A DNA stretch of 64,000 nt from Lampropedia puyangensis (lineage in GTDB: Bacteria > Pseudomonadota > Gammaproteobacteria > Burkholderiales > Burkholderiaceae_C). Of the stretch, positions 1 to 64,000 are shown piece by piece. The position numbers and the translations under genes are program-made. The notes under the pieces were generated by a model. The model was not told where the DNA came from, ran no database searches, and saw nothing but the letters and a program-made list of their open reading frames with translations. How positions within the stretch are numbered: the first letter of the stretch is position 1; every line of letters starts with the position of its first letter. The stretch lies in the NCBI RefSeq assembly GCF_004833285.1, contig NZ_STFG01000004.1, positions 124,001 to 188,000 on the forward strand, in the 5' to 3' direction.

Positions 1-473
1 TCGCGGTGGTGCCCCAAGGCAATTTTGGTAGCCCCCAGCTTTTCTGCCACGGTGTACAAAATTGCACGGCGCAAGCGGCTGCACAAACCACAGGTGGTTT
101 TACCTTCTGGAATCACGCGCTTGACGATGCTGTAGGTGTCTTGCGTTTCAATGTGGTAGTCCACGCCGAGCGACTTCAAGTACTCGGGCAAGATGTGGTC
201 GGGAAAGCCGGGCTGCTTCTGGTCAAGGTTCACAGCCACAATACTGAAGGACACGGGCGCGCGTTTTTGCAGCTTGCGCAAAATGTCCAGCAAGGTGTAG
301 CTGTCTTTGCCACCAGACATGCACACCATAATTTTGTCACCCTCTTCAATCATGTTGAAGTCAATGATGGCGCGCCCCACTTCACGGCACAGGCGTTTTT
401 CCAGCTTGATGGCTTCGCGCCGGGCTTTATCGGCAGACTGAAGGCTGTGTTGGGGCTCAGTAATCGTATTCAT
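1..473 (-). CDS. ttcA: tRNA 2-thiocytidine biosynthesis protein TtcA (partial, 3' end outside window)
   Basis: TtcA is a cytoplasmic iron-sulfur enzyme that thiolates cytidine 32 of some tRNAs, using ATP to activate the base. The visible 157 N-terminal residues show the PP-loop ATP-binding motif SGGKDS at about residues 53-58 and a conserved CxxC (Cys128, Cys131; CGLC) expected to bind the cluster. The ATG at 473 gives a normal N-terminus, with the usual basic stretch ([13 protein letters not shown]) before the PP-loop. The frame runs off the left edge, so the second half is not visible. Upstream lies a disturbed region with a hemB remnant and no strong promoter that I could pick out. Identification is firm because of the two spaced motifs. 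Confidence 0.93.
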
Positions 474-691
474 GGCTAGCAATCAAGCGGGGCAACAGGA
501 TAAAAAAAGACGTGCCATCAATCAGCAACTGGGCGTTGGCACTGCGCACCAGCAATCAAGGCAAAAAGACAAGGCCGAGACAACGCATCGGCCAAGGTGC
601 GCATTTTAACAAGTCTGCTTTTTCCTGTGCTGCGCTTGCAGCGTAAATCCTTCAATGCCTGCGAAACATTGATTCACAAGCAACCTTACTT

Positions 692-926
<235 letters not shown>

Positions 927-1198
927 ATCCTTAAAAGCAAGCAGACAATCTCAGACACGGTGTTTACCCAAAGAGTCTGAATCACCGTTGAGAAGCTTTG
1001 CTAAACCAATGAAGCTATGACCAGATCGTCTTTGGCTGAGTGGATTTTTAATGCGATGCAGCCACGTATAGAAATCACTATGCAAGACATTGAGTATGCT
1101 GCATACCAATCACCCCTCTCAGATCGTTTGGTGCTCGCCACAAACTTGAATAGCGCATCCACTACCATGCAGATGGCAAGATTTTCTTGAGGGTTACT
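927..1198. other. Gap between hemB remnant and lipoprotein gene; no confident gene
   Basis: About 270 bases with no recognised gene. A 57-codon plus-strand frame (ATG 1017 to TGA 1190) and short minus-strand frames exist. One minus-strand frame, entering the hemB remnant, reads like protein (IKNPLSQRRSGHSFIGLA), but it has no good start and ends just before the remnant. I treat these as possible debris of whatever was inserted here. No terminal inverted repeats or integrase fragments were found. Confidence 0.4.
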
Positions 1199-1891
1199 TT
1201 ATCGTGATTGATTCTTCTGCAGCTTTGCTGAACGCCGGCGGTTGAGAAAAAATGGCGCGCTGGCTAACCCGAGTGCTAACACAGCGGTTATGCCTAAGCT
1301 ACCAATAGGAACGGGCCGCGCCACTACAGGCGCGGCAGTTTGAGCTGGCTGAATGCTAATCGGGTGCGGGCCTGAGAATCCTCCACCTGGGGCCCATCCC
1401 ATCATGTTGACACCTAATGCCCATCCATAGGCGTTGCCTGCATAGTTGAGTTCAAAGTCACCAATTGAGTCTGGCACGACACTCAAACGAACGGTGCCTG
1501 TTAGCGTAGTTGGGTTGGCTGGATCAGGAATGACAGAAATGCCAGGAGCTGCATGCAGCACTTTCCATTCGTAGCCTGCTTGCTGCGTTAGTGGAGCTAG
1601 TCTGTCGCCCAAACTAAAGTTTCCAAGACAATTAGTGGCCCCTGGATAGTTATCAACGGTCAGTGAGCAGGCTTGTACGACCCACGTCGTAGGCATCTGA
1701 ACTGCTACTTCAGCCAAGCATTGATTTGCAACAGCTGGGGGGCAGACAAAGCTATTGACTGTGACGGCTAGCTCAACATTAAATGCCTCTCCATCAGTGG
1801 CAGTGCTTGGTTGATCCACTGCATCAAAGTCAACACATCCCATGAGACTGGATGCAATCACGCCAAATAAGCCATACCGCCAAAAAATCAT
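1199..1891 (-). CDS. Putative lipoprotein with C-terminal sorting-type anchor (unknown function)
   Basis: A 230-residue secreted protein of unknown function. The N-terminus is a short lipoprotein signal with lipobox LMGC, so Cys19 would be lipidated. The C-terminus has a Pro-rich linker, then PVPIGS, a hydrophobic segment of about 20 residues and an RRR cluster near residues 218-220. That layout (motif, membrane segment, basic tail) resembles IPTL- or PEP-CTERM sorting signals, although the motif itself is not canonical. The middle is a Cys-containing, beta-rich exported region. An AAGGA Shine-Dalgarno lies 6 bases before the ATG. The upstream stretch is AT-rich compared with neighbouring genes. 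The gene sits between the hemB remnant and intact hemB, which suggests acquired cargo. Confidence 0.6.
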   Translation of the reverse strand: MIFWRYGLFGVIASSLMGCVDFDAVDQPSTATDGEAFNVELAVTVNSFVCPPAVANQCLAEVAVQMPTTWVVQACSLTVDNYPGATNCLGNFSLGDRLAPLTQQAGYEWKVLHAAPGISVIPDPANPTTLTGTVRLSVVPDSIGDFELNYAGNAYGWALGVNMMGWAPGGGFSGPHPISIQPAQTAAPVVARPVPIGSLGITAVLALGLASAPFFLNRRRSAKLQKNQSR

Positions 1892-2110
1892 CTGTCATCC
1901 TTGTTGTTAACATTATTTTGATAATTTTACGGTATGAGACAGGTGGGCGTGTCCTCAATACACATTGGAGGTGAAGATTCTGAAGCAGTGGCTGAAGCTG
2001 ATCGCATGGGCAATAAAGTCAGTCGATCAGAGCGTGCTTTGCGAGGGCGACGCATACAGAGTCTGCAGCCTGCACTCTTGAGCCTGTCTACTGCAGCGTT
2101 TTGCTGGGCC

Positions 2111-3133
<1,023 letters not shown>

Positions 3134-3258
3134 TCAAATGAAGCGCGCTGTACTGGTAATTGCACTGGCTGGTACCCAGTCTCTGCTGAGGCAAAGCGGC
3201 TTCAAGAAATATCAATGACCCGCAATAGAGTCGAGACGCGTTCAAAGAAAACAACTGA

Positions 3259-5142
3259 TTACGGCTTCCAGCCATCCTTCAAACCACAAGCGCGGTTGAA
3301 GACCAGTTTTTCTGCTGTCAACGGTGTTTTGCGATCGCGTATGAAGTAGCCTAAGCGCTCAACTTGCTGCGGTTTGGGTTCTTCGCTTTCGGCTTGCAGG
3401 GTTTGCAGCAAGCCGGCTTCCACATAGCCTTGCACGACGTTGAGGCTGTTGGGGTTTAGCTCTTCGCTCAGGTCGGCTTCGCCAGGGTGCTCAACTTTGA
3501 AGAGGCGTTCGTACAGGCGGAATTCGGCAGGCGTGGCGTTGTGTGCACCCACCCAGCCGATCACGCCTTTGACCTTGACGCTGTCAGCACCCGGTGTGCC
3601 GCTTTTCGTATCCGCAATCACTTGTGCCAGCACTTTGGTGACCTTACCTTCGGCATCTTTCTCGAAGCCGGTACATTCGATGACGTAGCCGTATTTCAGG
3701 CGCACTTTGTTGCCTTCTTTGGGTTGGCCATCCCCGCCCGTGTAAGGCGGATACAGGCGGCGGTAGCCTTTAGCGGGCACTTCCATGAAATCTTCCGCTT
3801 CAATCCAGCTTTCGCGACCTAAGGTGAACTGGCGCTGACCAGCCGCCTCGTCGTGTGGGTTGATGGGAGCAAGGCACGGCTCTTGATGGCCTGCACCAAA
3901 CAACTCATCCCAATTGGTAAGTTCGAGTTTCAATGGCTCCAGCACGGCCAATGCGCGTGGTGCAACGGGGTCGAGCACGTCGCGTAGAGTCCCTTCCAAG
4001 GTGCTGTAGTCAATCCAGCCGCCAGATTTGGACACGCCAGAGCGCTCGCAAAACAGCTTGATCGCATCGGGCGTGTAGCCACGGCGGCGCAAGCCTGCAA
4101 TGGTCGGCATGCGTGGGTCGTCCCAGCCGTCCACATGGCCTTCTTCGACCAGTTGGCGCAAGCGGCGTTTGCTGGTGATGACGTGGGTCACATTCAGACG
4201 CGCAAACTCGTATTGGCGTGGTGGCGGGGTTTGCAGCAAGCCGCCTTCGCACAGCTTGGTCAACAGCCAATCATAGAACGGGCGTTGATCTTCAAATTCC
4301 AGCGTGCAGAAGCTGTGGGTGATTTGTTCCAGCGCATCCTCAATCGGATGGGCGAAGGTATACATCGGGTAGATGCACCATTTGTCACCCGTATTGTGGT
4401 GCGTGGCACGGCGAATGCGGTAGAGCGCCGGGTCACGCATATTGATATTGGGGCTGGCCATGTCGATCTTGGCGCGCACCACGGCAGCGCCATCGGGCAG
4501 CTGGCCGTCACGCATCTCACGCAGGCGCGCCAAATTCTCGGCAGGTGTGCGGCTACGGAATGGGCTATTGACACCGGGGCGGCCAAAATCGCCACGGTTG
4601 GTGCGCATGTCTTCGGCGGATTGTTCATCCACATACGCGTTGCCCGATTCGATCAAATATTCCGCCGCGCGGTACATGAAGTCGAAGTAATCGCTGGCGT
4701 AGTACACATGCGGCTGCAGCGCACCGGGCTGGCCTGGCACATCGGCGTATTCGGTGGAGTAGCCCAGCCACTGCACCATCTCGCGGATGGAGTCGACGTA
4801 CTCTTGCTCCTCTTTTTCAGGGTTGGTATCGTCAAAACGCAAATGGCAAGCGCCGCCATAATTTTGCGCCATGCTGAAGTTGACCCAAATGCTCTTGGCA
4901 TGGCCTAGGTGCAAATAGCCATTGGGCTCAGGCGGGAAGCGCATGCGCACCGCTGCGGGGTCTTGAATGCCTGCTGCGTGGTGCGCGGCATCGCCCGGGC
5001 TACCGCCCCATTGGCGCTGGTGGTATGTGCCTTGCTCCAAGTCTTGTTCGATGACGTTGCGCAAGAAGTTGCTGGGTTTGGTGCTGGCGTCGGCAGCATC
5101 GGCCGCTGCGGTGGCGGCAGGGGAGGTATGCGGTGTGCTCAT
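3259..5142 (-). CDS. glnS: Glutaminyl-tRNA synthetase
   Basis: GlnS is a class I aminoacyl-tRNA synthetase that charges tRNA-Gln with glutamine in the cytoplasm. The HIGH-type motif (LHLGH, near residues 77-81, inside PPEPNGYLHLGHAKS) and the KMSKS-type motif (ITSKRRL) are both present, followed by the two C-terminal anticodon-binding beta-barrels. I start at ATG 5142 (MSTPHTSP). The frame can be extended to a TTG at 5169, which has no advantage. About 30 N-terminal residues before SNFLRNVIEQDL are Ala/Thr-rich and probably disordered. It is transcribed toward hemB with a 143 bp gap, and away from the exported-protein gene at 5389. Confidence 0.97.
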   Translation of the reverse strand: MSTPHTSPAATAAADAADASTKPSNFLRNVIEQDLEQGTYHQRQWGGSPGDAAHHAAGIQDPAAVRMRFPPEPNGYLHLGHAKSIWVNFSMAQNYGGACHLRFDDTNPEKEEQEYVDSIREMVQWLGYSTEYADVPGQPGALQPHVYYASDYFDFMYRAAEYLIESGNAYVDEQSAEDMRTNRGDFGRPGVNSPFRSRTPAENLARLREMRDGQLPDGAAVVRAKIDMASPNINMRDPALYRIRRATHHNTGDKWCIYPMYTFAHPIEDALEQITHSFCTLEFEDQRPFYDWLLTKLCEGGLLQTPPPRQYEFARLNVTHVITSKRRLRQLVEEGHVDGWDDPRMPTIAGLRRRGYTPDAIKLFCERSGVSKSGGWIDYSTLEGTLRDVLDPVAPRALAVLEPLKLELTNWDELFGAGHQEPCLAPINPHDEAAGQRQFTLGRESWIEAEDFMEVPAKGYRRLYPPYTGGDGQPKEGNKVRLKYGYVIECTGFEKDAEGKVTKVLAQVIADTKSGTPGADSVKVKGVIGWVGAHNATPAEFRLYERLFKVEHPGEADLSEELNPNSLNVVQGYVEAGLLQTLQAESEEPKPQQVERLGYFIRDRKTPLTAEKLVFNRACGLKDGWKP

Positions 5143-5388
5143 AGTGCTGCAATTGTAGGCTGGCGCCAATACGCTTGCAGACGATTGCGGCCTATATGCG
5201 AACTTTAGCGCTTGGTCTGCGCAGCGCCCTCACGTTACAAAACGACAATCATTCACATGACTGAAGACCATAAATAATGATGTAATGCGCCGGTTCATCC
5301 GCTTAGCGCTTGGCCCTTGCTATGCAGTCCGATTGCATCTGCCAATGGCATAAGAAGGATGCATTCTTTGTCTATTTTTATCAAACAC

Positions 5389-6522
5389 ATGACCAAAACA
5401 CTGCTCAGTCTCTTGATCGGCGCCGCCTTGGGCGCAGGCGTACTCACGGCCATCAACCACTCCCGTGTAAATAACGGCGAAACCAGTGCAACAACAAGCC
5501 GCAGCGGGGCCGCCACCATCACCGCCAGCAAGCCCTATTCAGGTGAGATCAACAAAAACAGCTACGTGAATGTGGCAGATGGTAGCCGCAGCCAGGTATT
5601 CAGTTTTGCTGCTCAAGAAGGGCAATTGCTGAACATTCAAGCCAAAGGCGCACTGGAATCGCGCATCAGCGTTTTGCGTGACGGATACCTGATGGCCAGC
5701 ACCGATCAGCAAGGTGGCGGCTTCAACCTGTGCGAGTCTGGCTCTAACGTACTACTCAAACAAAGCCGCTTGTTTTATGAGGCCGATCGCACGGGCAATA
5801 TTGACATTGCCGTTAGTGGCACAGGAGCGTATGCATACGGTCCGTTTGAGCTTGAGGTGAAACTGGTCGAGCCTCCCGCAGGTGGCGCGAAAGACAACAA
5901 ACTGGTGCTTGATACGCCCATCAATGCCATTGCCACAGGGAAAAATCAAACCTATACCCTGCCTGTCACCCAAGCAGGCCTCTACGCCATCGAACTCAAC
6001 AGCTGCGATTTTGACGGTTACCTGACCATTACCGGCAACGGCGTCAACCAAAGTGATGATGACAGCAGCGGCAACCACTATGACCCCCGCATTCTGGCGT
6101 GGTTAGAGCCAGGTGACTACGCTATTGCAGCCAGCAGCAGTGGTGGCCAAACCATGCGCGGACAGTACAGCATTCACGCCAAGGCGGAGGCTTTGCCCTC
6201 TGGCGCAGAATTCCAACGCAGTGGCGCATTACAAGCAGGCAAAACGGTGCTCAGCTTGGTCGATCCCAATAGCAATGCCTCTTACAGCTTCACGCTCCAA
6301 CGCCCCACAGAAGTGGTGTTGACTGCGCGCAGTGAAACCGTCGACGTCCAACTCTCGCTCGACAACGACGAGAACTATTGGAGTGATGACGACAGCGGCG
6401 GCGGTATGCGCGGTACAGATGCGCAAATCCGCGAAATGCTGCCAGCCGGGCACTACACCGTACGCCTTGGCGGCTATGGACAAGGCTTTGCGTTTCTCTC
6501 GCTAGAACTCAGAAACCAATAA
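5389..6522 (+). CDS. Exported protein with repeated PPC-like beta-domains (unknown function)
   Basis: I do not recognise this as a named family. After a hydrophobic N-terminal signal or anchor (TLLSLLIGAALGAGVL) come roughly three beta-rich units. The last two share an Asp-rich loop followed by LxPGDY or LPAGHYTVRL, as in pre-peptidase C-terminal (PPC) domains. Two Cys in the second third could pair. The protein probably sits in the periplasm or on the cell surface. The start is ambiguous: ATG 5389 has no clear ribosome site, while in-frame TTG 5368 has AAGAAGG 8 bases upstream and would add seven residues. It converges on rnhB with only 15 bp between them and diverges from glnS. Confidence 0.72.
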   Translation: MTKTLLSLLIGAALGAGVLTAINHSRVNNGETSATTSRSGAATITASKPYSGEINKNSYVNVADGSRSQVFSFAAQEGQLLNIQAKGALESRISVLRDGYLMASTDQQGGGFNLCESGSNVLLKQSRLFYEADRTGNIDIAVSGTGAYAYGPFELEVKLVEPPAGGAKDNKLVLDTPINAIATGKNQTYTLPVTQAGLYAIELNSCDFDGYLTITGNGVNQSDDDSSGNHYDPRILAWLEPGDYAIAASSSGGQTMRGQYSIHAKAEALPSGAEFQRSGALQAGKTVLSLVDPNSNASYSFTLQRPTEVVLTARSETVDVQLSLDNDENYWSDDDSGGGMRGTDAQIREMLPAGHYTVRLGGYGQGFAFLSLELRNQ

Positions 6523-6537
6523 TGCAGAGCGCCAAGC

Positions 6538-7200
6538 TCAAGCCGAAACAACTGTTTTAGGCTTGAGCTTGCCTGCCAGTTTGGCTTGTGCCACAGGGGC
6601 AAAGCTGCTGCGATGCAAATCACATGCCCCGTGCTGCTGCAGTGCAGCCATATGCTGCGCCGTGCCATACCCCTTGTGTTTGGCAAAGCCATACACTGGA
6701 AAGGCCCGATCAATCTCTTGACACCACTGGTCGCGATGGACCTTCGCCAAAATCGACGCAGCGGAAATGGCTTGCACTTTGGCATCTCCCCCGACAATCG
6801 CCACAGAAGGGACTGACAGCACCGGCGTGTGGTTGCCGTCTACACAGACCAATCGCGGAACGATGCGCAGCCCAGCCACGGCACGTTGCATAGCCAACAT
6901 AGTGGCCTGAAAAATATTAAGCCGATCAATTTCCTCGACGCTAGCTTGCGCGATGCAGAAAGCCAACGCGTGGGCCTTGATGGCACTGGCGAGTTGTTCG
7001 CGTTTTTTAGCGCTCAAACGCTTGGAGTCATTCAAGCCTTCAATAGGCTGCAAGTCATCCAAGATCACTGCGGCAGCCACGACTGGCCCCGCTAATGGAC
7101 CACGCCCGGCCTCATCAACACCGGCGTGCAAGGTTGGAAAAGTGTCGTCCCAAGGCATCTCTGTCTGTGCCTTAGCGTGCAACAAGGTTTTGGATAGCAT
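6538..7200 (-). CDS. rnhB: Ribonuclease HII
   Basis: RNase HII cuts the RNA strand of RNA-DNA hybrids and starts removal of single ribonucleotides misincorporated into DNA. The signature [19 protein letters not shown] carries the first catalytic Asp-Glu pair, and the later CVDGN supplies another acidic residue. The 220-residue frame from 7200 overlaps the end of lpxB by 29 bases. An internal ATG at 7158 (MPWDDTF) would avoid the overlap and fits the family start about equally well; neither has a strong Shine-Dalgarno. It is the last gene of the lpxD-fabZ-lpxA-lpxB-rnhB run. Confidence 0.95.
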
Positions 7201-8353
7201 GCGCGGATATTTCTGCTGTGTTGGCCTGCAACGACTGGTGCAGGCCTAATAGTTTTTCTTGTAACGCCTGCCACTGCGCATTACGGCTGAGACTGGCTTG
7301 CAGCCACTCGTGCGTGCTTTGCGCCAGCGCTTCAGGAGTTGCTGCGTCTTGCAACAATTCCGGCACGGCCATTTCACGCAACAAAATATTGGGCAAACCA
7401 ACCCATGGCTGCAACTGCTTGCGCCGCATCAGCATGGCACTGATGGGGTGCATAGCGTAACTAATCACCATAGGCTTTTTAAACAATGCTGCTTCCAGCG
7501 TCGCAGTTCCACTGGCAATCAGCGTCGTATCACAGGCCTGCAATGCAAAATGCGACTGCCCTGCCAACAAGCGCACTTGTGCTTGCATGCCATGGATTTG
7601 CAGCAAACGTTCCACACGAGGCACTTGCGCAGCAACACTGGGCAAAATCAATTGCAGCGTAGGATGCTGTGCCAACAATGCTTTAGCTGCCAGCAAAAAA
7701 CGAGGCAACAAATAATCAATCTCTTTACTGCGACTGCCTGGCAACAAGGCCACTACTGGCGCCTCAAGAGGCAACCCCAGTGCAACACGTGCCGCTTGTG
7801 TATCGGTATGCAGGGCAATGGCGTTGGCCAGCGGGTGCCCGACAAAACTGGCGGCAATTCCATGGTTTTGCAACAGTGCAGGCTCGAAGGGAAAGAGACA
7901 CAGCACATGATCCACTGCTGAGCGAATGGTTTCCACCCGCTCAGGGCGCCACGCCCAAATAGAGGGACAAACAAAATGCGCCGTCGGTACACCGCCTGCA
8001 CGCAAACGTTTCTCTAAACCCAAGTTGAAATCGGGTGCATCTACACCCACAAACACGTCAGGTTTTACCGCCAAAAGCTGATCACCCAGAGTACGCCGAA
8101 TACGCAACAAGCCAGCAACCCGCTTGAACACTTCCCAGCTGTAGCCATGCACTGCCAGACGTTCGCTAGGCCAAAGGGCTTGAAAGGCCTGCTGCTGCAT
8201 TTTCTCGCCACCAATACCCCAAGCCTGCACACTTGCACCTTGTTGAGACATGCCTTGCAGCAACAAAGATGCCAGTAAATCACCAGAAGCTTCTCCCGCC
8301 ACCATCCCCATACGCAAGGGCGCCGCAACAGAGCTTGTAACAAGAGAGTTCAT
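7172..8353 (-). CDS. lpxB: Lipid-A-disaccharide synthase
   Basis: LpxB is a membrane-associated GT19 glycosyltransferase that joins UDP-diacylglucosamine to lipid X, forming the lipid A disaccharide. It begins with [17 protein letters not shown], the usual N-terminal signature, and contains the family segments [17 protein letters not shown] and [11 protein letters not shown] use ATG 8353; the frame can start three codons earlier at a TTG. Length, about 393 residues, is normal. The gene follows lpxA after 50 bp and overlaps rnhB, consistent with one operon. Confidence 0.97.
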
Positions 8354-8403
8354 GTCATTCAAGAGGGAGTGGAGTCACGTCAGGCCCGACGTGACCATGC
8401 GAT

Positions 8404-9207
8404 TTAGCGTGCAATACCCCGTTCGGCCTGCTGCACGAAAGCAAGCACGGTCAGCACGTCTTCCCACCCATCACCCTGCACCACGCGAGTCTGCAAATCT
8501 TGCAGCTGCTCACACGCCTCTTGCAACGTATTGCCGTCACGGAACACGATGCGGTATGCGCTTTTCAGGGTACTGATCTGGTTGGCATTGAAGCTGCGCC
8601 TGCGCAAGCCTTCCACGTTCAAGCCGCGAACAGCAAACGGATTCCCACCGGCCAGAACAAAAGGCAACACGTCCTGCGACACATGACTGGAAAAACCAAT
8701 CATGGCGTGCGCGCCAATGCGCGTGAACTGGTGCACACCAGTTAGGCCGCCAATAATGGCCCAGTCCCCCACATGCACATGACCTGCCAATGCCACGCTG
8801 TTGGCAATCACCGTATGGCTGCCCACATGGCAATCGTGTGCAATATGGGCGTAAGCCATGATCCAATTGTCATCACCAACATGCGTTACACCACCGCCCT
8901 GGGCCGTACCCGTGTTGATCGTAGTGAATTCGCGAATGGTGTTACCACTACCAATATGCAGCTCAGTGGCCTCGCCTGCATATTTCTTGTCCTGCGGCGG
9001 ACCACCAATACTGGCGTGCGGATGGATCGTATTGTTCTCGCCCAGCGTAGTGTGCCCATCGAGCACACAGTGCGCTCCAATGCGCGAGCCTGCCCCCACG
9101 CGGACATGCGGGCCAATCACAACAAAAGGGCCTACTTCTACCGTAGGATGTAATTGCGCATCAGCATCAACAATGGCGCTGGGGTGAATCAGGGCGTTGT
9201 TTGTCAT
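8404..9207 (-). CDS. lpxA: Acyl-ACP--UDP-N-acetylglucosamine O-acyltransferase
   Basis: LpxA transfers a hydroxyacyl chain from acyl carrier protein to UDP-GlcNAc, the first step of lipid A synthesis. The 267-residue protein starts IHPSAIVDADAQLHPTVEVGPF and is built of the hexapeptide repeats that form a left-handed beta helix. The catalytic His lies in the AYAHIAHDCHVG segment. The C-terminal part is helical. ATG 9207 has an AGGA-type ribosome site nearby. It sits between fabZ (32 bp upstream) and lpxB, the standard order in this group. Confidence 0.97.
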   Translation of the reverse strand: MTNNALIHPSAIVDADAQLHPTVEVGPFVVIGPHVRVGAGSRIGAHCVLDGHTTLGENNTIHPHASIGGPPQDKKYAGEATELHIGSGNTIREFTTINTGTAQGGGVTHVGDDNWIMAYAHIAHDCHVGSHTVIANSVALAGHVHVGDWAIIGGLTGVHQFTRIGAHAMIGFSSHVSQDVLPFVLAGGNPFAVRGLNVEGLRRRSFNANQISTLKSAYRIVFRDGNTLQEACEQLQDLQTRVVQGDGWEDVLTVLAFVQQAERGIAR

Positions 9208-9239
9208 AAGCGTCCTGTTAAATGAAACGACTCACGCCA

Positions 9240-9683
9240 TCAGCCGCGGTCAACCGGGCGCATCGTACACATCAGATCTGCCTCGGCCACAACTTGGCCA
9301 TCCACTTTGGCCACACCTTTGTATTTGTAGATACCGGCACGCACGCGGTCAATGCTGGCTTCAAGCACCAATTGGTCGCCAGGCACGACTGGGCGCTTAA
9401 AACGTGCGTTATCGATGCCCACAAAATAAAACACCTTGTCTTCACCTGGTGCCTCGCCGTAGGTCTCAAAGGACAACAAACCTGCCGCTTGGGCCAAAGC
9501 CTCCAAAACCAACACGCCAGGCATGACAGGATTTTTCGGGAAATGGCCATTAAAGAAAGGCTCATTGACCGTCACGTTTTTATAAGCAACGATGCGCTCA
9601 CCAAGATGGATTTCGGTGACCCGATCAACCAATAAGAAAGGGTAACGATGCGGCAGTAGTTCGAAAATTTTATGGATATTCAT
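9240..9683 (-). CDS. fabZ: 3-hydroxyacyl-[acyl-carrier-protein] dehydratase FabZ
   Basis: FabZ removes water from 3-hydroxyacyl-ACP in the elongation cycle of fatty-acid synthesis and competes with LpxA and LpxD for the same substrate. The 147-residue protein shows the hot-dog fold motifs [14 protein letters not shown] and [15 protein letters not shown], with catalytic His in GHFP and Glu in LEALAQ. The frame continues upstream for 40 codons without family similarity; ATG 9683 ([10 protein letters not shown]) is the true start, two bases after the lpxD stop. Placement within the lpx cluster ties both uses of hydroxyacyl-ACP together. Confidence 0.97.
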
Positions 9684-9685
9684 AG

Positions 9686-10696
9686 TCACGATTCTTGCTG
9701 TGGCGACACACGTGCTTGTGTTGCCGCCAATTCCTTTTCCAAACTCTTGATGCGGTCGCGCATTTTTTTGAGTTGCCGCAACACTGCGGCGTTTTGTTCC
9801 CACTTGGCATGCGGCTCAAATGGATAAACCCCGGTGTAGCGCCCGGGCTCCGTGAGCGAGCGGGAGATCACCGTCGCTCCAGAAACATGCGTATTGTCAG
9901 CCAACTCAATGTGGCCAACCACGCCAACTCCCCCTGCCAACGTGCAATTGGCACCAATTTTCGTACTGCCTGATATGCCCACACATGCGGCCATGGCCGT
10001 GTTCTCGCCCACTTGAACGTTGTGTGCAATTTGAATCAGGTTATCGAGTTTGACACCTTGAGCCAGCACGGTGTTACCCAGCGCGCCACGGTCAATACAA
10101 GTATTGGCCCCAATTTCCACATCGTCACCAATATGAACCGCGCCCAACTGCTCGATCTTGACCCAAGTTTGCCCCTCTTTGGCAAAACCGAATCCATCGC
10201 CACCAATCACAGCTCCTGACTGCACTACGCAGCGCGCACCAATGACACAATGGCGTTCAATCGTCACGCGCGAACCAATCCGCGTATGAGCACCAATGTG
10301 CACGCCCGCCTCAATCACACTGAGTGCGCCGACACTGGCGGTAGGATCAATCTGCGCATCAGGATGCACCACCGCACTGGGATGGATTCCTGGTTCAGGC
10401 ATATCCCCCAAGCGTTTACGCCACCACTGCGTTAAACGTGCAAAGTAAAGGTAAGGGTCGCGGGTCACGATGCAGGCGCCACGCGCTTGTGCTTGTTCTG
10501 CCTGTGCAGGATGCACGATGACACAAGCCGCGCGCGTGCTCTGTAGCAAAGCAACCAGACGGGCATCACTGAGAAACGTAATCTCTGCCAGGCCTGCCGT
10601 CTCGAGTGGGGCAATAGCGCTAATCAGTATGCTGGCGTCGCCATGCAACTGCCCTCCCAGCGCCTGTGCTATCTCAGCAAGAGTTATCGCCGTCAC
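9686..10696 (-). CDS. lpxD: UDP-3-O-(3-hydroxyacyl)glucosamine N-acyltransferase
   Basis: LpxD adds the second hydroxyacyl chain to the lipid A precursor. The N-terminal uridine-binding domain ([17 protein letters not shown]) precedes a left-handed beta helix of hexapeptide repeats and a C-terminal helix ([17 protein letters not shown]). The catalytic His lies in the [11 protein letters not shown] segment. I start at GTG 10696 because GAAAGG lies a few bases upstream and the next residues ([10 protein letters not shown]) match the family N-terminus; a TTG five codons earlier also opens the frame. The stop is two bases from the fabZ start, so the two are translated together. Confidence 0.95.
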
Positions 10697-10852
10697 TGCT
10701 GCCTTTCTCAAATAATGAAGCCCAGTCGCGCCAATGAATCATCGACACAGGCTGGGCAAATGGCGTCGTCTCGTACGTCTGCCGCACACTTCACAGACGC
10801 GCCTTCGCTCTTTCTGTTTTTTGCAACGCGCCCTCAAAAGACGCGCGCCTTA

Positions 10853-11368
10853 TCAACGCTTGCTGGCGTTGAGGGCTTTGATGACTTTGTCAGTGATGTC
10901 GTAGTCTGGATTGATCCAGACCGCCTCTTGCAAGATCACATCATACTTTTCACTCTCGGCGACTTGCTGCACCACAGCATTGGCGCGCTCAAGCACTTGA
11001 GAAAGTTCTTCTGTTTTTCGTGCTGCCAAATCTTCCTGGAACTCGCGGCGTTTGCGCTGGAATTCACGGTCTTGGTCCATCAACTGGCGTTGACGTTGTG
11101 TACGCTGCGAGTCTGACAGCGTCGGGGCTTCACGCTCAAAACGCTCAGAAGCCGATTGCAGGCTGTTGCCCATGTCCACCATTTCTTTCTCACGGCGGGC
11201 AAATTCCTGCTCCAAACGCTGTTGGGCCGACTTGGCCATATTCGCATCGCGCAAGATGCGGTCGGTATTTACAAAGCCTGCTTTAAAGCTTTGCGCCTGT
11301 GCAGGCACCCAAGCCAACATGGCAGCAAGGGCGATGGCAGAGGTCACTTTGATGGTTGTCTTTTTCAT
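10853..11368 (-). CDS. skp: Periplasmic chaperone Skp/OmpH
   Basis: Skp is a trimeric periplasmic chaperone that holds unfolded outer-membrane proteins on their way to BamA. The protein starts with a Sec signal peptide ending AQAQS, then FKAGFVNTDRIL, a typical Skp beginning. A long Arg/Glu/Gln-rich helical middle forms the tentacles, and the end reads YDVILQEAVWINPDYDITDKVI. Length, about 171 residues, is normal. ATG 11368 is preferred; a TTG two codons upstream also opens the frame. The gene lies 20 bp after bamA and 157 bp before lpxD. Confidence 0.95.
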   Translation of the reverse strand: MKKTTIKVTSAIALAAMLAWVPAQAQSFKAGFVNTDRILRDANMAKSAQQRLEQEFARREKEMVDMGNSLQSASERFEREAPTLSDSQRTQRQRQLMDQDREFQRKRREFQEDLAARKTEELSQVLERANAVVQQVAESEKYDVILQEAVWINPDYDITDKVIKALNASKR

Positions 11369-11388
11369 AATCAACTCGACTTCACGTC

Positions 11389-13695
11389 TTAAAACGATGT
11401 TCCGATCTGGAACTGTATCTCTTCAATTCTATCCCCGGCCTTTTTCTTGATGGGCTTGGCATAAGCAATGCGCAACGGGCCTACCGGAGAAATCCAACTC
11501 AAACCCAAACCTGTTGATGCCCTCAAATCAGAAGCACGAACCTTCTCGTTTTCACCAAACACGTTCCCTGCATCAACAAAGGCGAAAACCCGCAGTGTAC
11601 GATCATTGCCTGCTCCTGGGAATGGAGTGATGAACTCCACATTCATATTCACCTTTTTACTACCACCCAAGGACGAGCCGATCAAGTCGCGTGGACCCAG
11701 TGTGCCCTGCTCAAACCCGCGTACAGAACCCAAACCACCGGAATAGAAATTTTTGAACACCGGGAATGGCTGCCCACTAAACCCTTTGCCCCAGCCTAAC
11801 TCACCATTAAGCGCCAAGGTGTAGCGGTTCGTCAGCGCGACGAACTGCTGGTACTGGTAGTTGGCCTTCAAATAGCGCGTATCGCCTGCGAAGGCCCACT
11901 CGCTGTTAAAGCGCTGGTAACGGCCTTCATTCGGTGCCAAGGCACTGTCACGGCTATCGCGCGACCAACCGATCGTGAATGGGAAGGAGGTGCTGGTATA
12001 GCCAAAACGATCCGCGTAGTACAGGTATGCGGCAGGAATAGCAGTACCGGTTTTGATACGGTTACGCTCAGCCCCCAGGCCAAAGAACACCGTGTCCACT
12101 TCACTGAATGGCACCCCAAAACGGATCGAGGTTCCGTAGGTCACCAAAGAGTAGTTGCCCCCCATGCGGTCATATGGCTTGTCCGTGCGGTAGTAGGCAT
12201 CAAGTGTGCGCGACACACCTGACTGTGTGAAATAGGGATCGGTGGTGCTGAACACCAAAGTACGGTTGTACTTGCTGGTATTCAAATCTACGCCCAAGTA
12301 GTGGCCCGATCCCATGAAGTTCTCTTGCTTCAAGCCAAAGGAAAAGGACAACTTGTCTGCACTGGAAAAACCCGCCCCCAATTGCAATGAGCCAGTGGGT
12401 TTTTCGACCACATTCATTTGCAAGTCCACCTGATCTGGCGAGCCTGGCACCTCTTGGGTTTCCACATCCGCTTCGGTGAAATAGCCCAAGCGATCAACGC
12501 GATCGCGAGAGAGTCGGATCTTTTCACCGTCGTACCAGGAAGCCTCAAACTGGCGCATTTCACGGCGAATCACTTCATCGCGTGTTTTGGTGTTACCGGC
12601 CACATTGATACGACGCACATACACGCGTGACTGTGGTGTGGAGCGCAAAACCACTTCAACAGTGTTGTTGTCACGGTCAACTTCTGGAACAGCCTCTACA
12701 CGCGCAAAGGCATACCCATAGTTACCGAAGTGTTCAGAAAACGCTTGGCGGGTGTTGGTGACTTCTTCTTCGTTATAAGGCTGGCCCGCACGAATTTGCA
12801 CCAACGACTTGAATTCATCATCACGGTCCAAGTAATTGCCTTCCAAGCGCACACCTGAAACACCAAAACGCTCGCCTTCGTGAACGTTGATAGTGATCGA
12901 GATGTTTTGCTTGTCGGGTGAAATGGCAACTTGTGTCGAATCAATCCGGAAATCCAGATATCCACGCTGCAGATAGTAAGAACGCACCGACTCCAAATCG
13001 GCGTTCAGTTTAGCGCGTGAGTAGCGGTTGGACTTGGTGTACCAACTCAACCATCCCCCCGTGTCTTGGTCCATCAAGCCGCGCAAGGCAGATTCACTGA
13101 ACGCTTGGTTGCCTGTGAAACGAATATCACCAATTTTGGCCACACTGCCTTCGGTGACCGTAAAGACCAAATTCACGCGGTTACGATCCACCGGCGTCAC
13201 CGTAGTCACCACTTGCGAGCCATAGTAACTGCGCGAGAGATATTGACGCACCAGCTCTTGCTCCGCACGGTCAGCCAGTGACTTGTCAAAGGGGCGCCCC
13301 TCAGCCAAACCGATATCACGCATGGCGCTGGTCAAGGCGTCTTTGTCAAACTCACGCGCACCTGAAAATTCCACATTGCCGATCACGGGACGCTCTTGCA
13401 CCACCACAACCAACACATTGCCATCGGCCTCAATACGCACATCATTGAATAAACCCAGCGCAAACAAAGCACGAATCGAATCTGAGGCCTTGCCATCGTT
13501 ATATTGGTCGCCAACGCGAATTGGCAGTGATGCAAAGATGGTTCCTGGCTCCACCCGTTGCAAGCCCTCCACGCGAATATCGCGCACCGTAAAGGGCTCA
13601 ATGGCCCACAATGTCATGCTGGTAGCACAAGTGGCCACTGCCACCACGGCACGTGCGCAAAAACGTTTTAGCAAATCATTCATGGAATCAATCAC
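11389..13695 (-). CDS. bamA: Outer membrane protein assembly factor BamA
   Basis: BamA is the central subunit of the outer-membrane beta-barrel insertase. A signal peptide ends near TLWA, and the mature protein begins IEPFTVRDIRVEGLQRVEPG. Five POTRA domains follow, then a 16-strand barrel ending in FQIGTSF with the expected terminal Phe. The 768-residue length is normal. GTG 13695 has AAGG 5 bases upstream and is my choice; ATG 13683, four codons later, is the alternative and gives the same mature protein. It lies between rseP and skp, so the assembly machine, its chaperone and lipid A enzymes share one neighbourhood. Confidence 0.97.
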   Translation of the reverse strand: MIDSMNDLLKRFCARAVVAVATCATSMTLWAIEPFTVRDIRVEGLQRVEPGTIFASLPIRVGDQYNDGKASDSIRALFALGLFNDVRIEADGNVLVVVVQERPVIGNVEFSGAREFDKDALTSAMRDIGLAEGRPFDKSLADRAEQELVRQYLSRSYYGSQVVTTVTPVDRNRVNLVFTVTEGSVAKIGDIRFTGNQAFSESALRGLMDQDTGGWLSWYTKSNRYSRAKLNADLESVRSYYLQRGYLDFRIDSTQVAISPDKQNISITINVHEGERFGVSGVRLEGNYLDRDDEFKSLVQIRAGQPYNEEEVTNTRQAFSEHFGNYGYAFARVEAVPEVDRDNNTVEVVLRSTPQSRVYVRRINVAGNTKTRDEVIRREMRQFEASWYDGEKIRLSRDRVDRLGYFTEADVETQEVPGSPDQVDLQMNVVEKPTGSLQLGAGFSSADKLSFSFGLKQENFMGSGHYLGVDLNTSKYNRTLVFSTTDPYFTQSGVSRTLDAYYRTDKPYDRMGGNYSLVTYGTSIRFGVPFSEVDTVFFGLGAERNRIKTGTAIPAAYLYYADRFGYTSTSFPFTIGWSRDSRDSALAPNEGRYQRFNSEWAFAGDTRYLKANYQYQQFVALTNRYTLALNGELGWGKGFSGQPFPVFKNFYSGGLGSVRGFEQGTLGPRDLIGSSLGGSKKVNMNVEFITPFPGAGNDRTLRVFAFVDAGNVFGENEKVRASDLRASTGLGLSWISPVGPLRIAYAKPIKKKAGDRIEEIQFQIGTSF

Positions 13696-13751
13696 TCACA
13701 CCTTGGTTGGTTTGCAACACACAAGCGTCAAATCGGTTAATTTTCACGCGC

Positions 13752-15116
13752 TTAGGACAACAAGCGGGTGAAATCGTTCACCAAAGCCAATGCCATCAGC
13801 ATCAACAGCGCCGCAATCCCTAAGGTTTGCAAGCGCTGCATCCACACAGGCGAAACAGGACGACCTGTCACGGCCTCCCAAAGATAATACATCAGGTGCC
13901 CACCATCGAGCACCGGTAAAGGCAGTAAATTCAAAACACCCAGACTGAGGCTGACAACTGCCAGGAAGTTCAAAAACTCCACCATGCCCATGCTAGCGGA
14001 CTGCCCAGCATATTGAGCAATAGAAACCGGACCACTGAGATTTTTTAACGATGCCTCGCCCACCAGCATGCGACCAAGCATTTTGAGGGTTAACGCGGCC
14101 ATATCCCACGTACGTTTGGCGCCCTGAACCAAGCCATCCCACAAACCATAACGCACCAGCGCAGTCTCATAGCGGTTGCTACTGCCCAAACGGGCACCAA
14201 TCTCGCCACGCATGCGCCCATCTACCTCTCGCAAGCGAGGCAGCACGTGCAATTGCACAATCTGCTCATCACGCAGCACACTCCACTGTTGCGCCGCATC
14301 CGTTGTTTTGGCTCCTTGAATCAGGGCCATCAACTGTGTCACATCGTGCACCGGAACGCCATTGACGACTTCGACCACATCACCAGCGCGCAAACCTGCT
14401 GCTTCAGCCGCGCCACCAGATAAAACGTCGGCCACCAGCGGTGCTGCCATGGGCGCCAGCACACCGATCTGGCGCCGAGTGGCATCATCCCAATCTTTGA
14501 TCTGCAATTGTGCAAGCGGCAGCGTCAGGGTGACCTGTGCGCCCTCCTTGCGCTGCACAAGCAGCTGCAAATCTTGGTGCTCCAATGCGGCACGGCTAAG
14601 CACCCAGTTGAGCACATCAAACGACGGTATGTCTTCCCAATCGGTAGACTGGCCGACACGCGCTTTCAGCACATGGTCACCTTGCTGCATGTCCGCTTGC
14701 ACAGCCATGGACCCAGACTCGGGTGTGGCCATAATCGGCAATGGCGCCTGCATACCCCACCAATTCACCGCAGCAAAAAACAAAACAGCCAATACCAAGT
14801 TGGCCACAGGGCCAGCCAAAACAACGGCCACACGTTTACGTAACGGTTGGCGGTTAAATGCCTTGTGCTCCTGACCCACAGGCACTGGGCCTTCGCGCTC
14901 ATCGAGCATCTGCACATAGCCGCCTAAAGGCAGTGCGGCAATGACAAACTCTGTTTCATTGCCCGGCCTGCGCCAACGCAGTAAGGGCTTGCCCATACCA
15001 ACAGAAAAGCGCAACACCTGAATACCACACGCTTTGGCCATGCGGTAGTGCCCCCATTCATGCACCGTCACCAAAATACCGATGGTGACAATGAAGGCCA
15101 ACACTGTCATCAGCAT
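13752..15116 (-). CDS. rseP: Site-2 intramembrane metalloprotease RseP
   Basis: RseP is an inner-membrane zinc protease that makes the second cut in the anti-sigma factor RseA, releasing sigma-E. The zinc motif HEWGH lies in the first membrane helix and the third ligand in LPVLDGGH near the C-terminus. PDZ-type domains occupy the periplasmic middle (recognisable at AAGLRAGDVVEVVNGVPV). The start at ATG 15116 overlaps the dxr stop by seven bases; an ATG two codons later is also possible. Its likely substrate RseA is encoded at 38.8-39.6 kb of this window. Confidence 0.96.
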   Translation of the reverse strand: MLMTVLAFIVTIGILVTVHEWGHYRMAKACGIQVLRFSVGMGKPLLRWRRPGNETEFVIAALPLGGYVQMLDEREGPVPVGQEHKAFNRQPLRKRVAVVLAGPVANLVLAVLFFAAVNWWGMQAPLPIMATPESGSMAVQADMQQGDHVLKARVGQSTDWEDIPSFDVLNWVLSRAALEHQDLQLLVQRKEGAQVTLTLPLAQLQIKDWDDATRRQIGVLAPMAAPLVADVLSGGAAEAAGLRAGDVVEVVNGVPVHDVTQLMALIQGAKTTDAAQQWSVLRDEQIVQLHVLPRLREVDGRMRGEIGARLGSSNRYETALVRYGLWDGLVQGAKRTWDMAALTLKMLGRMLVGEASLKNLSGPVSIAQYAGQSASMGMVEFLNFLAVVSLSLGVLNLLPLPVLDGGHLMYYLWEAVTGRPVSPVWMQRLQTLGIAALLMLMALALVNDFTRLLS

Positions 15117-16309
15117 GCACTCACCCGCGTCACATAAGCATGCGCAGCTTGCCGGGCTTGCTGATCCAAAGCCAGTAATGCCTCAAGCGAATCGATCGCT
15201 TCTGGCACACATTGCTCAAGCACATGCGCATTCAAAGCGTAAATTTGATCGAACCGCAAACGCTCCTGCAAGAAGGCCTCCACAGCCACTTCATTGGCGC
15301 CATTCAAAATGGCGGTGCTGCCCGGCGCGCCTTGCAACGCTTGCCACGCCAACGTCATGCAGGGAAAGCGCTGTTTATGAGCAGCATCTCCAAAAGACTC
15401 AAACGTCAAAGCAGACAGCGCCATGAAGTCCAAGCGCTGGGCGCCTGACTCTATCCGCTGCGGCCAAGACAGGCCATAGGCAATCGGCACCCGCATATCA
15501 GGCGTGCCCAATTGCGCGACGATTGAACTGTCACGGTATTGCACCATGGAGTGAATCACACTCTGCGGATGAATCACCACATCCAGTTGTTCAGGCGGCA
15601 TATCAAACAGATAACGCGCCTCAATGACCTCCAAGGCTTTGTTCATCATGGTGGCTGAATCGACTGAAATTTTGCGCCCCATGCTCCAGTTGGGGTGCGC
15701 ACATGCCTGTGCAGGGGTCACTTGTGCCAACGTTGCAGGATCTCTCTGACGAAAAGGTCCGCCAGAAGCCGTAAGAATGATTTTTTCTACCCGCGCAGAC
15801 CACGTTGCGGCATCTTCAGGCAAAGACTGAAAAACTGCTGAATGCTCACTGTCAATGGGCAGCAGCACTGCGCCATGCGCTTTAACCTGCTGCATGAACC
15901 ACGCCCCACCAACAACCAAGGCCTCTTTATTGGCCAGTAACAACCGCTTGCCCGCCTGCGCGGCAGCCAGTGCGGGCGCCAAGCCAGCGACCCCCACAAT
16001 CGCCGCCATCACGGCATCAACACTGGTATGCGCAGCCAATTGGGCAATGGCCTCAGCACCAGCAAGAACCTCGGTTTGCACCCCTTGTGCTTGCAATTGC
16101 TCACGCAGCAATGCGGCACTCGCCACATCTGCCATGGCCGCGAACGCTGGGCGATGCTGCACACACTGCTGCGCCATTAACGCCACATTGCGCCCTGCCG
16201 TCAATGCAAAGACCTCGTAGGCATCCAAGTGCCTGGCCAACACATCCAGTGTGTTGACTCCAATGGAACCGGTTGAGCCCAAAACCGCTATGCGTTGCTT
16301 GTTTGTCAT
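15110..16309 (-). CDS. dxr: 1-deoxy-D-xylulose 5-phosphate reductoisomerase
   Basis: Dxr (IspC) converts 1-deoxyxylulose 5-phosphate to methylerythritol 4-phosphate with NADPH, the committed step of the non-mevalonate isoprenoid pathway. The N-terminal nucleotide-binding motif GSTGSIGVNTLDVLARH and the metal and substrate region (LPIDSEHSAVFQ, ILTASGGPF) are intact. Length is 399 residues. The stop overlaps the rseP start, and the start overlaps the cdsA stop by four bases (ATGA), so translation is probably coupled. Together with ispH at 23.4 kb and uppS nearby it feeds undecaprenyl carrier synthesis. Confidence 0.97.
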   Translation of the reverse strand: MTNKQRIAVLGSTGSIGVNTLDVLARHLDAYEVFALTAGRNVALMAQQCVQHRPAFAAMADVASAALLREQLQAQGVQTEVLAGAEAIAQLAAHTSVDAVMAAIVGVAGLAPALAAAQAGKRLLLANKEALVVGGAWFMQQVKAHGAVLLPIDSEHSAVFQSLPEDAATWSARVEKIILTASGGPFRQRDPATLAQVTPAQACAHPNWSMGRKISVDSATMMNKALEVIEARYLFDMPPEQLDVVIHPQSVIHSMVQYRDSSIVAQLGTPDMRVPIAYGLSWPQRIESGAQRLDFMALSALTFESFGDAAHKQRFPCMTLAWQALQGAPGSTAILNGANEVAVEAFLQERLRFDQIYALNAHVLEQCVPEAIDSLEALLALDQQARQAAHAYVTRVSAC

Positions 16310-17172
16310 GCTGCCCTCGCCACCAGCGCCAACACCAGCATCCCCATCGGCATCACTGGCAGCAATCCATCAATACGGTCCAACACGCCACCGTGACCCG
16401 GCAGGATTGCACTGCTGTCCTTCACGCCTGCGGCGCGTTTGACCAGAGACTCCAACAAATCGCCCAGCACACTCATGCCTACTAGCGCAATGCACACCAC
16501 CACCAGCATGGACACCCCCTGCTGACGCACCACGCCATAAAAACTGCGCCCCCAGTCCTGCGCCAACGATTGATCAAGCCACAACCAGAGTGAGGCCAAC
16601 AACAGCACCCCAACAATGCCGCCTATGACGCCTTCCCAACTTTTGCCTGGACTCACGGTGGGGGCCAATTTGCGTGAAAACAGCTTCATTCCAAAAGCCT
16701 TACCCGCAAAATAAGCACCAACATCGGCCATCCACACCAACGCCATCAGGGACAAGAGGTAGTTGATACCCAATTCAAACGCTCGCAGCAACGCGACCCA
16801 TGCCACGGCAAACACAGCAAGCCCTGCGATCAAGCGCAAACCGCGTGGCAAAGCATTCCACCCCGCAAGTCCACCGCGCAAAACCAATACAGCGCCCACT
16901 AGCCATGCCATACAAAACACCAGCCAGAACAAGCTAGGCTTGGTCACTTCCGGCACGCCATTGAGCGCGGCCATAGCACAAGCCACGCCAAATACCACAC
17001 CAATGGCAGCTGCCGGAGTCCCAGAAAAGCCATTCAGGCGAGCCCATTCCCATGCAGCCACACTCAGCGCCACAGTCACCAAAGAGGTCAAAGGCCAATC
17101 CCATGGCGCAAACAAACACGCCAGAACAACGACCAACAAAACAATGGCCGTAATCACACGTTGTTTGAGCAT
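16306..17172 (-). CDS. cdsA: Phosphatidate cytidylyltransferase
   Basis: CdsA makes CDP-diacylglycerol from phosphatidate and CTP, the branch point to all phospholipids. The 288-residue protein is almost entirely membrane helices and carries the family signature near the C-terminus (DSSAILPGHGGVLDRIDGLL). Another conserved region is LAPTVSPGKSWEGVIGG. The ATG at 17172 follows uppS after 24 bp, and the stop overlaps dxr. It links the PlsX-dependent acyl supply elsewhere in the window to phospholipid synthesis. Confidence 0.96.
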   Translation of the reverse strand: MLKQRVITAIVLLVVVLACLFAPWDWPLTSLVTVALSVAAWEWARLNGFSGTPAAAIGVVFGVACAMAALNGVPEVTKPSLFWLVFCMAWLVGAVLVLRGGLAGWNALPRGLRLIAGLAVFAVAWVALLRAFELGINYLLSLMALVWMADVGAYFAGKAFGMKLFSRKLAPTVSPGKSWEGVIGGIVGVLLLASLWLWLDQSLAQDWGRSFYGVVRQQGVSMLVVVCIALVGMSVLGDLLESLVKRAAGVKDSSAILPGHGGVLDRIDGLLPVMPMGMLVLALVARAA

Positions 17173-17196
17173 GAAACTCTCCTTCTGCCGCTGCGC

Positions 17197-17946
17197 TCAG
17201 TGCTTCGCGCTGCTATGTTTATTGGATTTTGCTTGCACGATTTGCTCGCCCGTTTTGCCAAAACGCCGCTGACGCTGCTGGAAATCAGCAATGGCGGCAT
17301 CCAGCTCTTTGGCACCGAAGTCCGGCCACAAAGCTTCGCTGAAATACAACTCAGAATACGCAGCCTGCCACAGTAAAAAATTACTGATCCGCATCTCTCC
17401 GCCTGTGCGAATCAGTAAATCAGGGTCAGGCACATGCGCCAAAGACATCGCCTCAGTCAGCGCTTCTTCGGTGATCGGCAGTTGCTGCGCACACAAGCGT
17501 TCAGCCGCCTGCGCAATGTCCCAACGCCCACCGTAGTTGAAGCAAACATTGAGAATCAATCGCTCATTCCCTGCAGTCTGCGCCTCAGCATCTTCCAAGC
17601 CAGCCCGCACTTTTTCACCCAGCTGACTGCGGTTGCCTACACAATGCAAACGAACGCCATTGGCCTTGAGACTAGTGACTTCTTTGGCTAAAGCGCTAGC
17701 CATCAGCCCCATCAGGCCACTGACCTCGTCTTCCGGGCGTTTCCAGTTTTCAGAAGAAAACGCAAACACCGTGAGCACACGCACGCCTCGCTCGCCACAC
17801 AACGCAACACAGTTACGCAGTGCATCCACACCCTTTTTATGGCCAGCCAAACGTGGCAGCAAGCGCTTTTGCGCCCACCGGCCATTGCCATCCATCACGA
17901 TGGCAATGTGGTGCGGAACGGACTTTAACGATTCAGTCATGGCCAT
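17197..17946 (-). CDS. uppS: Undecaprenyl diphosphate synthase
   Basis: UppS is the cis-prenyltransferase that elongates farnesyl diphosphate to the C55 carrier lipid for peptidoglycan and O-antigen. The first motif HIAIVMDGNGRWA holds the catalytic Asp; FAFSSENWKRP and the C-terminal DLLIRTGGEMRISNFLLWQAAYSE are diagnostic. Three possible starts lie close together (GTG 17949, ATG 17946, ATG 17940); I use ATG 17946, since none has a clear ribosome site. Length is about 249 residues. It follows frr by 54 bp, a common order in beta- and gammaproteobacteria. Confidence 0.97.
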   Translation of the reverse strand: MAMTESLKSVPHHIAIVMDGNGRWAQKRLLPRLAGHKKGVDALRNCVALCGERGVRVLTVFAFSSENWKRPEDEVSGLMGLMASALAKEVTSLKANGVRLHCVGNRSQLGEKVRAGLEDAEAQTAGNERLILNVCFNYGGRWDIAQAAERLCAQQLPITEEALTEAMSLAHVPDPDLLIRTGGEMRISNFLLWQAAYSELYFSEALWPDFGAKELDAAIADFQQRQRRFGKTGEQIVQAKSNKHSSAKH

Positions 17947-18000
17947 CACCCAACGTGTTCAGCTGGGTACAAGTGAGGAGGAACAAGGCGCAATTGACGC

Positions 18001-18561
18001 TCAAACCGCCATCACATCTTTTTCTTTGGACTCGACCAAAGCATCAACCTCAGCGATGAACTTGTCAGTGAGCTTCTGAATATCTGCTTCAGAGCGTTTT
18101 TGCTCGTCTTCAGATACTTCTTTGTCCTTCACCAATTTTTTCACGGCATCATTAGCGTCACGGCGCAGATTGCGCACAGCAATTTTGGCGTTTTCGCCTT
18201 CACTGCGCACCAGCTTGGTCATCTCGCGACGGCGCTCTTCACTCATGGGCGGCATAGGTACGCGAATCAACTCACCCATATTGGCAGGATTGAGCCCCAA
18301 ATCACTTTCGCGAATGGCCTTTTCAATCTTGGCCCCCATATCGCGCTCCCACGGTTGCACGCTCAACGTACGAGAGTCGATCAAGGTCACGTTGGCCACC
18401 TGGCTCAAAGGAACATGCTGACCGTAGTATTCGACCTGAATGGAATCCAGCAGTTGGGGGCTGGCACGGCCTGTGCGGATTTTCGACAGATTATTCTTGA
18501 ACGCAACAATAGATTGCTCCATTTTGGCTTGGGCGTTCTTGCGAATTTCGGCAGTAGACAT
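18001..18561 (-). CDS. frr: Ribosome recycling factor
   Basis: Frr, with EF-G, splits ribosomes from mRNA after termination. The 186-residue protein has the expected three-helix-bundle sequence, including [40 protein letters not shown] and the C-terminal [18 protein letters not shown]. The start at 18561 has GGAGAG just upstream. It lies 17 bp after pyrH in the classic rpsB-tsf-pyrH-frr order. Confidence 0.98.
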
Positions 18562-18578
18562 CTTCTCTCTCCAGTCTT

Positions 18579-19307
18579 TTAAGCGTAAACGAGGGTGCCT
18601 TCATCTTCCCCGCGGACGACACGTTGCAGCGCACCCGGTTTGACGATAGAGAACACCTTGATCGGCAGTTTTTGGTCACGGCACAAAGCAAAGGCGGTGG
18701 CGTCCATAATGCCCAGGTTCTTGACCATCGCCTCATCAAAACTGATGCGGCTATAGCGTGTAGCCGTTGGATCTTTCATCGGATCTGCGGTATACACACC
18801 ATCGACTTTAGTGGCCTTGAGCACCATTTGCGCGCCAATTTCAGCACCACGCAAAGCAGCGGCCGTATCGGTCGTAAAAAATGGATTACCCGTGCCAGCA
18901 GCAAACACCACCACCTTACCTTCTTCAAGGTACTGCAATGCCTTGGGCCGCACATAGGGCTCGACCACCTGGTCAATCGAAATAGCTGACATGACCCGCG
19001 CAGGTACATTCTTGCGGCTGATGGCATCGGCTAAGGCCAGGGAATTCATCACAGTCGCCAGCATGCCCATGTAATCAGCAGTTGCGCGATCCATGCCTGC
19101 AGCACCGCCGGCCATACCTCGAAAAATATTGCCACCACCGATCACAATGGCCAACTCCACCCCCATGGCAGAAACCGCAATGATCTCATCGACCATGCGA
19201 TCAATGGTGTCACGATTGATACCAAAGGCATCATCGCCCATCAACGCCTCTCCAGAGAGCTTGAGCAAAATTCGGGTGTAGGCGGGCTTGGCAACAGTCT
19301 CAGTCAT
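18579..19307 (-). CDS. pyrH: Uridylate kinase (UMP kinase)
   Basis: PyrH phosphorylates UMP to UDP in pyrimidine nucleotide synthesis and is the hexameric bacterial type of the amino-acid-kinase fold. Key segments are [24 protein letters not shown] and the ATP-site region [21 protein letters not shown] use ATG 19307 ([13 protein letters not shown]); a GTG three codons earlier is open but lacks support. The length, 242 residues, is normal. It lies 140 bp downstream of tsf, beyond a hairpin at 19394-19432, so tsf and pyrH may be only partly co-transcribed. Confidence 0.97.
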
Positions 19308-19393
19308 GCTGGGCACTCACAAAAGATATCAACAATTTTCAGTGTGCAGCGGGGCGCCTGGCAGCGCCCCGTTCTATCCTGCAATGCAAGAAA

Positions 19394-19432
19394 CCCGTAT
19401 TGTGCCCCATCGCTTGCGGGCACCAATACGGG
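19394..19432 (-). terminator. Hairpin after tsf
   Basis: Downstream of the tsf stop, on the minus strand, CCCGTATTG near one arm pairs with CAATACGGG in the other, giving a stem of about 14 pairs with one bulge, followed by TTTCTT. This is a plausible terminator or partial terminator between tsf and pyrH. A second GC-rich hairpin (CGGGGCGC/GCGCCCCG) without a U-tract lies nearer pyrH, at about 19350-19371. Confidence 0.55.
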
Positions 19433-19447
19433 CTTCATGGTCAGCAA

Positions 19448-20332
19448 TTAGCCTTTAGCAGCGGCCATTTGCGCGGCCACTTCAGCCGCAAAGTCGTCAA
19501 CTTTCTTCTCAATGCCTTCACCCACCACATACAAAGTGAAACCTTTGATGCTGGTGTTCTTTTCTTTCAGCATTTGGCCAACGCTTTGCTTGTCGTTTTT
19601 CACGAAAGGCTGGTCGAGCAAAGACACTTCTTTGAGGTATTTAGCCACAGAGCCTTCCACCATTTTGGCCACAATGTCAGCAGGCTTGCCAGATTCAGCC
19701 GCCTTACCTTCAGCCACAGAGCGCTCTTTTTCGATCAACTCTGCAGGCACATCAGCAGAAGACAATGCCACTGGCTTCATCGCAGCCACATGCATCGCCA
19801 CATCTTTAGCGGCGGCTTCATCACCGTCAAATTCCACCACAACGCCAATGCGTGTACCGTGTAGATAGTGGGCCAATGCACTGTCTGTGAAACGTGTAAA
19901 GCGGCGCAGAGACATGTTTTCACCGATCTTACCGATCAAGCCTTTGCGCACTTCTTCAACAGTAGGACCAAAACCGTCTTGGCTGTATTCCAACTCGCTC
20001 AATGCAGCGATGTCGGCAGGATTTTTCAGCGCCACCAACTTGGCTGCCGCATTGGCAAACTGCAAGAAGCTGTCGTTCTGGCTCACGAAGTCAGTTTCGC
20101 AATTGACCTCAACCAGCGCGCCTACATTGCCTTCCAAAGCCACAGCGATCACGCCTTCAGCGGTCACACGGGAAGCCGCTTTACCAGCCTTGGTACCCAG
20201 CTTAATACGCAGCAGCTCTTCAGCTTTAGCCATATCACCATCAGCTTCCACCAAGGCTTTTTTCGCTTCCATCATTGGGGCGTCGGTCTTCGCACGAAGT
20301 TCTGCCACCATACTTGCTGTCACTGCAGCCAT
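19448..20332 (-). CDS. tsf: Elongation factor Ts
   Basis: EF-Ts exchanges GDP for GTP on EF-Tu. The N-terminal UBA-like domain ([25 protein letters not shown]) is followed by the conserved core beginning [25 protein letters not shown], including TDFV, which contacts EF-Tu. The length, 294 residues, is usual for betaproteobacteria. ATG 20332 has GGGAG about 9 bases upstream. It is separated from rpsB by a strong hairpin, as in many bacteria where tsf is expressed partly by read-through. Confidence 0.98.
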
Positions 20333-20408
20333 ACTAATCTCCCAGTCAAAATTTCAAACAACCCTGTAGCCACTCTGGCCAACACCACTACAAAGCAGGG
20401 CCAGAGAC

Positions 20409-20443
20409 AAAAAAAGGGGCTCTACAACGATGCCCCTTTTTTG
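20409..20443 (-). terminator. Intrinsic terminator or attenuator between rpsB and tsf
   Basis: AAAAAAAGGGGC at 20409-20420 pairs with GCCCCTTTTTT at 20432-20442 around an 11-base loop. The hairpin is nearly symmetrical and could stop transcription on either strand. On the minus strand it lies after the rpsB stop and before tsf, so it probably lowers tsf expression relative to rpsB rather than separating the genes fully. Confidence 0.8.
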
Positions 20444-20494
20444 TAGCGCGCTGGTATTGCACCACAGCGCGGTGAAAAGCCTATTACAGGGACT

Positions 20495-21247
20495 TTATTC
20501 TGCAGCTTCCTGCACTTCTACGAACTCATCGCCTTCTTCACCGGCAGCCAGTTTGGCCACTTCTTGAACGGCGTTATTGCGGCCATCGATAACAGCATCA
20601 GCAATGCCACGGGCATACAAAGCCACGGCTTTGGCCGAGTCATCGTTACCTGGGATCACATAGTCAATACCTTCTGGGTTGTGATTGGTATCAACCACGC
20701 CAACCAAAGGAATGCCCAGCTTGTGCGCTTCGGAGATCGCGATTTTGTGGTAGCCCACATCAATCACGAAAATCGCGTCTGGCAGCGATGTCATGTCTTG
20801 GATACCACCGATGTCACGCTCGAGTTTTTCGATTTCACGAGTGAACATCAACTGTTCTTTTTTGCTCATGGCTTCCAGACCAGCTTCTTGCTGGGCTTTC
20901 ATGTCCTTGAGGCGCTTGATGGAGGTCTTGACTGTTTTGAAGTTAGTCAACATGCCACCCAACCAACGCTGGTCGACGTAAGGCATACCTGCGCGCTGGG
21001 CTTCTTGAGCCACAAACTCACGCGATTGACGCTTCGTACCCACAAACAACACAGTGCCACGATTAGCAGCCAATTGACGCACGAATTTTTGCGCCTCTTG
21101 GAACTTGGGCAGCGTGGACTCCAAGTTAATGATGTGGATTTTGTTGCGATGGCCAAAAATGTACGGGGCCATCTTAGGATTCCAGAAACGGGTTTGATGA
21201 CCGAAGTGGACGCCCGCTTCCAGCATTTCACGCATAGTGATAGACAT
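20495..21247 (-). CDS. rpsB: 30S ribosomal protein S2
   Basis: S2 is a late-assembling protein of the small ribosomal subunit. The sequence starts [25 protein letters not shown], a textbook S2 beginning, with a coiled-coil insert around [17 protein letters not shown] and the acidic tail [17 protein letters not shown] 21247 is chosen over a TTG two codons earlier; GGAG lies about 10 bases upstream. The leader is about 160 nt, long enough for the S2 autoregulatory site known in other proteobacteria, although I cannot identify that structure with certainty here. Confidence 0.98.
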
Positions 21248-21396
21248 ATTCAAAACTCCAAAGGTTTATTTCCAAGAGCAGGCCGTGTCACCACACCAAC
21301 TGCCATTTACATGACTGCCAATGCAGCACCTAAGTCAGGCCTGTCTGCTATTTGTTTTTAAGCCGCAACCAAAGCAAAAGAGCAATGGTATTTGGC

Positions 21397-21428
21397 AAAA
21401 CCCGTCGATTGTAGCACAACGGGCTTTT
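21397..21428 (-). terminator. Terminator of radC-smr, containing a candidate rpsB -10 box
   Basis: On the minus strand AAAAGCCCGT pairs with ACGGGTTTT (one bulged G) right at the smr stop codon, followed by TTTT: a compact intrinsic terminator. Its loop contains TACAAT (21408-21413), a good -10 element for transcription toward rpsB about 160 bp away. The matching -35 is weak. If both are real, the rpsB promoter is nested inside the terminator of the previous operon. Confidence 0.5.
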
Positions 21429-22092
21429 AACGGCGATTGACCCGATCAAGCAGCACAACCACCGCACCAGCACCACCCTCGCTGGCCTTGGCTTGCACAA
21501 ATGCCAAAACCTCTTTTTTCTGCACCAACCAGCGCTGCACGCGCACCTTCAAGACAGGGACGCGCCCAGGTGAGCCATGTCCTTTACCGTGGATGATGCG
21601 CACACACCGAATGCCTTTTTTATGACAATCGCGCACAAATTGCCCCAGTGCTTCGCGGGCCTCATCCAGCCGCAGTCCATGCAAATCCAGCGACGCTTGA
21701 ATGCTCCAGTGGCCCAAACGCAGTTTGCGCGCAACATCCGGCGCCACACCGGGCTGCCGATAGCTCAGCGCCTCATCGGTATCCATCAAGGTCGTGACAT
21801 CGAAGTCGTCGCTGATGGACTCATACAAGGCCTGCTGCTCATCGCGCTGCAATTGCAAAGGCACCGGCTGCGCCTGTTCGTGCTGAGGACTCACGCGAGC
21901 AGCTACTTTCAGAGGCTGCACAGTACCCACCACATGGCGAAACAAATTACGCTCGCGCTCAATAGCTTCGCGCCGTGCTCGCTCTTGCTCCAAGCGCTGC
22001 TGCTGTACTTGCCGCTGCAACTTCAGAACTGCAGAAACTTGTTTGAGGTCCGATAAAGCGTGCACGCGCATGACAGACGTTGGCTTGCTCAC
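21427..22092 (-). CDS. Smr-domain protein
   Basis: The C-terminal half is a Smr domain, related to the nicking-endonuclease domain of MutS2, with motifs [16 protein letters not shown] and [12 protein letters not shown]. The N-terminal half is a basic, Gln/Arg-rich helical region ([26 protein letters not shown]) of the type found in stand-alone Smr proteins. GTG 22092 is well supported: it overlaps the radC stop in GTGA and has AAGGGG 5 bases upstream. The partner or substrate is not known from sequence; in the family these proteins bind or cut DNA or RNA. Co-transcription with radC suggests DNA repair. Confidence 0.9.
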
Positions 22093-22820
22093 ATCAGCCC
22101 CTTCTCGGCTAACGACACACTACCGCCTTGCGCAACGATCACATGGTCGACCACGCGCACATCCAACAACGCCATGGCCTGCACAATACGGCGCGTGATG
22201 TCGATATCGGCCTGCGATGGCTCCAACGTCCCACTGGGATGGTTGTGCGCCAAAATCACACTATGGGCATGCAACTGCAACGCACGCAATGCGATTTCAC
22301 GAGGATAAACACTGGTTTGATTCAGCGTGCCACGAAACAACTCTTCAAACGCAATCAAACGCAGTTGGCTATCGAGCAATAACACCGCAAAGACTTCATG
22401 GCGCTTATGCCCCAACTGCGCTTGTATGTACTGCCGCACCGCAGTTGGCGACTGCAACGCCGTTTGCTGCGTAAGTTGCTGAGCCAGCGCTCGCTTGGCC
22501 AATTCCATGATGGCCAAAATCTCAGCCCGCTTAGCAGGGCCCAACCCCTTGATACGCGCCAGATCTGCATTGCTGGCTTGCAACAATCCAGCCAAACCGC
22601 CAAATCCTTGCATACCTGGCACCTCACCCACATCCGCACGCCCGGGTTGCGGCAACGCTAGCAAGTCCGCAGCCATGGACAAAACACTCCGGCCAGCCAG
22701 TCCCGTGCGCAAAACAATGGCCAGCAACTCCGTGTCAGACAATGCTGCAGCGCCGCGACTGAGCAACTTCTCACGCGGCCGGGCATCGAGCGGCAAATCT
22801 TTGAAAGACATAAAGGACAT
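22089..22820 (-). CDS. radC: RadC family JAB-domain protein
   Basis: RadC proteins combine a helix-hairpin-helix region ([19 protein letters not shown]) with an MPN/JAB metalloprotease-like domain. The JAMM residues are visible in [22 protein letters not shown]. The family is linked to DNA repair or competence by association, but its biochemical role is unsettled. Length, 243 residues, is normal. The ATG at 22820 is the first of two, nine bases apart. It diverges from fkpB across 107 bp and is translationally coupled to the Smr gene downstream. Confidence 0.95.
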
Positions 22821-22927
22821 CAGGACTCAGCACCATTGAACCTGGCAATGGCAGACGGCAAAAGTACAATGCGGGCATCAAGGCGCGCCTTGCCTCAAGT
22901 GTATTCAAAGCGAGAGAACCCCATCCC

Positions 22928-23404
22928 ATGTCGGCCCAAATGCCCACCAACGCCCCCGAATCTCCAATCGTGCATCCCGGTGCCTTTCTCACCCTGCACT
23001 ACCGCCTTGCTGGTCCAGCGGGCGACATCATCAACACGTTTGACGGCCTGCCATCCACCTTGACACTGGGCAACGGCGAGCTGTCTCCGGCCATGGAAAA
23101 CCGACTCATCGGCATGAAAGAGGGTGAGCGCATGACCTACCACATCCCCTCCGGCGAAGCGTTTGGCGAAAAAAACCCTGACATGCAGCAATGGGTTGCA
23201 CGCAAACTGCTCAACGAGCTGGGCGACCCTGAAGAGCAATACACCTTGGGCGATGTCGTGCAGTTTCCCACCCCTACAGGCGAGGGCAGCTATGCCGGTA
23301 CGGTTTTGCAAGTGCGCGACGACGGCGCGGTGCTGTTCGACTTCAACCACCCCTTGGCCGGCCACCCAGTGACCTTTGAAGTGCAACTGATTGGGGTGCT
23401 GTGA
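22928..23404 (+). CDS. fkpB: FKBP-type peptidyl-prolyl isomerase (SlpA/FkpB type)
   Basis: A cytoplasmic FKBP-type proline isomerase with the inserted-in-flap domain of the SlpA group, which also acts as a chaperone. Recognisable segments are [21 protein letters not shown], the active-site part [16 protein letters not shown] and the end [14 protein letters not shown]. Length is 158 residues. The gene is followed one base later by ispH, the same pairing as in E. coli and many proteobacteria. A TACAAT at 22866-22871 could be the -10 box; no strong -35 is visible. Confidence 0.94.
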
Positions 23405-23405
23405 C

Positions 23406-24368
23406 ATGACGGCCCGCGACATCGTATTGGCCGAGCCGCGTGGCTTTTGTGCTGGCGTTGACCGTGCCATCGACATCGTTGAACGTGCACTGGAGAAATT
23501 TGGCGCCCCCATTTATGTGCGTCATGAAATTGTGCACAACACCCATGTGGTCAACGAACTCAAGGCCAAAGGTGCGATCTTCATTGAAGAACTGTCTGAC
23601 GTGCCGCCCGGCGCAACCCTGGTCTTCAGTGCACACGGCGTGAGCAAAGCCGTTCAAAATGAAGCCAAGGCACGCGGTTTTCAGATTTTCGATGCGACCT
23701 GCCCCTTAGTCACCAAAGTCCACGTCGAAGTGGCCAAACTGGCTAAAGAAGGCTATGAGTTCATCATGATCGGCCACAAAGGGCACCCCGAGGTTGAAGG
23801 CACGATGGGCCAACTCAGTGAGGGAATCCATCTTGTGCAAGATGTTGCCGACGTCGCCACTGTCAAGCCCAGCCAGACAGCATTGCTTGCCGTTGTCACG
23901 CAAACGACCCTGTCTGTCGATGATGCCGCAGCGATTACCGCGGCCATCAAAGCGCGCTTTCCACACATTCGCGAACCCAAACAGCAAGACATTTGCTACG
24001 CAACCCAAAACCGCCAAGATGCCGTCAAGCAATTGAGTGCCCAAGTGGATGTGGTCATCGTGGTGGGCAGCCCCACCAGCTCCAACAGCAACCGTCTGCG
24101 CGACTTGGCGGAACAACTGGGCACGCCCGGCTATATGGTTGACGATGCCAGCGAGCTAAAGCCTGAGTGGTTTGAGAACGCCCAAACAGTCGGCTTGACA
24201 GCGGGTGCATCAGCGCCTGAAGTTCTAGTCGATGGCGTGATTGCCCGCTTGCGTGAACTGGGCGCGCTGTCCGTGCGCAGAATGGACGGCGTACAAGAAA
24301 CCATTCGCTTCCCTCTACCCAAAGGACTCAAGCTCCCTAGCGAAACGCCAGCGCCTATTTCTTCGTAA
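23406..24368 (+). CDS. ispH: 4-hydroxy-3-methylbut-2-enyl diphosphate reductase
   Basis: IspH is the [4Fe-4S] enzyme that makes IPP and DMAPP, the last step of the methylerythritol pathway whose early enzyme Dxr is also in this window. The cluster Cys residues lie in [24 protein letters not shown] and [10 protein letters not shown]. The conserved HEIVHN and [11 protein letters not shown] segments carry substrate-binding His residues. I start at ATG 23406, one base after the fkpB stop; the frame can be read five codons earlier inside fkpB, without support. Confidence 0.97.
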
Positions 24369-24433
24369 TTCTCACTATGGCGCCTCTCCCCCTTTGCGCG
24401 CCATGGCATTCAACCCCTGATGGATATTCTCGT

Positions 24434-25651
24434 ATGAGCACACTCGGCACCCCACTGGGCCCCAACGCAACCCGCGTCATGCTGCTTGGCAGCGGCGAAC
24501 TCGGCAAGGAAGTCACCATTGAACTGCAGCGCCTGGGCGTTGAGACCATTGCAGTGGACCGTTACGACCATGCACCAGCCCAGCAAGTGGCCCACCATAC
24601 CCGCACCATTACCATGAGTGATCCGGCTGCACTGCGCGCACTGATCGAAGCAGAAAAGCCCATGCTGGTCGTGCCAGAAATTGAAGCCATCGCCACTGCA
24701 GAGCTCGAAAACCTGGAAGCCGAGGGGCTCGTTCGAGTCATTCCCACAGCGCGTGCCGCGCGCCTGACCATGGACCGTGAGGGCATTCGCCGCTTGGCTG
24801 CAGAAACCTTAAGCCTGCCCACCAGTCCATACCGTTTCTGCAATTCACTTGAAGAACTGCAAGCGGCCATTGATGGCACCGACGGGCAAGCCGCCATAGG
24901 CTACCCCTGTGTGGTCAAACCCGTGATGAGCAGCTCCGGCAAAGGCCAAAGCAAAATCGACTCCGCAGCGGATGTAGCCAAAGCCTGGGATTACGCCATG
25001 GCTGGCGGGCGCGTGGCACATGGCCGCATCATCGTTGAAGGTTTTATCGACTTTGATTATGAAATCACCCAACTGACAGTCCGGGCAAAAAACTCTGATG
25101 GCGCAATCGAGACCCAGTTCTGCGCACCCATCGGGCATATCCAGCAAAGTGGTGATTACGTTGAAAGCTGGCAACCGCACCCCATGACCGCCACTGCCCA
25201 AAACGAAGCACAGCGCATAGCCAAAGCAGTCACCGACAACCTCGGCGGGCAAGGCCTGTTTGGCGTCGAATTGTTTGTCAAAGGCGATCAGGTCTGGTTC
25301 AGTGAAGTCAGCCCTCGCCCACACGACACTGGCATGGTCACTATGACAACGCAATGGCAAAGCGAATTTGAATTGCACGCGCGCGCCATCTTGGGTCTGC
25401 CCATCAACACTGCCTTGAAATCCCCAGGCGCCAGCGCTGTGATTTACGGTGGAGTGGATGCCAAAGACATTGTGTTTGAAGGGGTAGAACAAGCCCTGGC
25501 AGTGCCACAAACCAGCGTGCGCTTATTCGGCAAGCCAGAAAGCTTTGTCAAACGCCGCATGGGCGTTGCCCTAGCTTGGGACGCCGATGTAGACATCGCA
25601 CGCGACCGCGCCAAGCAAGCAGCCAGTCTGGTCAAACCAAAAGCCCTCTAA
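24434..25651 (+). CDS. purT: Formate-dependent phosphoribosylglycinamide formyltransferase
   Basis: PurT is an ATP-grasp enzyme that formylates GAR using free formate instead of formyl-tetrahydrofolate in purine synthesis. It opens with the nucleotide-binding stretch [21 protein letters not shown]. The ATP-grasp core is seen at [17 protein letters not shown] and [19 protein letters not shown] 24434 gives the usual N-terminus; the frame extends 19 codons further with no similarity. The 65 bp gap after ispH has no terminator. Length is 405 residues. Confidence 0.97.
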
Positions 25652-25658
25652 AACAGAC

Positions 25659-25685
25659 CATATGGCCGCGAAACATGGCCATATG
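25659..25685. repeat. Perfect inverted repeat after purT
   Basis: CATATGGCC at 25659-25667 and GGCCATATG at 25677-25685 form a perfect 9-bp inverted repeat with a 9-base loop, beginning 7 bases after the purT stop. There is no U-tract, so it is a weak candidate terminator; a protein-binding site or mRNA 3'-end stabiliser is also possible. Confidence 0.5.
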
Positions 25686-25751
25686 AACACGGGCTATACG
25701 ACCACGTACAGTGCACAACAACACGCAATAGGGCTATATTTGGCCCGCAGA

Positions 25752-26324
25752 TTACAGCACAGGGAAATCCGGCACTTCGTTGTCCAACGCGCGGGGTGCG
25801 TCTGCAGTATTGTCGGTCGCACGGGGGAAATGTGCTGCCAGCAATGCGCCAACCGAATCAACCGCCAGCAGCATCCCTTGGCTGGTCTGTCCGGCCTGTA
25901 GCAGTTGCGCCAATTGCTGCGCAATGGCTGTCCAATCAGCTTCTTGGGTACAGGTCCGCACGCCACGGTCAGCCACAATCTCAATGGCGTGCTCGGCCTC
26001 CAGTAGGTAGATCAGTACGCCGTTGTTGTATTCCGTATCCCAAACGCCCAGTTTGCCAAACAACCCCACAGCGCGATCACGCGCAGTTCTGTCGGCGCTG
26101 ATGTAATGCGCAGGCAACTCACGCTCAACATAGACTGCAATTTGCCCTTCGTGCTGCTCCTCGCTTACAGCAATGTGCGCGGCCCACTGCGCCTGCAAAG
26201 CAGGCTGCATCAAAGCCGGGGTCGTCAGTACATACCAACGGTGCGCCACGCGTCGGCACCAACGCGCCCACCACCGGCGCGGAGCATGGGGACTTTCATG
26301 CTGGGGAAAAGCTCGGTTTACCAT
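25752..26324 (-). CDS. TPM-domain protein (second of a pair)
   Basis: A 190-residue protein with a TPM (Psb32/MOLO-type) domain: HIAVSEEQHEGQIAVYVERELP, then TEYNNGVLIYLLEAEHAIEIVADRGV. The start MVNRAFPQHESPHAPRRWWARWCRRVAHRWYV has no clear signal peptide but contains a short aromatic, basic segment. The family is found in cell-envelope contexts and its activity is not settled. Its start overlaps the end of the longer TPM gene by seven bases, and lemA is upstream, so the three form lemA-tpm-tpm. This arrangement is common in betaproteobacteria. Confidence 0.82.
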   Translation of the reverse strand: MVNRAFPQHESPHAPRRWWARWCRRVAHRWYVLTTPALMQPALQAQWAAHIAVSEEQHEGQIAVYVERELPAHYISADRTARDRAVGLFGKLGVWDTEYNNGVLIYLLEAEHAIEIVADRGVRTCTQEADWTAIAQQLAQLLQAGQTSQGMLLAVDSVGALLAAHFPRATDNTADAPRALDNEVPDFPVL

Positions 26325-27289
26325 TTTCCTGAGGCCCCTCCACCACCAAAGCTACCGCCTCCGCCTGATCTGAATCCGCCAGAAGAGCCGCCAGAGCTCC
26401 AGCCACCAGAACGCCCAGAGGAATACCCCCCCGAACTGCTACGCCCACCAGAAAGTCGCCCACTTGGCCCAGCCGAAACGATCAGCGCAACAAAGCCAGC
26501 CACGCCGCCATAAAGCAAAGCTTCAGGCCATGACCGCGTCATCACAAGCGTCCCCGCACCAACCACACCGCCAATCAACAGCATGGTAAAAAAGCGCCCA
26601 ATCAAACGGGCCAGCACATTACACACAATCGGCACCCCAAAGAACAACATGGGCCACAAAGATTCCGGCACCATGCTTTCAAAGCCACGCTCAGCTGAAG
26701 CGGTTGCCTTGGGTGCCGGCGCGGGCAACCATTCATCCCCTGCAAGTCGAGCCTCAATGGCATGCAGCCCAGCCTCAATGGCGGCTGCAAAGTCACCACT
26801 GCGCAACTGCGGCACCACACTGTCTTGAATAATTCGGCCTGCGGCAATATCAGGAATGGTGCCTTCCAAGCTGCGCGCCACTTCCAGACGTAAAGTGCGG
26901 TCATTTTTGGCGATGATAAACAGCAACCCATCGCCAACCTCCTTGCGACCAATTTTCCAGGCACTGGCCACTCGGTTGGCGTAGGCGGCAATATCCTCAG
27001 GCGTGGTGGTCGGCACCATCAGCACAACCACTTGCGATCCGTGCTGCTGCTCAATCGCCTCCAATTGCGCGGTAATCTGCTGGCGCTGCGATTGCGTCAA
27101 GGTGCCGGTCTGGTCGATGACCTGTGCGGTTAACGCAGGCACCGGCTGCAGCCCGACTTGCGCGTGCGCCAAGCCCAGCAGCAACGACAACACAACACCC
27201 ACAACGCAAGCGCCCAATGCACGCAAGACGCCAGCACATTGCAATGGCCGCAGCCGGCAAACTGCGACTCTACCCATTGCCAACTCCAC
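26318..27289 (-). CDS. TPM-domain membrane protein (YgcG type)
   Basis: A secreted or anchored protein with a TPM domain. It has a hydrophobic signal (VVGVVLSLLLGLAHAQ), the TPM domain (VIDQTGTLTQSQRQQITAQL, IGRKEVGDGLLFIIAKNDRT), two membrane helices around LWPMLFFGVPIVCNVLARL and GGVVGAGTLVM, and a Gly/Ser-rich tail of about 45 residues rich in SSGG and FGGGG. That layout is typical of YgcG-like proteins next to lemA. Two starts are credible: GTG 27289 with AAAGG 5 bases upstream, and ATG 27277 with GGAG 6 bases upstream. Function is unknown; an envelope role is inferred from topology. Confidence 0.85.
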   Translation of the reverse strand: MELAMGRVAVCRLRPLQCAGVLRALGACVVGVVLSLLLGLAHAQVGLQPVPALTAQVIDQTGTLTQSQRQQITAQLEAIEQQHGSQVVVLMVPTTTPEDIAAYANRVASAWKIGRKEVGDGLLFIIAKNDRTLRLEVARSLEGTIPDIAAGRIIQDSVVPQLRSGDFAAAIEAGLHAIEARLAGDEWLPAPAPKATASAERGFESMVPESLWPMLFFGVPIVCNVLARLIGRFFTMLLIGGVVGAGTLVMTRSWPEALLYGGVAGFVALIVSAGPSGRLSGGRSSSGGYSSGRSGGWSSGGSSGGFRSGGGGSFGGGGASGKW

Positions 27290-27317
27290 GACTGCCTTTC
27301 ACCTTCACGTACCCGCC

Positions 27318-27944
27318 TTATTGCGCAGGCGCAGCGCGCCCTTCAGTAGAAGTATTGGCTGGCATGGTGATACGTGGCGCAACAGAAATTTCCGCTTCGT
27401 TAGCCACCGAGAACACGGGTTTCTCTTTGTAGCCCATGACCATACCCGTCAAATTGGTGGGAAAGCTGCGACGCAGCACGTTGTACTCCTGCACAGTTTG
27501 AATGTATTGGTTGCGTGCCACTGTAATGCGGTTCTCCGTGCCCTCTAAGCTCACTGCCAAATCACGAAAAGCCTGGTTGGCCTGCAGTTCTGGGTACGCC
27601 TCGGCAACAGCCATCAAGCGCGACAATGCTCCCCCCAACTGGCCTTGCGCCTGTTGGTAGGCTGCCAAGGCTTGTGGGTCCTGCAAGGTTTCCGGGGTCA
27701 CCTGAATGGAGGTGGCTTTAGCCCGCGCAGCGATCACATCGGTGAGGGTATTGCGCTCAAAATTGGCCTGGCGCTCGACCACTGCCTGCAGATTGGGGAT
27801 CAAATCCGCTCTGCGCTGGTATTGGTTGACCACTTCGCTCCACGCTGCTTTGGATTTCTCATCCAACTGCTGGTAAGTGTTATAGCCGCATCCGCTCAGC
27901 AACATCGCCAAGCCCAAAGTCACTATCCATCCCATGCGTCGCAT
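27318..27944 (-). CDS. lemA: LemA family lipoprotein
   Basis: LemA proteins are small, mostly helical envelope proteins of uncertain function. This 208-residue protein has a lipoprotein signal ending LLSGC, then NTYQQLDEKSKAAWSEVVNQYQRRADLIPNL in two overlapping family motifs, and SLEGTENRITVARNQYIQTVQEYN. It is the first gene of lemA-tpm-tpm, 28 bp before the next start. The C-terminal 30 residues are Ala/Thr-rich and not conserved. The lipobox implies outer- or inner-membrane anchoring on the periplasmic side. Confidence 0.92.
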   Translation of the reverse strand: MRRMGWIVTLGLAMLLSGCGYNTYQQLDEKSKAAWSEVVNQYQRRADLIPNLQAVVERQANFERNTLTDVIAARAKATSIQVTPETLQDPQALAAYQQAQGQLGGALSRLMAVAEAYPELQANQAFRDLAVSLEGTENRITVARNQYIQTVQEYNVLRRSFPTNLTGMVMGYKEKPVFSVANEAEISVAPRITMPANTSTEGRAAPAQ

Positions 27945-28069
27945 GCCCTACTCCTTATTGGTTTGATTGATCGCCATTCGTTTCCTGTCAATGGTACTCA
28001 ACGGCATGGGCAATTCCACCGTTGACACTACGCATTGCTTGCAAACTACTGTCTTTCACTTGATAGACC

Positions 28070-29020
28070 TTATGGTCGCTCCAACACCAGCAACGGATCG
28101 ATACGGACATCGAACCAGTTCATTCCCCAATGCAAGTGGGGGCCGGTTGCTCGTCCTGTCGCTCCAACGGCAGCAATCACCTGCCCTTGTTCAACGCGAT
28201 CACCGACTTTGACATCAATGCGCGAGAGGTGCAGAAAATTCGAGCTGATGCCAAAGCCATGGTCCAGCAGCACAGTACCGCCAGTCAAGTACATATTGGC
28301 ATCAGCAAACGTCACCACACCTGCGGCAGGCGCCTTCACAGGAGTGCCATTGGGGGCGGCAATGTCCATGCCCGAATGGCCTGCCGGACTGGGCTGTCCG
28401 TTGTAAACACGGGCATTGCCAAAACGGCCACTGATCCGCCCTTGCACAGGCCATATAAACTTTTGCGCAAAATCTGTGCGGTCGTCATCGCGGTTGCGCG
28501 CCGCGGTCACTTGCGCTTGTTCGCGTTGGATACGTGCGGCAATATCCCCTTTCGGATTAGCCGTTTGTGGTGGCACACCATTGACACGCTCAGTAGGCCA
28601 GTCTCGCGGTGTCACCTGCACCTGCGCCGTATAGCTCGCGCCATCAGGCGTGCGTACCGCCACCACGGCAGGACCGACTTCATTGCGCCCCACGCCAAAC
28701 ACCACTGTGCCATACGTTGTAGTGCGCAACGTTCGATTGCTATAGTGCACTTGGCTGCCTGGTGGAACCCGGCCAATCACCATTGAGCCTTGTTGCACAC
28801 TGGCGGGGAACACTACATTCGTTGGCGGCGTAGAAGAACTTGCTTGCGCCAGTGACACGCCCGCGCTCAGTCCACCAACCGCCCCTAATACAACGTACCG
28901 TAAGGCACGAATCGCCCCAGGCACAACGCTTGCTTGTACTAGACCAAGTACAAGCACTCCTGAACGTGTGCGAGCTTTACATCCCATTTGCATGGCCTGG
29001 GGAATGATCTTGCTTATCAT
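28070..29020 (-). CDS. M23 family metallopeptidase
   Basis: A secreted zinc endopeptidase of the LytM/M23 type, expected to cut peptidoglycan crosslinks or to regulate amidases. The zinc ligands are seen in AGHSGMDIAAPNG and TGPHLHWGMNWF. The N-terminal half, after a signal-like segment ending SLAQAS, is a beta-domain that presents the catalytic domain. The start is uncertain: ATG 29020 (MISKIIPQ) is my choice, but the frame is open further upstream and an ATG nine codons later also works. It diverges from the Bug receptor gene, with 43 bp between starts. Confidence 0.9.
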   Translation of the reverse strand: MISKIIPQAMQMGCKARTRSGVLVLGLVQASVVPGAIRALRYVVLGAVGGLSAGVSLAQASSSTPPTNVVFPASVQQGSMVIGRVPPGSQVHYSNRTLRTTTYGTVVFGVGRNEVGPAVVAVRTPDGASYTAQVQVTPRDWPTERVNGVPPQTANPKGDIAARIQREQAQVTAARNRDDDRTDFAQKFIWPVQGRISGRFGNARVYNGQPSPAGHSGMDIAAPNGTPVKAPAAGVVTFADANMYLTGGTVLLDHGFGISSNFLHLSRIDVKVGDRVEQGQVIAAVGATGRATGPHLHWGMNWFDVRIDPLLVLERP

Positions 29021-29063
29021 TTGCTTACATTCATTAAAACTCAACCATAAGGACCAAGCGACC

Positions 29064-30188
29064 ATGAACGCTTACGTTGACCATCAGCCCATCGCGACAG
29101 GCAAACATGCTTGGTGCATGCCCAACCGCCCAGCGATGCCTGCGAGTGTATTGCATGCTGGCAAGTCAAGGGCAACCGCGCAAACGCACCCATGGTCCAA
29201 GATGGTGGAAGTGCTGGGCATCGCTGCAATCATGGGGGCAGCGCCAATCAGCCATGCCCAAACTGCACAAGCGGCAGATGCTGCGGCACATTTTCCAAGC
29301 CGCACGATGACCCTGATGGTCAACGGTGGGCCAGGCTCTCTGCCCGATATTTTTGCGCGCCCTCTGGCAGACAAGTTGCGCAAAAGCTTAGGCCAGGCCG
29401 TCGTGGTCGATAACCGCCCGGGAGCGGGGGGCATGGTGGCCATGCAACACCTCAAGGAGGCAGGCCCCAGTGGCCACACACTGGCGATCATCACCAATGC
29501 ACATGCAGTATGGAACCCCTATGTGTTCCCGAGCCTGACATACAACCCAACCACTGATTTACAGCCCGTCAGTCCCATTGCCATCTTGCCCATGGCCATG
29601 GCGGTCAACCCGAAACTGGGCGTCAGCAGTGTGCAAGAGTTGGTGGCCAAAGCCAAGGCCGAGCCAGGTGTGATCAATTACGCAAGCTCAGGCAATGGCA
29701 GCCCGCCACATGTGTTGTTTGAAGTCTGGCGCAGCCAAGCGGGCCTGGACATCGTGCACATTCCATTTAAGACCGGCACCGATGCGCTAACCTCCACCGT
29801 GGCTGGCGATACCCAAGTGTACTTTGCAGGCACTGCACTGGTCGAAGCCATGGCCAAAGACAAAAAGCTGCAGGTCTTAGCCGTCAGCCCACACGTTGAA
29901 AGTCCAACGTTCGCCCACGCGCCCACCATGGAGCAAGCAGGCTTTCCTGGTTATGAAAGTGCCGTTTGGTTAGGCGTTGTAGCACCGGCTGGCACACCAG
30001 ACGCTGTAGTCAACAAACTCAATACTGCCATCAGTGAAGCACTGCGCGACCCTGCATTTGCCACCATCATGAAAGCCAACGGTTCCATCCCGCTACACGA
30101 AAGTGCCCAAGACTTTGCACAACGCATTGCCAAAGAACGCGCTGAATGGGGCCCCCAAATCGAGAAAATCGGCATTCGCCCGAATTGA
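29064..30188 (+). CDS. Tripartite tricarboxylate transporter substrate-binding protein (Bug family)
   Basis: A periplasmic binding protein of the Bug/TctC family, which captures carboxylates or other small organic acids. Signatures include FPSRTMTLMVNGGPGSLPD, VVDNRPGAGG, NYASSGNGSPPHV and the C-terminal LNTAISEALRDPAF. ATG 29064 has AAGGA about 10 bases upstream. The region before the cleavage site (PISHAQ) is about 65 residues, much longer than a normal signal peptide; an internal ATG at 29202 would give a normal one. No membrane subunits (TctA/B) are adjacent, so it is an orphan receptor, as is common in Burkholderiales. The ligand cannot be read from sequence. Confidence 0.92.
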   Translation: MNAYVDHQPIATGKHAWCMPNRPAMPASVLHAGKSRATAQTHPWSKMVEVLGIAAIMGAAPISHAQTAQAADAAAHFPSRTMTLMVNGGPGSLPDIFARPLADKLRKSLGQAVVVDNRPGAGGMVAMQHLKEAGPSGHTLAIITNAHAVWNPYVFPSLTYNPTTDLQPVSPIAILPMAMAVNPKLGVSSVQELVAKAKAEPGVINYASSGNGSPPHVLFEVWRSQAGLDIVHIPFKTGTDALTSTVAGDTQVYFAGTALVEAMAKDKKLQVLAVSPHVESPTFAHAPTMEQAGFPGYESAVWLGVVAPAGTPDAVVNKLNTAISEALRDPAFATIMKANGSIPLHESAQDFAQRIAKERAEWGPQIEKIGIRPN

Positions 30189-30346
30189 ATCCCCCTCTGT
30201 CACACCTGCGTCATGCGACTATGTTCTGATCTGTACAGCACGGTGTGACTGCTGCCTGTTGGCCCATTGGGGAACATCCCCATCTGCACTTCACCAAGAA
30301 CCTCGGATGGGAGCTTCTACAATAGTGGGCCAACCCTAAAACGCAC

Positions 30347-31597
30347 ATGCCCTTCTTATTCATCGAAGCCCCCTCCCGCCTAGCCGATACCAACAGTCCT
30401 TTGGTTTTTGCTCAAAGCGTAGACGGCCATACCGTCAGCCATAGCGGCACGGCAGCAGCAGCACTCATTCCCAAGCCGGATAAAGGCACTGTCGTCTCCT
30501 TGGTATTGCCCGTGCAGGCGGTTTCTTGGCACCGCGTCACCTTGCCTTCCATCTCGTTGAAAGACCGCCCGAAAGTGCGTGCCGTCTTGCAAGGTTTATT
30601 GGAAGACCAACTACTGGAAGACCCTGCTGAGCTGCACTTGGCGCTTGCCCCTGACGCAGCAGCAGGCCAAGCCTGCTGGGTCGCGGCTTGCAAGCAGGAC
30701 TACCTGCAGCACTGGCTACAGACTTTGGCCGGCCAAGGCATTGCCGTGCAGCGCATTGTTCCGGCTTTCGCACCGGATACCACCAGCAGCACAACGCTGT
30801 ATGCACTGGGCACAGAAGAATCGCCCTGGCTGGTCGTGGCAGGAGCCAATGCGCCGGATACGGAAACTGGCACCTCAATGCTGGCACTACCACTCACGGC
30901 GGCTGCGGCCTCATTAGAAGTGGTTGCTGCATCCCCTTCAAACACCCCCATTCTTGCTGAACCAGCGGTTTACCAAATAGTCCAACACCGACTTGGCCGC
31001 GCTGCCCAGTTGTTGCCAGTTGGCCAACGCCTGCTGCTGGCTGGCCAAAGCGCCTGGAACATGGCCCAGTTTCAGTTTGCCAATTCCGGACGTGACAAAC
31101 TGGCCCAAGGTGTCAGCACTGGCCTGCAAGCATTGTTGAAAGCGCCGCAGTGGCGCTGGTTACGTTGGGGGCTTGCCGGTTTGATTGGCTTCAACATCAT
31201 CGGCCTGAACGCTTGGGCGTGGCAGGCTCAGCGCGACTTGGCCAACCAGCGCGCGCAAATTCAAGATATTTTCACCACAACATTCCCCAAGGTTCCCGTG
31301 GTCGTTGATGCGCCGCTGCAAATGCGCCAACAACTGCAGCGGCTGCAAAAAGAAAGCGGCAGCCCCACCCCTGCATCATTTGAGGTGCTGGCAGCGCAAA
31401 TAGGCACACAGCTACCCAGCAGCTTGGCGCCCACTGAAATCCGCTATGACAACGGCCGCTTAAGTTTGCTGGGCCTGCCGCAAGACCAAGCGGCCACGCA
31501 GCAGTGGCAAAGCACCTTGCAGGAGCAAGGTATCCTCTCCCAATGGGTCGATGGCGCCTTGCAGCTTGAGCCCGCCACCCCCCATCTCGTGCCTTGA
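30347..31597 (+). CDS. gspL: Type II secretion system protein GspL
   Basis: GspL is the bitopic inner-membrane protein that docks the ATPase GspE to the secretion platform. The N-terminal 280 residues form the actin-like cytoplasmic domain (LVLPVQAVSWHRVTLPS, VLQGLLEDQLLEDPAELH). A single membrane helix follows near WLRWGLAGLIGFNIIGL and then a periplasmic ferredoxin-like domain. It is the first visible gene of the operon, 158 bp after the Bug gene. A TACAAT at 30318-30323 is a possible -10 box, and a GTTGGCCCA/TGGGCCAAC inverted repeat spans 30258-30334. The pseudopilin genes that normally precede gspL are absent. Confidence 0.92.
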   Translation: MPFLFIEAPSRLADTNSPLVFAQSVDGHTVSHSGTAAAALIPKPDKGTVVSLVLPVQAVSWHRVTLPSISLKDRPKVRAVLQGLLEDQLLEDPAELHLALAPDAAAGQACWVAACKQDYLQHWLQTLAGQGIAVQRIVPAFAPDTTSSTTLYALGTEESPWLVVAGANAPDTETGTSMLALPLTAAAASLEVVAASPSNTPILAEPAVYQIVQHRLGRAAQLLPVGQRLLLAGQSAWNMAQFQFANSGRDKLAQGVSTGLQALLKAPQWRWLRWGLAGLIGFNIIGLNAWAWQAQRDLANQRAQIQDIFTTTFPKVPVVVDAPLQMRQQLQRLQKESGSPTPASFEVLAAQIGTQLPSSLAPTEIRYDNGRLSLLGLPQDQAATQQWQSTLQEQGILSQWVDGALQLEPATPHLVP

Positions 31598-31624
31598 TGT
31601 GCGCATAGCCCCCTCCCATTCACT

Positions 31625-32200
31625 ATGAACGCACCCCCTTCCAACGCCCCCGCTTCTGCTTGGCAAACCGCTTTGCATACCCTTAACGCCAAATGGAGCC
31701 ACTTGCAGGCACGCGAACGTACCTTGGTCGCGCTGGCTACCACCGTTGTGGGTTTTGCCCTGCTGTGGCTTATCGCCATTGCCCCCGCCTGGAAAACCTA
31801 TACCAGCTACACCAGCAACCGCCAGACGATTGAGCGCCAAGTGCAGCAAATGCAGGCGATGCGCCAATACGCTTTGCAAATGCAAACGCACTTGGACAGC
31901 AGTACTTCAGGCGGCAACCAATCCACAACTGGCATGGTCAACGCCATCCACTCCAGCGCCCAGCGTCTGCTTGGCAGCACCAGCTCGACTCCGCTGACGG
32001 GCGATCGCGTCACGGTACGTTTCCAAAACGTACCTGCCGCGCAGTTGCTGCAGTGGCTACAACAAGTGCGCGAAAGCACGCGCGCGCAAGCTGCGCAGGT
32101 ACAGCTCAATCGTGCCTCCGCCTCCACCACAGACACGGCCGATGCCACCCGCTGGAGTGGGCACGTTGTGCTGGCCTTGCCGATCGACATGCCACGTTAA
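31625..32200 (+). CDS. gspM: Type II secretion system protein GspM
   Basis: GspM is a small inner-membrane protein that pairs with GspL. The 191-residue sequence has a short cytoplasmic part (WSHLQARERTLVALATT), one membrane helix (VGFALLWLIAIAPAW) and a periplasmic domain with a helical stretch and the usual late segment VTVRFQNVPAAQLLQWLQQV. It lies 27 bp after gspL and 4 bp before gspN. Identification rests on position and topology as much as on sequence, because GspM is weakly conserved. Confidence 0.88.
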   Translation: MNAPPSNAPASAWQTALHTLNAKWSHLQARERTLVALATTVVGFALLWLIAIAPAWKTYTSYTSNRQTIERQVQQMQAMRQYALQMQTHLDSSTSGGNQSTTGMVNAIHSSAQRLLGSTSSTPLTGDRVTVRFQNVPAAQLLQWLQQVRESTRAQAAQVQLNRASASTTDTADATRWSGHVVLALPIDMPR

Positions 32201-32204
32201 GCCC

Positions 32205-33032
32205 ATGCGCAGATTCCCCGTCGCCGCATCAAGGCCCGCTGCATCCCGCCGCCAAGGCAGCACTAGCCGCCCCCATATGGGTCGCTGGGCCTTGCTCGGT
32301 GCATTGGTGGGTTTGCTTGCCGCTACGCTATGGTTTGCCCCTGCACAGTGGCTGGCAGCAGGTTTGACTTATGCAAGCCAAGGGCGTATTCAGTTGCAAG
32401 CCACACAAGGCTCCATCTGGACGGGCTCAGCACTCGTGAACCTCACAGGTGGCACGAACAGTCGCGACCAAATGGCACTGCCTGGCCGCATGCACTGGCG
32501 TATTCGGCCAGCATGGCTGGGGGTAGATGTTGGCCTGCAGCCTGATTGCTGCGCCAGCAACGCCGCCCAAGTACACATCCGTGGTGGCTGGCAACGTGTA
32601 GACATCACGGTCAACCAGCACCAAAGCCTTTGGCCGTCCAGCGTATTGCAGGGTTTGGGGGCACCATGGAATACCTTGCAGCTCGATGGTGAGCTGATGC
32701 TGAAATTCGACCAATACCACCTGCAATGGGTACAGGGACGTACGCTGATGCAGGGCACCATTGAAGCAGCCTTACACCACGCGAGTTCGCGTCTCACCAC
32801 CATTCGCCCCATGGGCAGCTATCGCCTTATCATGCAGGGCGGCGACACCGTCGAGCTGAAACTACTCACCGACCAAGGTCCCTTGCAACTGAGTGGACAA
32901 GGTCAATGGCAAGGGCAACATTTGCGTTTTACAGGCGAAGCCTCAGCCGCACCGGAACATTTACCTGCGTTATCGAACCTACTCAGTCTGCTGGGCCGCC
33001 GCCAAGGTGACCGGGCTATCTTGAGTTTTTAA
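32205..33032 (+). CDS. gspN: Type II secretion system protein GspN
   Basis: GspN is an accessory inner-membrane protein of the type II system, present in only some lineages. After a basic N-terminus there is one membrane helix (LLGALVGLLAATLWFAP) followed by a beta-rich periplasmic region of about 210 residues, including the typical LQATQGSIWTGSALVNL. I start at ATG 32205, 4 bp after gspM; the frame can be read upstream within gspM without support. The product is 275 residues. Confidence 0.87.
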   Translation: MRRFPVAASRPAASRRQGSTSRPHMGRWALLGALVGLLAATLWFAPAQWLAAGLTYASQGRIQLQATQGSIWTGSALVNLTGGTNSRDQMALPGRMHWRIRPAWLGVDVGLQPDCCASNAAQVHIRGGWQRVDITVNQHQSLWPSSVLQGLGAPWNTLQLDGELMLKFDQYHLQWVQGRTLMQGTIEAALHHASSRLTTIRPMGSYRLIMQGGDTVELKLLTDQGPLQLSGQGQWQGQHLRFTGEASAAPEHLPALSNLLSLLGRRQGDRAILSF

Positions 33033-33062
33033 ATTCGTGACTCTTTCTTCTTGATTGCTTGC

Positions 33063-35504
33063 ATGTCTTTCTCAGATTTGAACCACCCCATGCCAACGAC
33101 CGTTTTGCACGCCCGCAAGCGTCCCGCGGCATTGCTATGGAGAGTCACGGATCTTTGGCGCCCCGCCATGGCCGCAACAGCATTGGCCGCCTGCCTGCTG
33201 CTAGATAACCACAGCACGGCTTTTGCACAAACGGCCAGCAGCAACGCCAATACCCCGAGCGTTCGCAGGGGCGAGCCGATCACGCTGAATTTTGAGAACG
33301 CGGAAATTGAAGCCGTAGCGCGGACCATGGCCACCATCACCGGGCGCAATGTCGTGGTTGATCCGCGCGTACGTGGAACCATCAATCTGGTCACCGAAGG
33401 CCCTGTATCCCCACAAAGCGCGTTCGACCAATTTTTGGTGGCCTTGCGCATGCAAGGCTTCACAATGGTAGAAGCTGCGGGTCTATACAAAGTAGTGCCC
33501 GAAGCAGATGCGAAGCTGCAAAGCGGCAGCGTGCATGTCTCAGAAGGCGCCTTCCGTGCCAGCGGCCCCAAAGGCGGCCAGATCGTGACGCAGATTTTCC
33601 GTTTGAATTACGAAAATGCGGCCAACCTGATTCCCACACTGCGCCCACTGATCAGTCCGAACAACACCATCAACGTCAACCCCGGCACCAACGCGCTGGT
33701 GATTACCGACTACGCCGACAACCTCGCTCGCATTGCCAAAATCATTGCCGCCTTGGATGTGTCAGAAGCCAGCGATGTCGAAGTCATCCCGCTGCAATAT
33801 GCGATTGCCAATGAATTGGTTCCACTGCTGACTCGTCTGATGGGCAACGAGAGCGCACTGCCTGCTGCGGCAGCTAGCCAAGGCGCTGCCGGGCAAGGCG
33901 CCACAGGCCAAGGATTTCGTTCCACCATTTTGGCCGACATACGCAGCAATGCCATCATCGTGCGTGCGGCAAACCCTGCCCGTGTAGCCCAAATTCGCAG
34001 CTTGGTGGCCCAATTGGACCGGGCGCCTGCTCCGGGTAGTTCTGCCGAACACGGCAACATCCACGTCGTTTTCCTGAAAAATGCGGATGCTACCCAAATG
34101 GCACAGACATTGCGTGCAGCCATTTCCGCCGGCAACATTGGCTCGGGCAGTGGCAATGCCACTAGCGCCAGCGCAAGCACAATGGGCAGCAGCGCCCTTG
34201 GCAGTGACGGCAGTACCTCAAACACCAGCGCAGGCCTTGCAACAGGCACAGGTTTGGGAGAAAGCAGCTCCGGCCCATTGGGGCAAGCACAAGCCGTATC
34301 CACAGGCGGCATTATTCAGGCCGACCCATCCACCAATTCACTCATCATCACCGCACCCGACCCACTGTATCGCCAACTGCGCACAGTCATCGACAAGCTC
34401 GACAGCCGCCGTGCACAGGTACTGATTGAGAGCATGGTGGTGGAAGTACGCGCCGACAAGGTTGCCGAATTTGGCATTCAATGGCAAGGTGGATTTGGCA
34501 ACAGCGGCAGCTCCAACGTCGGAGCCATTGGCACGAATTACCAAGGCAGTGGCAACATCATTGATATGGCGATTGCTGCAGCGCTGGCAGGAACCTCGGG
34601 GGCATCGATTCCGTCGTCCAGCACGCTGGGTAACGGCATCAACTTAGGGGTGGCGCACAACTATGGCGGAACCTTTGTGCTGGGCTTTCTAGCCCGTTTT
34701 CTCGAAGGTACAGGCGATGCCAATGTGCTGTCCACGCCCAATATCTTGACGCTGGACAATGAAGAGGCCCGCATCATGATTGGCTCCAACGTACCCTTTG
34801 TGACAGGCCAATACACCAACAACAATGCCACTTCCGGTTCCGTCAACCCCTTTCAAACTATTGAGCGGCAAGACGTTGGCATTTCGCTTCGGGTCAAACC
34901 TCAGATCAATGAGGATGGCTCGGTGAAGCTGGCCGTTGTACAGGAAGTCTCCGATGTCGTGGCCAATACTGTCAACAACGCCAATGGCCCCACCACCTCA
35001 AAACGCCTGATTGAAACCAATGTGCTGGTAGACGATGGCGGCATTATTGTGCTCGGGGGTCTACTGGAAGATCGTTATAGCCAAGACCTGCAAAAAGTCC
35101 CTCTGCTGGGGGACATTCCCTTGGTCGGTAACGCCTTTCGCAGCGAGCAGCGCGGGCGTGTGAAGGTCAATCTCATGGTGTTCTTGCGCCCTACGGTGGT
35201 CTACGATGCCGCTGGCACCGATGCCTTGGCCATGGAACGCTACAACATGATTCGCTCAGAACAAGGGGTAGTTCAACCTGGCCGACACCTGCTGCTCGAC
35301 AGCATCAACTCTGCGCCGCAGCTGCCGGTACTGCCTGCCGCTACGCTATCGGACACTGAACACCAAGCGCGCAGCAAAAGACGCCGCCCAGCGTTGACTG
35401 AGCTGTCACGCACACCACCACCATCCCAGACACAATCCAGTCGTCAAAGCGTGGATGTTCAACAACTGCGCACTGGTGATTTCTCTGGCTGGGTCGACGA
35501 CTGA
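33063..35504 (+). CDS. gspD: Type II secretion system secretin GspD
   Basis: GspD forms the outer-membrane secretin channel. A signal peptide ends near TAFAQT, then the N0 domain ([22 protein letters not shown]), repeated N1-N3 KH-like domains, a Gly/Ser-rich linker between about 365 and 410, and the secretin core ([35 protein letters not shown]). A C-terminal extension of about 90 residues is Pro/Ser-rich. ATG 33063 is used; a second ATG 27 bases later is also plausible, and neither has a clear ribosome site. The stop overlaps the gspE start. Confidence 0.95.
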
Positions 35505-36901
35505 TGGCTTCCTTGCACTACCCTCTGCCTTACGCTTTTGCGCGCACCTCGCAGCTATTGCTGGAAGACGATGGAGCACATCTCATCCTTTGGCATGCAC
35601 CGCAACCACACGCCAGCGCCTTGAGCGAGGTGCTGCGCAAATACACGGTCACCGATACGCAAATCCTCGATACAGGAGCGCTTGCGCAGCGCATCAGCGC
35701 CGCCTACTCAGGCGGGGACTCCGATGCTGCATTAGTGGTCAGTGAAGTGGAAGGCGTGGCTGATTTGACCCGCATGATGCAGGAGTTACCTGCCGTAGAA
35801 GACTTGCTCGAATCTGCCGATGATGCGCCAATTATCCGGATGCTCAACGCGTTGCTCACGCAAGCCGCACGCGATGGCGCCAGCGATATCCATATCGAGC
35901 CCTACGAGCGGCATTCCAGCGTGCGCTTGCGTGTTGATGGCAGTTTGCGTGAAATTGTGCAGCCCAATCGGGCGTTGCACAGTGCCTTGATTTCGCGTCT
36001 AAAAATCATGGCCGATCTGGACATCGCTGAAAAGCGCTTACCGCAAGATGGCCGCATTGCCCTGCGACTGGGCACCAAAGCCATTGATGTGCGCGTCTCA
36101 ACGCTACCAAGCGCGCACGGTGAGCGCGCAGTGTTACGCTTACTCGATAAAAGCGAAGGGCGTTTGAGTCTTGAAGCCGTAGGCATGCAAGGCGCCACCT
36201 TGCAGCGTTTTGACAAGCTCATCCACCAACCACACGGTATTTTGCTGGTCACTGGGCCAACTGGCTCGGGCAAAACCACTACGCTGTATGCCGCGCTGCA
36301 CCGACTGGATGCACGCCAGCAAAACATCATGACGGTGGAGGATCCGATTGAGTATGAACTATCAGGTGTTGGGCAAACCCAGGTCAACAGCAAAATTGAC
36401 TTGAGCTTTGCCACCGCGCTCAGGGCCATTTTGCGACAAGATCCTGACGTCATCATGATTGGTGAAATCCGTGATTTTGAAACGGCACAAATTGCCATTC
36501 AGGCTTCCCTCACCGGACATTTGGTACTGGCCACACTGCACACCAACGATGCGGCTAGCGCAGTCACCCGTCTGGTGGACATGGGGGTAGAGCCATTTCT
36601 GCTGTCGTCCTCATTGCTTGGCGTGCTGGCCCAGCGGTTGGTACGCAAATACTGCGCGCACTGCCAGGGCCAAGGTTGCAGCCACTGCAATCAAAGTGGC
36701 TACCATGGTCGCACTGGCGTTTTTGAGCTACTGGTCGTCGATGACGCTATTCGCACCGATATCCACAGCAACGGCTCAGAAGCATTGATTCGTGAACATG
36801 CACAGGCCAATGGCATGCAGCTGATGCGCGATGACGGTGAGCGATTGGTGCAATCGCACATCACCAGCCCTGAAGAGGTGCTGCGCGTCACACGCGATTA
36901 A
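35504..36901 (+). CDS. gspE: Type II secretion system ATPase GspE
   Basis: GspE is the hexameric cytoplasmic ATPase that drives pseudopilus assembly. Walker A is [12 protein letters not shown], followed by the Asp box (VEDPIEYEL), Walker B ([14 protein letters not shown]) and the His box (LATLHTNDA). The C-terminal CxxC motifs are compressed to [12 protein letters not shown]; most GspE proteins have some 30 residues between the two pairs, so the zinc subdomain is unusually short. The start overlaps the gspD stop by one base (TGATG). No gspF follows: the next gene is degP on the other strand. Confidence 0.95.
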
Positions 36902-36932
36902 GTGAGCGACACGCTCTGCAGCCATACGGCAT

Positions 36933-36963
36933 AAAAAAACGCACTGGCTTTGCAGTCAGTGCG
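36933..36963 (-). terminator. Intrinsic terminator of degP
   Basis: On the minus strand CGCACTG, a 10-base loop and CAGTGCG are followed by seven T, 65 bases past the degP stop. On the plus strand the same hairpin lies 32 bases after the gspE stop but lacks a U-tract, so it serves degP best. Confidence 0.85.
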
Positions 36964-37027
36964 GTCGATTTAAACAGCAAAAGAAAAATGCAGGGGCAGA
37001 ACACCCTGCCCGTCTGCAATACGGCTC

Positions 37028-38578
37028 TTATTTTGCTGGCCTGATCAGCACATACTGCGCCCAATCATCGCGGTGAACCAAAACACTGATCGGACGCTTC
37101 GCATCGGCTTTACCCATCGCCTCGTTAAAGCCATTGACATCAAGAACTTCACGCTGGCCAACAGCCAAAATCACATCACCTGGCTGAATACCAGCCTGAT
37201 CTGCGGCACCTTCTACCGATACGACCCGCACGCCACCACGCACGCCCAAGGTTTTGGCTTCTCCTGTCGGCAAAGCTTGTACTGCAAGCCCGAATTCATT
37301 CGCTTTGGACTGTTCTTTGCTTGCGCCTTGATCCTGATTACTGGATGCATCTGCCGCATTGGCAGAATCGTCAGTCACCTCCTCAACGACCACAGGCAAA
37401 TCGACACTCTTACCATGACGGAAGACTTGCAGGGTATTCTTGCTGCCTGGTTTGGCGTTGCCTACCATACGCGGCAAATCAGATACGCTGTCCAACGCGC
37501 GACCGTTGAAACCGGTGATGATGTCTCCAGCCTGCACACCAGCCTTGGCCGCAGGAGAATCTTTCTCAACAGAGGCCACCAACGCGCCATTGCTACGACG
37601 CTCCAACCCTAAAGACTCAGCGACATCTGGATTGACGGGACCAATACGCACACCGATACGACCACGCACGACACGGCCCTTGTCTTTGAGCTGATCACTC
37701 ACTTTGATCGCATCATCAATCGGGATCGCAAAGGAAATTCCCATGAAACCACCTGAGCGCGAATAAATCTGGCTGTTAATGCCCACCACTTCACCGCGCA
37801 TATTCAGCAACGGGCCACCGGAGTTGCCAGGATTGACGGCAACATCGGTTTGAATGAAAGGCAGATAGCTACCCGTGTCACGTTGCTTGGCACTGACAAT
37901 CCCGGCTGTAACCGAATTGTCCAATCCAAACGGGGAGCCAATGGCCATCACCCACTCACCCACTTTGAGTTGCTCCACATTGCCAATACGCACAGCAGGC
38001 AGGTTCTTAGCCTCGATTTTGATCAAGGCAACATCAGTACGTTCATCAGAGCCAATCACTTTGGCATTGAACTCACGGTGGTCCGTCAAGGTCACAATGA
38101 CATCTTCAGCACCAGCCACAACGTGGTGGTTGGTCAAGATATAGCCATCCGAACTCAAAATAAAGCCTGACCCCACCCCGCTTGGTACTGTCCGAGACTG
38201 AGGCTCTGCAGGTTGCTGACCACGCCGCTGCTGAGGCATACCTGGCACAGGCAAGCCAAATTGCCGGAAAAATTCCAACATGTCATCGTCCATCCCCGGC
38301 ATGCCACGCATATTTCGGGTTGTCACTTTTTCGGTCGTACGAATATTGACCACGGAAGGCCCCACCTGATCTACCAATTGGGTAAAGTCAGGCAAGCCAG
38401 AAACAACCTGACCGGAGGCAGGCCCAACCGTCACCTGGCCGAGTTGGGCTTGGCTCGTGCCCGGATAAAAAGCTAATGCACCAGCACCGGCAAGTGCCAG
38501 TGCCGCCGCACTGGCAGCCACAAACTGACGTACCTGCAATGGCGCTTTCTTAGTCGTTGCTAACTGTTTGCTCGTCAT
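37028..38578 (-). CDS. degP: Periplasmic serine endoprotease DegP/MucD
   Basis: An HtrA-family periplasmic protease and chaperone that removes misfolded envelope proteins. The signal peptide is hydrophobic (AAALALAGAGALAF). The catalytic triad is His in TNHHVV, Asp in ERTDVALIKI and Ser in NPGNSGGPLL. Two PDZ domains follow, split by a Gln/Ser-rich linker (SSNQDQGASKEQSK). ATG 38578 is firmly supported by AGGAAG 6 bases upstream. It lies downstream of rpoE-rseA but is separated from them by a strong terminator at 38757-38796 and an AT-rich region with a palindrome, so it probably has its own promoter. Confidence 0.95.
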   Translation of the reverse strand: MTSKQLATTKKAPLQVRQFVAASAAALALAGAGALAFYPGTSQAQLGQVTVGPASGQVVSGLPDFTQLVDQVGPSVVNIRTTEKVTTRNMRGMPGMDDDMLEFFRQFGLPVPGMPQQRRGQQPAEPQSRTVPSGVGSGFILSSDGYILTNHHVVAGAEDVIVTLTDHREFNAKVIGSDERTDVALIKIEAKNLPAVRIGNVEQLKVGEWVMAIGSPFGLDNSVTAGIVSAKQRDTGSYLPFIQTDVAVNPGNSGGPLLNMRGEVVGINSQIYSRSGGFMGISFAIPIDDAIKVSDQLKDKGRVVRGRIGVRIGPVNPDVAESLGLERRSNGALVASVEKDSPAAKAGVQAGDIITGFNGRALDSVSDLPRMVGNAKPGSKNTLQVFRHGKSVDLPVVVEEVTDDSANAADASSNQDQGASKEQSKANEFGLAVQALPTGEAKTLGVRGGVRVVSVEGAADQAGIQPGDVILAVGQREVLDVNGFNEAMGKADAKRPISVLVHRDDWAQYVLIRPAK

Positions 38579-38696
38579 TACTACTTCCTCTTCAAACACT
38601 TGGATCTTCACTTTGGTAATCAACCTTGCATTTCTCGCTTTTCAGCAATTGAGAATTAAGAAATGAATTTCTTTTTTTTGTTCCTGCAATTACCAC

Positions 38697-38712
38697 AATA
38701 TTCATGAATATT
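38697..38712. promoter_or_regulatory. Palindrome AATATTCATGAATATT upstream of degP
   Basis: A perfect 16-bp palindrome lies about 120 bp before the degP start in a strongly AT-rich stretch. Partial repeats of its half-site follow (TTCATAAATA, TTCACATGAA). This fits an operator for a dimeric regulator or a curved-DNA promoter region. On the minus strand GGAACA in the same region could be part of an extracytoplasmic-sigma -35, but no good -10 partner is evident. Confidence 0.45.
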
Positions 38713-38756
38713 TTCATAAATACTTTTTATTTCACATGAATGTTGGCAAACGAATA

Positions 38757-38796
38757 CGCACAAAAAAGCCTGGCATTCACCAGGCTTTTTTGTGCG
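38757..38796 (-). terminator. 17-bp-stem terminator after rseA
   Basis: CGCACAAAAAAGCCTGG and its exact complement CCAGGCTTTTTTGTGCG surround a 6-base loop, 14 bases after the rseA stop. The A/T tracts make it work in either direction. It separates the rpoE-rseA unit from degP. Confidence 0.85.
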
Positions 38797-38810
38797 TGCG
38801 CTTTCAACAG

Positions 38811-39599
38811 TTAATTCGCAACAGAGCCATTTGCACTGGCATTGCGTAAAAAAGCCGCAGGAGGCTGCAGCGCAACCGTATTGCCATACTGTCGACTGAG
38901 AATCTCGTCCAATTTAGGGTCTCGAATCACAATACCTGTTGGGTTTTGCGCATCTTGATTAAAAGTAGGCGCAGCCGCACGGTTAGCAACAGCAATCACA
39001 TTCGGTGAAGGCATTGGCATTACAGCTGATGCCACCTCTGGCACCACTACACTCGGGTTGTCGTTGCTCGAAGCCAATTGCACGGCTTGGCCTGCTCCAC
39101 CACCTGTCAGCCCAGCAACACCGTTCCAACCTATGGCTGCAACAGCAGCCAAAGAGGCAAAACCTGCGACCATTTTCCAGCGGAAAATCGAAGCATTGGC
39201 TGCCTGACTCCCAGTCACCGTCACCGAGGTCAACTGAGGAGCTGGTTGCAAAGCCTGTACTTCATCCAAAGTGGATTTCACCGCTGGCTCTGCAGCCAAG
39301 CGCTGACGAAAGGTATGCAAGAAAGCAGCGCTGTCTGCTGCTGCATGGTTCTGCCCTGGCGCACGCAAACACTCACCAATAATCTGGTACGTTTCCCAAA
39401 CCGGAAAAGACGTATGAGGCACCGCATTCGACATGTTTTGCGCCTCCAAACTTTGCATTAGGCGATCGCATTCACTGTCTGACAATTCGCCATCAGCCAG
39501 TGCAGAAAGCAGCAACTCCAAGCTGCTGTTGTCCATATCCTTGTTAGCCAAAACATTCTTCACGTGGGGGGAAGATGGGGGGGTGTGCTGCACCTGCAT
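38811..39599 (-). CDS. rseA: Anti-sigma factor RseA/MucA
   Basis: RseA holds sigma-E inactive at the inner membrane until proteases, including RseP, cut it. The cytoplasmic sigma-binding domain starts at SLELLLSALADGELSDSE, a single membrane helix lies at about residues 143-164, and the periplasmic domain is short. ATG 39599 has GAGG 6 bases upstream. A later ATG at 39536 (MDNSSLELLL) matches the usual family start but has poor spacing. Between the two starts are runs of seven and six C in the coding strand. The gene lies 99 bp after rpoE. No rseB follows. Confidence 0.88.
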   Translation of the reverse strand: MQVQHTPPSSPHVKNVLANKDMDNSSLELLLSALADGELSDSECDRLMQSLEAQNMSNAVPHTSFPVWETYQIIGECLRAPGQNHAAADSAAFLHTFRQRLAAEPAVKSTLDEVQALQPAPQLTSVTVTGSQAANASIFRWKMVAGFASLAAVAAIGWNGVAGLTGGGAGQAVQLASSNDNPSVVVPEVASAVMPMPSPNVIAVANRAAAPTFNQDAQNPTGIVIRDPKLDEILSRQYGNTVALQPPAAFLRNASANGSVAN

Positions 39600-39698
39600 A
39601 CTGAACCTCAATTTGCTGAGAGGGCTCCACCACATGGAGTCACTCAATACCAGTCATCAATTACCAATTCCGACAAAAAAACCGTCGTATCTCCAGCC

Positions 39699-40328
39699 TT
39701 ACCATCGTTTACCGGTACGATTTTCCAAAAGCGGCTTGACCCTTGCAGAAATGGCCTCGCGCGCACGAAAAATACGAGAGCGAACCGTCCCAATAGGGCA
39801 TTCCATCGCCTCGGAAATCGCGTCATAGCTCAAACCATCAATTTCTCGCAATGTGATCGCTTGCCGCAAGTCTTCTGGCAAATCTGCCATCGCGGCGTTC
39901 ACTGCTTCGGCAACTTCTTTGGCTGCTAATACTGTTTCGGGTGTTTCTGCTGAAGTTAGTTCCATCAAGCCTGCAGAATTTTCATCATCATCGTCGCGAG
40001 ATCGCAAAGCACTTTCTGTCACCGTAGGGTTGCGCTTCATATCGCTGAGCGTTTTCTTAGCTGTGTTAACAGCAATGCGATACAGCCATGTATAAAACTG
40101 CGCATCACCCCGAAACTGATGCAAAGCTCGGTAAGCCCGAATAAACGTTTCCTGCGCGATGTCTTCCACCAAATCCGTGTCTCTCACCATTCTGCCGATC
40201 AAGCGCTCAATACGCCTCTGGTATTTAACAACCAGCAGCTCAAAAGCCTTCTGCTCGCCGGCCAAAGTCCGCTGAACCAACAGCAAATCACTTTGATCGT
40301 CACGGTTTGCCTGTGTTTTATCTGTCAT
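39699..40328 (-). CDS. rpoE: RNA polymerase sigma factor RpoE (AlgU type)
   Basis: An extracytoplasmic-function sigma factor for envelope stress. Sigma-2 is seen in LIGRMVRDTDLVEDIAQETFIRAYRAL and the -10-binding stretch YTWLYRIAVNTAKKTL; sigma-4 in LREIDGLSYDAISEAMECPIGTVRSRIFRARE. These are close to the E. coli and Pseudomonas proteins. Length is 209 residues. A candidate sigma-E promoter lies about 150 bp upstream, consistent with the autoregulation known for this family. The next gene on the strand is its anti-sigma factor. Confidence 0.96.
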   Translation of the reverse strand: MTDKTQANRDDQSDLLLVQRTLAGEQKAFELLVVKYQRRIERLIGRMVRDTDLVEDIAQETFIRAYRALHQFRGDAQFYTWLYRIAVNTAKKTLSDMKRNPTVTESALRSRDDDDENSAGLMELTSAETPETVLAAKEVAEAVNAAMADLPEDLRQAITLREIDGLSYDAISEAMECPIGTVRSRIFRAREAISARVKPLLENRTGKRW

Positions 40329-40478
40329 GCGAAATATCGTTGTTGTTGTCTGCAGTTAGTCTGCGCGCGCTGTCATCAACAGCATGTTCGATTGTTGTCC
40401 TGCTCTCGTTACCCATGGAAAACATACCACCATGCGACGCACCCCACGACCACTTTCCCGCTCTAAGGCACAAAGACG

Positions 40479-40505
40479 TTGGATACGCTAAACGCTAAAC
40501 AGTTC
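40479..40505 (-). promoter_or_regulatory. Candidate sigma-E-type promoter upstream of rpoE
   Basis: On the minus strand GAACTG, a 16-base spacer and TCCAA resemble the GAACTT-N16/17-TCnnA pattern of RpoE/AlgU promoters. It lies about 150 bp before the rpoE ATG, as expected for an autoregulated sigma gene. The spacer contains a GCGTTTA direct repeat. Confidence 0.4.
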
Positions 40506-40550
40506 AAAACTGTCTCACCATTAAAGCAATGGTTCATGTAATGCCTGCAG

Positions 40551-41036
40551 TTATGTGTTGGGCTGCTCACAACGCCAAATCAACGCACGCCGTAGTTCAC
40601 CCCAACGCGACGGAGCCATGCTTTGATCGCACCACAACCATAATGAACTTGAGCCATGCGTTGAGCTCCATTCCCCACGGATCAACACAAAATGCTGAGC
40701 ATCCCAGATCACCTTGACAGTATTGAGTGCTACAAAAGACCCAGCCCATTGCTCAGAACACCAGAACCATTCACAACCGTCCCACTTAAGACTACCTGTA
40801 GGGGCATAGCGCCAATGGCGCGCCGCAACTAAACAACAGATCCCCCAAATAACCAAAGCAGCAATCACAATGACCCATTGCTGCCAATAAGCAGTTGCAA
40901 GAATAGGACTCGTCCAGGCCAGAACAACTACGCCCACAGCAAGGCAAAGGCCAATTACAAAAATCCCCGCCTTCACGCTGCGTGAGACGGGGAAATCGAA
41001 CGCCAATGGCGCATATCGCGAATGAGCAACGTTCAT
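40551..41036 (-). CDS. Small membrane protein, YgfX-like (function unknown)
   Basis: About 161 residues. Two close membrane helices (AGIFVIGLCLAVGVVVLAW and WVIVIAALVIWGICCLV) are followed by a Trp-rich soluble domain (LKWDGCEWFWC, VIWDAQHFVLI, RWGELRRALIW). That topology and the Trp/Arg pattern resemble YgfX/CptA-type proteins, but the match is by eye and weak. I use ATG 41036; upstream codons are open. It sits between fabF and rpoE on the same strand, 70 bp from fabF. No sdhE-like partner is adjacent, so a toxin role should not be assumed. Confidence 0.65.
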   Translation of the reverse strand: MNVAHSRYAPLAFDFPVSRSVKAGIFVIGLCLAVGVVVLAWTSPILATAYWQQWVIVIAALVIWGICCLVAARHWRYAPTGSLKWDGCEWFWCSEQWAGSFVALNTVKVIWDAQHFVLIRGEWSSTHGSSSLWLWCDQSMAPSRWGELRRALIWRCEQPNT

Positions 41037-41106
41037 CACGGCAGGTTTAAACAAGAAGTATCTTGTCTACCCATGGAGCGCATGTACCCTCCACGGATCC
41101 GTCGCA

Positions 41107-42351
41107 TCACACGCGTTTGAATACCAGCGTACCGTTGGTGCCGCCGAATCCAAAGTTGTTCTTCACTGCGACATTGAGCTTTGCGTCACGTGCCGTGTTG
41201 GCACAGTAATCCAAATCGCACTCTGGATCTGGATTGTGCAAATTGATTGTCGGAGGAATTTTCTGGTCATACAACGCCATCACGGTAAAGACGCTCTCCA
41301 GCCCTCCTGCTCCACCAAGCAAGTGTCCTGTCATCGACTTCGTGGAGCTAACCACCATGTTCTTGGCATGCTCGCCGAGCGCTGCTTTAATGGCATTGCT
41401 TTCATTCACATCGCCAAGCGGTGTAGATGTACCATGCGCGTTGAGGTAGTTCACTTCATCCGCATTGATTTTTGCGTTGCGCAATGCATTGAGCATCGAG
41501 CGACGTGGACCATCAATATTGGGGGCCGTGATATGGCTGGCATCAGCACTCATGCCGTAACCGGCAACCTCTGCATAAATTTTGGCACCCCGCGCTTTGG
41601 CGTGCTCATATTCTTCAAGCACCATCACGCCAGCACCTTCACCGAGGACGAAACCATCGCGATCACGATCCCAAGGACGTGAAGCAGCAGCAGGGTCATC
41701 ATTGCGCGTTGACAAAGCCTTCATAGCAGCAAAACCACCTACACCCAATGGGCAAACGGTTGATTCGGCACCACCAGCGACGATGACATCCGCATCGCCA
41801 TACTCAATCAAGCGGGCACCTTCACCGATGCTATGCAAGCCAGTTGTGCAAGCAGTCACCAAAGACAGATTCGGCCCCTTGAGCCCTAAGCGAATAGAGA
41901 CTTGACCTGCGACCAAATTAATGATGGTTGAAGGCACAAAGAAAGGGGAAATACGGCGTGCGCCCCGATTCATGAACTCGCCATGATTGGCTTCAATCAA
42001 TGGCAAACCACCAATACCCGAGCCAATCACAACTCCGCAACGCTCGGCAAGCTCATCAGTCAGGACGTCCCGGCTGGGCAGACCTGAGTCAGCGTACGCT
42101 TGGTGTGCAGCAATAATCCCGTAATGGATGAATGTATCCATCGAGCGGGCTTCTTTGGCACTGATATACGGACTGATGTCAAGATCTCGGACTTCTCCAG
42201 CAATTTTTGCGGAAAAATCAGAAACATCAAATCTTGTGATCGGACCAATACCTGACTTACCAGCCAAGATATTAGACCAAGCCTCAGATACGGTATTGCC
42301 AACAGGACTGACACATCCAAGCCCTGTGACAACGACTCTGCGTCGACTCAT
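41107..42351 (-). CDS. fabF: 3-oxoacyl-[acyl-carrier-protein] synthase II (FabF)
   Basis: FabF is the condensing enzyme that elongates acyl-ACP with malonyl-ACP. The thiolase-fold catalytic Cys lies in [19 protein letters not shown], the His residues in [11 protein letters not shown] and [13 protein letters not shown]. The N-terminus [16 protein letters not shown] is typical. ATG 42351 is used; TTG 42360 opens the frame three codons earlier. It is the last fab gene of the cluster, 90 bp after acpP. Confidence 0.97.
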
Positions 42352-42441
42352 GCGGTGCAATCTTTCAATTGTAAATAGCGCCGCTCACATCGGAACTGGC
42401 GCCGAAGAAGAGGCGCAGCTGCTGCCTTAAACAGGCAACCA

Positions 42442-42702
<261 letters not shown>

Positions 42703-42849
42703 TCAATGAACCCGGGATTTTAGTCTCTCTCACAGCATTTGTGAGAAAAACCCGCCGCCCGGGCAATACGGCATAGGGTTAAAGCAGCCAAATGGTCCAC
42801 TTTCACTACACACAGGGCATCGGTCATGTCGTGGCAAAACCGTGCAGCC

Positions 42850-42865
42850 TGTAATGTACATTACA
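42850..42865. repeat. Palindrome TGTAATGTACATTACA over the fabG stop
   Basis: A perfect 16-bp palindrome that includes the fabG TAA stop (42861-42863). It lies about 170 bp before the acpP start. It could be an operator for the acpP promoter, or chance. Confidence 0.4.
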
Positions 42866-43595
42866 TCAACATGCCTCCGTTGACGTGCAATTCTTGTCCT
42901 GTCACATACCCAGCCGCAGTAGATGCCAAATAGGCAGTTGCCGCAGCAATATCCTCAGGAGCACCCAAACGGCCTAAAGGAATCTGAGCCTTCAAAGCCG
43001 CATGTTGCGCTTCGGGCAAAGCCTCGGTCATATCGGTCGCAATAAAACCGGGCGCAATGCAATTAACGGTGATACCGCGACTGCCCAGCTCACGCGCCAA
43101 AGCGCGTGTCATGCCAGCCACGCCAGCCTTAGCAGCAGCGTAATTAGCCTGGCCAATATTACCCATAGCCCCCACCACACTGGTGATGCTGATGATGCGG
43201 CCATAACGCTGTTTCATCATGGGCTTGATGGCGGCGCGACTGACACGAAACACCGCATTGAGATTGGTATCCAAAACAGCATTCCAATCATCATCTTTCA
43301 TGCGCATCGCTAAGGTATCACGCGTAATGCCTGCGTTATTGACCAATACGTGTAAGGCACCAAATTCCTTCACGATATTCTCAATCAACGCCTCTCCGGC
43401 GCCAGCCTCATTCACATTCAGCACAGCCCCTTTGGAGCCGCCGCCCAAGCCAGCAGAAATTTTTTCCGCACCAGCCTCCGTTGTGGCCGTTCCAATAACT
43501 GTGTAGCCTTGCGCAACGAGTTCTTTCGCAATCGCTGCGCCAATACCCCGTGATGCCCCAGTCACCAATGCAATTTGGGATGTTGTTGTATTCAT
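42861..43595 (-). CDS. fabG: 3-oxoacyl-[acyl-carrier-protein] reductase FabG
   Basis: FabG is the NADPH-dependent reductase of the elongation cycle and belongs to the short-chain dehydrogenases. The cofactor motif VTGASRGIGAAIAKEL and the catalytic Ser-Tyr-Lys (ITSVVGAMGNIGQANYAAAKAG, split over two turns) are present. Length is 244 residues. The start overlaps the fabD stop by four bases (ATGA), indicating translational coupling. Confidence 0.97.
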   Translation of the reverse strand: MNTTTSQIALVTGASRGIGAAIAKELVAQGYTVIGTATTEAGAEKISAGLGGGSKGAVLNVNEAGAGEALIENIVKEFGALHVLVNNAGITRDTLAMRMKDDDWNAVLDTNLNAVFRVSRAAIKPMMKQRYGRIISITSVVGAMGNIGQANYAAAKAGVAGMTRALARELGSRGITVNCIAPGFIATDMTEALPEAQHAALKAQIPLGRLGAPEDIAAATAYLASTAAGYVTGQELHVNGGMLM

Positions 43596-44545
43596 GCCAA
43601 AAACTCCTTAGTGGCCTGTAATGTAGTCAAGTCGAAAATCGACGCGGCCTCCAGATCAGCGCTGATGCGCTTGGTCATTCCGGCCAGCACTTTACCTGGG
43701 CCACACTCGACCACATGGGTAATGCCACGCTGCTGCATGGCCAGCACACACTCGACCCAACGTACCGGACCAAACGCCTGACGATACAACGCATCGCGAA
43801 TCGCTGCAGCATCCTGAACAACCGCAACATCAATGTTGTTGATGACAGGGATGTTGGGCGCCTTCAATTCAATGGACTGCAATGCCGCCAACAGCTTGTC
43901 TGCCGCAGGTTTCATCAAACTGGAATGAAAAGGTGCAGACACCGGCAAAGGCAACACACGCTTAGCACCTGCAGCCTTCAATTCGGCTGCCGCAGCCTCT
44001 ACACCCTCTTTCGTGCCAGCAATCACGGTTTGGCCTGGATCGTTGAAGTTCACCGCTTCTGCCACATCATGCCTGCCCTGAGCACGCATCTGCTCTGTTA
44101 CCTTCTCACAAATAACCTTCACTTGCTCTGCAGGTAAAGCCAGCACCGCAGCCATAGCACCAGCGCCAACAGGAACTGCTTCCTGCATTGCTGCAGCGCG
44201 CAACCGCACCAAAGGCGCTGCCTGACTTAACGTCAATGCACCAGCAGCAACCAGTGCTGAATACTCTCCTAATGAATGCCCTGCTAAAGCCGCCGGCATT
44301 GCGCCACCCTCAGCCAGCCAAGCGCGCCAGGCAGCCACAGCAGCAACCAGCATGACCGGTTGGGTATTTGTCGTCAAAGCCAGTGCTTCTTTAGGCCCCT
44401 CATGGATGAGTTTGGCGACATCCTCATGCAAAGCGTCTGAGGCTTCTTGCAAAGCGCTCTGCACAGCAGGGTGATCGCCCCATGCGTCGAGCATGCCCAC
44501 GGATTGCGAACCCTGGCCCGGAAAAACAAAAGCAAATGAGGTCAT
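43592..44545 (-). CDS. fabD: Malonyl-CoA-ACP transacylase
   Basis: FabD moves malonyl from CoA to ACP. It begins FAFVFPGQGSQSVGML, and the active-site Ser lies in LAGHSLGEYSALVAAG, with the later catalytic His in PVSAPFHSSLM. ATG 44545 is the real start; the frame extends 31 codons upstream into the region after fabH without similarity. Product length is 317 residues. It lies 65 bp after fabH and overlaps fabG. Confidence 0.97.
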   Translation of the reverse strand: MTSFAFVFPGQGSQSVGMLDAWGDHPAVQSALQEASDALHEDVAKLIHEGPKEALALTTNTQPVMLVAAVAAWRAWLAEGGAMPAALAGHSLGEYSALVAAGALTLSQAAPLVRLRAAAMQEAVPVGAGAMAAVLALPAEQVKVICEKVTEQMRAQGRHDVAEAVNFNDPGQTVIAGTKEGVEAAAAELKAAGAKRVLPLPVSAPFHSSLMKPAADKLLAALQSIELKAPNIPVINNIDVAVVQDAAAIRDALYRQAFGPVRWVECVLAMQQRGITHVVECGPGKVLAGMTKRISADLEAASIFDLTTLQATKEFLA

Positions 44546-44610
44546 GGTTATTCTGAAATGACTAAAACAAAAGGCAATACGTACGATGGCAACCGAATGC
44601 CAACCACACC

Positions 44611-45588
44611 TCACATTTGAACGACAACTGCGCCCCAAGTGAAACCACCGCCAACACCTTCCATCAACACCCTCTGACCCGCTTGAATCTGACCGCTACG
44701 CACTGCGTGATCCAATGCCAAAGGAATCGATGCTGCTGAAGTATTACCGTGCTCGCCAACAGTCACCACCACACGCTCACTGGGTACGTGCAACTTGCGC
44801 GCGGTGCTCTGCATGATGCGGATATTGGCTTGATGCGGAACCAACCAGTCGATATCGTCCAATTGCAAACCCGCCTTCTCCAAAGCAGCGCGGGCCGCTT
44901 TATCGAGCAAGCCGACAGCCAATTTGAACACGGCCTGCCCATCCATATGCAACAGCGGCTCACCAATGATTTCACCGCCGTAGACATTGCCGGGCACACA
45001 CAAAATTTCACGATAACGGCCGTCCGCATGGATATCGCTAGCGAGCACACCTGGAGTTGAAGAAGCCTCCAATACAACAGCCCCAGCACCATCGCCGAAA
45101 AGCACGCAAGTCGTGCGGTCTTTGAAATTCAAGATGCGACTAAACACCTCTGCGCCGACCACCAACGCAGTTGTAGCCGTGCCTGCGCGAATCATCGCGT
45201 CAGCTACCGTCAAAGCATAAATAAAACCGCTACACACTGCCTGCACGTCAAATGCCGGACAACCATGAATGCCTAACTTATTTTGCAAAATGGTCGCCGT
45301 GGACGGAAACACCATATCTGGTGTTGAGGTCGCAACAATGATGAGGTCAATGTCCTCTGCACGCTTGCCAGCAGCCTCCAAAGCCCGCTGCGCAGCATGC
45401 AAGCCCAACTCACTACTAGGCACATCGCGCTCAGCAAAATGCCGGGCATGAATGCCTGTGCGCTCCACAATCCATTCATCAGAAGTCTCCACCCCGTCTT
45501 GCGCCAATTGGGCCGCCAACTCCTGGTTGGTCACTTTCTTCGGGGGCAAATAACTGCCTGTGCCTGTGATTTTTGAATAGATTTGCAT
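44611..45588 (-). CDS. fabH: 3-oxoacyl-[acyl-carrier-protein] synthase III (FabH)
   Basis: FabH starts fatty-acid synthesis by condensing an acyl-CoA with malonyl-ACP. The catalytic Cys is in [14 protein letters not shown], the His in [11 protein letters not shown] and the Asn in [17 protein letters not shown] start at ATG 45588 ([16 protein letters not shown]), which matches the family; two in-frame ATGs further upstream would add a non-conserved N-terminus. The gap to plsX is about 100 bp. Confidence 0.97.
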
Positions 45589-45691
45589 AGAGAAAGGCGA
45601 CCTATCAATCATTGGCGGGCCAGACACAAATGCTGCACTGAGCGCATAACGGCACCCAAAAAGCAACTATGCGATGGAGCCATCATGCTTC

Positions 45692-46777
45692 TCAGAACAA
45701 CACACTGGCCTGCTGCACGCGGGCCTGAATTTTCTGCAGCAATTGGTTTTCTGCAGCATCAATGGCTTTGATCAGAGCACACTCAAACGCCAGCTGATCT
45801 GCTGAACCATGGCTCTTAAAAACCAAACCACGCAATCCCAATAGCGCAGCGCCATTGTGGCGACGATGATCGAGACGGTTCTTGAAGGCATTGAGAACAG
45901 GCATAGCGACCAAAGCAGCCATCTTGGTCAAAGCATTACGTGAGAACTCCTCTTTGAGCACCTTGGAGACCATCGAGGCCAACCCCTCTGTCGCCTTCAA
46001 AGTCACGTTACCAACAAATCCATCACACACCACGATATCCGTAGTGCCCTTGAAAATGTCGTTGCCTTCCACATTGCCAAAATAATTGATCAAAGACTTT
46101 TGTCCGGCCTCGCGCAACAATTCAGCTGCACGCTTGATCATTTCATTGCCCTTGATAGCTTCAGATCCGATATTCAGCAACCCGACAGTTGGCGCATCAC
46201 GCCCTTTGAGGGCCATATCCAAAGCTGAACCCAAAACAGCAAACTGCAGCAAATGGTGCTCTGTGCAATCTACATTCGCGCCCAAGTCCAACACCGTCGT
46301 CGCGCCACCCGTCACATTAGGCATAGGGTACGCAATCGCAGGACGCTCAATACCGTCCATCGTTTTGAGCACATAGCGCGAAATCGCCATCAATGCGCCA
46401 GTATTTCCAGCAGAAACGGCTGCCTGCGCACGCCCCGCTTTCACCGCTTCAATGGCCAAGCGCATGGAGGACTGTTTTTTGTGGCGCATAGCCACTTCAA
46501 CAGGATCATCCATGGCAACCACTTCTTCGGCATGCACAATCTCTGCGCGCTCATGCACAGCAGCAGTCAATGCCTCTTGGCGACCGACCAGCAGCATACG
46601 CAGACTTGGATTGCGATCGAGCAGTTTCAGACAAGCAGGAACCGTGACTTCAGGCCCTGAGTCACCGCCCATGCAATCCACAGCTATCGTAGTTTCAGCG
46701 TTTGACAAAGCGTCAGACTTATTAGCACCCACCAGACGAAACAAAAGAGAGCCACATGAATACAGCCACTTCTTCAT
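45692..46777 (-). CDS. plsX: Phosphate acyltransferase PlsX
   Basis: PlsX makes acyl-phosphate from acyl-ACP, the donor for the first acylation of glycerol 3-phosphate. Diagnostic segments are [36 protein letters not shown] and [11 protein letters not shown]. The frame starts about 30 residues earlier than most PlsX proteins ([17 protein letters not shown]); no better internal start with a ribosome site is visible, so the extension may be real. It lies 43 bp after rpmF and precedes fabH, the usual order. Confidence 0.95.
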
Positions 46778-46820
46778 CTCGCACTTACGCCCAAGGGCGC
46801 AGGCTCAGCGCCTGTTGTAT

Positions 46821-47006
46821 TTAAACTTCTGCCGATTTGTTTTTCAACACACGACGGCCGCGGTAAAAGCCATCTGGACTGATGTGGTGACGCAGATGCA
46901 CTTCACCGGTTGTTGGCTCAATCGCAATGCCTGGATTGGTCAAAGCGTTGTGTGAACGGTGCATGCCACGCTTGGATGGCGATTTTTTGTTTTGCTGAAC
47001 GGCCAT
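46821..47006 (-). CDS. rpmF: 50S ribosomal protein L32
   Basis: L32 is a small protein of the large ribosomal subunit. The 61-residue sequence starts [19 protein letters not shown], the family hallmark. The zinc-type Cys pairs are absent, as in many proteobacterial L32 proteins. AGGAG lies a few bases before the ATG. It heads the plsX-fab run and is preceded by a long leader with a good promoter at 47235-47264. Confidence 0.97.
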
Positions 47007-47234
47007 GTTGGGCTCCTGAAAGTCAAAAGCGCAGCCTCAAACGACGGCGCCTACAATAAAAATTCTCGAAATCGGGTCAAAGCATGGCGACACTTGTCGC
47101 ACCTGCTGGCCAGAATTCAACTGCATGAGGGCATCAAAAACACTATTACACCTGCAGTGCTTATGCAAATTCAATCCATTTACTCAAACACTTCAAGCGC
47201 AAAATATAGAGTCCTTTTTGCGCAAAAGCTAACG

Positions 47235-47264
47235 ATTATAAGCGAAGCAATCGCATACGCGCAA
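47235..47264 (-). promoter_or_regulatory. Sigma-70-type promoter for rpmF-plsX-fab
   Basis: On the minus strand TTGCGC, an 18-base spacer and a perfect TATAAT lie about 230 bp before the rpmF start. Transcription would begin near 47228, giving a leader of about 220 nt that includes a small hairpin (GCGACA/TGTCGC) but no convincing leader peptide. Confidence 0.65.
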
Positions 47265-47296
47265 TAGCCCGCATGCCTGCCGCACTTCGCCTGCTC

Positions 47297-47875
47297 TCAA
47301 TCAGCCAATTCGCCCCTGCCTTTGCCCACTGGCTTAACAGCCAGCTCAGCCAACTTAGCAAACGGATTGGGGCGCCCGCTGGAAGACACATCAAAGCCCG
47401 TTTTTTTTGCCTGCAACAACACTGGCGGCTGACAATCCTCATGCATAGCAACCGAAGGCAATGCCATCAAAAGATCATCTTCCACCAAACGCAAGAGGTT
47501 TACAGGTTCCTCTAAAGACAAGACGTCTTCAAGTGACTCCTCATCTTCTCTGTCCGCCTCTTGCTCGGTGGTGACAAAACGAAACCATTGGCTAGTTTGC
47601 AATGCTGTATCAACAGGCTGAAGACAACGCTGACACTGCATGGGCAATACCGTCTGCGCCTCGCACAATAGCCACGGCACAGACTCGCCAGCAGGATTGG
47701 CTCGCATCAACGCCGCTGCGCGCCAGTGCACTTGAACGCAACTGACATCAGCGCCCAGTGCAGCCTCATGACTCAAACGAGGAAATGCCTCCATGCCCAT
47801 GGTTTGCTCTACCACCCCTTGCGCCTTTGCAAAGGCCACCACATCCAAGCGGGTTAATTGCGGCGTTTTTTCCAT
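47297..47875 (-). CDS. yceD: YceD family protein (DUF177)
   Basis: YceD proteins are associated with 23S rRNA accumulation and are usually encoded just upstream of rpmF. The 192-residue product has the CxxC in LPMQCQRCLQPV and the acidic middle (EEQEADREDEESLEDVLSL in part) followed by NPFAKLAELAVK. ATG 47875 is used; a GTG three codons earlier is open. A run of eight A near codons for QAKK is the longest homopolymer in the gene. The gap to rpmF is about 290 bp, longer than usual. Confidence 0.93.
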   Translation of the reverse strand: MEKTPQLTRLDVVAFAKAQGVVEQTMGMEAFPRLSHEAALGADVSCVQVHWRAAALMRANPAGESVPWLLCEAQTVLPMQCQRCLQPVDTALQTSQWFRFVTTEQEADREDEESLEDVLSLEEPVNLLRLVEDDLLMALPSVAMHEDCQPPVLLQAKKTGFDVSSSGRPNPFAKLAELAVKPVGKGRGELAD

Positions 47876-47937
47876 AACAGTCACTCACAAAAAAGGAAAC
47901 CCAGTCAAAGTGTTACATCACCTGCATCGGGGCTACA

Positions 47938-49005
47938 TCAGTCAAACAAATCCGTCGCCTTAGCCTGCGGAGGCATCAATCCAAAATGGCGGTACGCTGC
48001 GGCCGTGGCAATTCGTCCACGCGGTGTACGCTGCAAAAAGCCTTGCTGAATCAGGTACGGCTCAATCACATCTTCAATCGTGTCGCGCTCTTCACCAATG
48101 CTGGCTGCCACGTTATCCAAGCCAACTGGGCCGCCATCGAAACGATGCAGAACCGCTTCCAGCAACTTGCGGTCCATGACATCAAAGCCAACGGGATCGA
48201 CATCAAGCAGAGTTAAGGCCTTTTGCGCCATATCCAAAGTGATACGCCCAGTTCCTTTGACATCCGCATAATCGCGAATCCGACGCAGCAACCTGTTCGC
48301 AATCCGTGGTGTGCCACGCGAGCGCTTGGCCACTTCAAGGCTGGCATCCGGATCAATAGGCACAGCCAACAATCCCGCACTGCGACTGACAATCAACGCC
48401 AACTCCTCTGGCGAATAAAACTCCAAACGGGCCACGATACCGAAACGATCGCGCAACGGATTGGTCAACATGCCTGCGCGTGTTGTAGCGCCCACCAAAG
48501 TAAATGGCTGCAGATCCAGCTTGATAGAGCGCGCCGCAGGCCCCTCCCCAATCATGATGTCAATCTGGTAGTCCTCTAGCGCAGGGTAAAGAATTTCCTC
48601 TACCACAGGGGAAAGCCGATGAATCTCATCAATAAAGAGCACATCATTGCGCTCTAAATTGGTCAGCAAGGCGGCTAAATCACGGGGCTTCTCCAAGACG
48701 GGACCGCTGGTCTGTCGCAAATTCACGCCCAGCTCGGTTGCCACAATATGCGACAACGTCGTTTTACCCAAGCCAGGAGGGCCAAACAGCAGCACATGAT
48801 CGAGCGCCTCCTGCCTTTTGCGTGCAGCCCCAATGAAAATTTCCAACTGCTCACGCGCCTTGGCCTGCCCCACATATTCTTGCAAAGCCTTCGGGCGCAG
48901 CGCACGCTCCATGGCCTCTTCCCGCGAAGAATTGGCATCCGCACTGATCAAACGCGAGGAAGGCACAGGGGCCTCTTGGGCCCAGCTGTCAGTTTGAATA
49001 CTCAT
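47938..49005 (-). CDS. ruvB: Holliday junction branch migration ATPase RuvB
   Basis: RuvB is the AAA+ motor that drives branch migration with RuvA. Walker A is [16 protein letters not shown], Walker B is [12 protein letters not shown], sensor 1 lies near [18 protein letters not shown], and the C-terminal winged helix ends with [17 protein letters not shown]. Length is 355 residues. ruvA and ruvC are not adjacent. About 130 bp upstream is the terminator of the putative small RNA, so ruvB either has its own promoter there (a TATAAG lies at about 49115) or is reached by read-through. Confidence 0.97.
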
Positions 49006-49136
49006 GAAAGCCTGATAAGAGGAAAGGTGTAAAACCTCAATAAAGGCCGCTATCGTGGATTCTGCACAGCAATCGGCCTGCTAAGGCTGCATTCTGCCAT
49101 GTAGGCCCCACCTTATACGATACGCACTTCAAGCAT

Positions 49137-49166
49137 AAAAAAAACGCGCTATCAAACTGATGCGCG
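49137..49166 (-). terminator. Intrinsic terminator of the candidate small RNA
   Basis: On the minus strand GCGCG pairs with CGCGC, extended by GAT/ATC past a one-base bulge, and is followed by eight T (49137-49144). It lies about 130 bp before ruvB, and metK has its own terminator, so it must end some other transcript or attenuate ruvB. Confidence 0.7.
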
Positions 49167-49428
49167 CAATGTCTTATGTGCATGAACCCAGAAAAAGAAA
49201 AGGGCTGCGAGGCTACCTAGGGTGAAGATAGAGAGTGAGGGAGGAGAAGCACCCAAGGAGTCGTCAATTGGGCCAATCGCCCAAAAGCCTCGCAGCCGAA
49301 AATACATAAAGAGTCAAACACAAGCGATAGGAGTGATGGACGCATCAAAAAGTTCATACCGCATTGCGTGAAAAAACCTCTTCAAACATCTCAATCTGTA
49401 ATTGAAGATGTTCAGAAATCAGCCGCCA
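49137..49428 (-). ncRNA. Candidate small RNA with anti-Shine-Dalgarno loop, between metK and ruvB
   Basis: No reading frame of useful length exists here on the minus strand, yet all parts of a short gene are present: promoter at 49435-49462, structured core and intrinsic terminator at 49137-49166. The core is a three-stem junction. P1 is a perfect 12-bp pairing (49203-49214 with 49286-49297). One arm is TTGGGC/GCCCAA (49268-49284). The other is eight pairs with one mismatch (49216-49224 with 49250-49258), with a 25-nt loop of C and U on the minus strand containing CUCCUCCC (complement of 49239-49246). Such loops are known in regulatory RNAs that mask ribosome sites. Two overlapping hairpins near the 5' end (49386-49411 and 49379-49408) exclude one another. 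It could instead be a regulatory leader of ruvB. Confidence 0.5.
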
Positions 49429-49434
49429 TTTGGC

Positions 49435-49462
49435 ATTCTATCGACAAATTGCAATGCGTCAA
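49435..49462 (-). promoter_or_regulatory. Sigma-70-type promoter of the candidate small RNA
   Basis: On the minus strand TTGACG, a 16-base spacer and TAGAAT form one of the best promoter matches in the window. The predicted start is near 49428. No gene start follows for more than 400 bp. Confidence 0.6.
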
Positions 49463-49560
49463 AATTTTGTTAACAACTTTAACGCGCACTAATAAAGAAA
49501 CTAAAAAGCCGCCTCAACATTACCAACCGCAGCTTATTTGCTGTAAAGCAGTCGGACATA

Positions 49561-49587
49561 AAAAAAGGCGCCTCGCAAAAGACGCCT
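49561..49587 (-). terminator. Terminator of metK
   Basis: On the minus strand AGGCG and CGCCT flank a 12-base loop and are followed by a T-run. Between it and the metK stop is a second, perfect 9-bp hairpin (GTCGCATCC/GGATGCGAC, 49596-49615) without a U-tract. Confidence 0.7.
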
Positions 49588-49624
49588 AATGCCTCGTCGC
49601 ATCCAAGGATGCGACCCGGAGGAC

Positions 49625-50812
49625 TTAATCCTTTAAGCCAGCAGCGGCGCGAAGAATTTGCGCCTTATCTGTTGCTTCCCATGTGAACTCAGGTTCATCG
49701 CGACCAAAATGGCCGTATGCCGCCGTTTTTTCATAGATCGGACGACGTAAATCAAGCATCTCAATAATGCCGCGCGGGCGCAGATCAAAGTGCTCTTGCA
49801 CCAACTTGGCAATCTGCTCGTCAGGAATCACGCCTGTGCCCTCGGTATACACCGTCACGTTGATGGGCTTGGCCACACCAATTGCGTACGAAACCTGAAT
49901 CTGGGCTTGTCGCGCCAAACCTGCGGCGACAATATTCTTTGCAACGTAACGCGCAGCATAAGCAGCTGAACGGTCAACCTTGGTTGGATCTTTGCCGCTG
50001 AAAGCACCGCCACCGTGGGGGCAGGCACCACCATAAGTGTCCACAATGATCTTACGACCCGTCAGTCCACAATCGCCTTGCGGGCCGCCAATGACAAAAC
50101 GTCCCGTCGGATTAACTAGGTATTTGGTGTCTTGCAACCACTCTTTAGGCAGCACAGGCTTGATGATTTCTTCAATCACCGCTTCAATAAAACTGTCTTT
50201 GAGCTTGGTGGCGGTTTCACTCTGGTCTGGGCTGTGCTGGGTGGAAAGCACTACCGTGTCAATGCTGTGTGGTTTGCCGTCCACATAGCGCAGGGTCACT
50301 TGGCTTTTTGCATCAGGGCGCAAAAAAGGCAAACGTCCGTCGCGTCGCAACTGGCTTTGACGCTCTACCAAACGGTGCGCATAATAAATCGGCGCAGGCA
50401 TCAACTCTGGGGTTTCATCGCAGGCATACCCGAACATCAAACCTTGGTCACCAGCACCAATATTGAGTTCGTCGTCACTGGCGCTGTCAACACCCTGAGC
50501 AATCTCTTGACTCTGTTTGTCATAGGCCACCAGCACGGCGCAACCTTTGTAATCAATGCCGTAGTCCGTGTTGTCGTAACCAATGCGTTTGATCGTATCG
50601 CGTGCAATCTGGATATAGTCAACCGTTGCACCGGAGGTGATTTCACCAGCAAGCACAACCAACCCCGTATTCGTCAATGTCTCAGCGGCCACACGGCTCA
50701 TTGGATCTTGGCGAAGCAACGCATCTAAAATAGCGTCTGAGATTTGATCTGCCACCTTATCAGGATGGCCTTCAGAAACCGATTCCGAAGTAAATAAAAA
50801 ATCGTTAGCCAC
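49625..50812 (-). CDS. metK: S-adenosylmethionine synthetase
   Basis: MetK makes S-adenosylmethionine from methionine and ATP. The first signature is [20 protein letters not shown], followed by [12 protein letters not shown] and the P-loop-like [20 protein letters not shown] start at GTG 50812: AAGGAGC lies 7 bases upstream and the next residues [11 protein letters not shown] fit the family. The frame is open for 17 more codons upstream without similarity. Length is 395 residues. The gene diverges from two LpxL-like acyltransferase genes. I see no SAM or SAH riboswitch in the 130 bp between the starts. Confidence 0.97.
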
Positions 50813-50942
50813 AAAAAAGCTCCTTTTGCTCTGTACTGTTTCAACGGCGTTGCCCGAAACCACCTAACAAAAGAAGCTCTGGCGAACGCTTTAGCAGATA
50901 TGTTTAGAGTCGCCCTGCAAGTTGCTCTTTAACTCAGCGACT

Positions 50943-51854
50943 ATGGCGAAATTCTATCCCTTTTCCCAGATGTTCTTTCTCCTGCGCATTTTTTCCTTCT
51001 TGCCCACCCCATTACTGCACGCCATCGGCTGGCTGCTGGGATGGCTTGTCTTTTTGCTTTCACCCAGCTACCGCAAGCGGTTCCTAGAGAATGCCCACCA
51101 AGCGGGCTTCACATTTGCGCAAGTGCGTCCGGCCATAGGCCATGCAGGTCGCATGGTTGCAGAGCTGCCAAAAGTATGGACTGGCCCCCCCGTTAAAGTG
51201 GACTTGGACCACGCGTCTTGCCAACTGCTGGACCAGGCATGGCATGCCAAGCAAGGGGTTTTATTCATCACCCCGCACATGGGCTGCTTTGAATTAGCAT
51301 CTCAAACGGTTGCCCAGTACTGGAGCGATGAACGCGGCCCGTTGACTGTGCTGTATCGCCCGGCACGCAAGGCGTTCCTGGCGAAAATGCTGGAATCGGT
51401 ACGCAATCGCCATGGTCAACAGGCCGTGCCTACAGACATGAGTGGTGTCCGCGCTATGCTTAAGAGCTTGCGCCACGGCGGTTCCGTAGGTCTGTTGCCC
51501 GATCAGGTGCCTCCCTGGGGAATGGGCGACTGGGCGCCCTTTTTTGGTAAACCAGCCTATACGATGACTATTGCTGCACGAATGATTCAGCAGACCCAGC
51601 CGCAAGTCATCATGGCGCGGTGTGAACGCAAACCATATGGGCTTGGATATCGGCTTTTTTTATCCTCACTCGAACTCAATCCAGCGGCCAACCAATATGA
51701 ATTGGTGCATGCAATCAATACAGCGGTAGAGGAACAAATCCGCCTCTGCCCAGAGCAGTACATGTGGGGTTATGCCCGCTACAAGAGTCCAAGAGGCATG
51801 CCCGATGGGAGTCATCATCCCCAAAGCATTGCGGACATCAAATCATCCTCTTGA
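50943..51854 (+). CDS. LpxL/HtrB-family acyltransferase (first of two)
   Basis: A membrane-anchored acyltransferase of the lipid A secondary-acylation family. After an N-terminal hydrophobic segment (LLHAIGWLLGWLVFLLS), the catalytic HX4E motif is HMGCFE, followed by VLYRPARKAFL and LLPDQVPPWGMGDWAPFFG. The family transfers laurate or myristate to lipid A; which chain and position cannot be told. ATG 50943 is used, although TTG 50922 opens the frame. It is followed after 35 bp by a second paralogue. Confidence 0.9.
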   Translation: MAKFYPFSQMFFLLRIFSFLPTPLLHAIGWLLGWLVFLLSPSYRKRFLENAHQAGFTFAQVRPAIGHAGRMVAELPKVWTGPPVKVDLDHASCQLLDQAWHAKQGVLFITPHMGCFELASQTVAQYWSDERGPLTVLYRPARKAFLAKMLESVRNRHGQQAVPTDMSGVRAMLKSLRHGGSVGLLPDQVPPWGMGDWAPFFGKPAYTMTIAARMIQQTQPQVIMARCERKPYGLGYRLFLSSLELNPAANQYELVHAINTAVEEQIRLCPEQYMWGYARYKSPRGMPDGSHHPQSIADIKSSS

Positions 51855-51889
51855 CTGCACTGCCTCCTTGCCCCCGTAAAAGACTCCAC

Positions 51890-52771
51890 ATGGCAATACA
51901 ACAACTCACCGGCCGCGCCGTCATTGCACTCATGCACGCGCTAGCCTTCTTGCCTCTGTCATGGCTGCGCGGCTTCGGCAGCATGTTGGGGAGCTTCTTG
52001 TTTGTCGTTGCAAAACCCAGACGCCATGTCACACTCACCAACTTACGGGTTTGTTTTCCAGAAGTCGATGAAGCCACCCGCATCCAATGGGCCAGACAGT
52101 CATTCATTTATTTTTGTCAAACATGGCTGGACCGTAGTTGGCTCTGGACATCTTCTCCAGAAAAAATCAGAAAACGCCTGCAATTGAGCGGTGCTTTGCA
52201 TGAATTGGATAGCCCAGGCCCATTGATTTTGTTAGCTCCCCACTTCTATGGCCTCGATGCGGCAGGTGTGGCCATGGCGTTATGCAGCACACGCACGGCG
52301 GTGAGCATTTATACCAAGCAGCCCAACCCGGTGCTAGATGCCTGGATCAAAGAGCGCCGTGCGCGCTTTGGGGATGTTCTGCTCTTTAACCGTGCCGAAG
52401 GCTTGCGTCCGGTCATCAAGGCTTTACGTGATGGTGGCGCATTATTCTTGCTACCAGACATGAACTTTGGCGATCGCGAATCCATTTTCGTGCCCTTTTT
52501 CGGCATCCCAGCAGCCACAGTCTCGTCTTTGCCGCGTTTTGCGCAAATGGGGCGGGCACGGGTCATCCCGTTGCTTGCCCGCGTTACGCCAACAGGATAT
52601 GACATAGAATTGCAATCGCACTGGCAAGACTTCCCAACCGAAGATGTAGTGCAAGATACTACCCGCATGAGCTTAGCGGTTGAGTCTTGGATACGCACCA
52701 TGCCTGCCCAATATTTCTGGGTACACAAACGCTTTAAATCGCGCCCACCGGGTGAGCCTCCGATTTATTAG
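51890..52771 (+). CDS. LpxL/HtrB-family acyltransferase (second of two)
   Basis: A second member of the lipid A late-acyltransferase family, with HX4D as HFYGLD, an N-terminal membrane segment and FLLPDMNFGDRESIFVPFFG. The two copies are clearly paralogous but differ at the catalytic motif (Glu versus Asp) and over most of their length, so they probably add different chains or act at different positions. I start at ATG 51890 (MAIQQLTGRAVIAL); the frame overlaps the first gene upstream without similarity. It converges on glnE with 22 bp between the stops. Confidence 0.9.
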   Translation: MAIQQLTGRAVIALMHALAFLPLSWLRGFGSMLGSFLFVVAKPRRHVTLTNLRVCFPEVDEATRIQWARQSFIYFCQTWLDRSWLWTSSPEKIRKRLQLSGALHELDSPGPLILLAPHFYGLDAAGVAMALCSTRTAVSIYTKQPNPVLDAWIKERRARFGDVLLFNRAEGLRPVIKALRDGGALFLLPDMNFGDRESIFVPFFGIPAATVSSLPRFAQMGRARVIPLLARVTPTGYDIELQSHWQDFPTEDVVQDTTRMSLAVESWIRTMPAQYFWVHKRFKSRPPGEPPIY

Positions 52772-52793
52772 TCGGCACACTCCGAATATTCGA

Positions 52794-55547
52794 TCACGCC
52801 ATGTAGGAGTGCCCCAGCGCGCCCCACAGGGCCACTCCCGCCTCTTTCAACGCTGCGGCATCTTCGAGCGGGATTTGTCCATTGCCTTCATTCAAACGCA
52901 CAACGTGTTGCAAGCGGCGCATTTCGCGGTACGCATCGGCGGCAGCATCACCAATTCCAGCTGGCAACAAATGCAGCTCTTGCGCGAGGTGCAATAACGC
53001 AATATTGCCAGCATTTCGCACCAGTGCGGGATGCTGCCCAGAAAAAGCCAACACTAAATACTGTGTGGCGAACTCAATATCAATCATGCCGCCAGGACTA
53101 TGCTTGAGGTCAAACCGCCCTGCTGGCACTGCGTGCGCTTGCCGCATGCGCTCGCGCATACTGAGAATTTCCTGCCGAAGCGCTTCATGGTCACGCGGCG
53201 CTTGAATCACTGCCTGGCGTACCTTGTCAAACTCTTGGCGTAAATGGTCCGAACCCAACACAAACCGCGCCCTTGTCATGGCTTGGTGCTCCCACGTCCA
53301 GGCCGTGTTGCTGCCGCGCTGCTGCTGGTAATCGGCATAAGCCTTGAAGCTGGTGACCAGAAGGCCTGAATTGCCGTTCGGCCGCAATGCCGTGTCGATT
53401 TCGTACAAATCGCCCTCTGCGGTCTTCGCCGTCAGCCAAGTAATCAACTTACGCACCAAACTGGCATACACCTCTGACGCATCGTCGTGCTCGTCGTCAT
53501 AAACAAAGACAATATCCAGATCACTGCCGTAGCCCAATTCTTTGCCGCCCAATTTGCCGTATCCAATGATGGCAAATTGCGGCTGCTCACGATGGCGCTT
53601 GCGCAGCCGCTGCCAACACCATTGGGTAGTCGTTTGCAAAATCGTGTCTGCCAGCGCACTCAGGTCATCAGCCACGTCTTCCACGGAGATGGTTTTTTCC
53701 ATATCGCGCGCCAAGGTGCGAAAGGTTTCCGCATGCTGGCCGCGCCGCAGCACGTTCATCAAGTTCTCATCATCGTCTTCCCCCGTGCGCCTGAGTGACT
53801 CGTGGCGCAGCGCCAGCTCCTGAGCAAAAATCTGCGCATCGAAGCGCTCATACAGCATGCTGCCACTGGCCAACTCATCCACCACACCAGGGTGCCTGCG
53901 CATGTAACGCAATGGCCACTTGGCTGCGCCCAGTACATTAAGCAAGCGTGCATAAATCGCAGGCCGCTCGATCAACAGGGCAAAGTAGCTCTCGCGCCCA
54001 AACAGCGATTCAATCCAGTCACAAAAACCTACGGCTGCAGCTTCTGAGATCTCACCGCGCGACAACTTCTGCGCAGTGGTACTGAGCAGCGTGAGCACGC
54101 GCGCCAAACCATCGTCGCGCAATGCCTGAAAGCGTGCCAGTTCAGGCCATTTGTCCAGACGCTGCGCCATCGCAGGCGGTACTTGCTCCAGCAATTTCTC
54201 AAACGACGCAGGATGCGCATGGGCCTTGCCACACTGGCCTTTGGTACAAGTGGATTTTTGCGGGCTTCCCAACAGCGCATCAAACTCCTGTGCGACCAAT
54301 TCTCGGTGCTGGTCCAAGGCCTGCAAATAGCTTCCAACACCATCAAACCGCATGGTGTTAGCAATCCAGAGCAAGTCGTCATCAGCAGTAGGCAATACAT
54401 GGGTTTGCTGATCGTCCAGATACTGGATACGGTGCTCAGTTTGGCGCAGGAATACATAGGCTTCATGCAGCTTTTGCGCCGTAGCCTCAGGCATCAGCCC
54501 GGCACGGGCCAAACGCGCCAGCGCCTCTAAAGTCGGCCTGCAACGCAATTCCGGGAAATTACCACCGCGCACCACTTGCAGCAGTTGCACGGTAAATTCA
54601 ATTTCCCGAATGCCTCCGCGAGAAATCTTCACATCGTTGGCGCGCTCAGGTCGTCCGGCACAACGCACATTGGCATGCTCGCGAATTTGGCGATGCAAAT
54701 CACGCAGTGCATCAAAGACCGAATAATCTAGATAGCGCCTGAACACAAAAGGCAAGACGGTTTCACGTAGCTTTTGCACATTTGGTGTGTTGCGCACCAG
54801 ATCGGTGGGAGACACGATGCGGCTTTTTAGCCAGGCAAAACGCTCCCACTCACGGCCATGCGTGAAAAAATACTGGTTCAATGCACCCAATGCAATGGCA
54901 GGCGGCCCCGATTTTCCATGGGGTCGCAAAGCCAGATCCATACGAAACACGAAACCATGTTCAGTGGTATCGCCCACCACGTTCTGGATATGCCGCACCA
55001 GTTGCGCAAAGTATTCTTGGTTGCTTACCACCCCGCGCCCAGACGCATTGCCGCTGGTCTCGCCGTCATTTTCGTAGACGTAGATCAGGTCAATATCACT
55101 GGAGACATTGAGTTCACGCGCGCCCAGCTTGCCCATGCCAATGACCCAGAATTGCACGGGCAAGCCTTCCTCATCCAGTGGAGCGCCATAGCGGGTGTGC
55201 AGCAAAGCATGGCCATGCTCACAAGCACGATCCAAAGCCAGCTCAGCCAAGCAAGTCATGGCCTGCGTGACTTCTTCCATTGAGGCAAACAGCTCCACAT
55301 CACGCTCAATCAGCCGGGCCATGACCAATTGCCGCAAAATGCGCAGCGCAGCCCCCAAATCATGGTGTTGTTGCAGCGCAGTCAGCGCCGCTTCCATCGT
55401 GCCCCTGGTAACTTCGCCGGGCGCCAGCAAAGCGCGTTCGTTGGTATAGCGCCGTAAAACCCGCTGGTAATAGCGTGAATATTCGGCCGCATGCGGGCCA
55501 CTCAAACGAGCAACAGGATCGGAAGCATCAGCAGGGGAAGACAACAT
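52794..55547 (-). CDS. glnE: Bifunctional glutamine synthetase adenylyltransferase/deadenylase
   Basis: GlnE adenylylates and deadenylylates glutamine synthetase in response to nitrogen, through PII. Both nucleotidyltransferase domains are present: GMGKLGARELNVSSDIDLIYVY in the N-terminal half (deadenylase) and GYGKLGGKELGYGSDLDIVFVYDD (split here across the usual motif) in the C-terminal half (adenylylase), with the later DTALRPNGNSGLLV segment. Length, 917 residues, is normal. The start at 55547 is the first ATG of the frame. It lies back to back with yhdP. Confidence 0.96.
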   Translation of the reverse strand: MLSSPADASDPVARLSGPHAAEYSRYYQRVLRRYTNERALLAPGEVTRGTMEAALTALQQHHDLGAALRILRQLVMARLIERDVELFASMEEVTQAMTCLAELALDRACEHGHALLHTRYGAPLDEEGLPVQFWVIGMGKLGARELNVSSDIDLIYVYENDGETSGNASGRGVVSNQEYFAQLVRHIQNVVGDTTEHGFVFRMDLALRPHGKSGPPAIALGALNQYFFTHGREWERFAWLKSRIVSPTDLVRNTPNVQKLRETVLPFVFRRYLDYSVFDALRDLHRQIREHANVRCAGRPERANDVKISRGGIREIEFTVQLLQVVRGGNFPELRCRPTLEALARLARAGLMPEATAQKLHEAYVFLRQTEHRIQYLDDQQTHVLPTADDDLLWIANTMRFDGVGSYLQALDQHRELVAQEFDALLGSPQKSTCTKGQCGKAHAHPASFEKLLEQVPPAMAQRLDKWPELARFQALRDDGLARVLTLLSTTAQKLSRGEISEAAAVGFCDWIESLFGRESYFALLIERPAIYARLLNVLGAAKWPLRYMRRHPGVVDELASGSMLYERFDAQIFAQELALRHESLRRTGEDDDENLMNVLRRGQHAETFRTLARDMEKTISVEDVADDLSALADTILQTTTQWCWQRLRKRHREQPQFAIIGYGKLGGKELGYGSDLDIVFVYDDEHDDASEVYASLVRKLITWLTAKTAEGDLYEIDTALRPNGNSGLLVTSFKAYADYQQQRGSNTAWTWEHQAMTRARFVLGSDHLRQEFDKVRQAVIQAPRDHEALRQEILSMRERMRQAHAVPAGRFDLKHSPGGMIDIEFATQYLVLAFSGQHPALVRNAGNIALLHLAQELHLLPAGIGDAAADAYREMRRLQHVVRLNEGNGQIPLEDAAALKEAGVALWGALGHSYMA

Positions 55548-55917
55548 CTTGCAACGAAACCAGAAACAATCGGAGTGAAACTTTTCGCCTCACGTGAGCC
55601 CCAACACCGCACAGCGACCATCCAACCAAGCGGTTAAACCGCCCATCTGGAGTCGCCACACCATGGTCGAAACAGGGTTTGGTATTGATTTTGTCGCAGT
55701 AGATCAAGCTATGAAGCGCCCTATCTCGATACCCAACTTAAAGAAACGGTTAAGCAAACCTACATCGATCCTTTGCAAGATCACCTCTTTAAACACACTG
55801 CAAGCCAAACGTCAATCTCACATGCCGCCTCCAATGCATTCCAATCTGCGTAGCCGCACGCCGCCTTGGCCCCATCTTTTGTAAGCCTGTATCCAGCTCC
55901 TTTGAACCGCACCGATA
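55548..55917. other. Divergent glnE-yhdP intergenic region; no gene seen
   Basis: About 370 bp between the glnE and yhdP starts. It must hold both promoters, but no strong match was found. A GCGGTTAAACCGC palindrome lies at 55630-55642. A 96-codon plus-strand frame exists but has no ribosome site and unconvincing composition. Confidence 0.5.
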
Positions 55918-58900
55918 ATGGCGCGCAGCATGCCAACCCACACCACGCCCCATCCTGCTTTCCCCCGCCGACTTCTGCGTTGGCTTAGGAGTATCGTGCT
56001 GTCAGCCTTGCTCATCCTAGGTGCACTCTGGGCAGCCATGTATGGCTGGGTCGTCCCACGTTTAGACCAATGGCGGCCCAACGTGGTGCAGTACTTGCAA
56101 GACAAAACAGGGCTGGAAATCACCATCTCTACACTCAGCGCCAGCCGCTCGCCTAACTGGTTGCCTGCATTGCAGGTAGAAGGCATCACCATTACGGCGC
56201 CTCAAGCGCCTTGGCAGGTGGAGATTCCGCGCATGCAAGTGGCACTGTCTTGGCCTTTGCTGTTGGGCCAGCAAGTAGGCTCACTGATATTGGAGCAGCC
56301 ACAAGTGCGACTTACCGGCCCCCTCCAAGCGGGAAGACACAACGCGACCTTAGCAGCCGACGCGAACGCCGCCACCAACACCCCCCAAGCCAACGCATTG
56401 CAATGGCTGCTAGCGCAACCATCGATTCGTGTTGAAGGGGGCAGTCTGTCGTGGCAGCCAGCAACGCCTCCTGCGCCGGCTGACTCTGCCAGCACGGAAA
56501 GGCAAGAACCTTGGAGCGCGTCTGCAATCAATCTGCAACTGCGCCATAGCGCTTTGCGCAACCTCCACACGCTGGACATACGATTCAGCGCTGCGCAACT
56601 GTTAACCGCACCTGTGCAATTGCACTTACAGGGCCAAGACTGGGGCCGCCTGGTCCAAGACGGATGGCCTGCTTGGCGCCAAGCCACGGGCCAATGGAAG
56701 ACGCACATCGAAGGGCTCAATCTCCAGCCTTTTTCCGCCTTGATGGCCCAATGGGCAGACGGCAGCTCGGAACCTATGCCAACAGCGCAAGGCACCATCA
56801 GCCTCTTATCGCAAGGCTCAATTCTTAGTGGTGAAATTGAGCAATCTGTATGGCAATTACACGCAAGCGACCTTGATTGGCCCCTCAGGCCAAGCGCACG
56901 CTTGCGCGTTGACTCTTCGGACCTCAGCTTCCAGCTGAAATCGCAAAAAGCCTCACCGTCAGACTCCAGCACGCAAACTTCTGCACAAGCTTTCGCATGG
57001 CAGGCACAGGTCGATCCGATCCTGCTTGCCGCAGACCAACAACAATGGCAAAGCCAACCGCTCACGTTTAGCCTGAACACGACATTAGATACCACGCCCG
57101 TCAACGCCAACGACCGCATCTCTGCCCAAATAACAGCGGCAGAGCTAGCAACTAAACAACTTGATCTCGGCCCCCTCAGCGCAGTGCTGCAAACGGCTTT
57201 GCCCAACACCACATCGCCATCGCTAGGCCCCCATGAGGACAGCGCGACCAATGCACCCGTTGCAGCCACCTGGGAGCGCAGCCTCGCACAGGCACAACAG
57301 TTACTGCGCCAATGGTCACCTGCAGGCCAGTTACAAGACTTGAGCCTACGCTGGCAACCCGCCCCTTTAAACGCAACACCTGCTCAGTCCCCTTGGCACA
57401 TCGCCACATCTTTCAATGGTCTGCGCGTAGGAAGAGTCGGCGCGAGCACCACATCGGCAGTAGGCATAGAAAACCTCAACGGCACGCTTCAAGCAGGGCC
57501 AGAAGGCGGCAAGGCAGAGCTGGACATGCAAGACGGTCTGATCGACTTACCAGCCATATTCGATGCAGGCGCCATTGCTGTTGCTCGCCTCAAAACCCAG
57601 CTCGATTGGACAACCTCGCAAGATGGAGGCCTTCAAGTGCGCGTGCACGCACCTGAAGTGGCCAACGCTGATGCAGAGGGTTCAGCCACCGTTTTGTGGC
57701 GTACCTCTACAACGCAAGAAGCGCAAGCCCTGTCCGAACAGACCGGTCAAACCGTTGGCACCCTGCCCGGTTTTCTCGACTTGCAAGCCCAACTCACCCG
57801 CGCCGACGCTCGAGCAGTGTGGCGCTATCTGCCCCATAGTGTTCCCGCCGATGTGCGGCGCTACGTGCAAGAGGCCATTCAAAACGGATCCTCCAACAAC
57901 GTGCAATTCGAGGTGCGGGGCAATCTCAAGCATTTCCCGTTTGATTCAAGACAGCGTGATCCGATCACCAAGCTGTACCCAGCTGCACCGGACGCGAAAG
58001 GCAAAAAAACAAACACCGTGCAAGCAGCGGCGGCAAGCCAAACATCACCCGCTGCAGAGCTGTTTCGCATCAGCGCAGACCTAGAGAATGTGGACTTTCG
58101 CTACGCGCCTCACTACCTGTTGGGCCCAGGGCAACCTGCATTGGTTTGGCCCGACTTGCAAAAAGTCAAAGGCCAATTGGTGTTCGAGGGCAATCGCATG
58201 GACTTGACCGTGCAATCAGGCCAACTTCAAGCAGCGCCCAAAGTGCGCATTAGCCAAGGTCAAGCTTGGATTGAGGACTTGATGCACGCCAGTGTGGGTG
58301 TCGATGTCCAAGCTGCAGGGCCGCTAGCTGACCAACTGCGGGTGCTAGCCAGCACCCCAGTCGCGCGCATGACGGACCATCTGATGGATCCTCTGCAGGG
58401 CGATGGTAATACGGCGTTCAGCCTTCAGCTTGGCATTCCTTTAGAGAAAAAAAAGGCCCATCACTACAGCGTCAAAGGCCAAGTTCAACTTCAGGGCAAC
58501 AACCTGCAATGGTGGCCCCAGGTACCGCGGCTAAGCGATGCGCGTGGCACAGTCACTTTCACGGATAAAGGCTTTGCCGCCAAACGCATTCAGGCCCAAG
58601 CACTGGGAGGACCTCTCACGCTCCACACTGCCATGCAAGACCATGTCCAAGGGCAACCTACCCAGGTCCGTATTGATGCCCAAGGCACCCTCAGCGCCCA
58701 AGGTTTACAAGATTACGCCCACACGGCGCTGGCCAGCACCACAGCAGACCAACTGTTGGAGGCATTGCATGGACAAACCGACTACAGTTTGCGTATCGAC
58801 ACCATTGGTGCACGGCCTTACGTCTCCTTTTCCAGTGCGCTGCAAGGGCTAGGCAGCAACCTGCCATACCCACTCGATAAAGAGGCCGATATTGCTCGTC

Positions 58901-60543
58901 CACTAACGCTCTCACATGCCACGCCGGACACCAACGGCGTCGAACAGCTGGAGCTGCAGCTCACCGACCGCGTGTACGCACGCTACAAATTACAAGCCAC
59001 ACCAGGACAAGCCCAGAACGCCGTGGTATCTGTGCAACCCAGCGATAGGCCAGACACACCCACGCCTGCATCTACAACGACCGCCCCTTCAGTCGATGTG
59101 CTTTCAGGTCAACTCCTGATTGGCCAGTTCAGCGACGCAGAGCGGCGCCTGCCCAACTTTATTCCCAATACATTCCCCACAGCCCCCGTCCCCCCTAAAG
59201 TGCGCGCAACCATCGCACAAAAGCATTGGGATGTCGCCGCCTGGGCCCCATGGCTGATGCGAGACCGCGAAGCCCCCGACAACTCGCCAAAAGATACCGC
59301 ATCCCCTGAAGGCAGCGCCTGGCTACTGCAACTGATTCCAAACGTTTGGTACGGACGCTTTGACCAACTGCAATGGGGAGGGTTGACGCTGCATGACGTG
59401 CAATTGCAGTCCTACCAAAGCGAGAGCGACAACACCATCTGGACGAGCCGTTTCAAAGCGGCTGAAACGCAAGGAACGCTGGAATACCACCCGAACTACC
59501 TCGATGGAACAGGCCTCTTGCGCGGCAAGATTGATTACCTGGAGCTGCCTGCGCAATTAAGCCAAACGGCCACCAACACGCCGACCGAAGCCACCTCCGC
59601 AGACGACGCCAGCGGGGATCCATCACTGGCCAACCTGCAGCATCTTCCCACCGTTGATGTTGAAATCGACCGACTATTATTCGCCCATCGTGACTGGGGA
59701 AAAGTTGCGCTTCAAGCCATGAATCGCGTGGTTAACGGCCAGCCCAGCGAATGGAAAATCAATTACCTGACAATGGAAACTCCAGAGGCCCGCCTGACGG
59801 CCAAAGGCAGTTGGCAAGAAGCCAGCCCACATGGCGGTTTCAATTACCTGCTCAGTGGCCGTAAGAAAATGGACATGCAGTTCACGCTGGAAATGCTGGA
59901 TGCAGGCCGTCTGCTCTCTCGCATGGGCATCCCAGATGTACTGGATGCGGGAGCAGGACAACTCGATGGCCGGCTCTCCTGGCTGGGCTCCCCTCTGAAA
60001 CTGGATATTCCTTCATTGCATGGCGACTTTCATCTTGACGTCGGAAAGGGACAATTTCTCAAAGCCAACGCCGGAGCTGGCCGCCTGCTGGGTGTTTTGA
60101 GTTTGCAAGCACTGCCAAGACGGTTAACCCTCGACTTCAGAGACATCTTCAGCGAAGGCTTTGCATTCGACTTTGTGCGCGGCGATGTGCATCTTGATGC
60201 TGGCAAAGCATCAACCAACAACCTGCAAATGAAAGGGGTGAATGCTGGTGTGGTGCTCGAAGGCAGTGCCGATATTGTGAAAGAAACCCAAGACATCACC
60301 GTTGTCGTTGTGCCAGAACTCGATGCCATGACTGCCTCTCTGGTGGCCACAGCCATCAACCCCGCGATTGGCGCCGGAACCTTTCTCGCGCAGTTTTTCT
60401 TCAGCAAACCGCTGGCAGAAGCGGCCACGCAAGAATTCCGCATGCACGGATCCTGGAGTGAACCTATCGTTGAGCGGCAAACGCCTCAAAAGGCCCCAGA
60501 AAAATCGTCGAAAGCCATGCCCACCTTCGACGACCGCTCATAA
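55918..60543 (+). CDS. yhdP: YhdP family AsmA-like envelope protein
   Basis: A 1541-residue AsmA-like protein of the YhdP family, thought to span the periplasm and help move phospholipid to the outer membrane. One N-terminal membrane helix (LSALLILGALWAAMYGWVV) is followed by a very long beta-rich region. The conserved late segments GRLSWLGSPLKLDIPSLHGD and LGVLSLQALPRRLTLDF are characteristic, as is the end region AINPAIGAGTFLAQFFF. It is longer than the E. coli protein (about 1270 residues), with low-complexity Ala/Thr/Ser inserts. Nothing indicates a break in the frame. It lies between glnE and an OmpA-like lipoprotein. Confidence 0.92.
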   Translation: MARSMPTHTTPHPAFPRRLLRWLRSIVLSALLILGALWAAMYGWVVPRLDQWRPNVVQYLQDKTGLEITISTLSASRSPNWLPALQVEGITITAPQAPWQVEIPRMQVALSWPLLLGQQVGSLILEQPQVRLTGPLQAGRHNATLAADANAATNTPQANALQWLLAQPSIRVEGGSLSWQPATPPAPADSASTERQEPWSASAINLQLRHSALRNLHTLDIRFSAAQLLTAPVQLHLQGQDWGRLVQDGWPAWRQATGQWKTHIEGLNLQPFSALMAQWADGSSEPMPTAQGTISLLSQGSILSGEIEQSVWQLHASDLDWPLRPSARLRVDSSDLSFQLKSQKASPSDSSTQTSAQAFAWQAQVDPILLAADQQQWQSQPLTFSLNTTLDTTPVNANDRISAQITAAELATKQLDLGPLSAVLQTALPNTTSPSLGPHEDSATNAPVAATWERSLAQAQQLLRQWSPAGQLQDLSLRWQPAPLNATPAQSPWHIATSFNGLRVGRVGASTTSAVGIENLNGTLQAGPEGGKAELDMQDGLIDLPAIFDAGAIAVARLKTQLDWTTSQDGGLQVRVHAPEVANADAEGSATVLWRTSTTQEAQALSEQTGQTVGTLPGFLDLQAQLTRADARAVWRYLPHSVPADVRRYVQEAIQNGSSNNVQFEVRGNLKHFPFDSRQRDPITKLYPAAPDAKGKKTNTVQAAAASQTSPAAELFRISADLENVDFRYAPHYLLGPGQPALVWPDLQKVKGQLVFEGNRMDLTVQSGQLQAAPKVRISQGQAWIEDLMHASVGVDVQAAGPLADQLRVLASTPVARMTDHLMDPLQGDGNTAFSLQLGIPLEKKKAHHYSVKGQVQLQGNNLQWWPQVPRLSDARGTVTFTDKGFAAKRIQAQALGGPLTLHTAMQDHVQGQPTQVRIDAQGTLSAQGLQDYAHTALASTTADQLLEALHGQTDYSLRIDTIGARPYVSFSSALQGLGSNLPYPLDKEADIARPLTLSHATPDTNGVEQLELQLTDRVYARYKLQATPGQAQNAVVSVQPSDRPDTPTPASTTTAPSVDVLSGQLLIGQFSDAERRLPNFIPNTFPTAPVPPKVRATIAQKHWDVAAWAPWLMRDREAPDNSPKDTASPEGSAWLLQLIPNVWYGRFDQLQWGGLTLHDVQLQSYQSESDNTIWTSRFKAAETQGTLEYHPNYLDGTGLLRGKIDYLELPAQLSQTATNTPTEATSADDASGDPSLANLQHLPTVDVEIDRLLFAHRDWGKVALQAMNRVVNGQPSEWKINYLTMETPEARLTAKGSWQEASPHGGFNYLLSGRKKMDMQFTLEMLDAGRLLSRMGIPDVLDAGAGQLDGRLSWLGSPLKLDIPSLHGDFHLDVGKGQFLKANAGAGRLLGVLSLQALPRRLTLDFRDIFSEGFAFDFVRGDVHLDAGKASTNNLQMKGVNAGVVLEGSADIVKETQDITVVVVPELDAMTASLVATAINPAIGAGTFLAQFFFSKPLAEAATQEFRMHGSWSEPIVERQTPQKAPEKSSKAMPTFDDRS

Positions 60544-60580
60544 GGTCACGAATCCAGCGCATTATTGAAGAGCGACCAAT

Positions 60581-60611
60581 AGAAAAGCCTGCTACTTGTG
60601 CAGGCTTTTCT
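60581..60611. terminator. Bidirectional terminator between yhdP and the OmpA-like gene
   Basis: AGAAAAGCCTGC and GCAGGCTTTTCT form a perfect 12-bp stem with a 7-base loop, 37 bases after the yhdP stop. It can end transcription of yhdP on plus and of the convergent OmpA-like gene on minus. Confidence 0.85.
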
Positions 60612-60657
60612 ATCAGAGAGAGGTCAGTTACACCTCTCACATCGCGAATCCAAAGCA

Positions 60658-61335
60658 TCAGCGCTGCTGATTGGGCTCACCCACGAAAATCTCTACACGA
60701 CGATTACGTGCACGGCCATCGGCAGAAGCATTGCTAGCGACCGGTTCGCGTGCGCCGCGGCCATCAATCTGAATGCGCTGCATGGCTACGCCACGGGAGA
60801 CCAAATACTGACGGGTACTGGCTGCGCGGTTGATGGACAAGGGGTTGTTAATAGAGTCATTGCCGGTGCTGTCGGTGTGCCCAATGATGACCACATCGGT
60901 ATTGGGATTATTGAGCAAGCTAGTGGCAAATTGATCTAACAGCGGGGCGAATTGGCCTTTGATATCGGCACGGTTGGTATCAAAAGAAATATCGCTTGGA
61001 ATATTGAGTTTCAAACGGTTGTCTTGCGTCTGCGTCACGACGACACCGCTATTGGCCATGGCGTTGTCCATCTCGGCTTTTTGGCGCTCCATACGCTGTG
61101 ACCAGACATAGCCCCCCAGACCACCCAGGGTCGCCCCAATCGCGGCACCTTTGCCGTCGCCTGCAATCGCGCCAATCACAGCACCAGCAGCGGTTCCAAC
61201 ACCAACGCCCGTGGCAGTATTGCGCTGGGAATCGGACATGTTGGCGCAGCCTGCCAACCCCACCGCAGCCGCAGTTGTAAGCGCTAGGACTGATCGCTGT
61301 AGCATGGTCACACGGTTTGAGGATTGAATCGTCAT
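60658..61335 (-). CDS. OmpA-family lipoprotein with glycine zipper
   Basis: A 225-residue outer-membrane-type lipoprotein resembling YiaD/Pal-like proteins. The signal ends LAGC. A glycine zipper (VGVGTAAGAVIGAIAGDGKGAA) may form a membrane hairpin, and the C-terminal OmpA domain binds peptidoglycan (ISFDTNRADIKGQF, VIIGHTDSTGNDSINNPLS, GRGAREPVASN). ATG 61335 has AAGGAG 7 bases upstream. It converges on yhdP across a shared terminator and diverges from mltA. The domain set points to linking the outer membrane to peptidoglycan, fitting the neighbouring lytic transglycosylase. Confidence 0.9.
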   Translation of the reverse strand: MTIQSSNRVTMLQRSVLALTTAAAVGLAGCANMSDSQRNTATGVGVGTAAGAVIGAIAGDGKGAAIGATLGGLGGYVWSQRMERQKAEMDNAMANSGVVVTQTQDNRLKLNIPSDISFDTNRADIKGQFAPLLDQFATSLLNNPNTDVVIIGHTDSTGNDSINNPLSINRAASTRQYLVSRGVAMQRIQIDGRGAREPVASNASADGRARNRRVEIFVGEPNQQR

Positions 61336-61642
61336 TGAGCTTCTCCTTCATGAGTCTCGCGACTCGTAACAAGTTTTCCCTGGGGCAATTGATCGCTCGT
61401 TGAATACGATCAACAAGTGTGGATAATGCCATGCGGTGGTCAAGAAGACCACCAGACATCTCCCCACTAGCGTCAATGCTTGCAACTCTGGATTGTCCAT
61501 GAAGCTTCAAGCATCTGCACATGGCTGTCAACGGCTCACCCCACACAATGGTTGTCATAGAGTGGAAAAAACCATGCCGCTCTTGTTGCGTTGGGTATAA
61601 ACGGTGGCACCAGTCTTGAGCATCTTGTCTTTTATTGAAAAC
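61336..61642. other. Divergent OmpA-like/mltA intergenic region
   Basis: About 300 bp with no gene supported. The minus-strand ribosome site of the OmpA-like gene lies at its left end. A TATAAA at about 61596 could be a -10 box for mltA, without a good -35. Confidence 0.4.
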
Positions 61643-62815
61643 ATGTTTCGACCTTTGATCCGATGTGCGCTCGTTGCCCTACTGGCAGCCGTTCTGGCGG
61701 CCTGCTCTGGCCCCACGCCTCAACCGAACAGTGAGCTGCCAGACTATGGCGCGGTAAGCCAACCCAGTGCATTACCCACGCTCATGCCACACCCCATTGG
61801 TCCGAGTGTCAAGCGTGAAAATGCGTTATGGACCCCTGTTCCTTGGAGCGATTTACCCGGGTTTGAGCAGGATGAACTGCGTGATGCCTGGTCCTCTTGG
61901 ATGCGCAGCTGCGAGAAGCCTCTGCCAAGTTGGCGCGTCGTATGCAGTGAGGTTGCCGGTCTACAAAATGCCGACGATGGCACCCGCCGCGCATGGATGC
62001 GCCGGGCACTGCAACCCTATTTAATACGCACGCATGCTGGCAAAGATATCGGTATGCTGACCTCCTATTACGAGCCTGTGATGCAAGGCCGACGCCAGCC
62101 CGGCGAGGGCTTTACCGTGCCGCTGTATGCAATCCCTTCAGGCTTTGCTGGCCAAGGCACTTGGTTCAGCCGAGAACAAATCGAATCAGGCCACCCTGCT
62201 GCAGCGACTGCCTTGCGCGGCAAGGAAATTGTTTGGTTGAATGACCCTGTTGACGCCATGGTGCTGCACATCCAAGGCTCTGGACGCGTGAACTTACAAG
62301 AGGCCGATGGCAGCACCACGCAAATTCGCGTAGCCTATGCCGCCACCAACAACCACCCCTATAAAAGCATTGGACGCTGGCTATTGGACCGCCGTTTGAT
62401 TCGCGATGCCAGTTGGCCCGGCATCAAAGCATGGGTTGATGCCAACCCTGCTCGCGTCAAAGAGATGCTCTGGAGCAATCCGCGTTACGTGTTCTTCAAA
62501 GAAGAGCCCATCGCCCCACAAGACCAGCATATTGGGCCGCGTGGTGCACAAGGCGTGCCACTCACACCCGGACGCTCCATCGCGGTTGACCGCCGCAGCA
62601 TTCCGTACGGCACCCCGGTGTGGCTAATGACCGCAGGCCCCACGCTCAACGAAAAACGCTTAGTGATGGCGCAAGACACAGGCAGCGCGATTGTGGGCGC
62701 AGTCCGCGCAGATTATTTTGCAGGCTGGGGCCATGAAGCCGGAGATCTGGCTGGCCGGGTGAAGCAAGATTTGTATTTATGGGCATTCTGGCCCAAAGGC
62801 GCACCCCTTCCTTGA
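61643..62815 (+). CDS. mltA: Membrane-bound lytic murein transglycosylase A
   Basis: MltA cleaves peptidoglycan between MurNAc and GlcNAc, leaving anhydro ends. The signal ends LAAC, so it is a lipoprotein. The beta-barrel catalytic domain shows GMLTSYYEPVMQG, the 3D-domain Asp residues in LVMAQDTGSAIVG and RADYFAGWG. I start at ATG 61643 (MFRPLIRCALVALL); a GTG 13 codons upstream opens the frame but would spoil the signal peptide. Length is 390 residues. It converges on apt with about 100 bp between the stops. Confidence 0.95.
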   Translation: MFRPLIRCALVALLAAVLAACSGPTPQPNSELPDYGAVSQPSALPTLMPHPIGPSVKRENALWTPVPWSDLPGFEQDELRDAWSSWMRSCEKPLPSWRVVCSEVAGLQNADDGTRRAWMRRALQPYLIRTHAGKDIGMLTSYYEPVMQGRRQPGEGFTVPLYAIPSGFAGQGTWFSREQIESGHPAAATALRGKEIVWLNDPVDAMVLHIQGSGRVNLQEADGSTTQIRVAYAATNNHPYKSIGRWLLDRRLIRDASWPGIKAWVDANPARVKEMLWSNPRYVFFKEEPIAPQDQHIGPRGAQGVPLTPGRSIAVDRRSIPYGTPVWLMTAGPTLNEKRLVMAQDTGSAIVGAVRADYFAGWGHEAGDLAGRVKQDLYLWAFWPKGAPLP

Positions 62816-62913
62816 CGCCAGATGTCGTCTATGCCACCCGGACTCGCCCGATGGCATGGGAAAACCTTGGGCCCTTTGCGCTGTCAAAAATCCACCGTGC
62901 AGAAATCAGCAGC

Positions 62914-63480
62914 TCAGTGCCCCTCAAAGTCGACCAACGTCAACAGCGGCTTACCTAAGGCTTTGAGTTTGCTGGATCCACCCAATTCGGGCAAATCCAC
63001 AATCACGGCACATTCCATCACGTGAGCTCCCAAACGCTCAAGCAACTTCACCCCAGCTATCATCGTGCCGCCCGTGGCAATCAGATCATCAATGAGCAAG
63101 ACACGCTGCCCTTGGGTTACTGCATCAGTGTGCAGCTCCACTGTGGCGCTGCCGTACTCTAGCTCATAGGTTTCTTCCACCGTCGTGAAAGGCAGCTTGC
63201 CCTTTTTACGAATAGGCACAAACCCCACGTTCAGCTCATGAGCCACTACCGCACCAATAATGAAGCCGCGCGCATCCAAGCCAGCGACCACATCGGGGCG
63301 CAATTGCGGCGCCATGTAGCGGTGAACAAAGGCATCAATCAACACGCGAAAGACCTGTGGGTCTTGCAGCAGCGGAGTGATATCGCGAAACTGCACGCCA
63401 GCACTAGGCCAGTCTGGAACTGTACGGATGTGTTCACGCAAGAAATCTGAGACGTTCAGTGCGGCGGAAAGTGCTGGCAT
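62914..63480 (-). CDS. apt: Adenine phosphoribosyltransferase
   Basis: Apt salvages adenine to AMP using PRPP. The PRPP-binding signature is [14 protein letters not shown], preceded by [15 protein letters not shown], and the flexible loop region is [11 protein letters not shown]. The 188-residue length is normal. ATG 63480 starts [21 protein letters not shown] in two overlapping parts. It diverges from the acyl-CoA dehydrogenase gene with 150 bp between the starts. Confidence 0.97.
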
Positions 63481-63630
63481 GGTGGTAACAAAGCTAAAAC
63501 AGTGAATACGCCATCAATGGCGCAACCGTAGTGTAAAGTCGCAAAGGGCCGCAATCCATCAGAAACGTTCAAGCTGGAGTACTTCAGGTGGGTTGCGTAC
63601 GTTTCGTTTTATTCAACCACCAATCCAATC

Positions 63631-64000
63631 ATGAGTATTCAAACAGTGGGCGTCATTGGCGCAGGGACAATGGGTAACGGTATTGCACAAGCGGTCGCGG
63701 CAGCTGGCTTGCAGGCCATTTTGATTGACATCTCTGACGCGGCCGTAGCCAAAGGCATTGCCACTGTCAGCGGCAGCCTTGATCGCTTGGTCAAAAAAGA
63801 AAAAATCAGCGAAAGCGATAAAACGGCCATTCTGGGCCGCATCAAAGGCTCGACCAACTACGCAGACCTCCAGCCTGCCGACCTGATCATTGAGGCGGCC
63901 ACGGAAAACTACGATCTGAAAATCAAAATTCTCAAGCAGATCGAAGCCGCCGCTGCTCCTAACACTATTCTGGCCTCGAACACATCATCCATCTCCATCA
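63631..64000 (+). CDS. 3-hydroxyacyl-CoA dehydrogenase (partial, 3' end outside window)
   Basis: The first 123 codons of a 3-hydroxybutyryl/3-hydroxyacyl-CoA dehydrogenase, which oxidises 3-hydroxyacyl-CoA with NAD or NADP in fatty-acid or butyrate metabolism. The Rossmann motif is VGVIGAGTMGNGIAQAVAAAG, followed by DISDAAVAKG, ADLIIEAATENYDLKIKIL and ILASNTSSISI, which contains the active-site Ser. The start at 63631 fits the family exactly. The gene leaves the right edge, so its full length, and whether it is the hbd or paaH type, cannot be decided. Confidence 0.92.
   Translation, partial: MSIQTVGVIGAGTMGNGIAQAVAAAGLQAILIDISDAAVAKGIATVSGSLDRLVKKEKISESDKTAILGRIKGSTNYADLQPADLIIEAATENYDLKIKILKQIEAAAAPNTILASNTSSISI

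Follow-up and report, generated by a model that had tools for sequence, protein, structure and literature searches.

A single-copy small RNA gene of Comamonadaceae with a three-way junction and a putative anti-Shine-Dalgarno loop

What does the minus strand between metK and ruvB of Lampropedia puyangensis encode? The question arises from a 64,000-nucleotide stretch of its genome (the window; all window features named below lie on the minus strand), where a sequence-only reading had proposed a separate small RNA unit. That proposal is borne out by a junction fold, by covarying stems and by a conserved CUCCUCC motif, and judged by comparison with relatives, from which the gene, its structure, the conservation of its loop and an upstream promoter-like site all emerge, the stretch is a real small regulatory RNA gene belonging to a family. 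On balance we favour a free-standing gene, found family-wide in Comamonadaceae, for a trans-acting anti-Shine-Dalgarno (anti-SD) sRNA that would be induced by stress, most likely through sigmaE, and would display a pyrimidine loop on a three-way junction.

The conserved core of 104 nt (49298..49195) matches covariance model R1 over its full length (positions 1-102 of 102, 103.5 bits). With this model the core was found in 216 of 299 family genomes and in 100 of 126 genera, always as one match per matching genome, that is, as a single copy; named relatives place the family as Comamonadaceae. An order-wide sample of 399 genomes, searched with strict filters by which weak relatives could be missed, gave 12 matches, all within the same family; such filtering applies to all surveys of more than 40 genomes, and the E-values of the covariance model are rough. 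At closer range, BLASTN with the whole stretch under study hit 9 of 10 genus genomes with E-values of 1.7e-20 or lower, its own genome counted, with matches that cover the core and not the sigma70-like promoter described below. None of the 4227 models of Rfam release 15 matched the window, or the loci of 10 relatives, at or above its gathering cut-off, and a search of 619 bases at E up to 10 gave six sub-threshold matches (best E 0.24), all far below the cut-offs. Nor did full-text searches of an open-access collection find a description of the RNA. The RNA is apparently uncatalogued, a new family of a known kind, the anti-SD stress sRNA.

The fold first seen in the window, a three-stem junction closed by a perfect 12-bp helix, is indeed present, with 49297..49286 pairing with 49214..49203. 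The two arms of this closing helix (helix 1) are GGCUGCGAGGCU (5' arm, 49286..49297) and AGCCUCGCAGCC (3' arm, 49203..49214), and double changes occur in 11 of its 11 modelled pairs. Folding further predicts a small hairpin, UUGGGC-gauug-GCCCAA (49268..49284), and folding together with covariation supports a third one, CCU.GGGUG / CACCC.AGG (49216..49258), which presents the pyrimidine loop. The segment that holds the small hairpin, between the two other helices, was tested at 98 loci, and 97 of them have a predicted hairpin of 4 bp or more there; in the third hairpin (helix 3) all 8 of 8 pairs have double changes and 97.2% of cells are paired. Folding z-scores of -5.50 (121 nt) and -4.84 (131 nt) were obtained, with 0 of 200 shuffles equally stable in either case.

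For covariation, 100 loci (97 distinct sequences) were aligned to the covariance model. Base-pair cells were paired in 96.8% of cases among the 97 sequences, as against 84.4% in shuffles and 39.4-46.5% in slid controls, and double changes appeared in 21 of 21 pairs, amounting to 295 cells versus 52 in shuffles; 0 of 500 shuffles reached as high on any covariation measure, in an alignment that is fitted to the model and hence leans toward structure. A seed MAFFT alignment of 26 sequences, not fitted to structure, had kept double changes in 12 of the 21 predicted pairs. The sequence-only reading had itself named covariation in relatives as a check, and there the stems do covary and the loop motif is kept instead of being lost. 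Its statement that the stretch carries no long reading frame holds as well: the two ORFs found across the core encode 51 and 46 aa; among the 100 aligned loci, the predicted short transcript of 70 contains no closed ORF beginning with ATG, and in 11 such an ORF reaches 15 aa or more.

The loop itself, CUUCUCCUCCCUCACUCUCUAUCUU, spans 25 nt by folding (49225..49249) and contains CUCCUCCC (49246..49239), so that the pyrimidine loop with an SD complement originally described is there. Among the 97 distinct relatives, CUCCUCC is kept in 95 and CUCCUCCC in 93, and each of the seven central loop columns holds a single letter in 92-97 of 97. The number of CUCC units per core ranges from 2 to 9 across relatives (3 in the window) and the longest pyrimidine run from 13 to 32 nt (13 in the window). 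In 84 pyrimidine runs of at least 18 nt, CUCC occurred 4.8 times on average versus 2.1 in shuffled runs, a comparison uncorrected for relatedness, and 52 of the 84 were individually unusual in their CUCC count. Because the units number 2 to 9 per core and are enriched over composition-matched shuffles, one may picture a multivalent anti-SD RNA under sigmaE that would act as a broad brake on translation at a large number of strong ribosome-binding sites under envelope or photo-oxidative stress, rather than as a repressor of a small set of targets, with an array length tuned by lineage; this extension is speculative, and we consider it unlikely.

Transcription is where the sequence-only reading needed most revision. 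It had pointed to a promoter TTGACG-N16-TAGAAT, which is present as a sigma70-like site (49435..49462, by motif match) and may be at most a second, genus-level, distal promoter. Of 7 genus loci, 4 have such a site, scoring at least 10/12, in a comparable position 136-154 nt ahead of the core. Two of these four loci are near-identical sisters, a fifth locus has such a site elsewhere and two have none; when the four are shuffled, that score is reached in 1 to 14 of 200 cases, and taken by itself the window's site is no better than chance (3.5 kb contain 2 promoter-like sites, where shuffles predict 2.5). The family-wide promoter is instead, with strong support from motif comparison, an ECF/sigmaE-type site directly upstream of the core, in the window TGAACTT-N17-TCCTA (49328..49356), near-consensus at 9/11. 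In relatives this site often reads GGAACTT-N17-TCTA, from which the window departs by T for G in the -35 element and one extra base in the -10 element. A GGAACTT-N13-19-TCTA site of at least 9/11 lies in the 150 nt upstream at 71 of 97 loci, whereas downstream it is absent from all 97 and among 1940 shuffles it turns up in 129; the GAACTT..TCTA signature of a sigmaE-dependent sRNA promoter is thus found both at these 71 loci and, at 9/11, in the window. GGAAC occurs in the 120 nt upstream at 78 of 97 loci versus 5 of 97 downstream, and 19 nt after it T and C are enriched (50 and 56 of 77); 19 of 97 loci have no GGAAC upstream, among them the window with its TGAAC. The ECF-type site stands about 30-60 nt before the core, and 6 of 7 genus loci have GAACTT or a near form where it would be expected.

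Which sigma factor would read this site? Shewanella RpoE promoters have GAACTT and TCTA, and those of RpoE2-ChrR have TGATCC and CGTAAT (PMC4336711); the ECF-type site looks like RpoE's because its GAACTT and TCTA resemble the former, unlike the latter. A sigmaE operon of rpoE (39699..40328, TIGR02939 above cut-off), an rseA-like gene (39647..38811, Pfam RseA_N) and a DO-type protease gene (38623..37028, Pfam/NCBIfam) lies 9 kb from the RNA in the window (40328..37028). RpoE is the likely factor, through a link to the RNA that we infer; a different ECF factor may read the site instead, or some lineages may be controlled otherwise. Control by RpoE would come without autoregulatory support, since the upstream regions of rpoE lack the site: in 30 genomes a score of at least 9 occurred in 1 of 30 against 40 of 600 shuffles, with no enrichment, so that sigmaE autoregulation of rpoE was not seen in these genomes. 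Within coding sequence a score of 9 means little by itself: 26 of 30 genomes (L267, L275-L303) have a 9/11 ECF-type stretch inside rpoE, probably through codon conservation, which serves as a warning for motif scans. An exact GGAACTT-N16-17-TCTA scan of seven genomes gave 10 matches, 6 of them at the RNA, and 30 in the reversed control, and with six of the seven genomes chosen for their known RNA site only the scarcity elsewhere (4) is informative. In the window's own genome, GAACTT-N16-19-TCYTA gave 5 matches, one being the RNA, versus 16 in the control. Loci with a divergent MerR-B12 gene are more often without GGAAC (9 of 20 versus 10 of 77, p = 0.003; L212, L216, L223, L233, L235, L253, L258, L260, L261). 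Here the promoter may have changed hands, and no shared operator was evident in these nine loci.

The transcript map follows from these landmarks. Where a transcript from 49428 to 49137 had been drawn, the ECF-type site and the U-tract correct it to a main RNA of probably about 130 nt (49320..49190), whose predicted 5' end is set by the former and its 3' end by the latter. A U-tract follows the closing helix in both the seed and the large family alignments (window form CUUUUCUUUUUCU), and for this reason the closing helix, with the U-tract at 49202..49190 after its 3' arm, is itself an intrinsic terminator; the alignment thus also shows a U-rich 3' tail, a feature relevant to Hfq-dependent sRNAs. 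The eight-T terminator of the sequence-only reading does exist, as GCGCGCAUCAGUUUGAUAGCGCG-U8 (49168..49137), and by sequence reading it is a second, back-up terminator and not the main end. It was missed by a simple terminator scanner, and recurs in the closest relative (L177/L002) with stem letters that, by eye, are changed yet paired.

Taken as a mechanism, which we hold to be putative, an ECF sigma factor, most likely RpoE, would start transcription near 49320, and RNA polymerase would terminate near 49190, on the U-tract that follows the 12-bp helix. The expressed RNA would fold into the three-way junction, its closing helix doubling as terminator stem, and would expose CUCC units in tandem on a long pyrimidine loop. 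In stressed cells this loop would pair with SD-type GGAGG or GGGAGGAG stretches of target mRNAs and lower their translation or stability. Anti-SD pairing is the likeliest mode of action: the loop is conserved and pairing is plausible, and this much of the anti-SD function originally proposed stands, even though target searches at start regions were negative or empty. The perfect 13-nt complement before a start codon, GAGGGAGGAGAAG-N1-9-ATG, was found in 0 of 120 family genomes. In six genus genomes GGGAGGAG-N3-9-ATG gave 35 matches versus 10 in a reversed control, and among the 30 of 35 examined (by protein comparison for ORFs of at least 40 aa) there was no genus-wide recurrence, the 3 recurring gene pairs all being between two sister species. 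Porin starts gave no signal as targets of the loop: in a comparison of 30 of them with 152 background starts, their pairing with the loop was the weaker (-9.9 versus -12.2 kcal/mol). In the organism's own genome, a GAACTT..TCTTA stretch (G000:C15:19359-19386, L262) is followed, some 90 nt further downstream, by a GGGAGGAG..ATG at 19472-19491 (L335), where the ATG-started frame has only 34 aa.

The neighbours of the RNA vary, as is expected of a trans-acting RNA. The sequence-only reading had treated metK and ruvB as meaningful neighbours, a view that comparison does not support: metK precedes the RNA in 4 of 100 loci and ruvB follows it in 2 of 100, and a placement between these two genes is confined to close kin of the window. 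Of the 100 loci, 46 have an FAD-oxidase/DUF1365/CFA operon downstream of the RNA, 39 have purB there and 7 a CorA gene, and in 41 a glutathione peroxidase gene directly precedes the RNA, counts taken from flanks of 0.7-3 kb in which absences are soft. Names were assigned by eye for metK, purB, glnE, HD-GYP, RND, CorA and HPF, and by Pfam/NCBIfam for ruvB, gpx, FAD oxidase, CFA, DUF1365, MerR-B12, RseA, the DO protease and RpoE. A recurrent cluster in Comamonadaceae (L170-L261) has a ferritin-like and a MerR-B12 gene divergent from glutathione peroxidase, the RNA and FAD oxidase-DUF1365-CFA, and is similar to the photo-oxidative regulons known from Shewanella and Vibrio. The Shewanella RpoE2-ChrR oxidative-stress regulon includes a periplasmic glutathione peroxidase and cfa (PMC4336711), and the blue-light response of Vibrio is mediated by ChrR and a MerR-like protein (PMC5241685); given these stress responses, the commonest neighbourhood of the RNA is one of oxidative membrane stress.

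Several other readings of the locus deserve to be weighed against a trans-acting anti-SD sRNA. That the structure is fortuitous or an assembly artefact we give practically no credence: the chance-level sigma70-like promoter would suit such a view, and a chance origin is ruled out by the family-wide matches and the stem covariation. It is also very unlikely that the product is a longer, sigma70-driven RNA of about 290 nt (49428..49137), the ECF-type site being unimportant in the genus. That 4 of 7 genus loci share a sigma70-like site in much the same position, that the window's ECF-type site is off consensus and that the eight-T terminator at 49137 is strong all speak for it, yet GAACTT or a near form stands in 6 of the 7 loci, the sequence between the two promoters is unmatched by BLASTN even in the closest relative (where the match covers query 156-326), and the sigma70-like site and the terminators may simply coexist.

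The remaining two readings accept the family-wide RNA and differ over what it does. It might act in cis on the FAD-oxidase/DUF1365/CFA operon, as a leader or attenuator, its terminator setting read-through and its free copies being relics, as suggested by its place directly upstream (21-181 nt) and on the same strand in 46 of 100 loci, and by the rarity there of a second terminator under a simple rule (4 of 46 operon loci versus 23 of 54 others). We doubt this strongly, however: in the other 54 loci, among them the window, the RNA is not followed by the operon, and structure and loop are kept all the same, and pairing of the loop with the operon's start region is without excess (mean z 0.01, 44 of 46 loci tested), which leaves cis control through that region with no pairing signal. 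Rho, for its part, favours C-rich RNA, and a G-poor, C/U-rich loop could titrate such a pyrimidine-binder (Rho, S1, a cold-shock protein or Hfq) as a decoy under stress. This would fit the C/U dominance of the loop, with its runs of 13-32 nt, and target searches that gave no base-pairing target; we nevertheless think it unlikely, if less so than a cis-acting leader, because a protein that binds pyrimidines in general should allow C and U to replace each other more freely than they do in the nearly invariant CUCCUCC register (92-97 of 97 at each position).

By analogy, the anti-SD sRNA that we favour would work like cuckoo/CcsR, NmsR and other anti-SD sRNAs, and it would differ from them in architecture, copy number, promoter type and taxon; the kinship with cuckoo/CcsR or Neisseria RNAs suggested at the outset was not upheld, as architecture, named partner genes and taxon are different. 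The alphaproteobacterial cuckoo/CcsR RNAs (SmelA075, SmelA099; Rhodobacter CcsR1-4) are alike in being stress-linked and in their anti-SD loop motifs, the hairpin loops of SmelA075 and SmelA099 carrying CCUCCUCCC (PMC3927594). In the window CUCCUCCC is preceded by U and does not form that exact nonamer, and CUCCUCCUCC is found in 52 of 97 relatives. Cuckoo/CcsR RNAs have several similar hairpins or tandem copies, whereas here there is one junction with one motif loop in single copy, and in contrast to these alphaproteobacterial RNAs the present one belongs to Comamonadaceae and has an ECF-type promoter. Processing of a transcript that also carries the DUF1127 gene ccaF1, under RpoHI/RpoHII, yields CcsR1-4 (PMC10253847, PMC8307010); the recurrent neighbours named at our loci by eye and by Pfam/NCBIfam are other genes, and the promoter scan, run with an ECF-type motif, found an ECF-type site. 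The Neisseria pair NmsRA/NmsRB (NgncR_162/163) shares UC-rich unpaired segments complementary to target SD sequences (PMC5362039), but these are tandem siblings with three stem-loops under RelA control, as opposed to a nested junction with an ECF-type site and a single match per genome, with no sibling copies of the NmsR type. The enterobacterial, sigmaE-dependent MicA and RybB would share sigmaE control (PMC1804206); they repress omp mRNAs, whereas porin starts here are without complementarity to the loop, and there is neither sequence kinship nor an Rfam match. Agrobacterium PmaR, also alphaproteobacterial, is reported to act mostly positively, with a loop that is not an anti-SD region, and the available part of its description does not mention a junction.

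For the biology of the family, the commonest position of the RNA, beside glutathione peroxidase and a lipid-modification operon, ties it to oxidative membrane stress. Since it is kept in 100 of 126 sampled genera of this large family of environmental bacteria, with a near-invariant loop and its own stress-type promoter, it should be a core regulator, and it would represent a betaproteobacterial case of lineages independently reaching anti-SD loops in their stress sRNAs.
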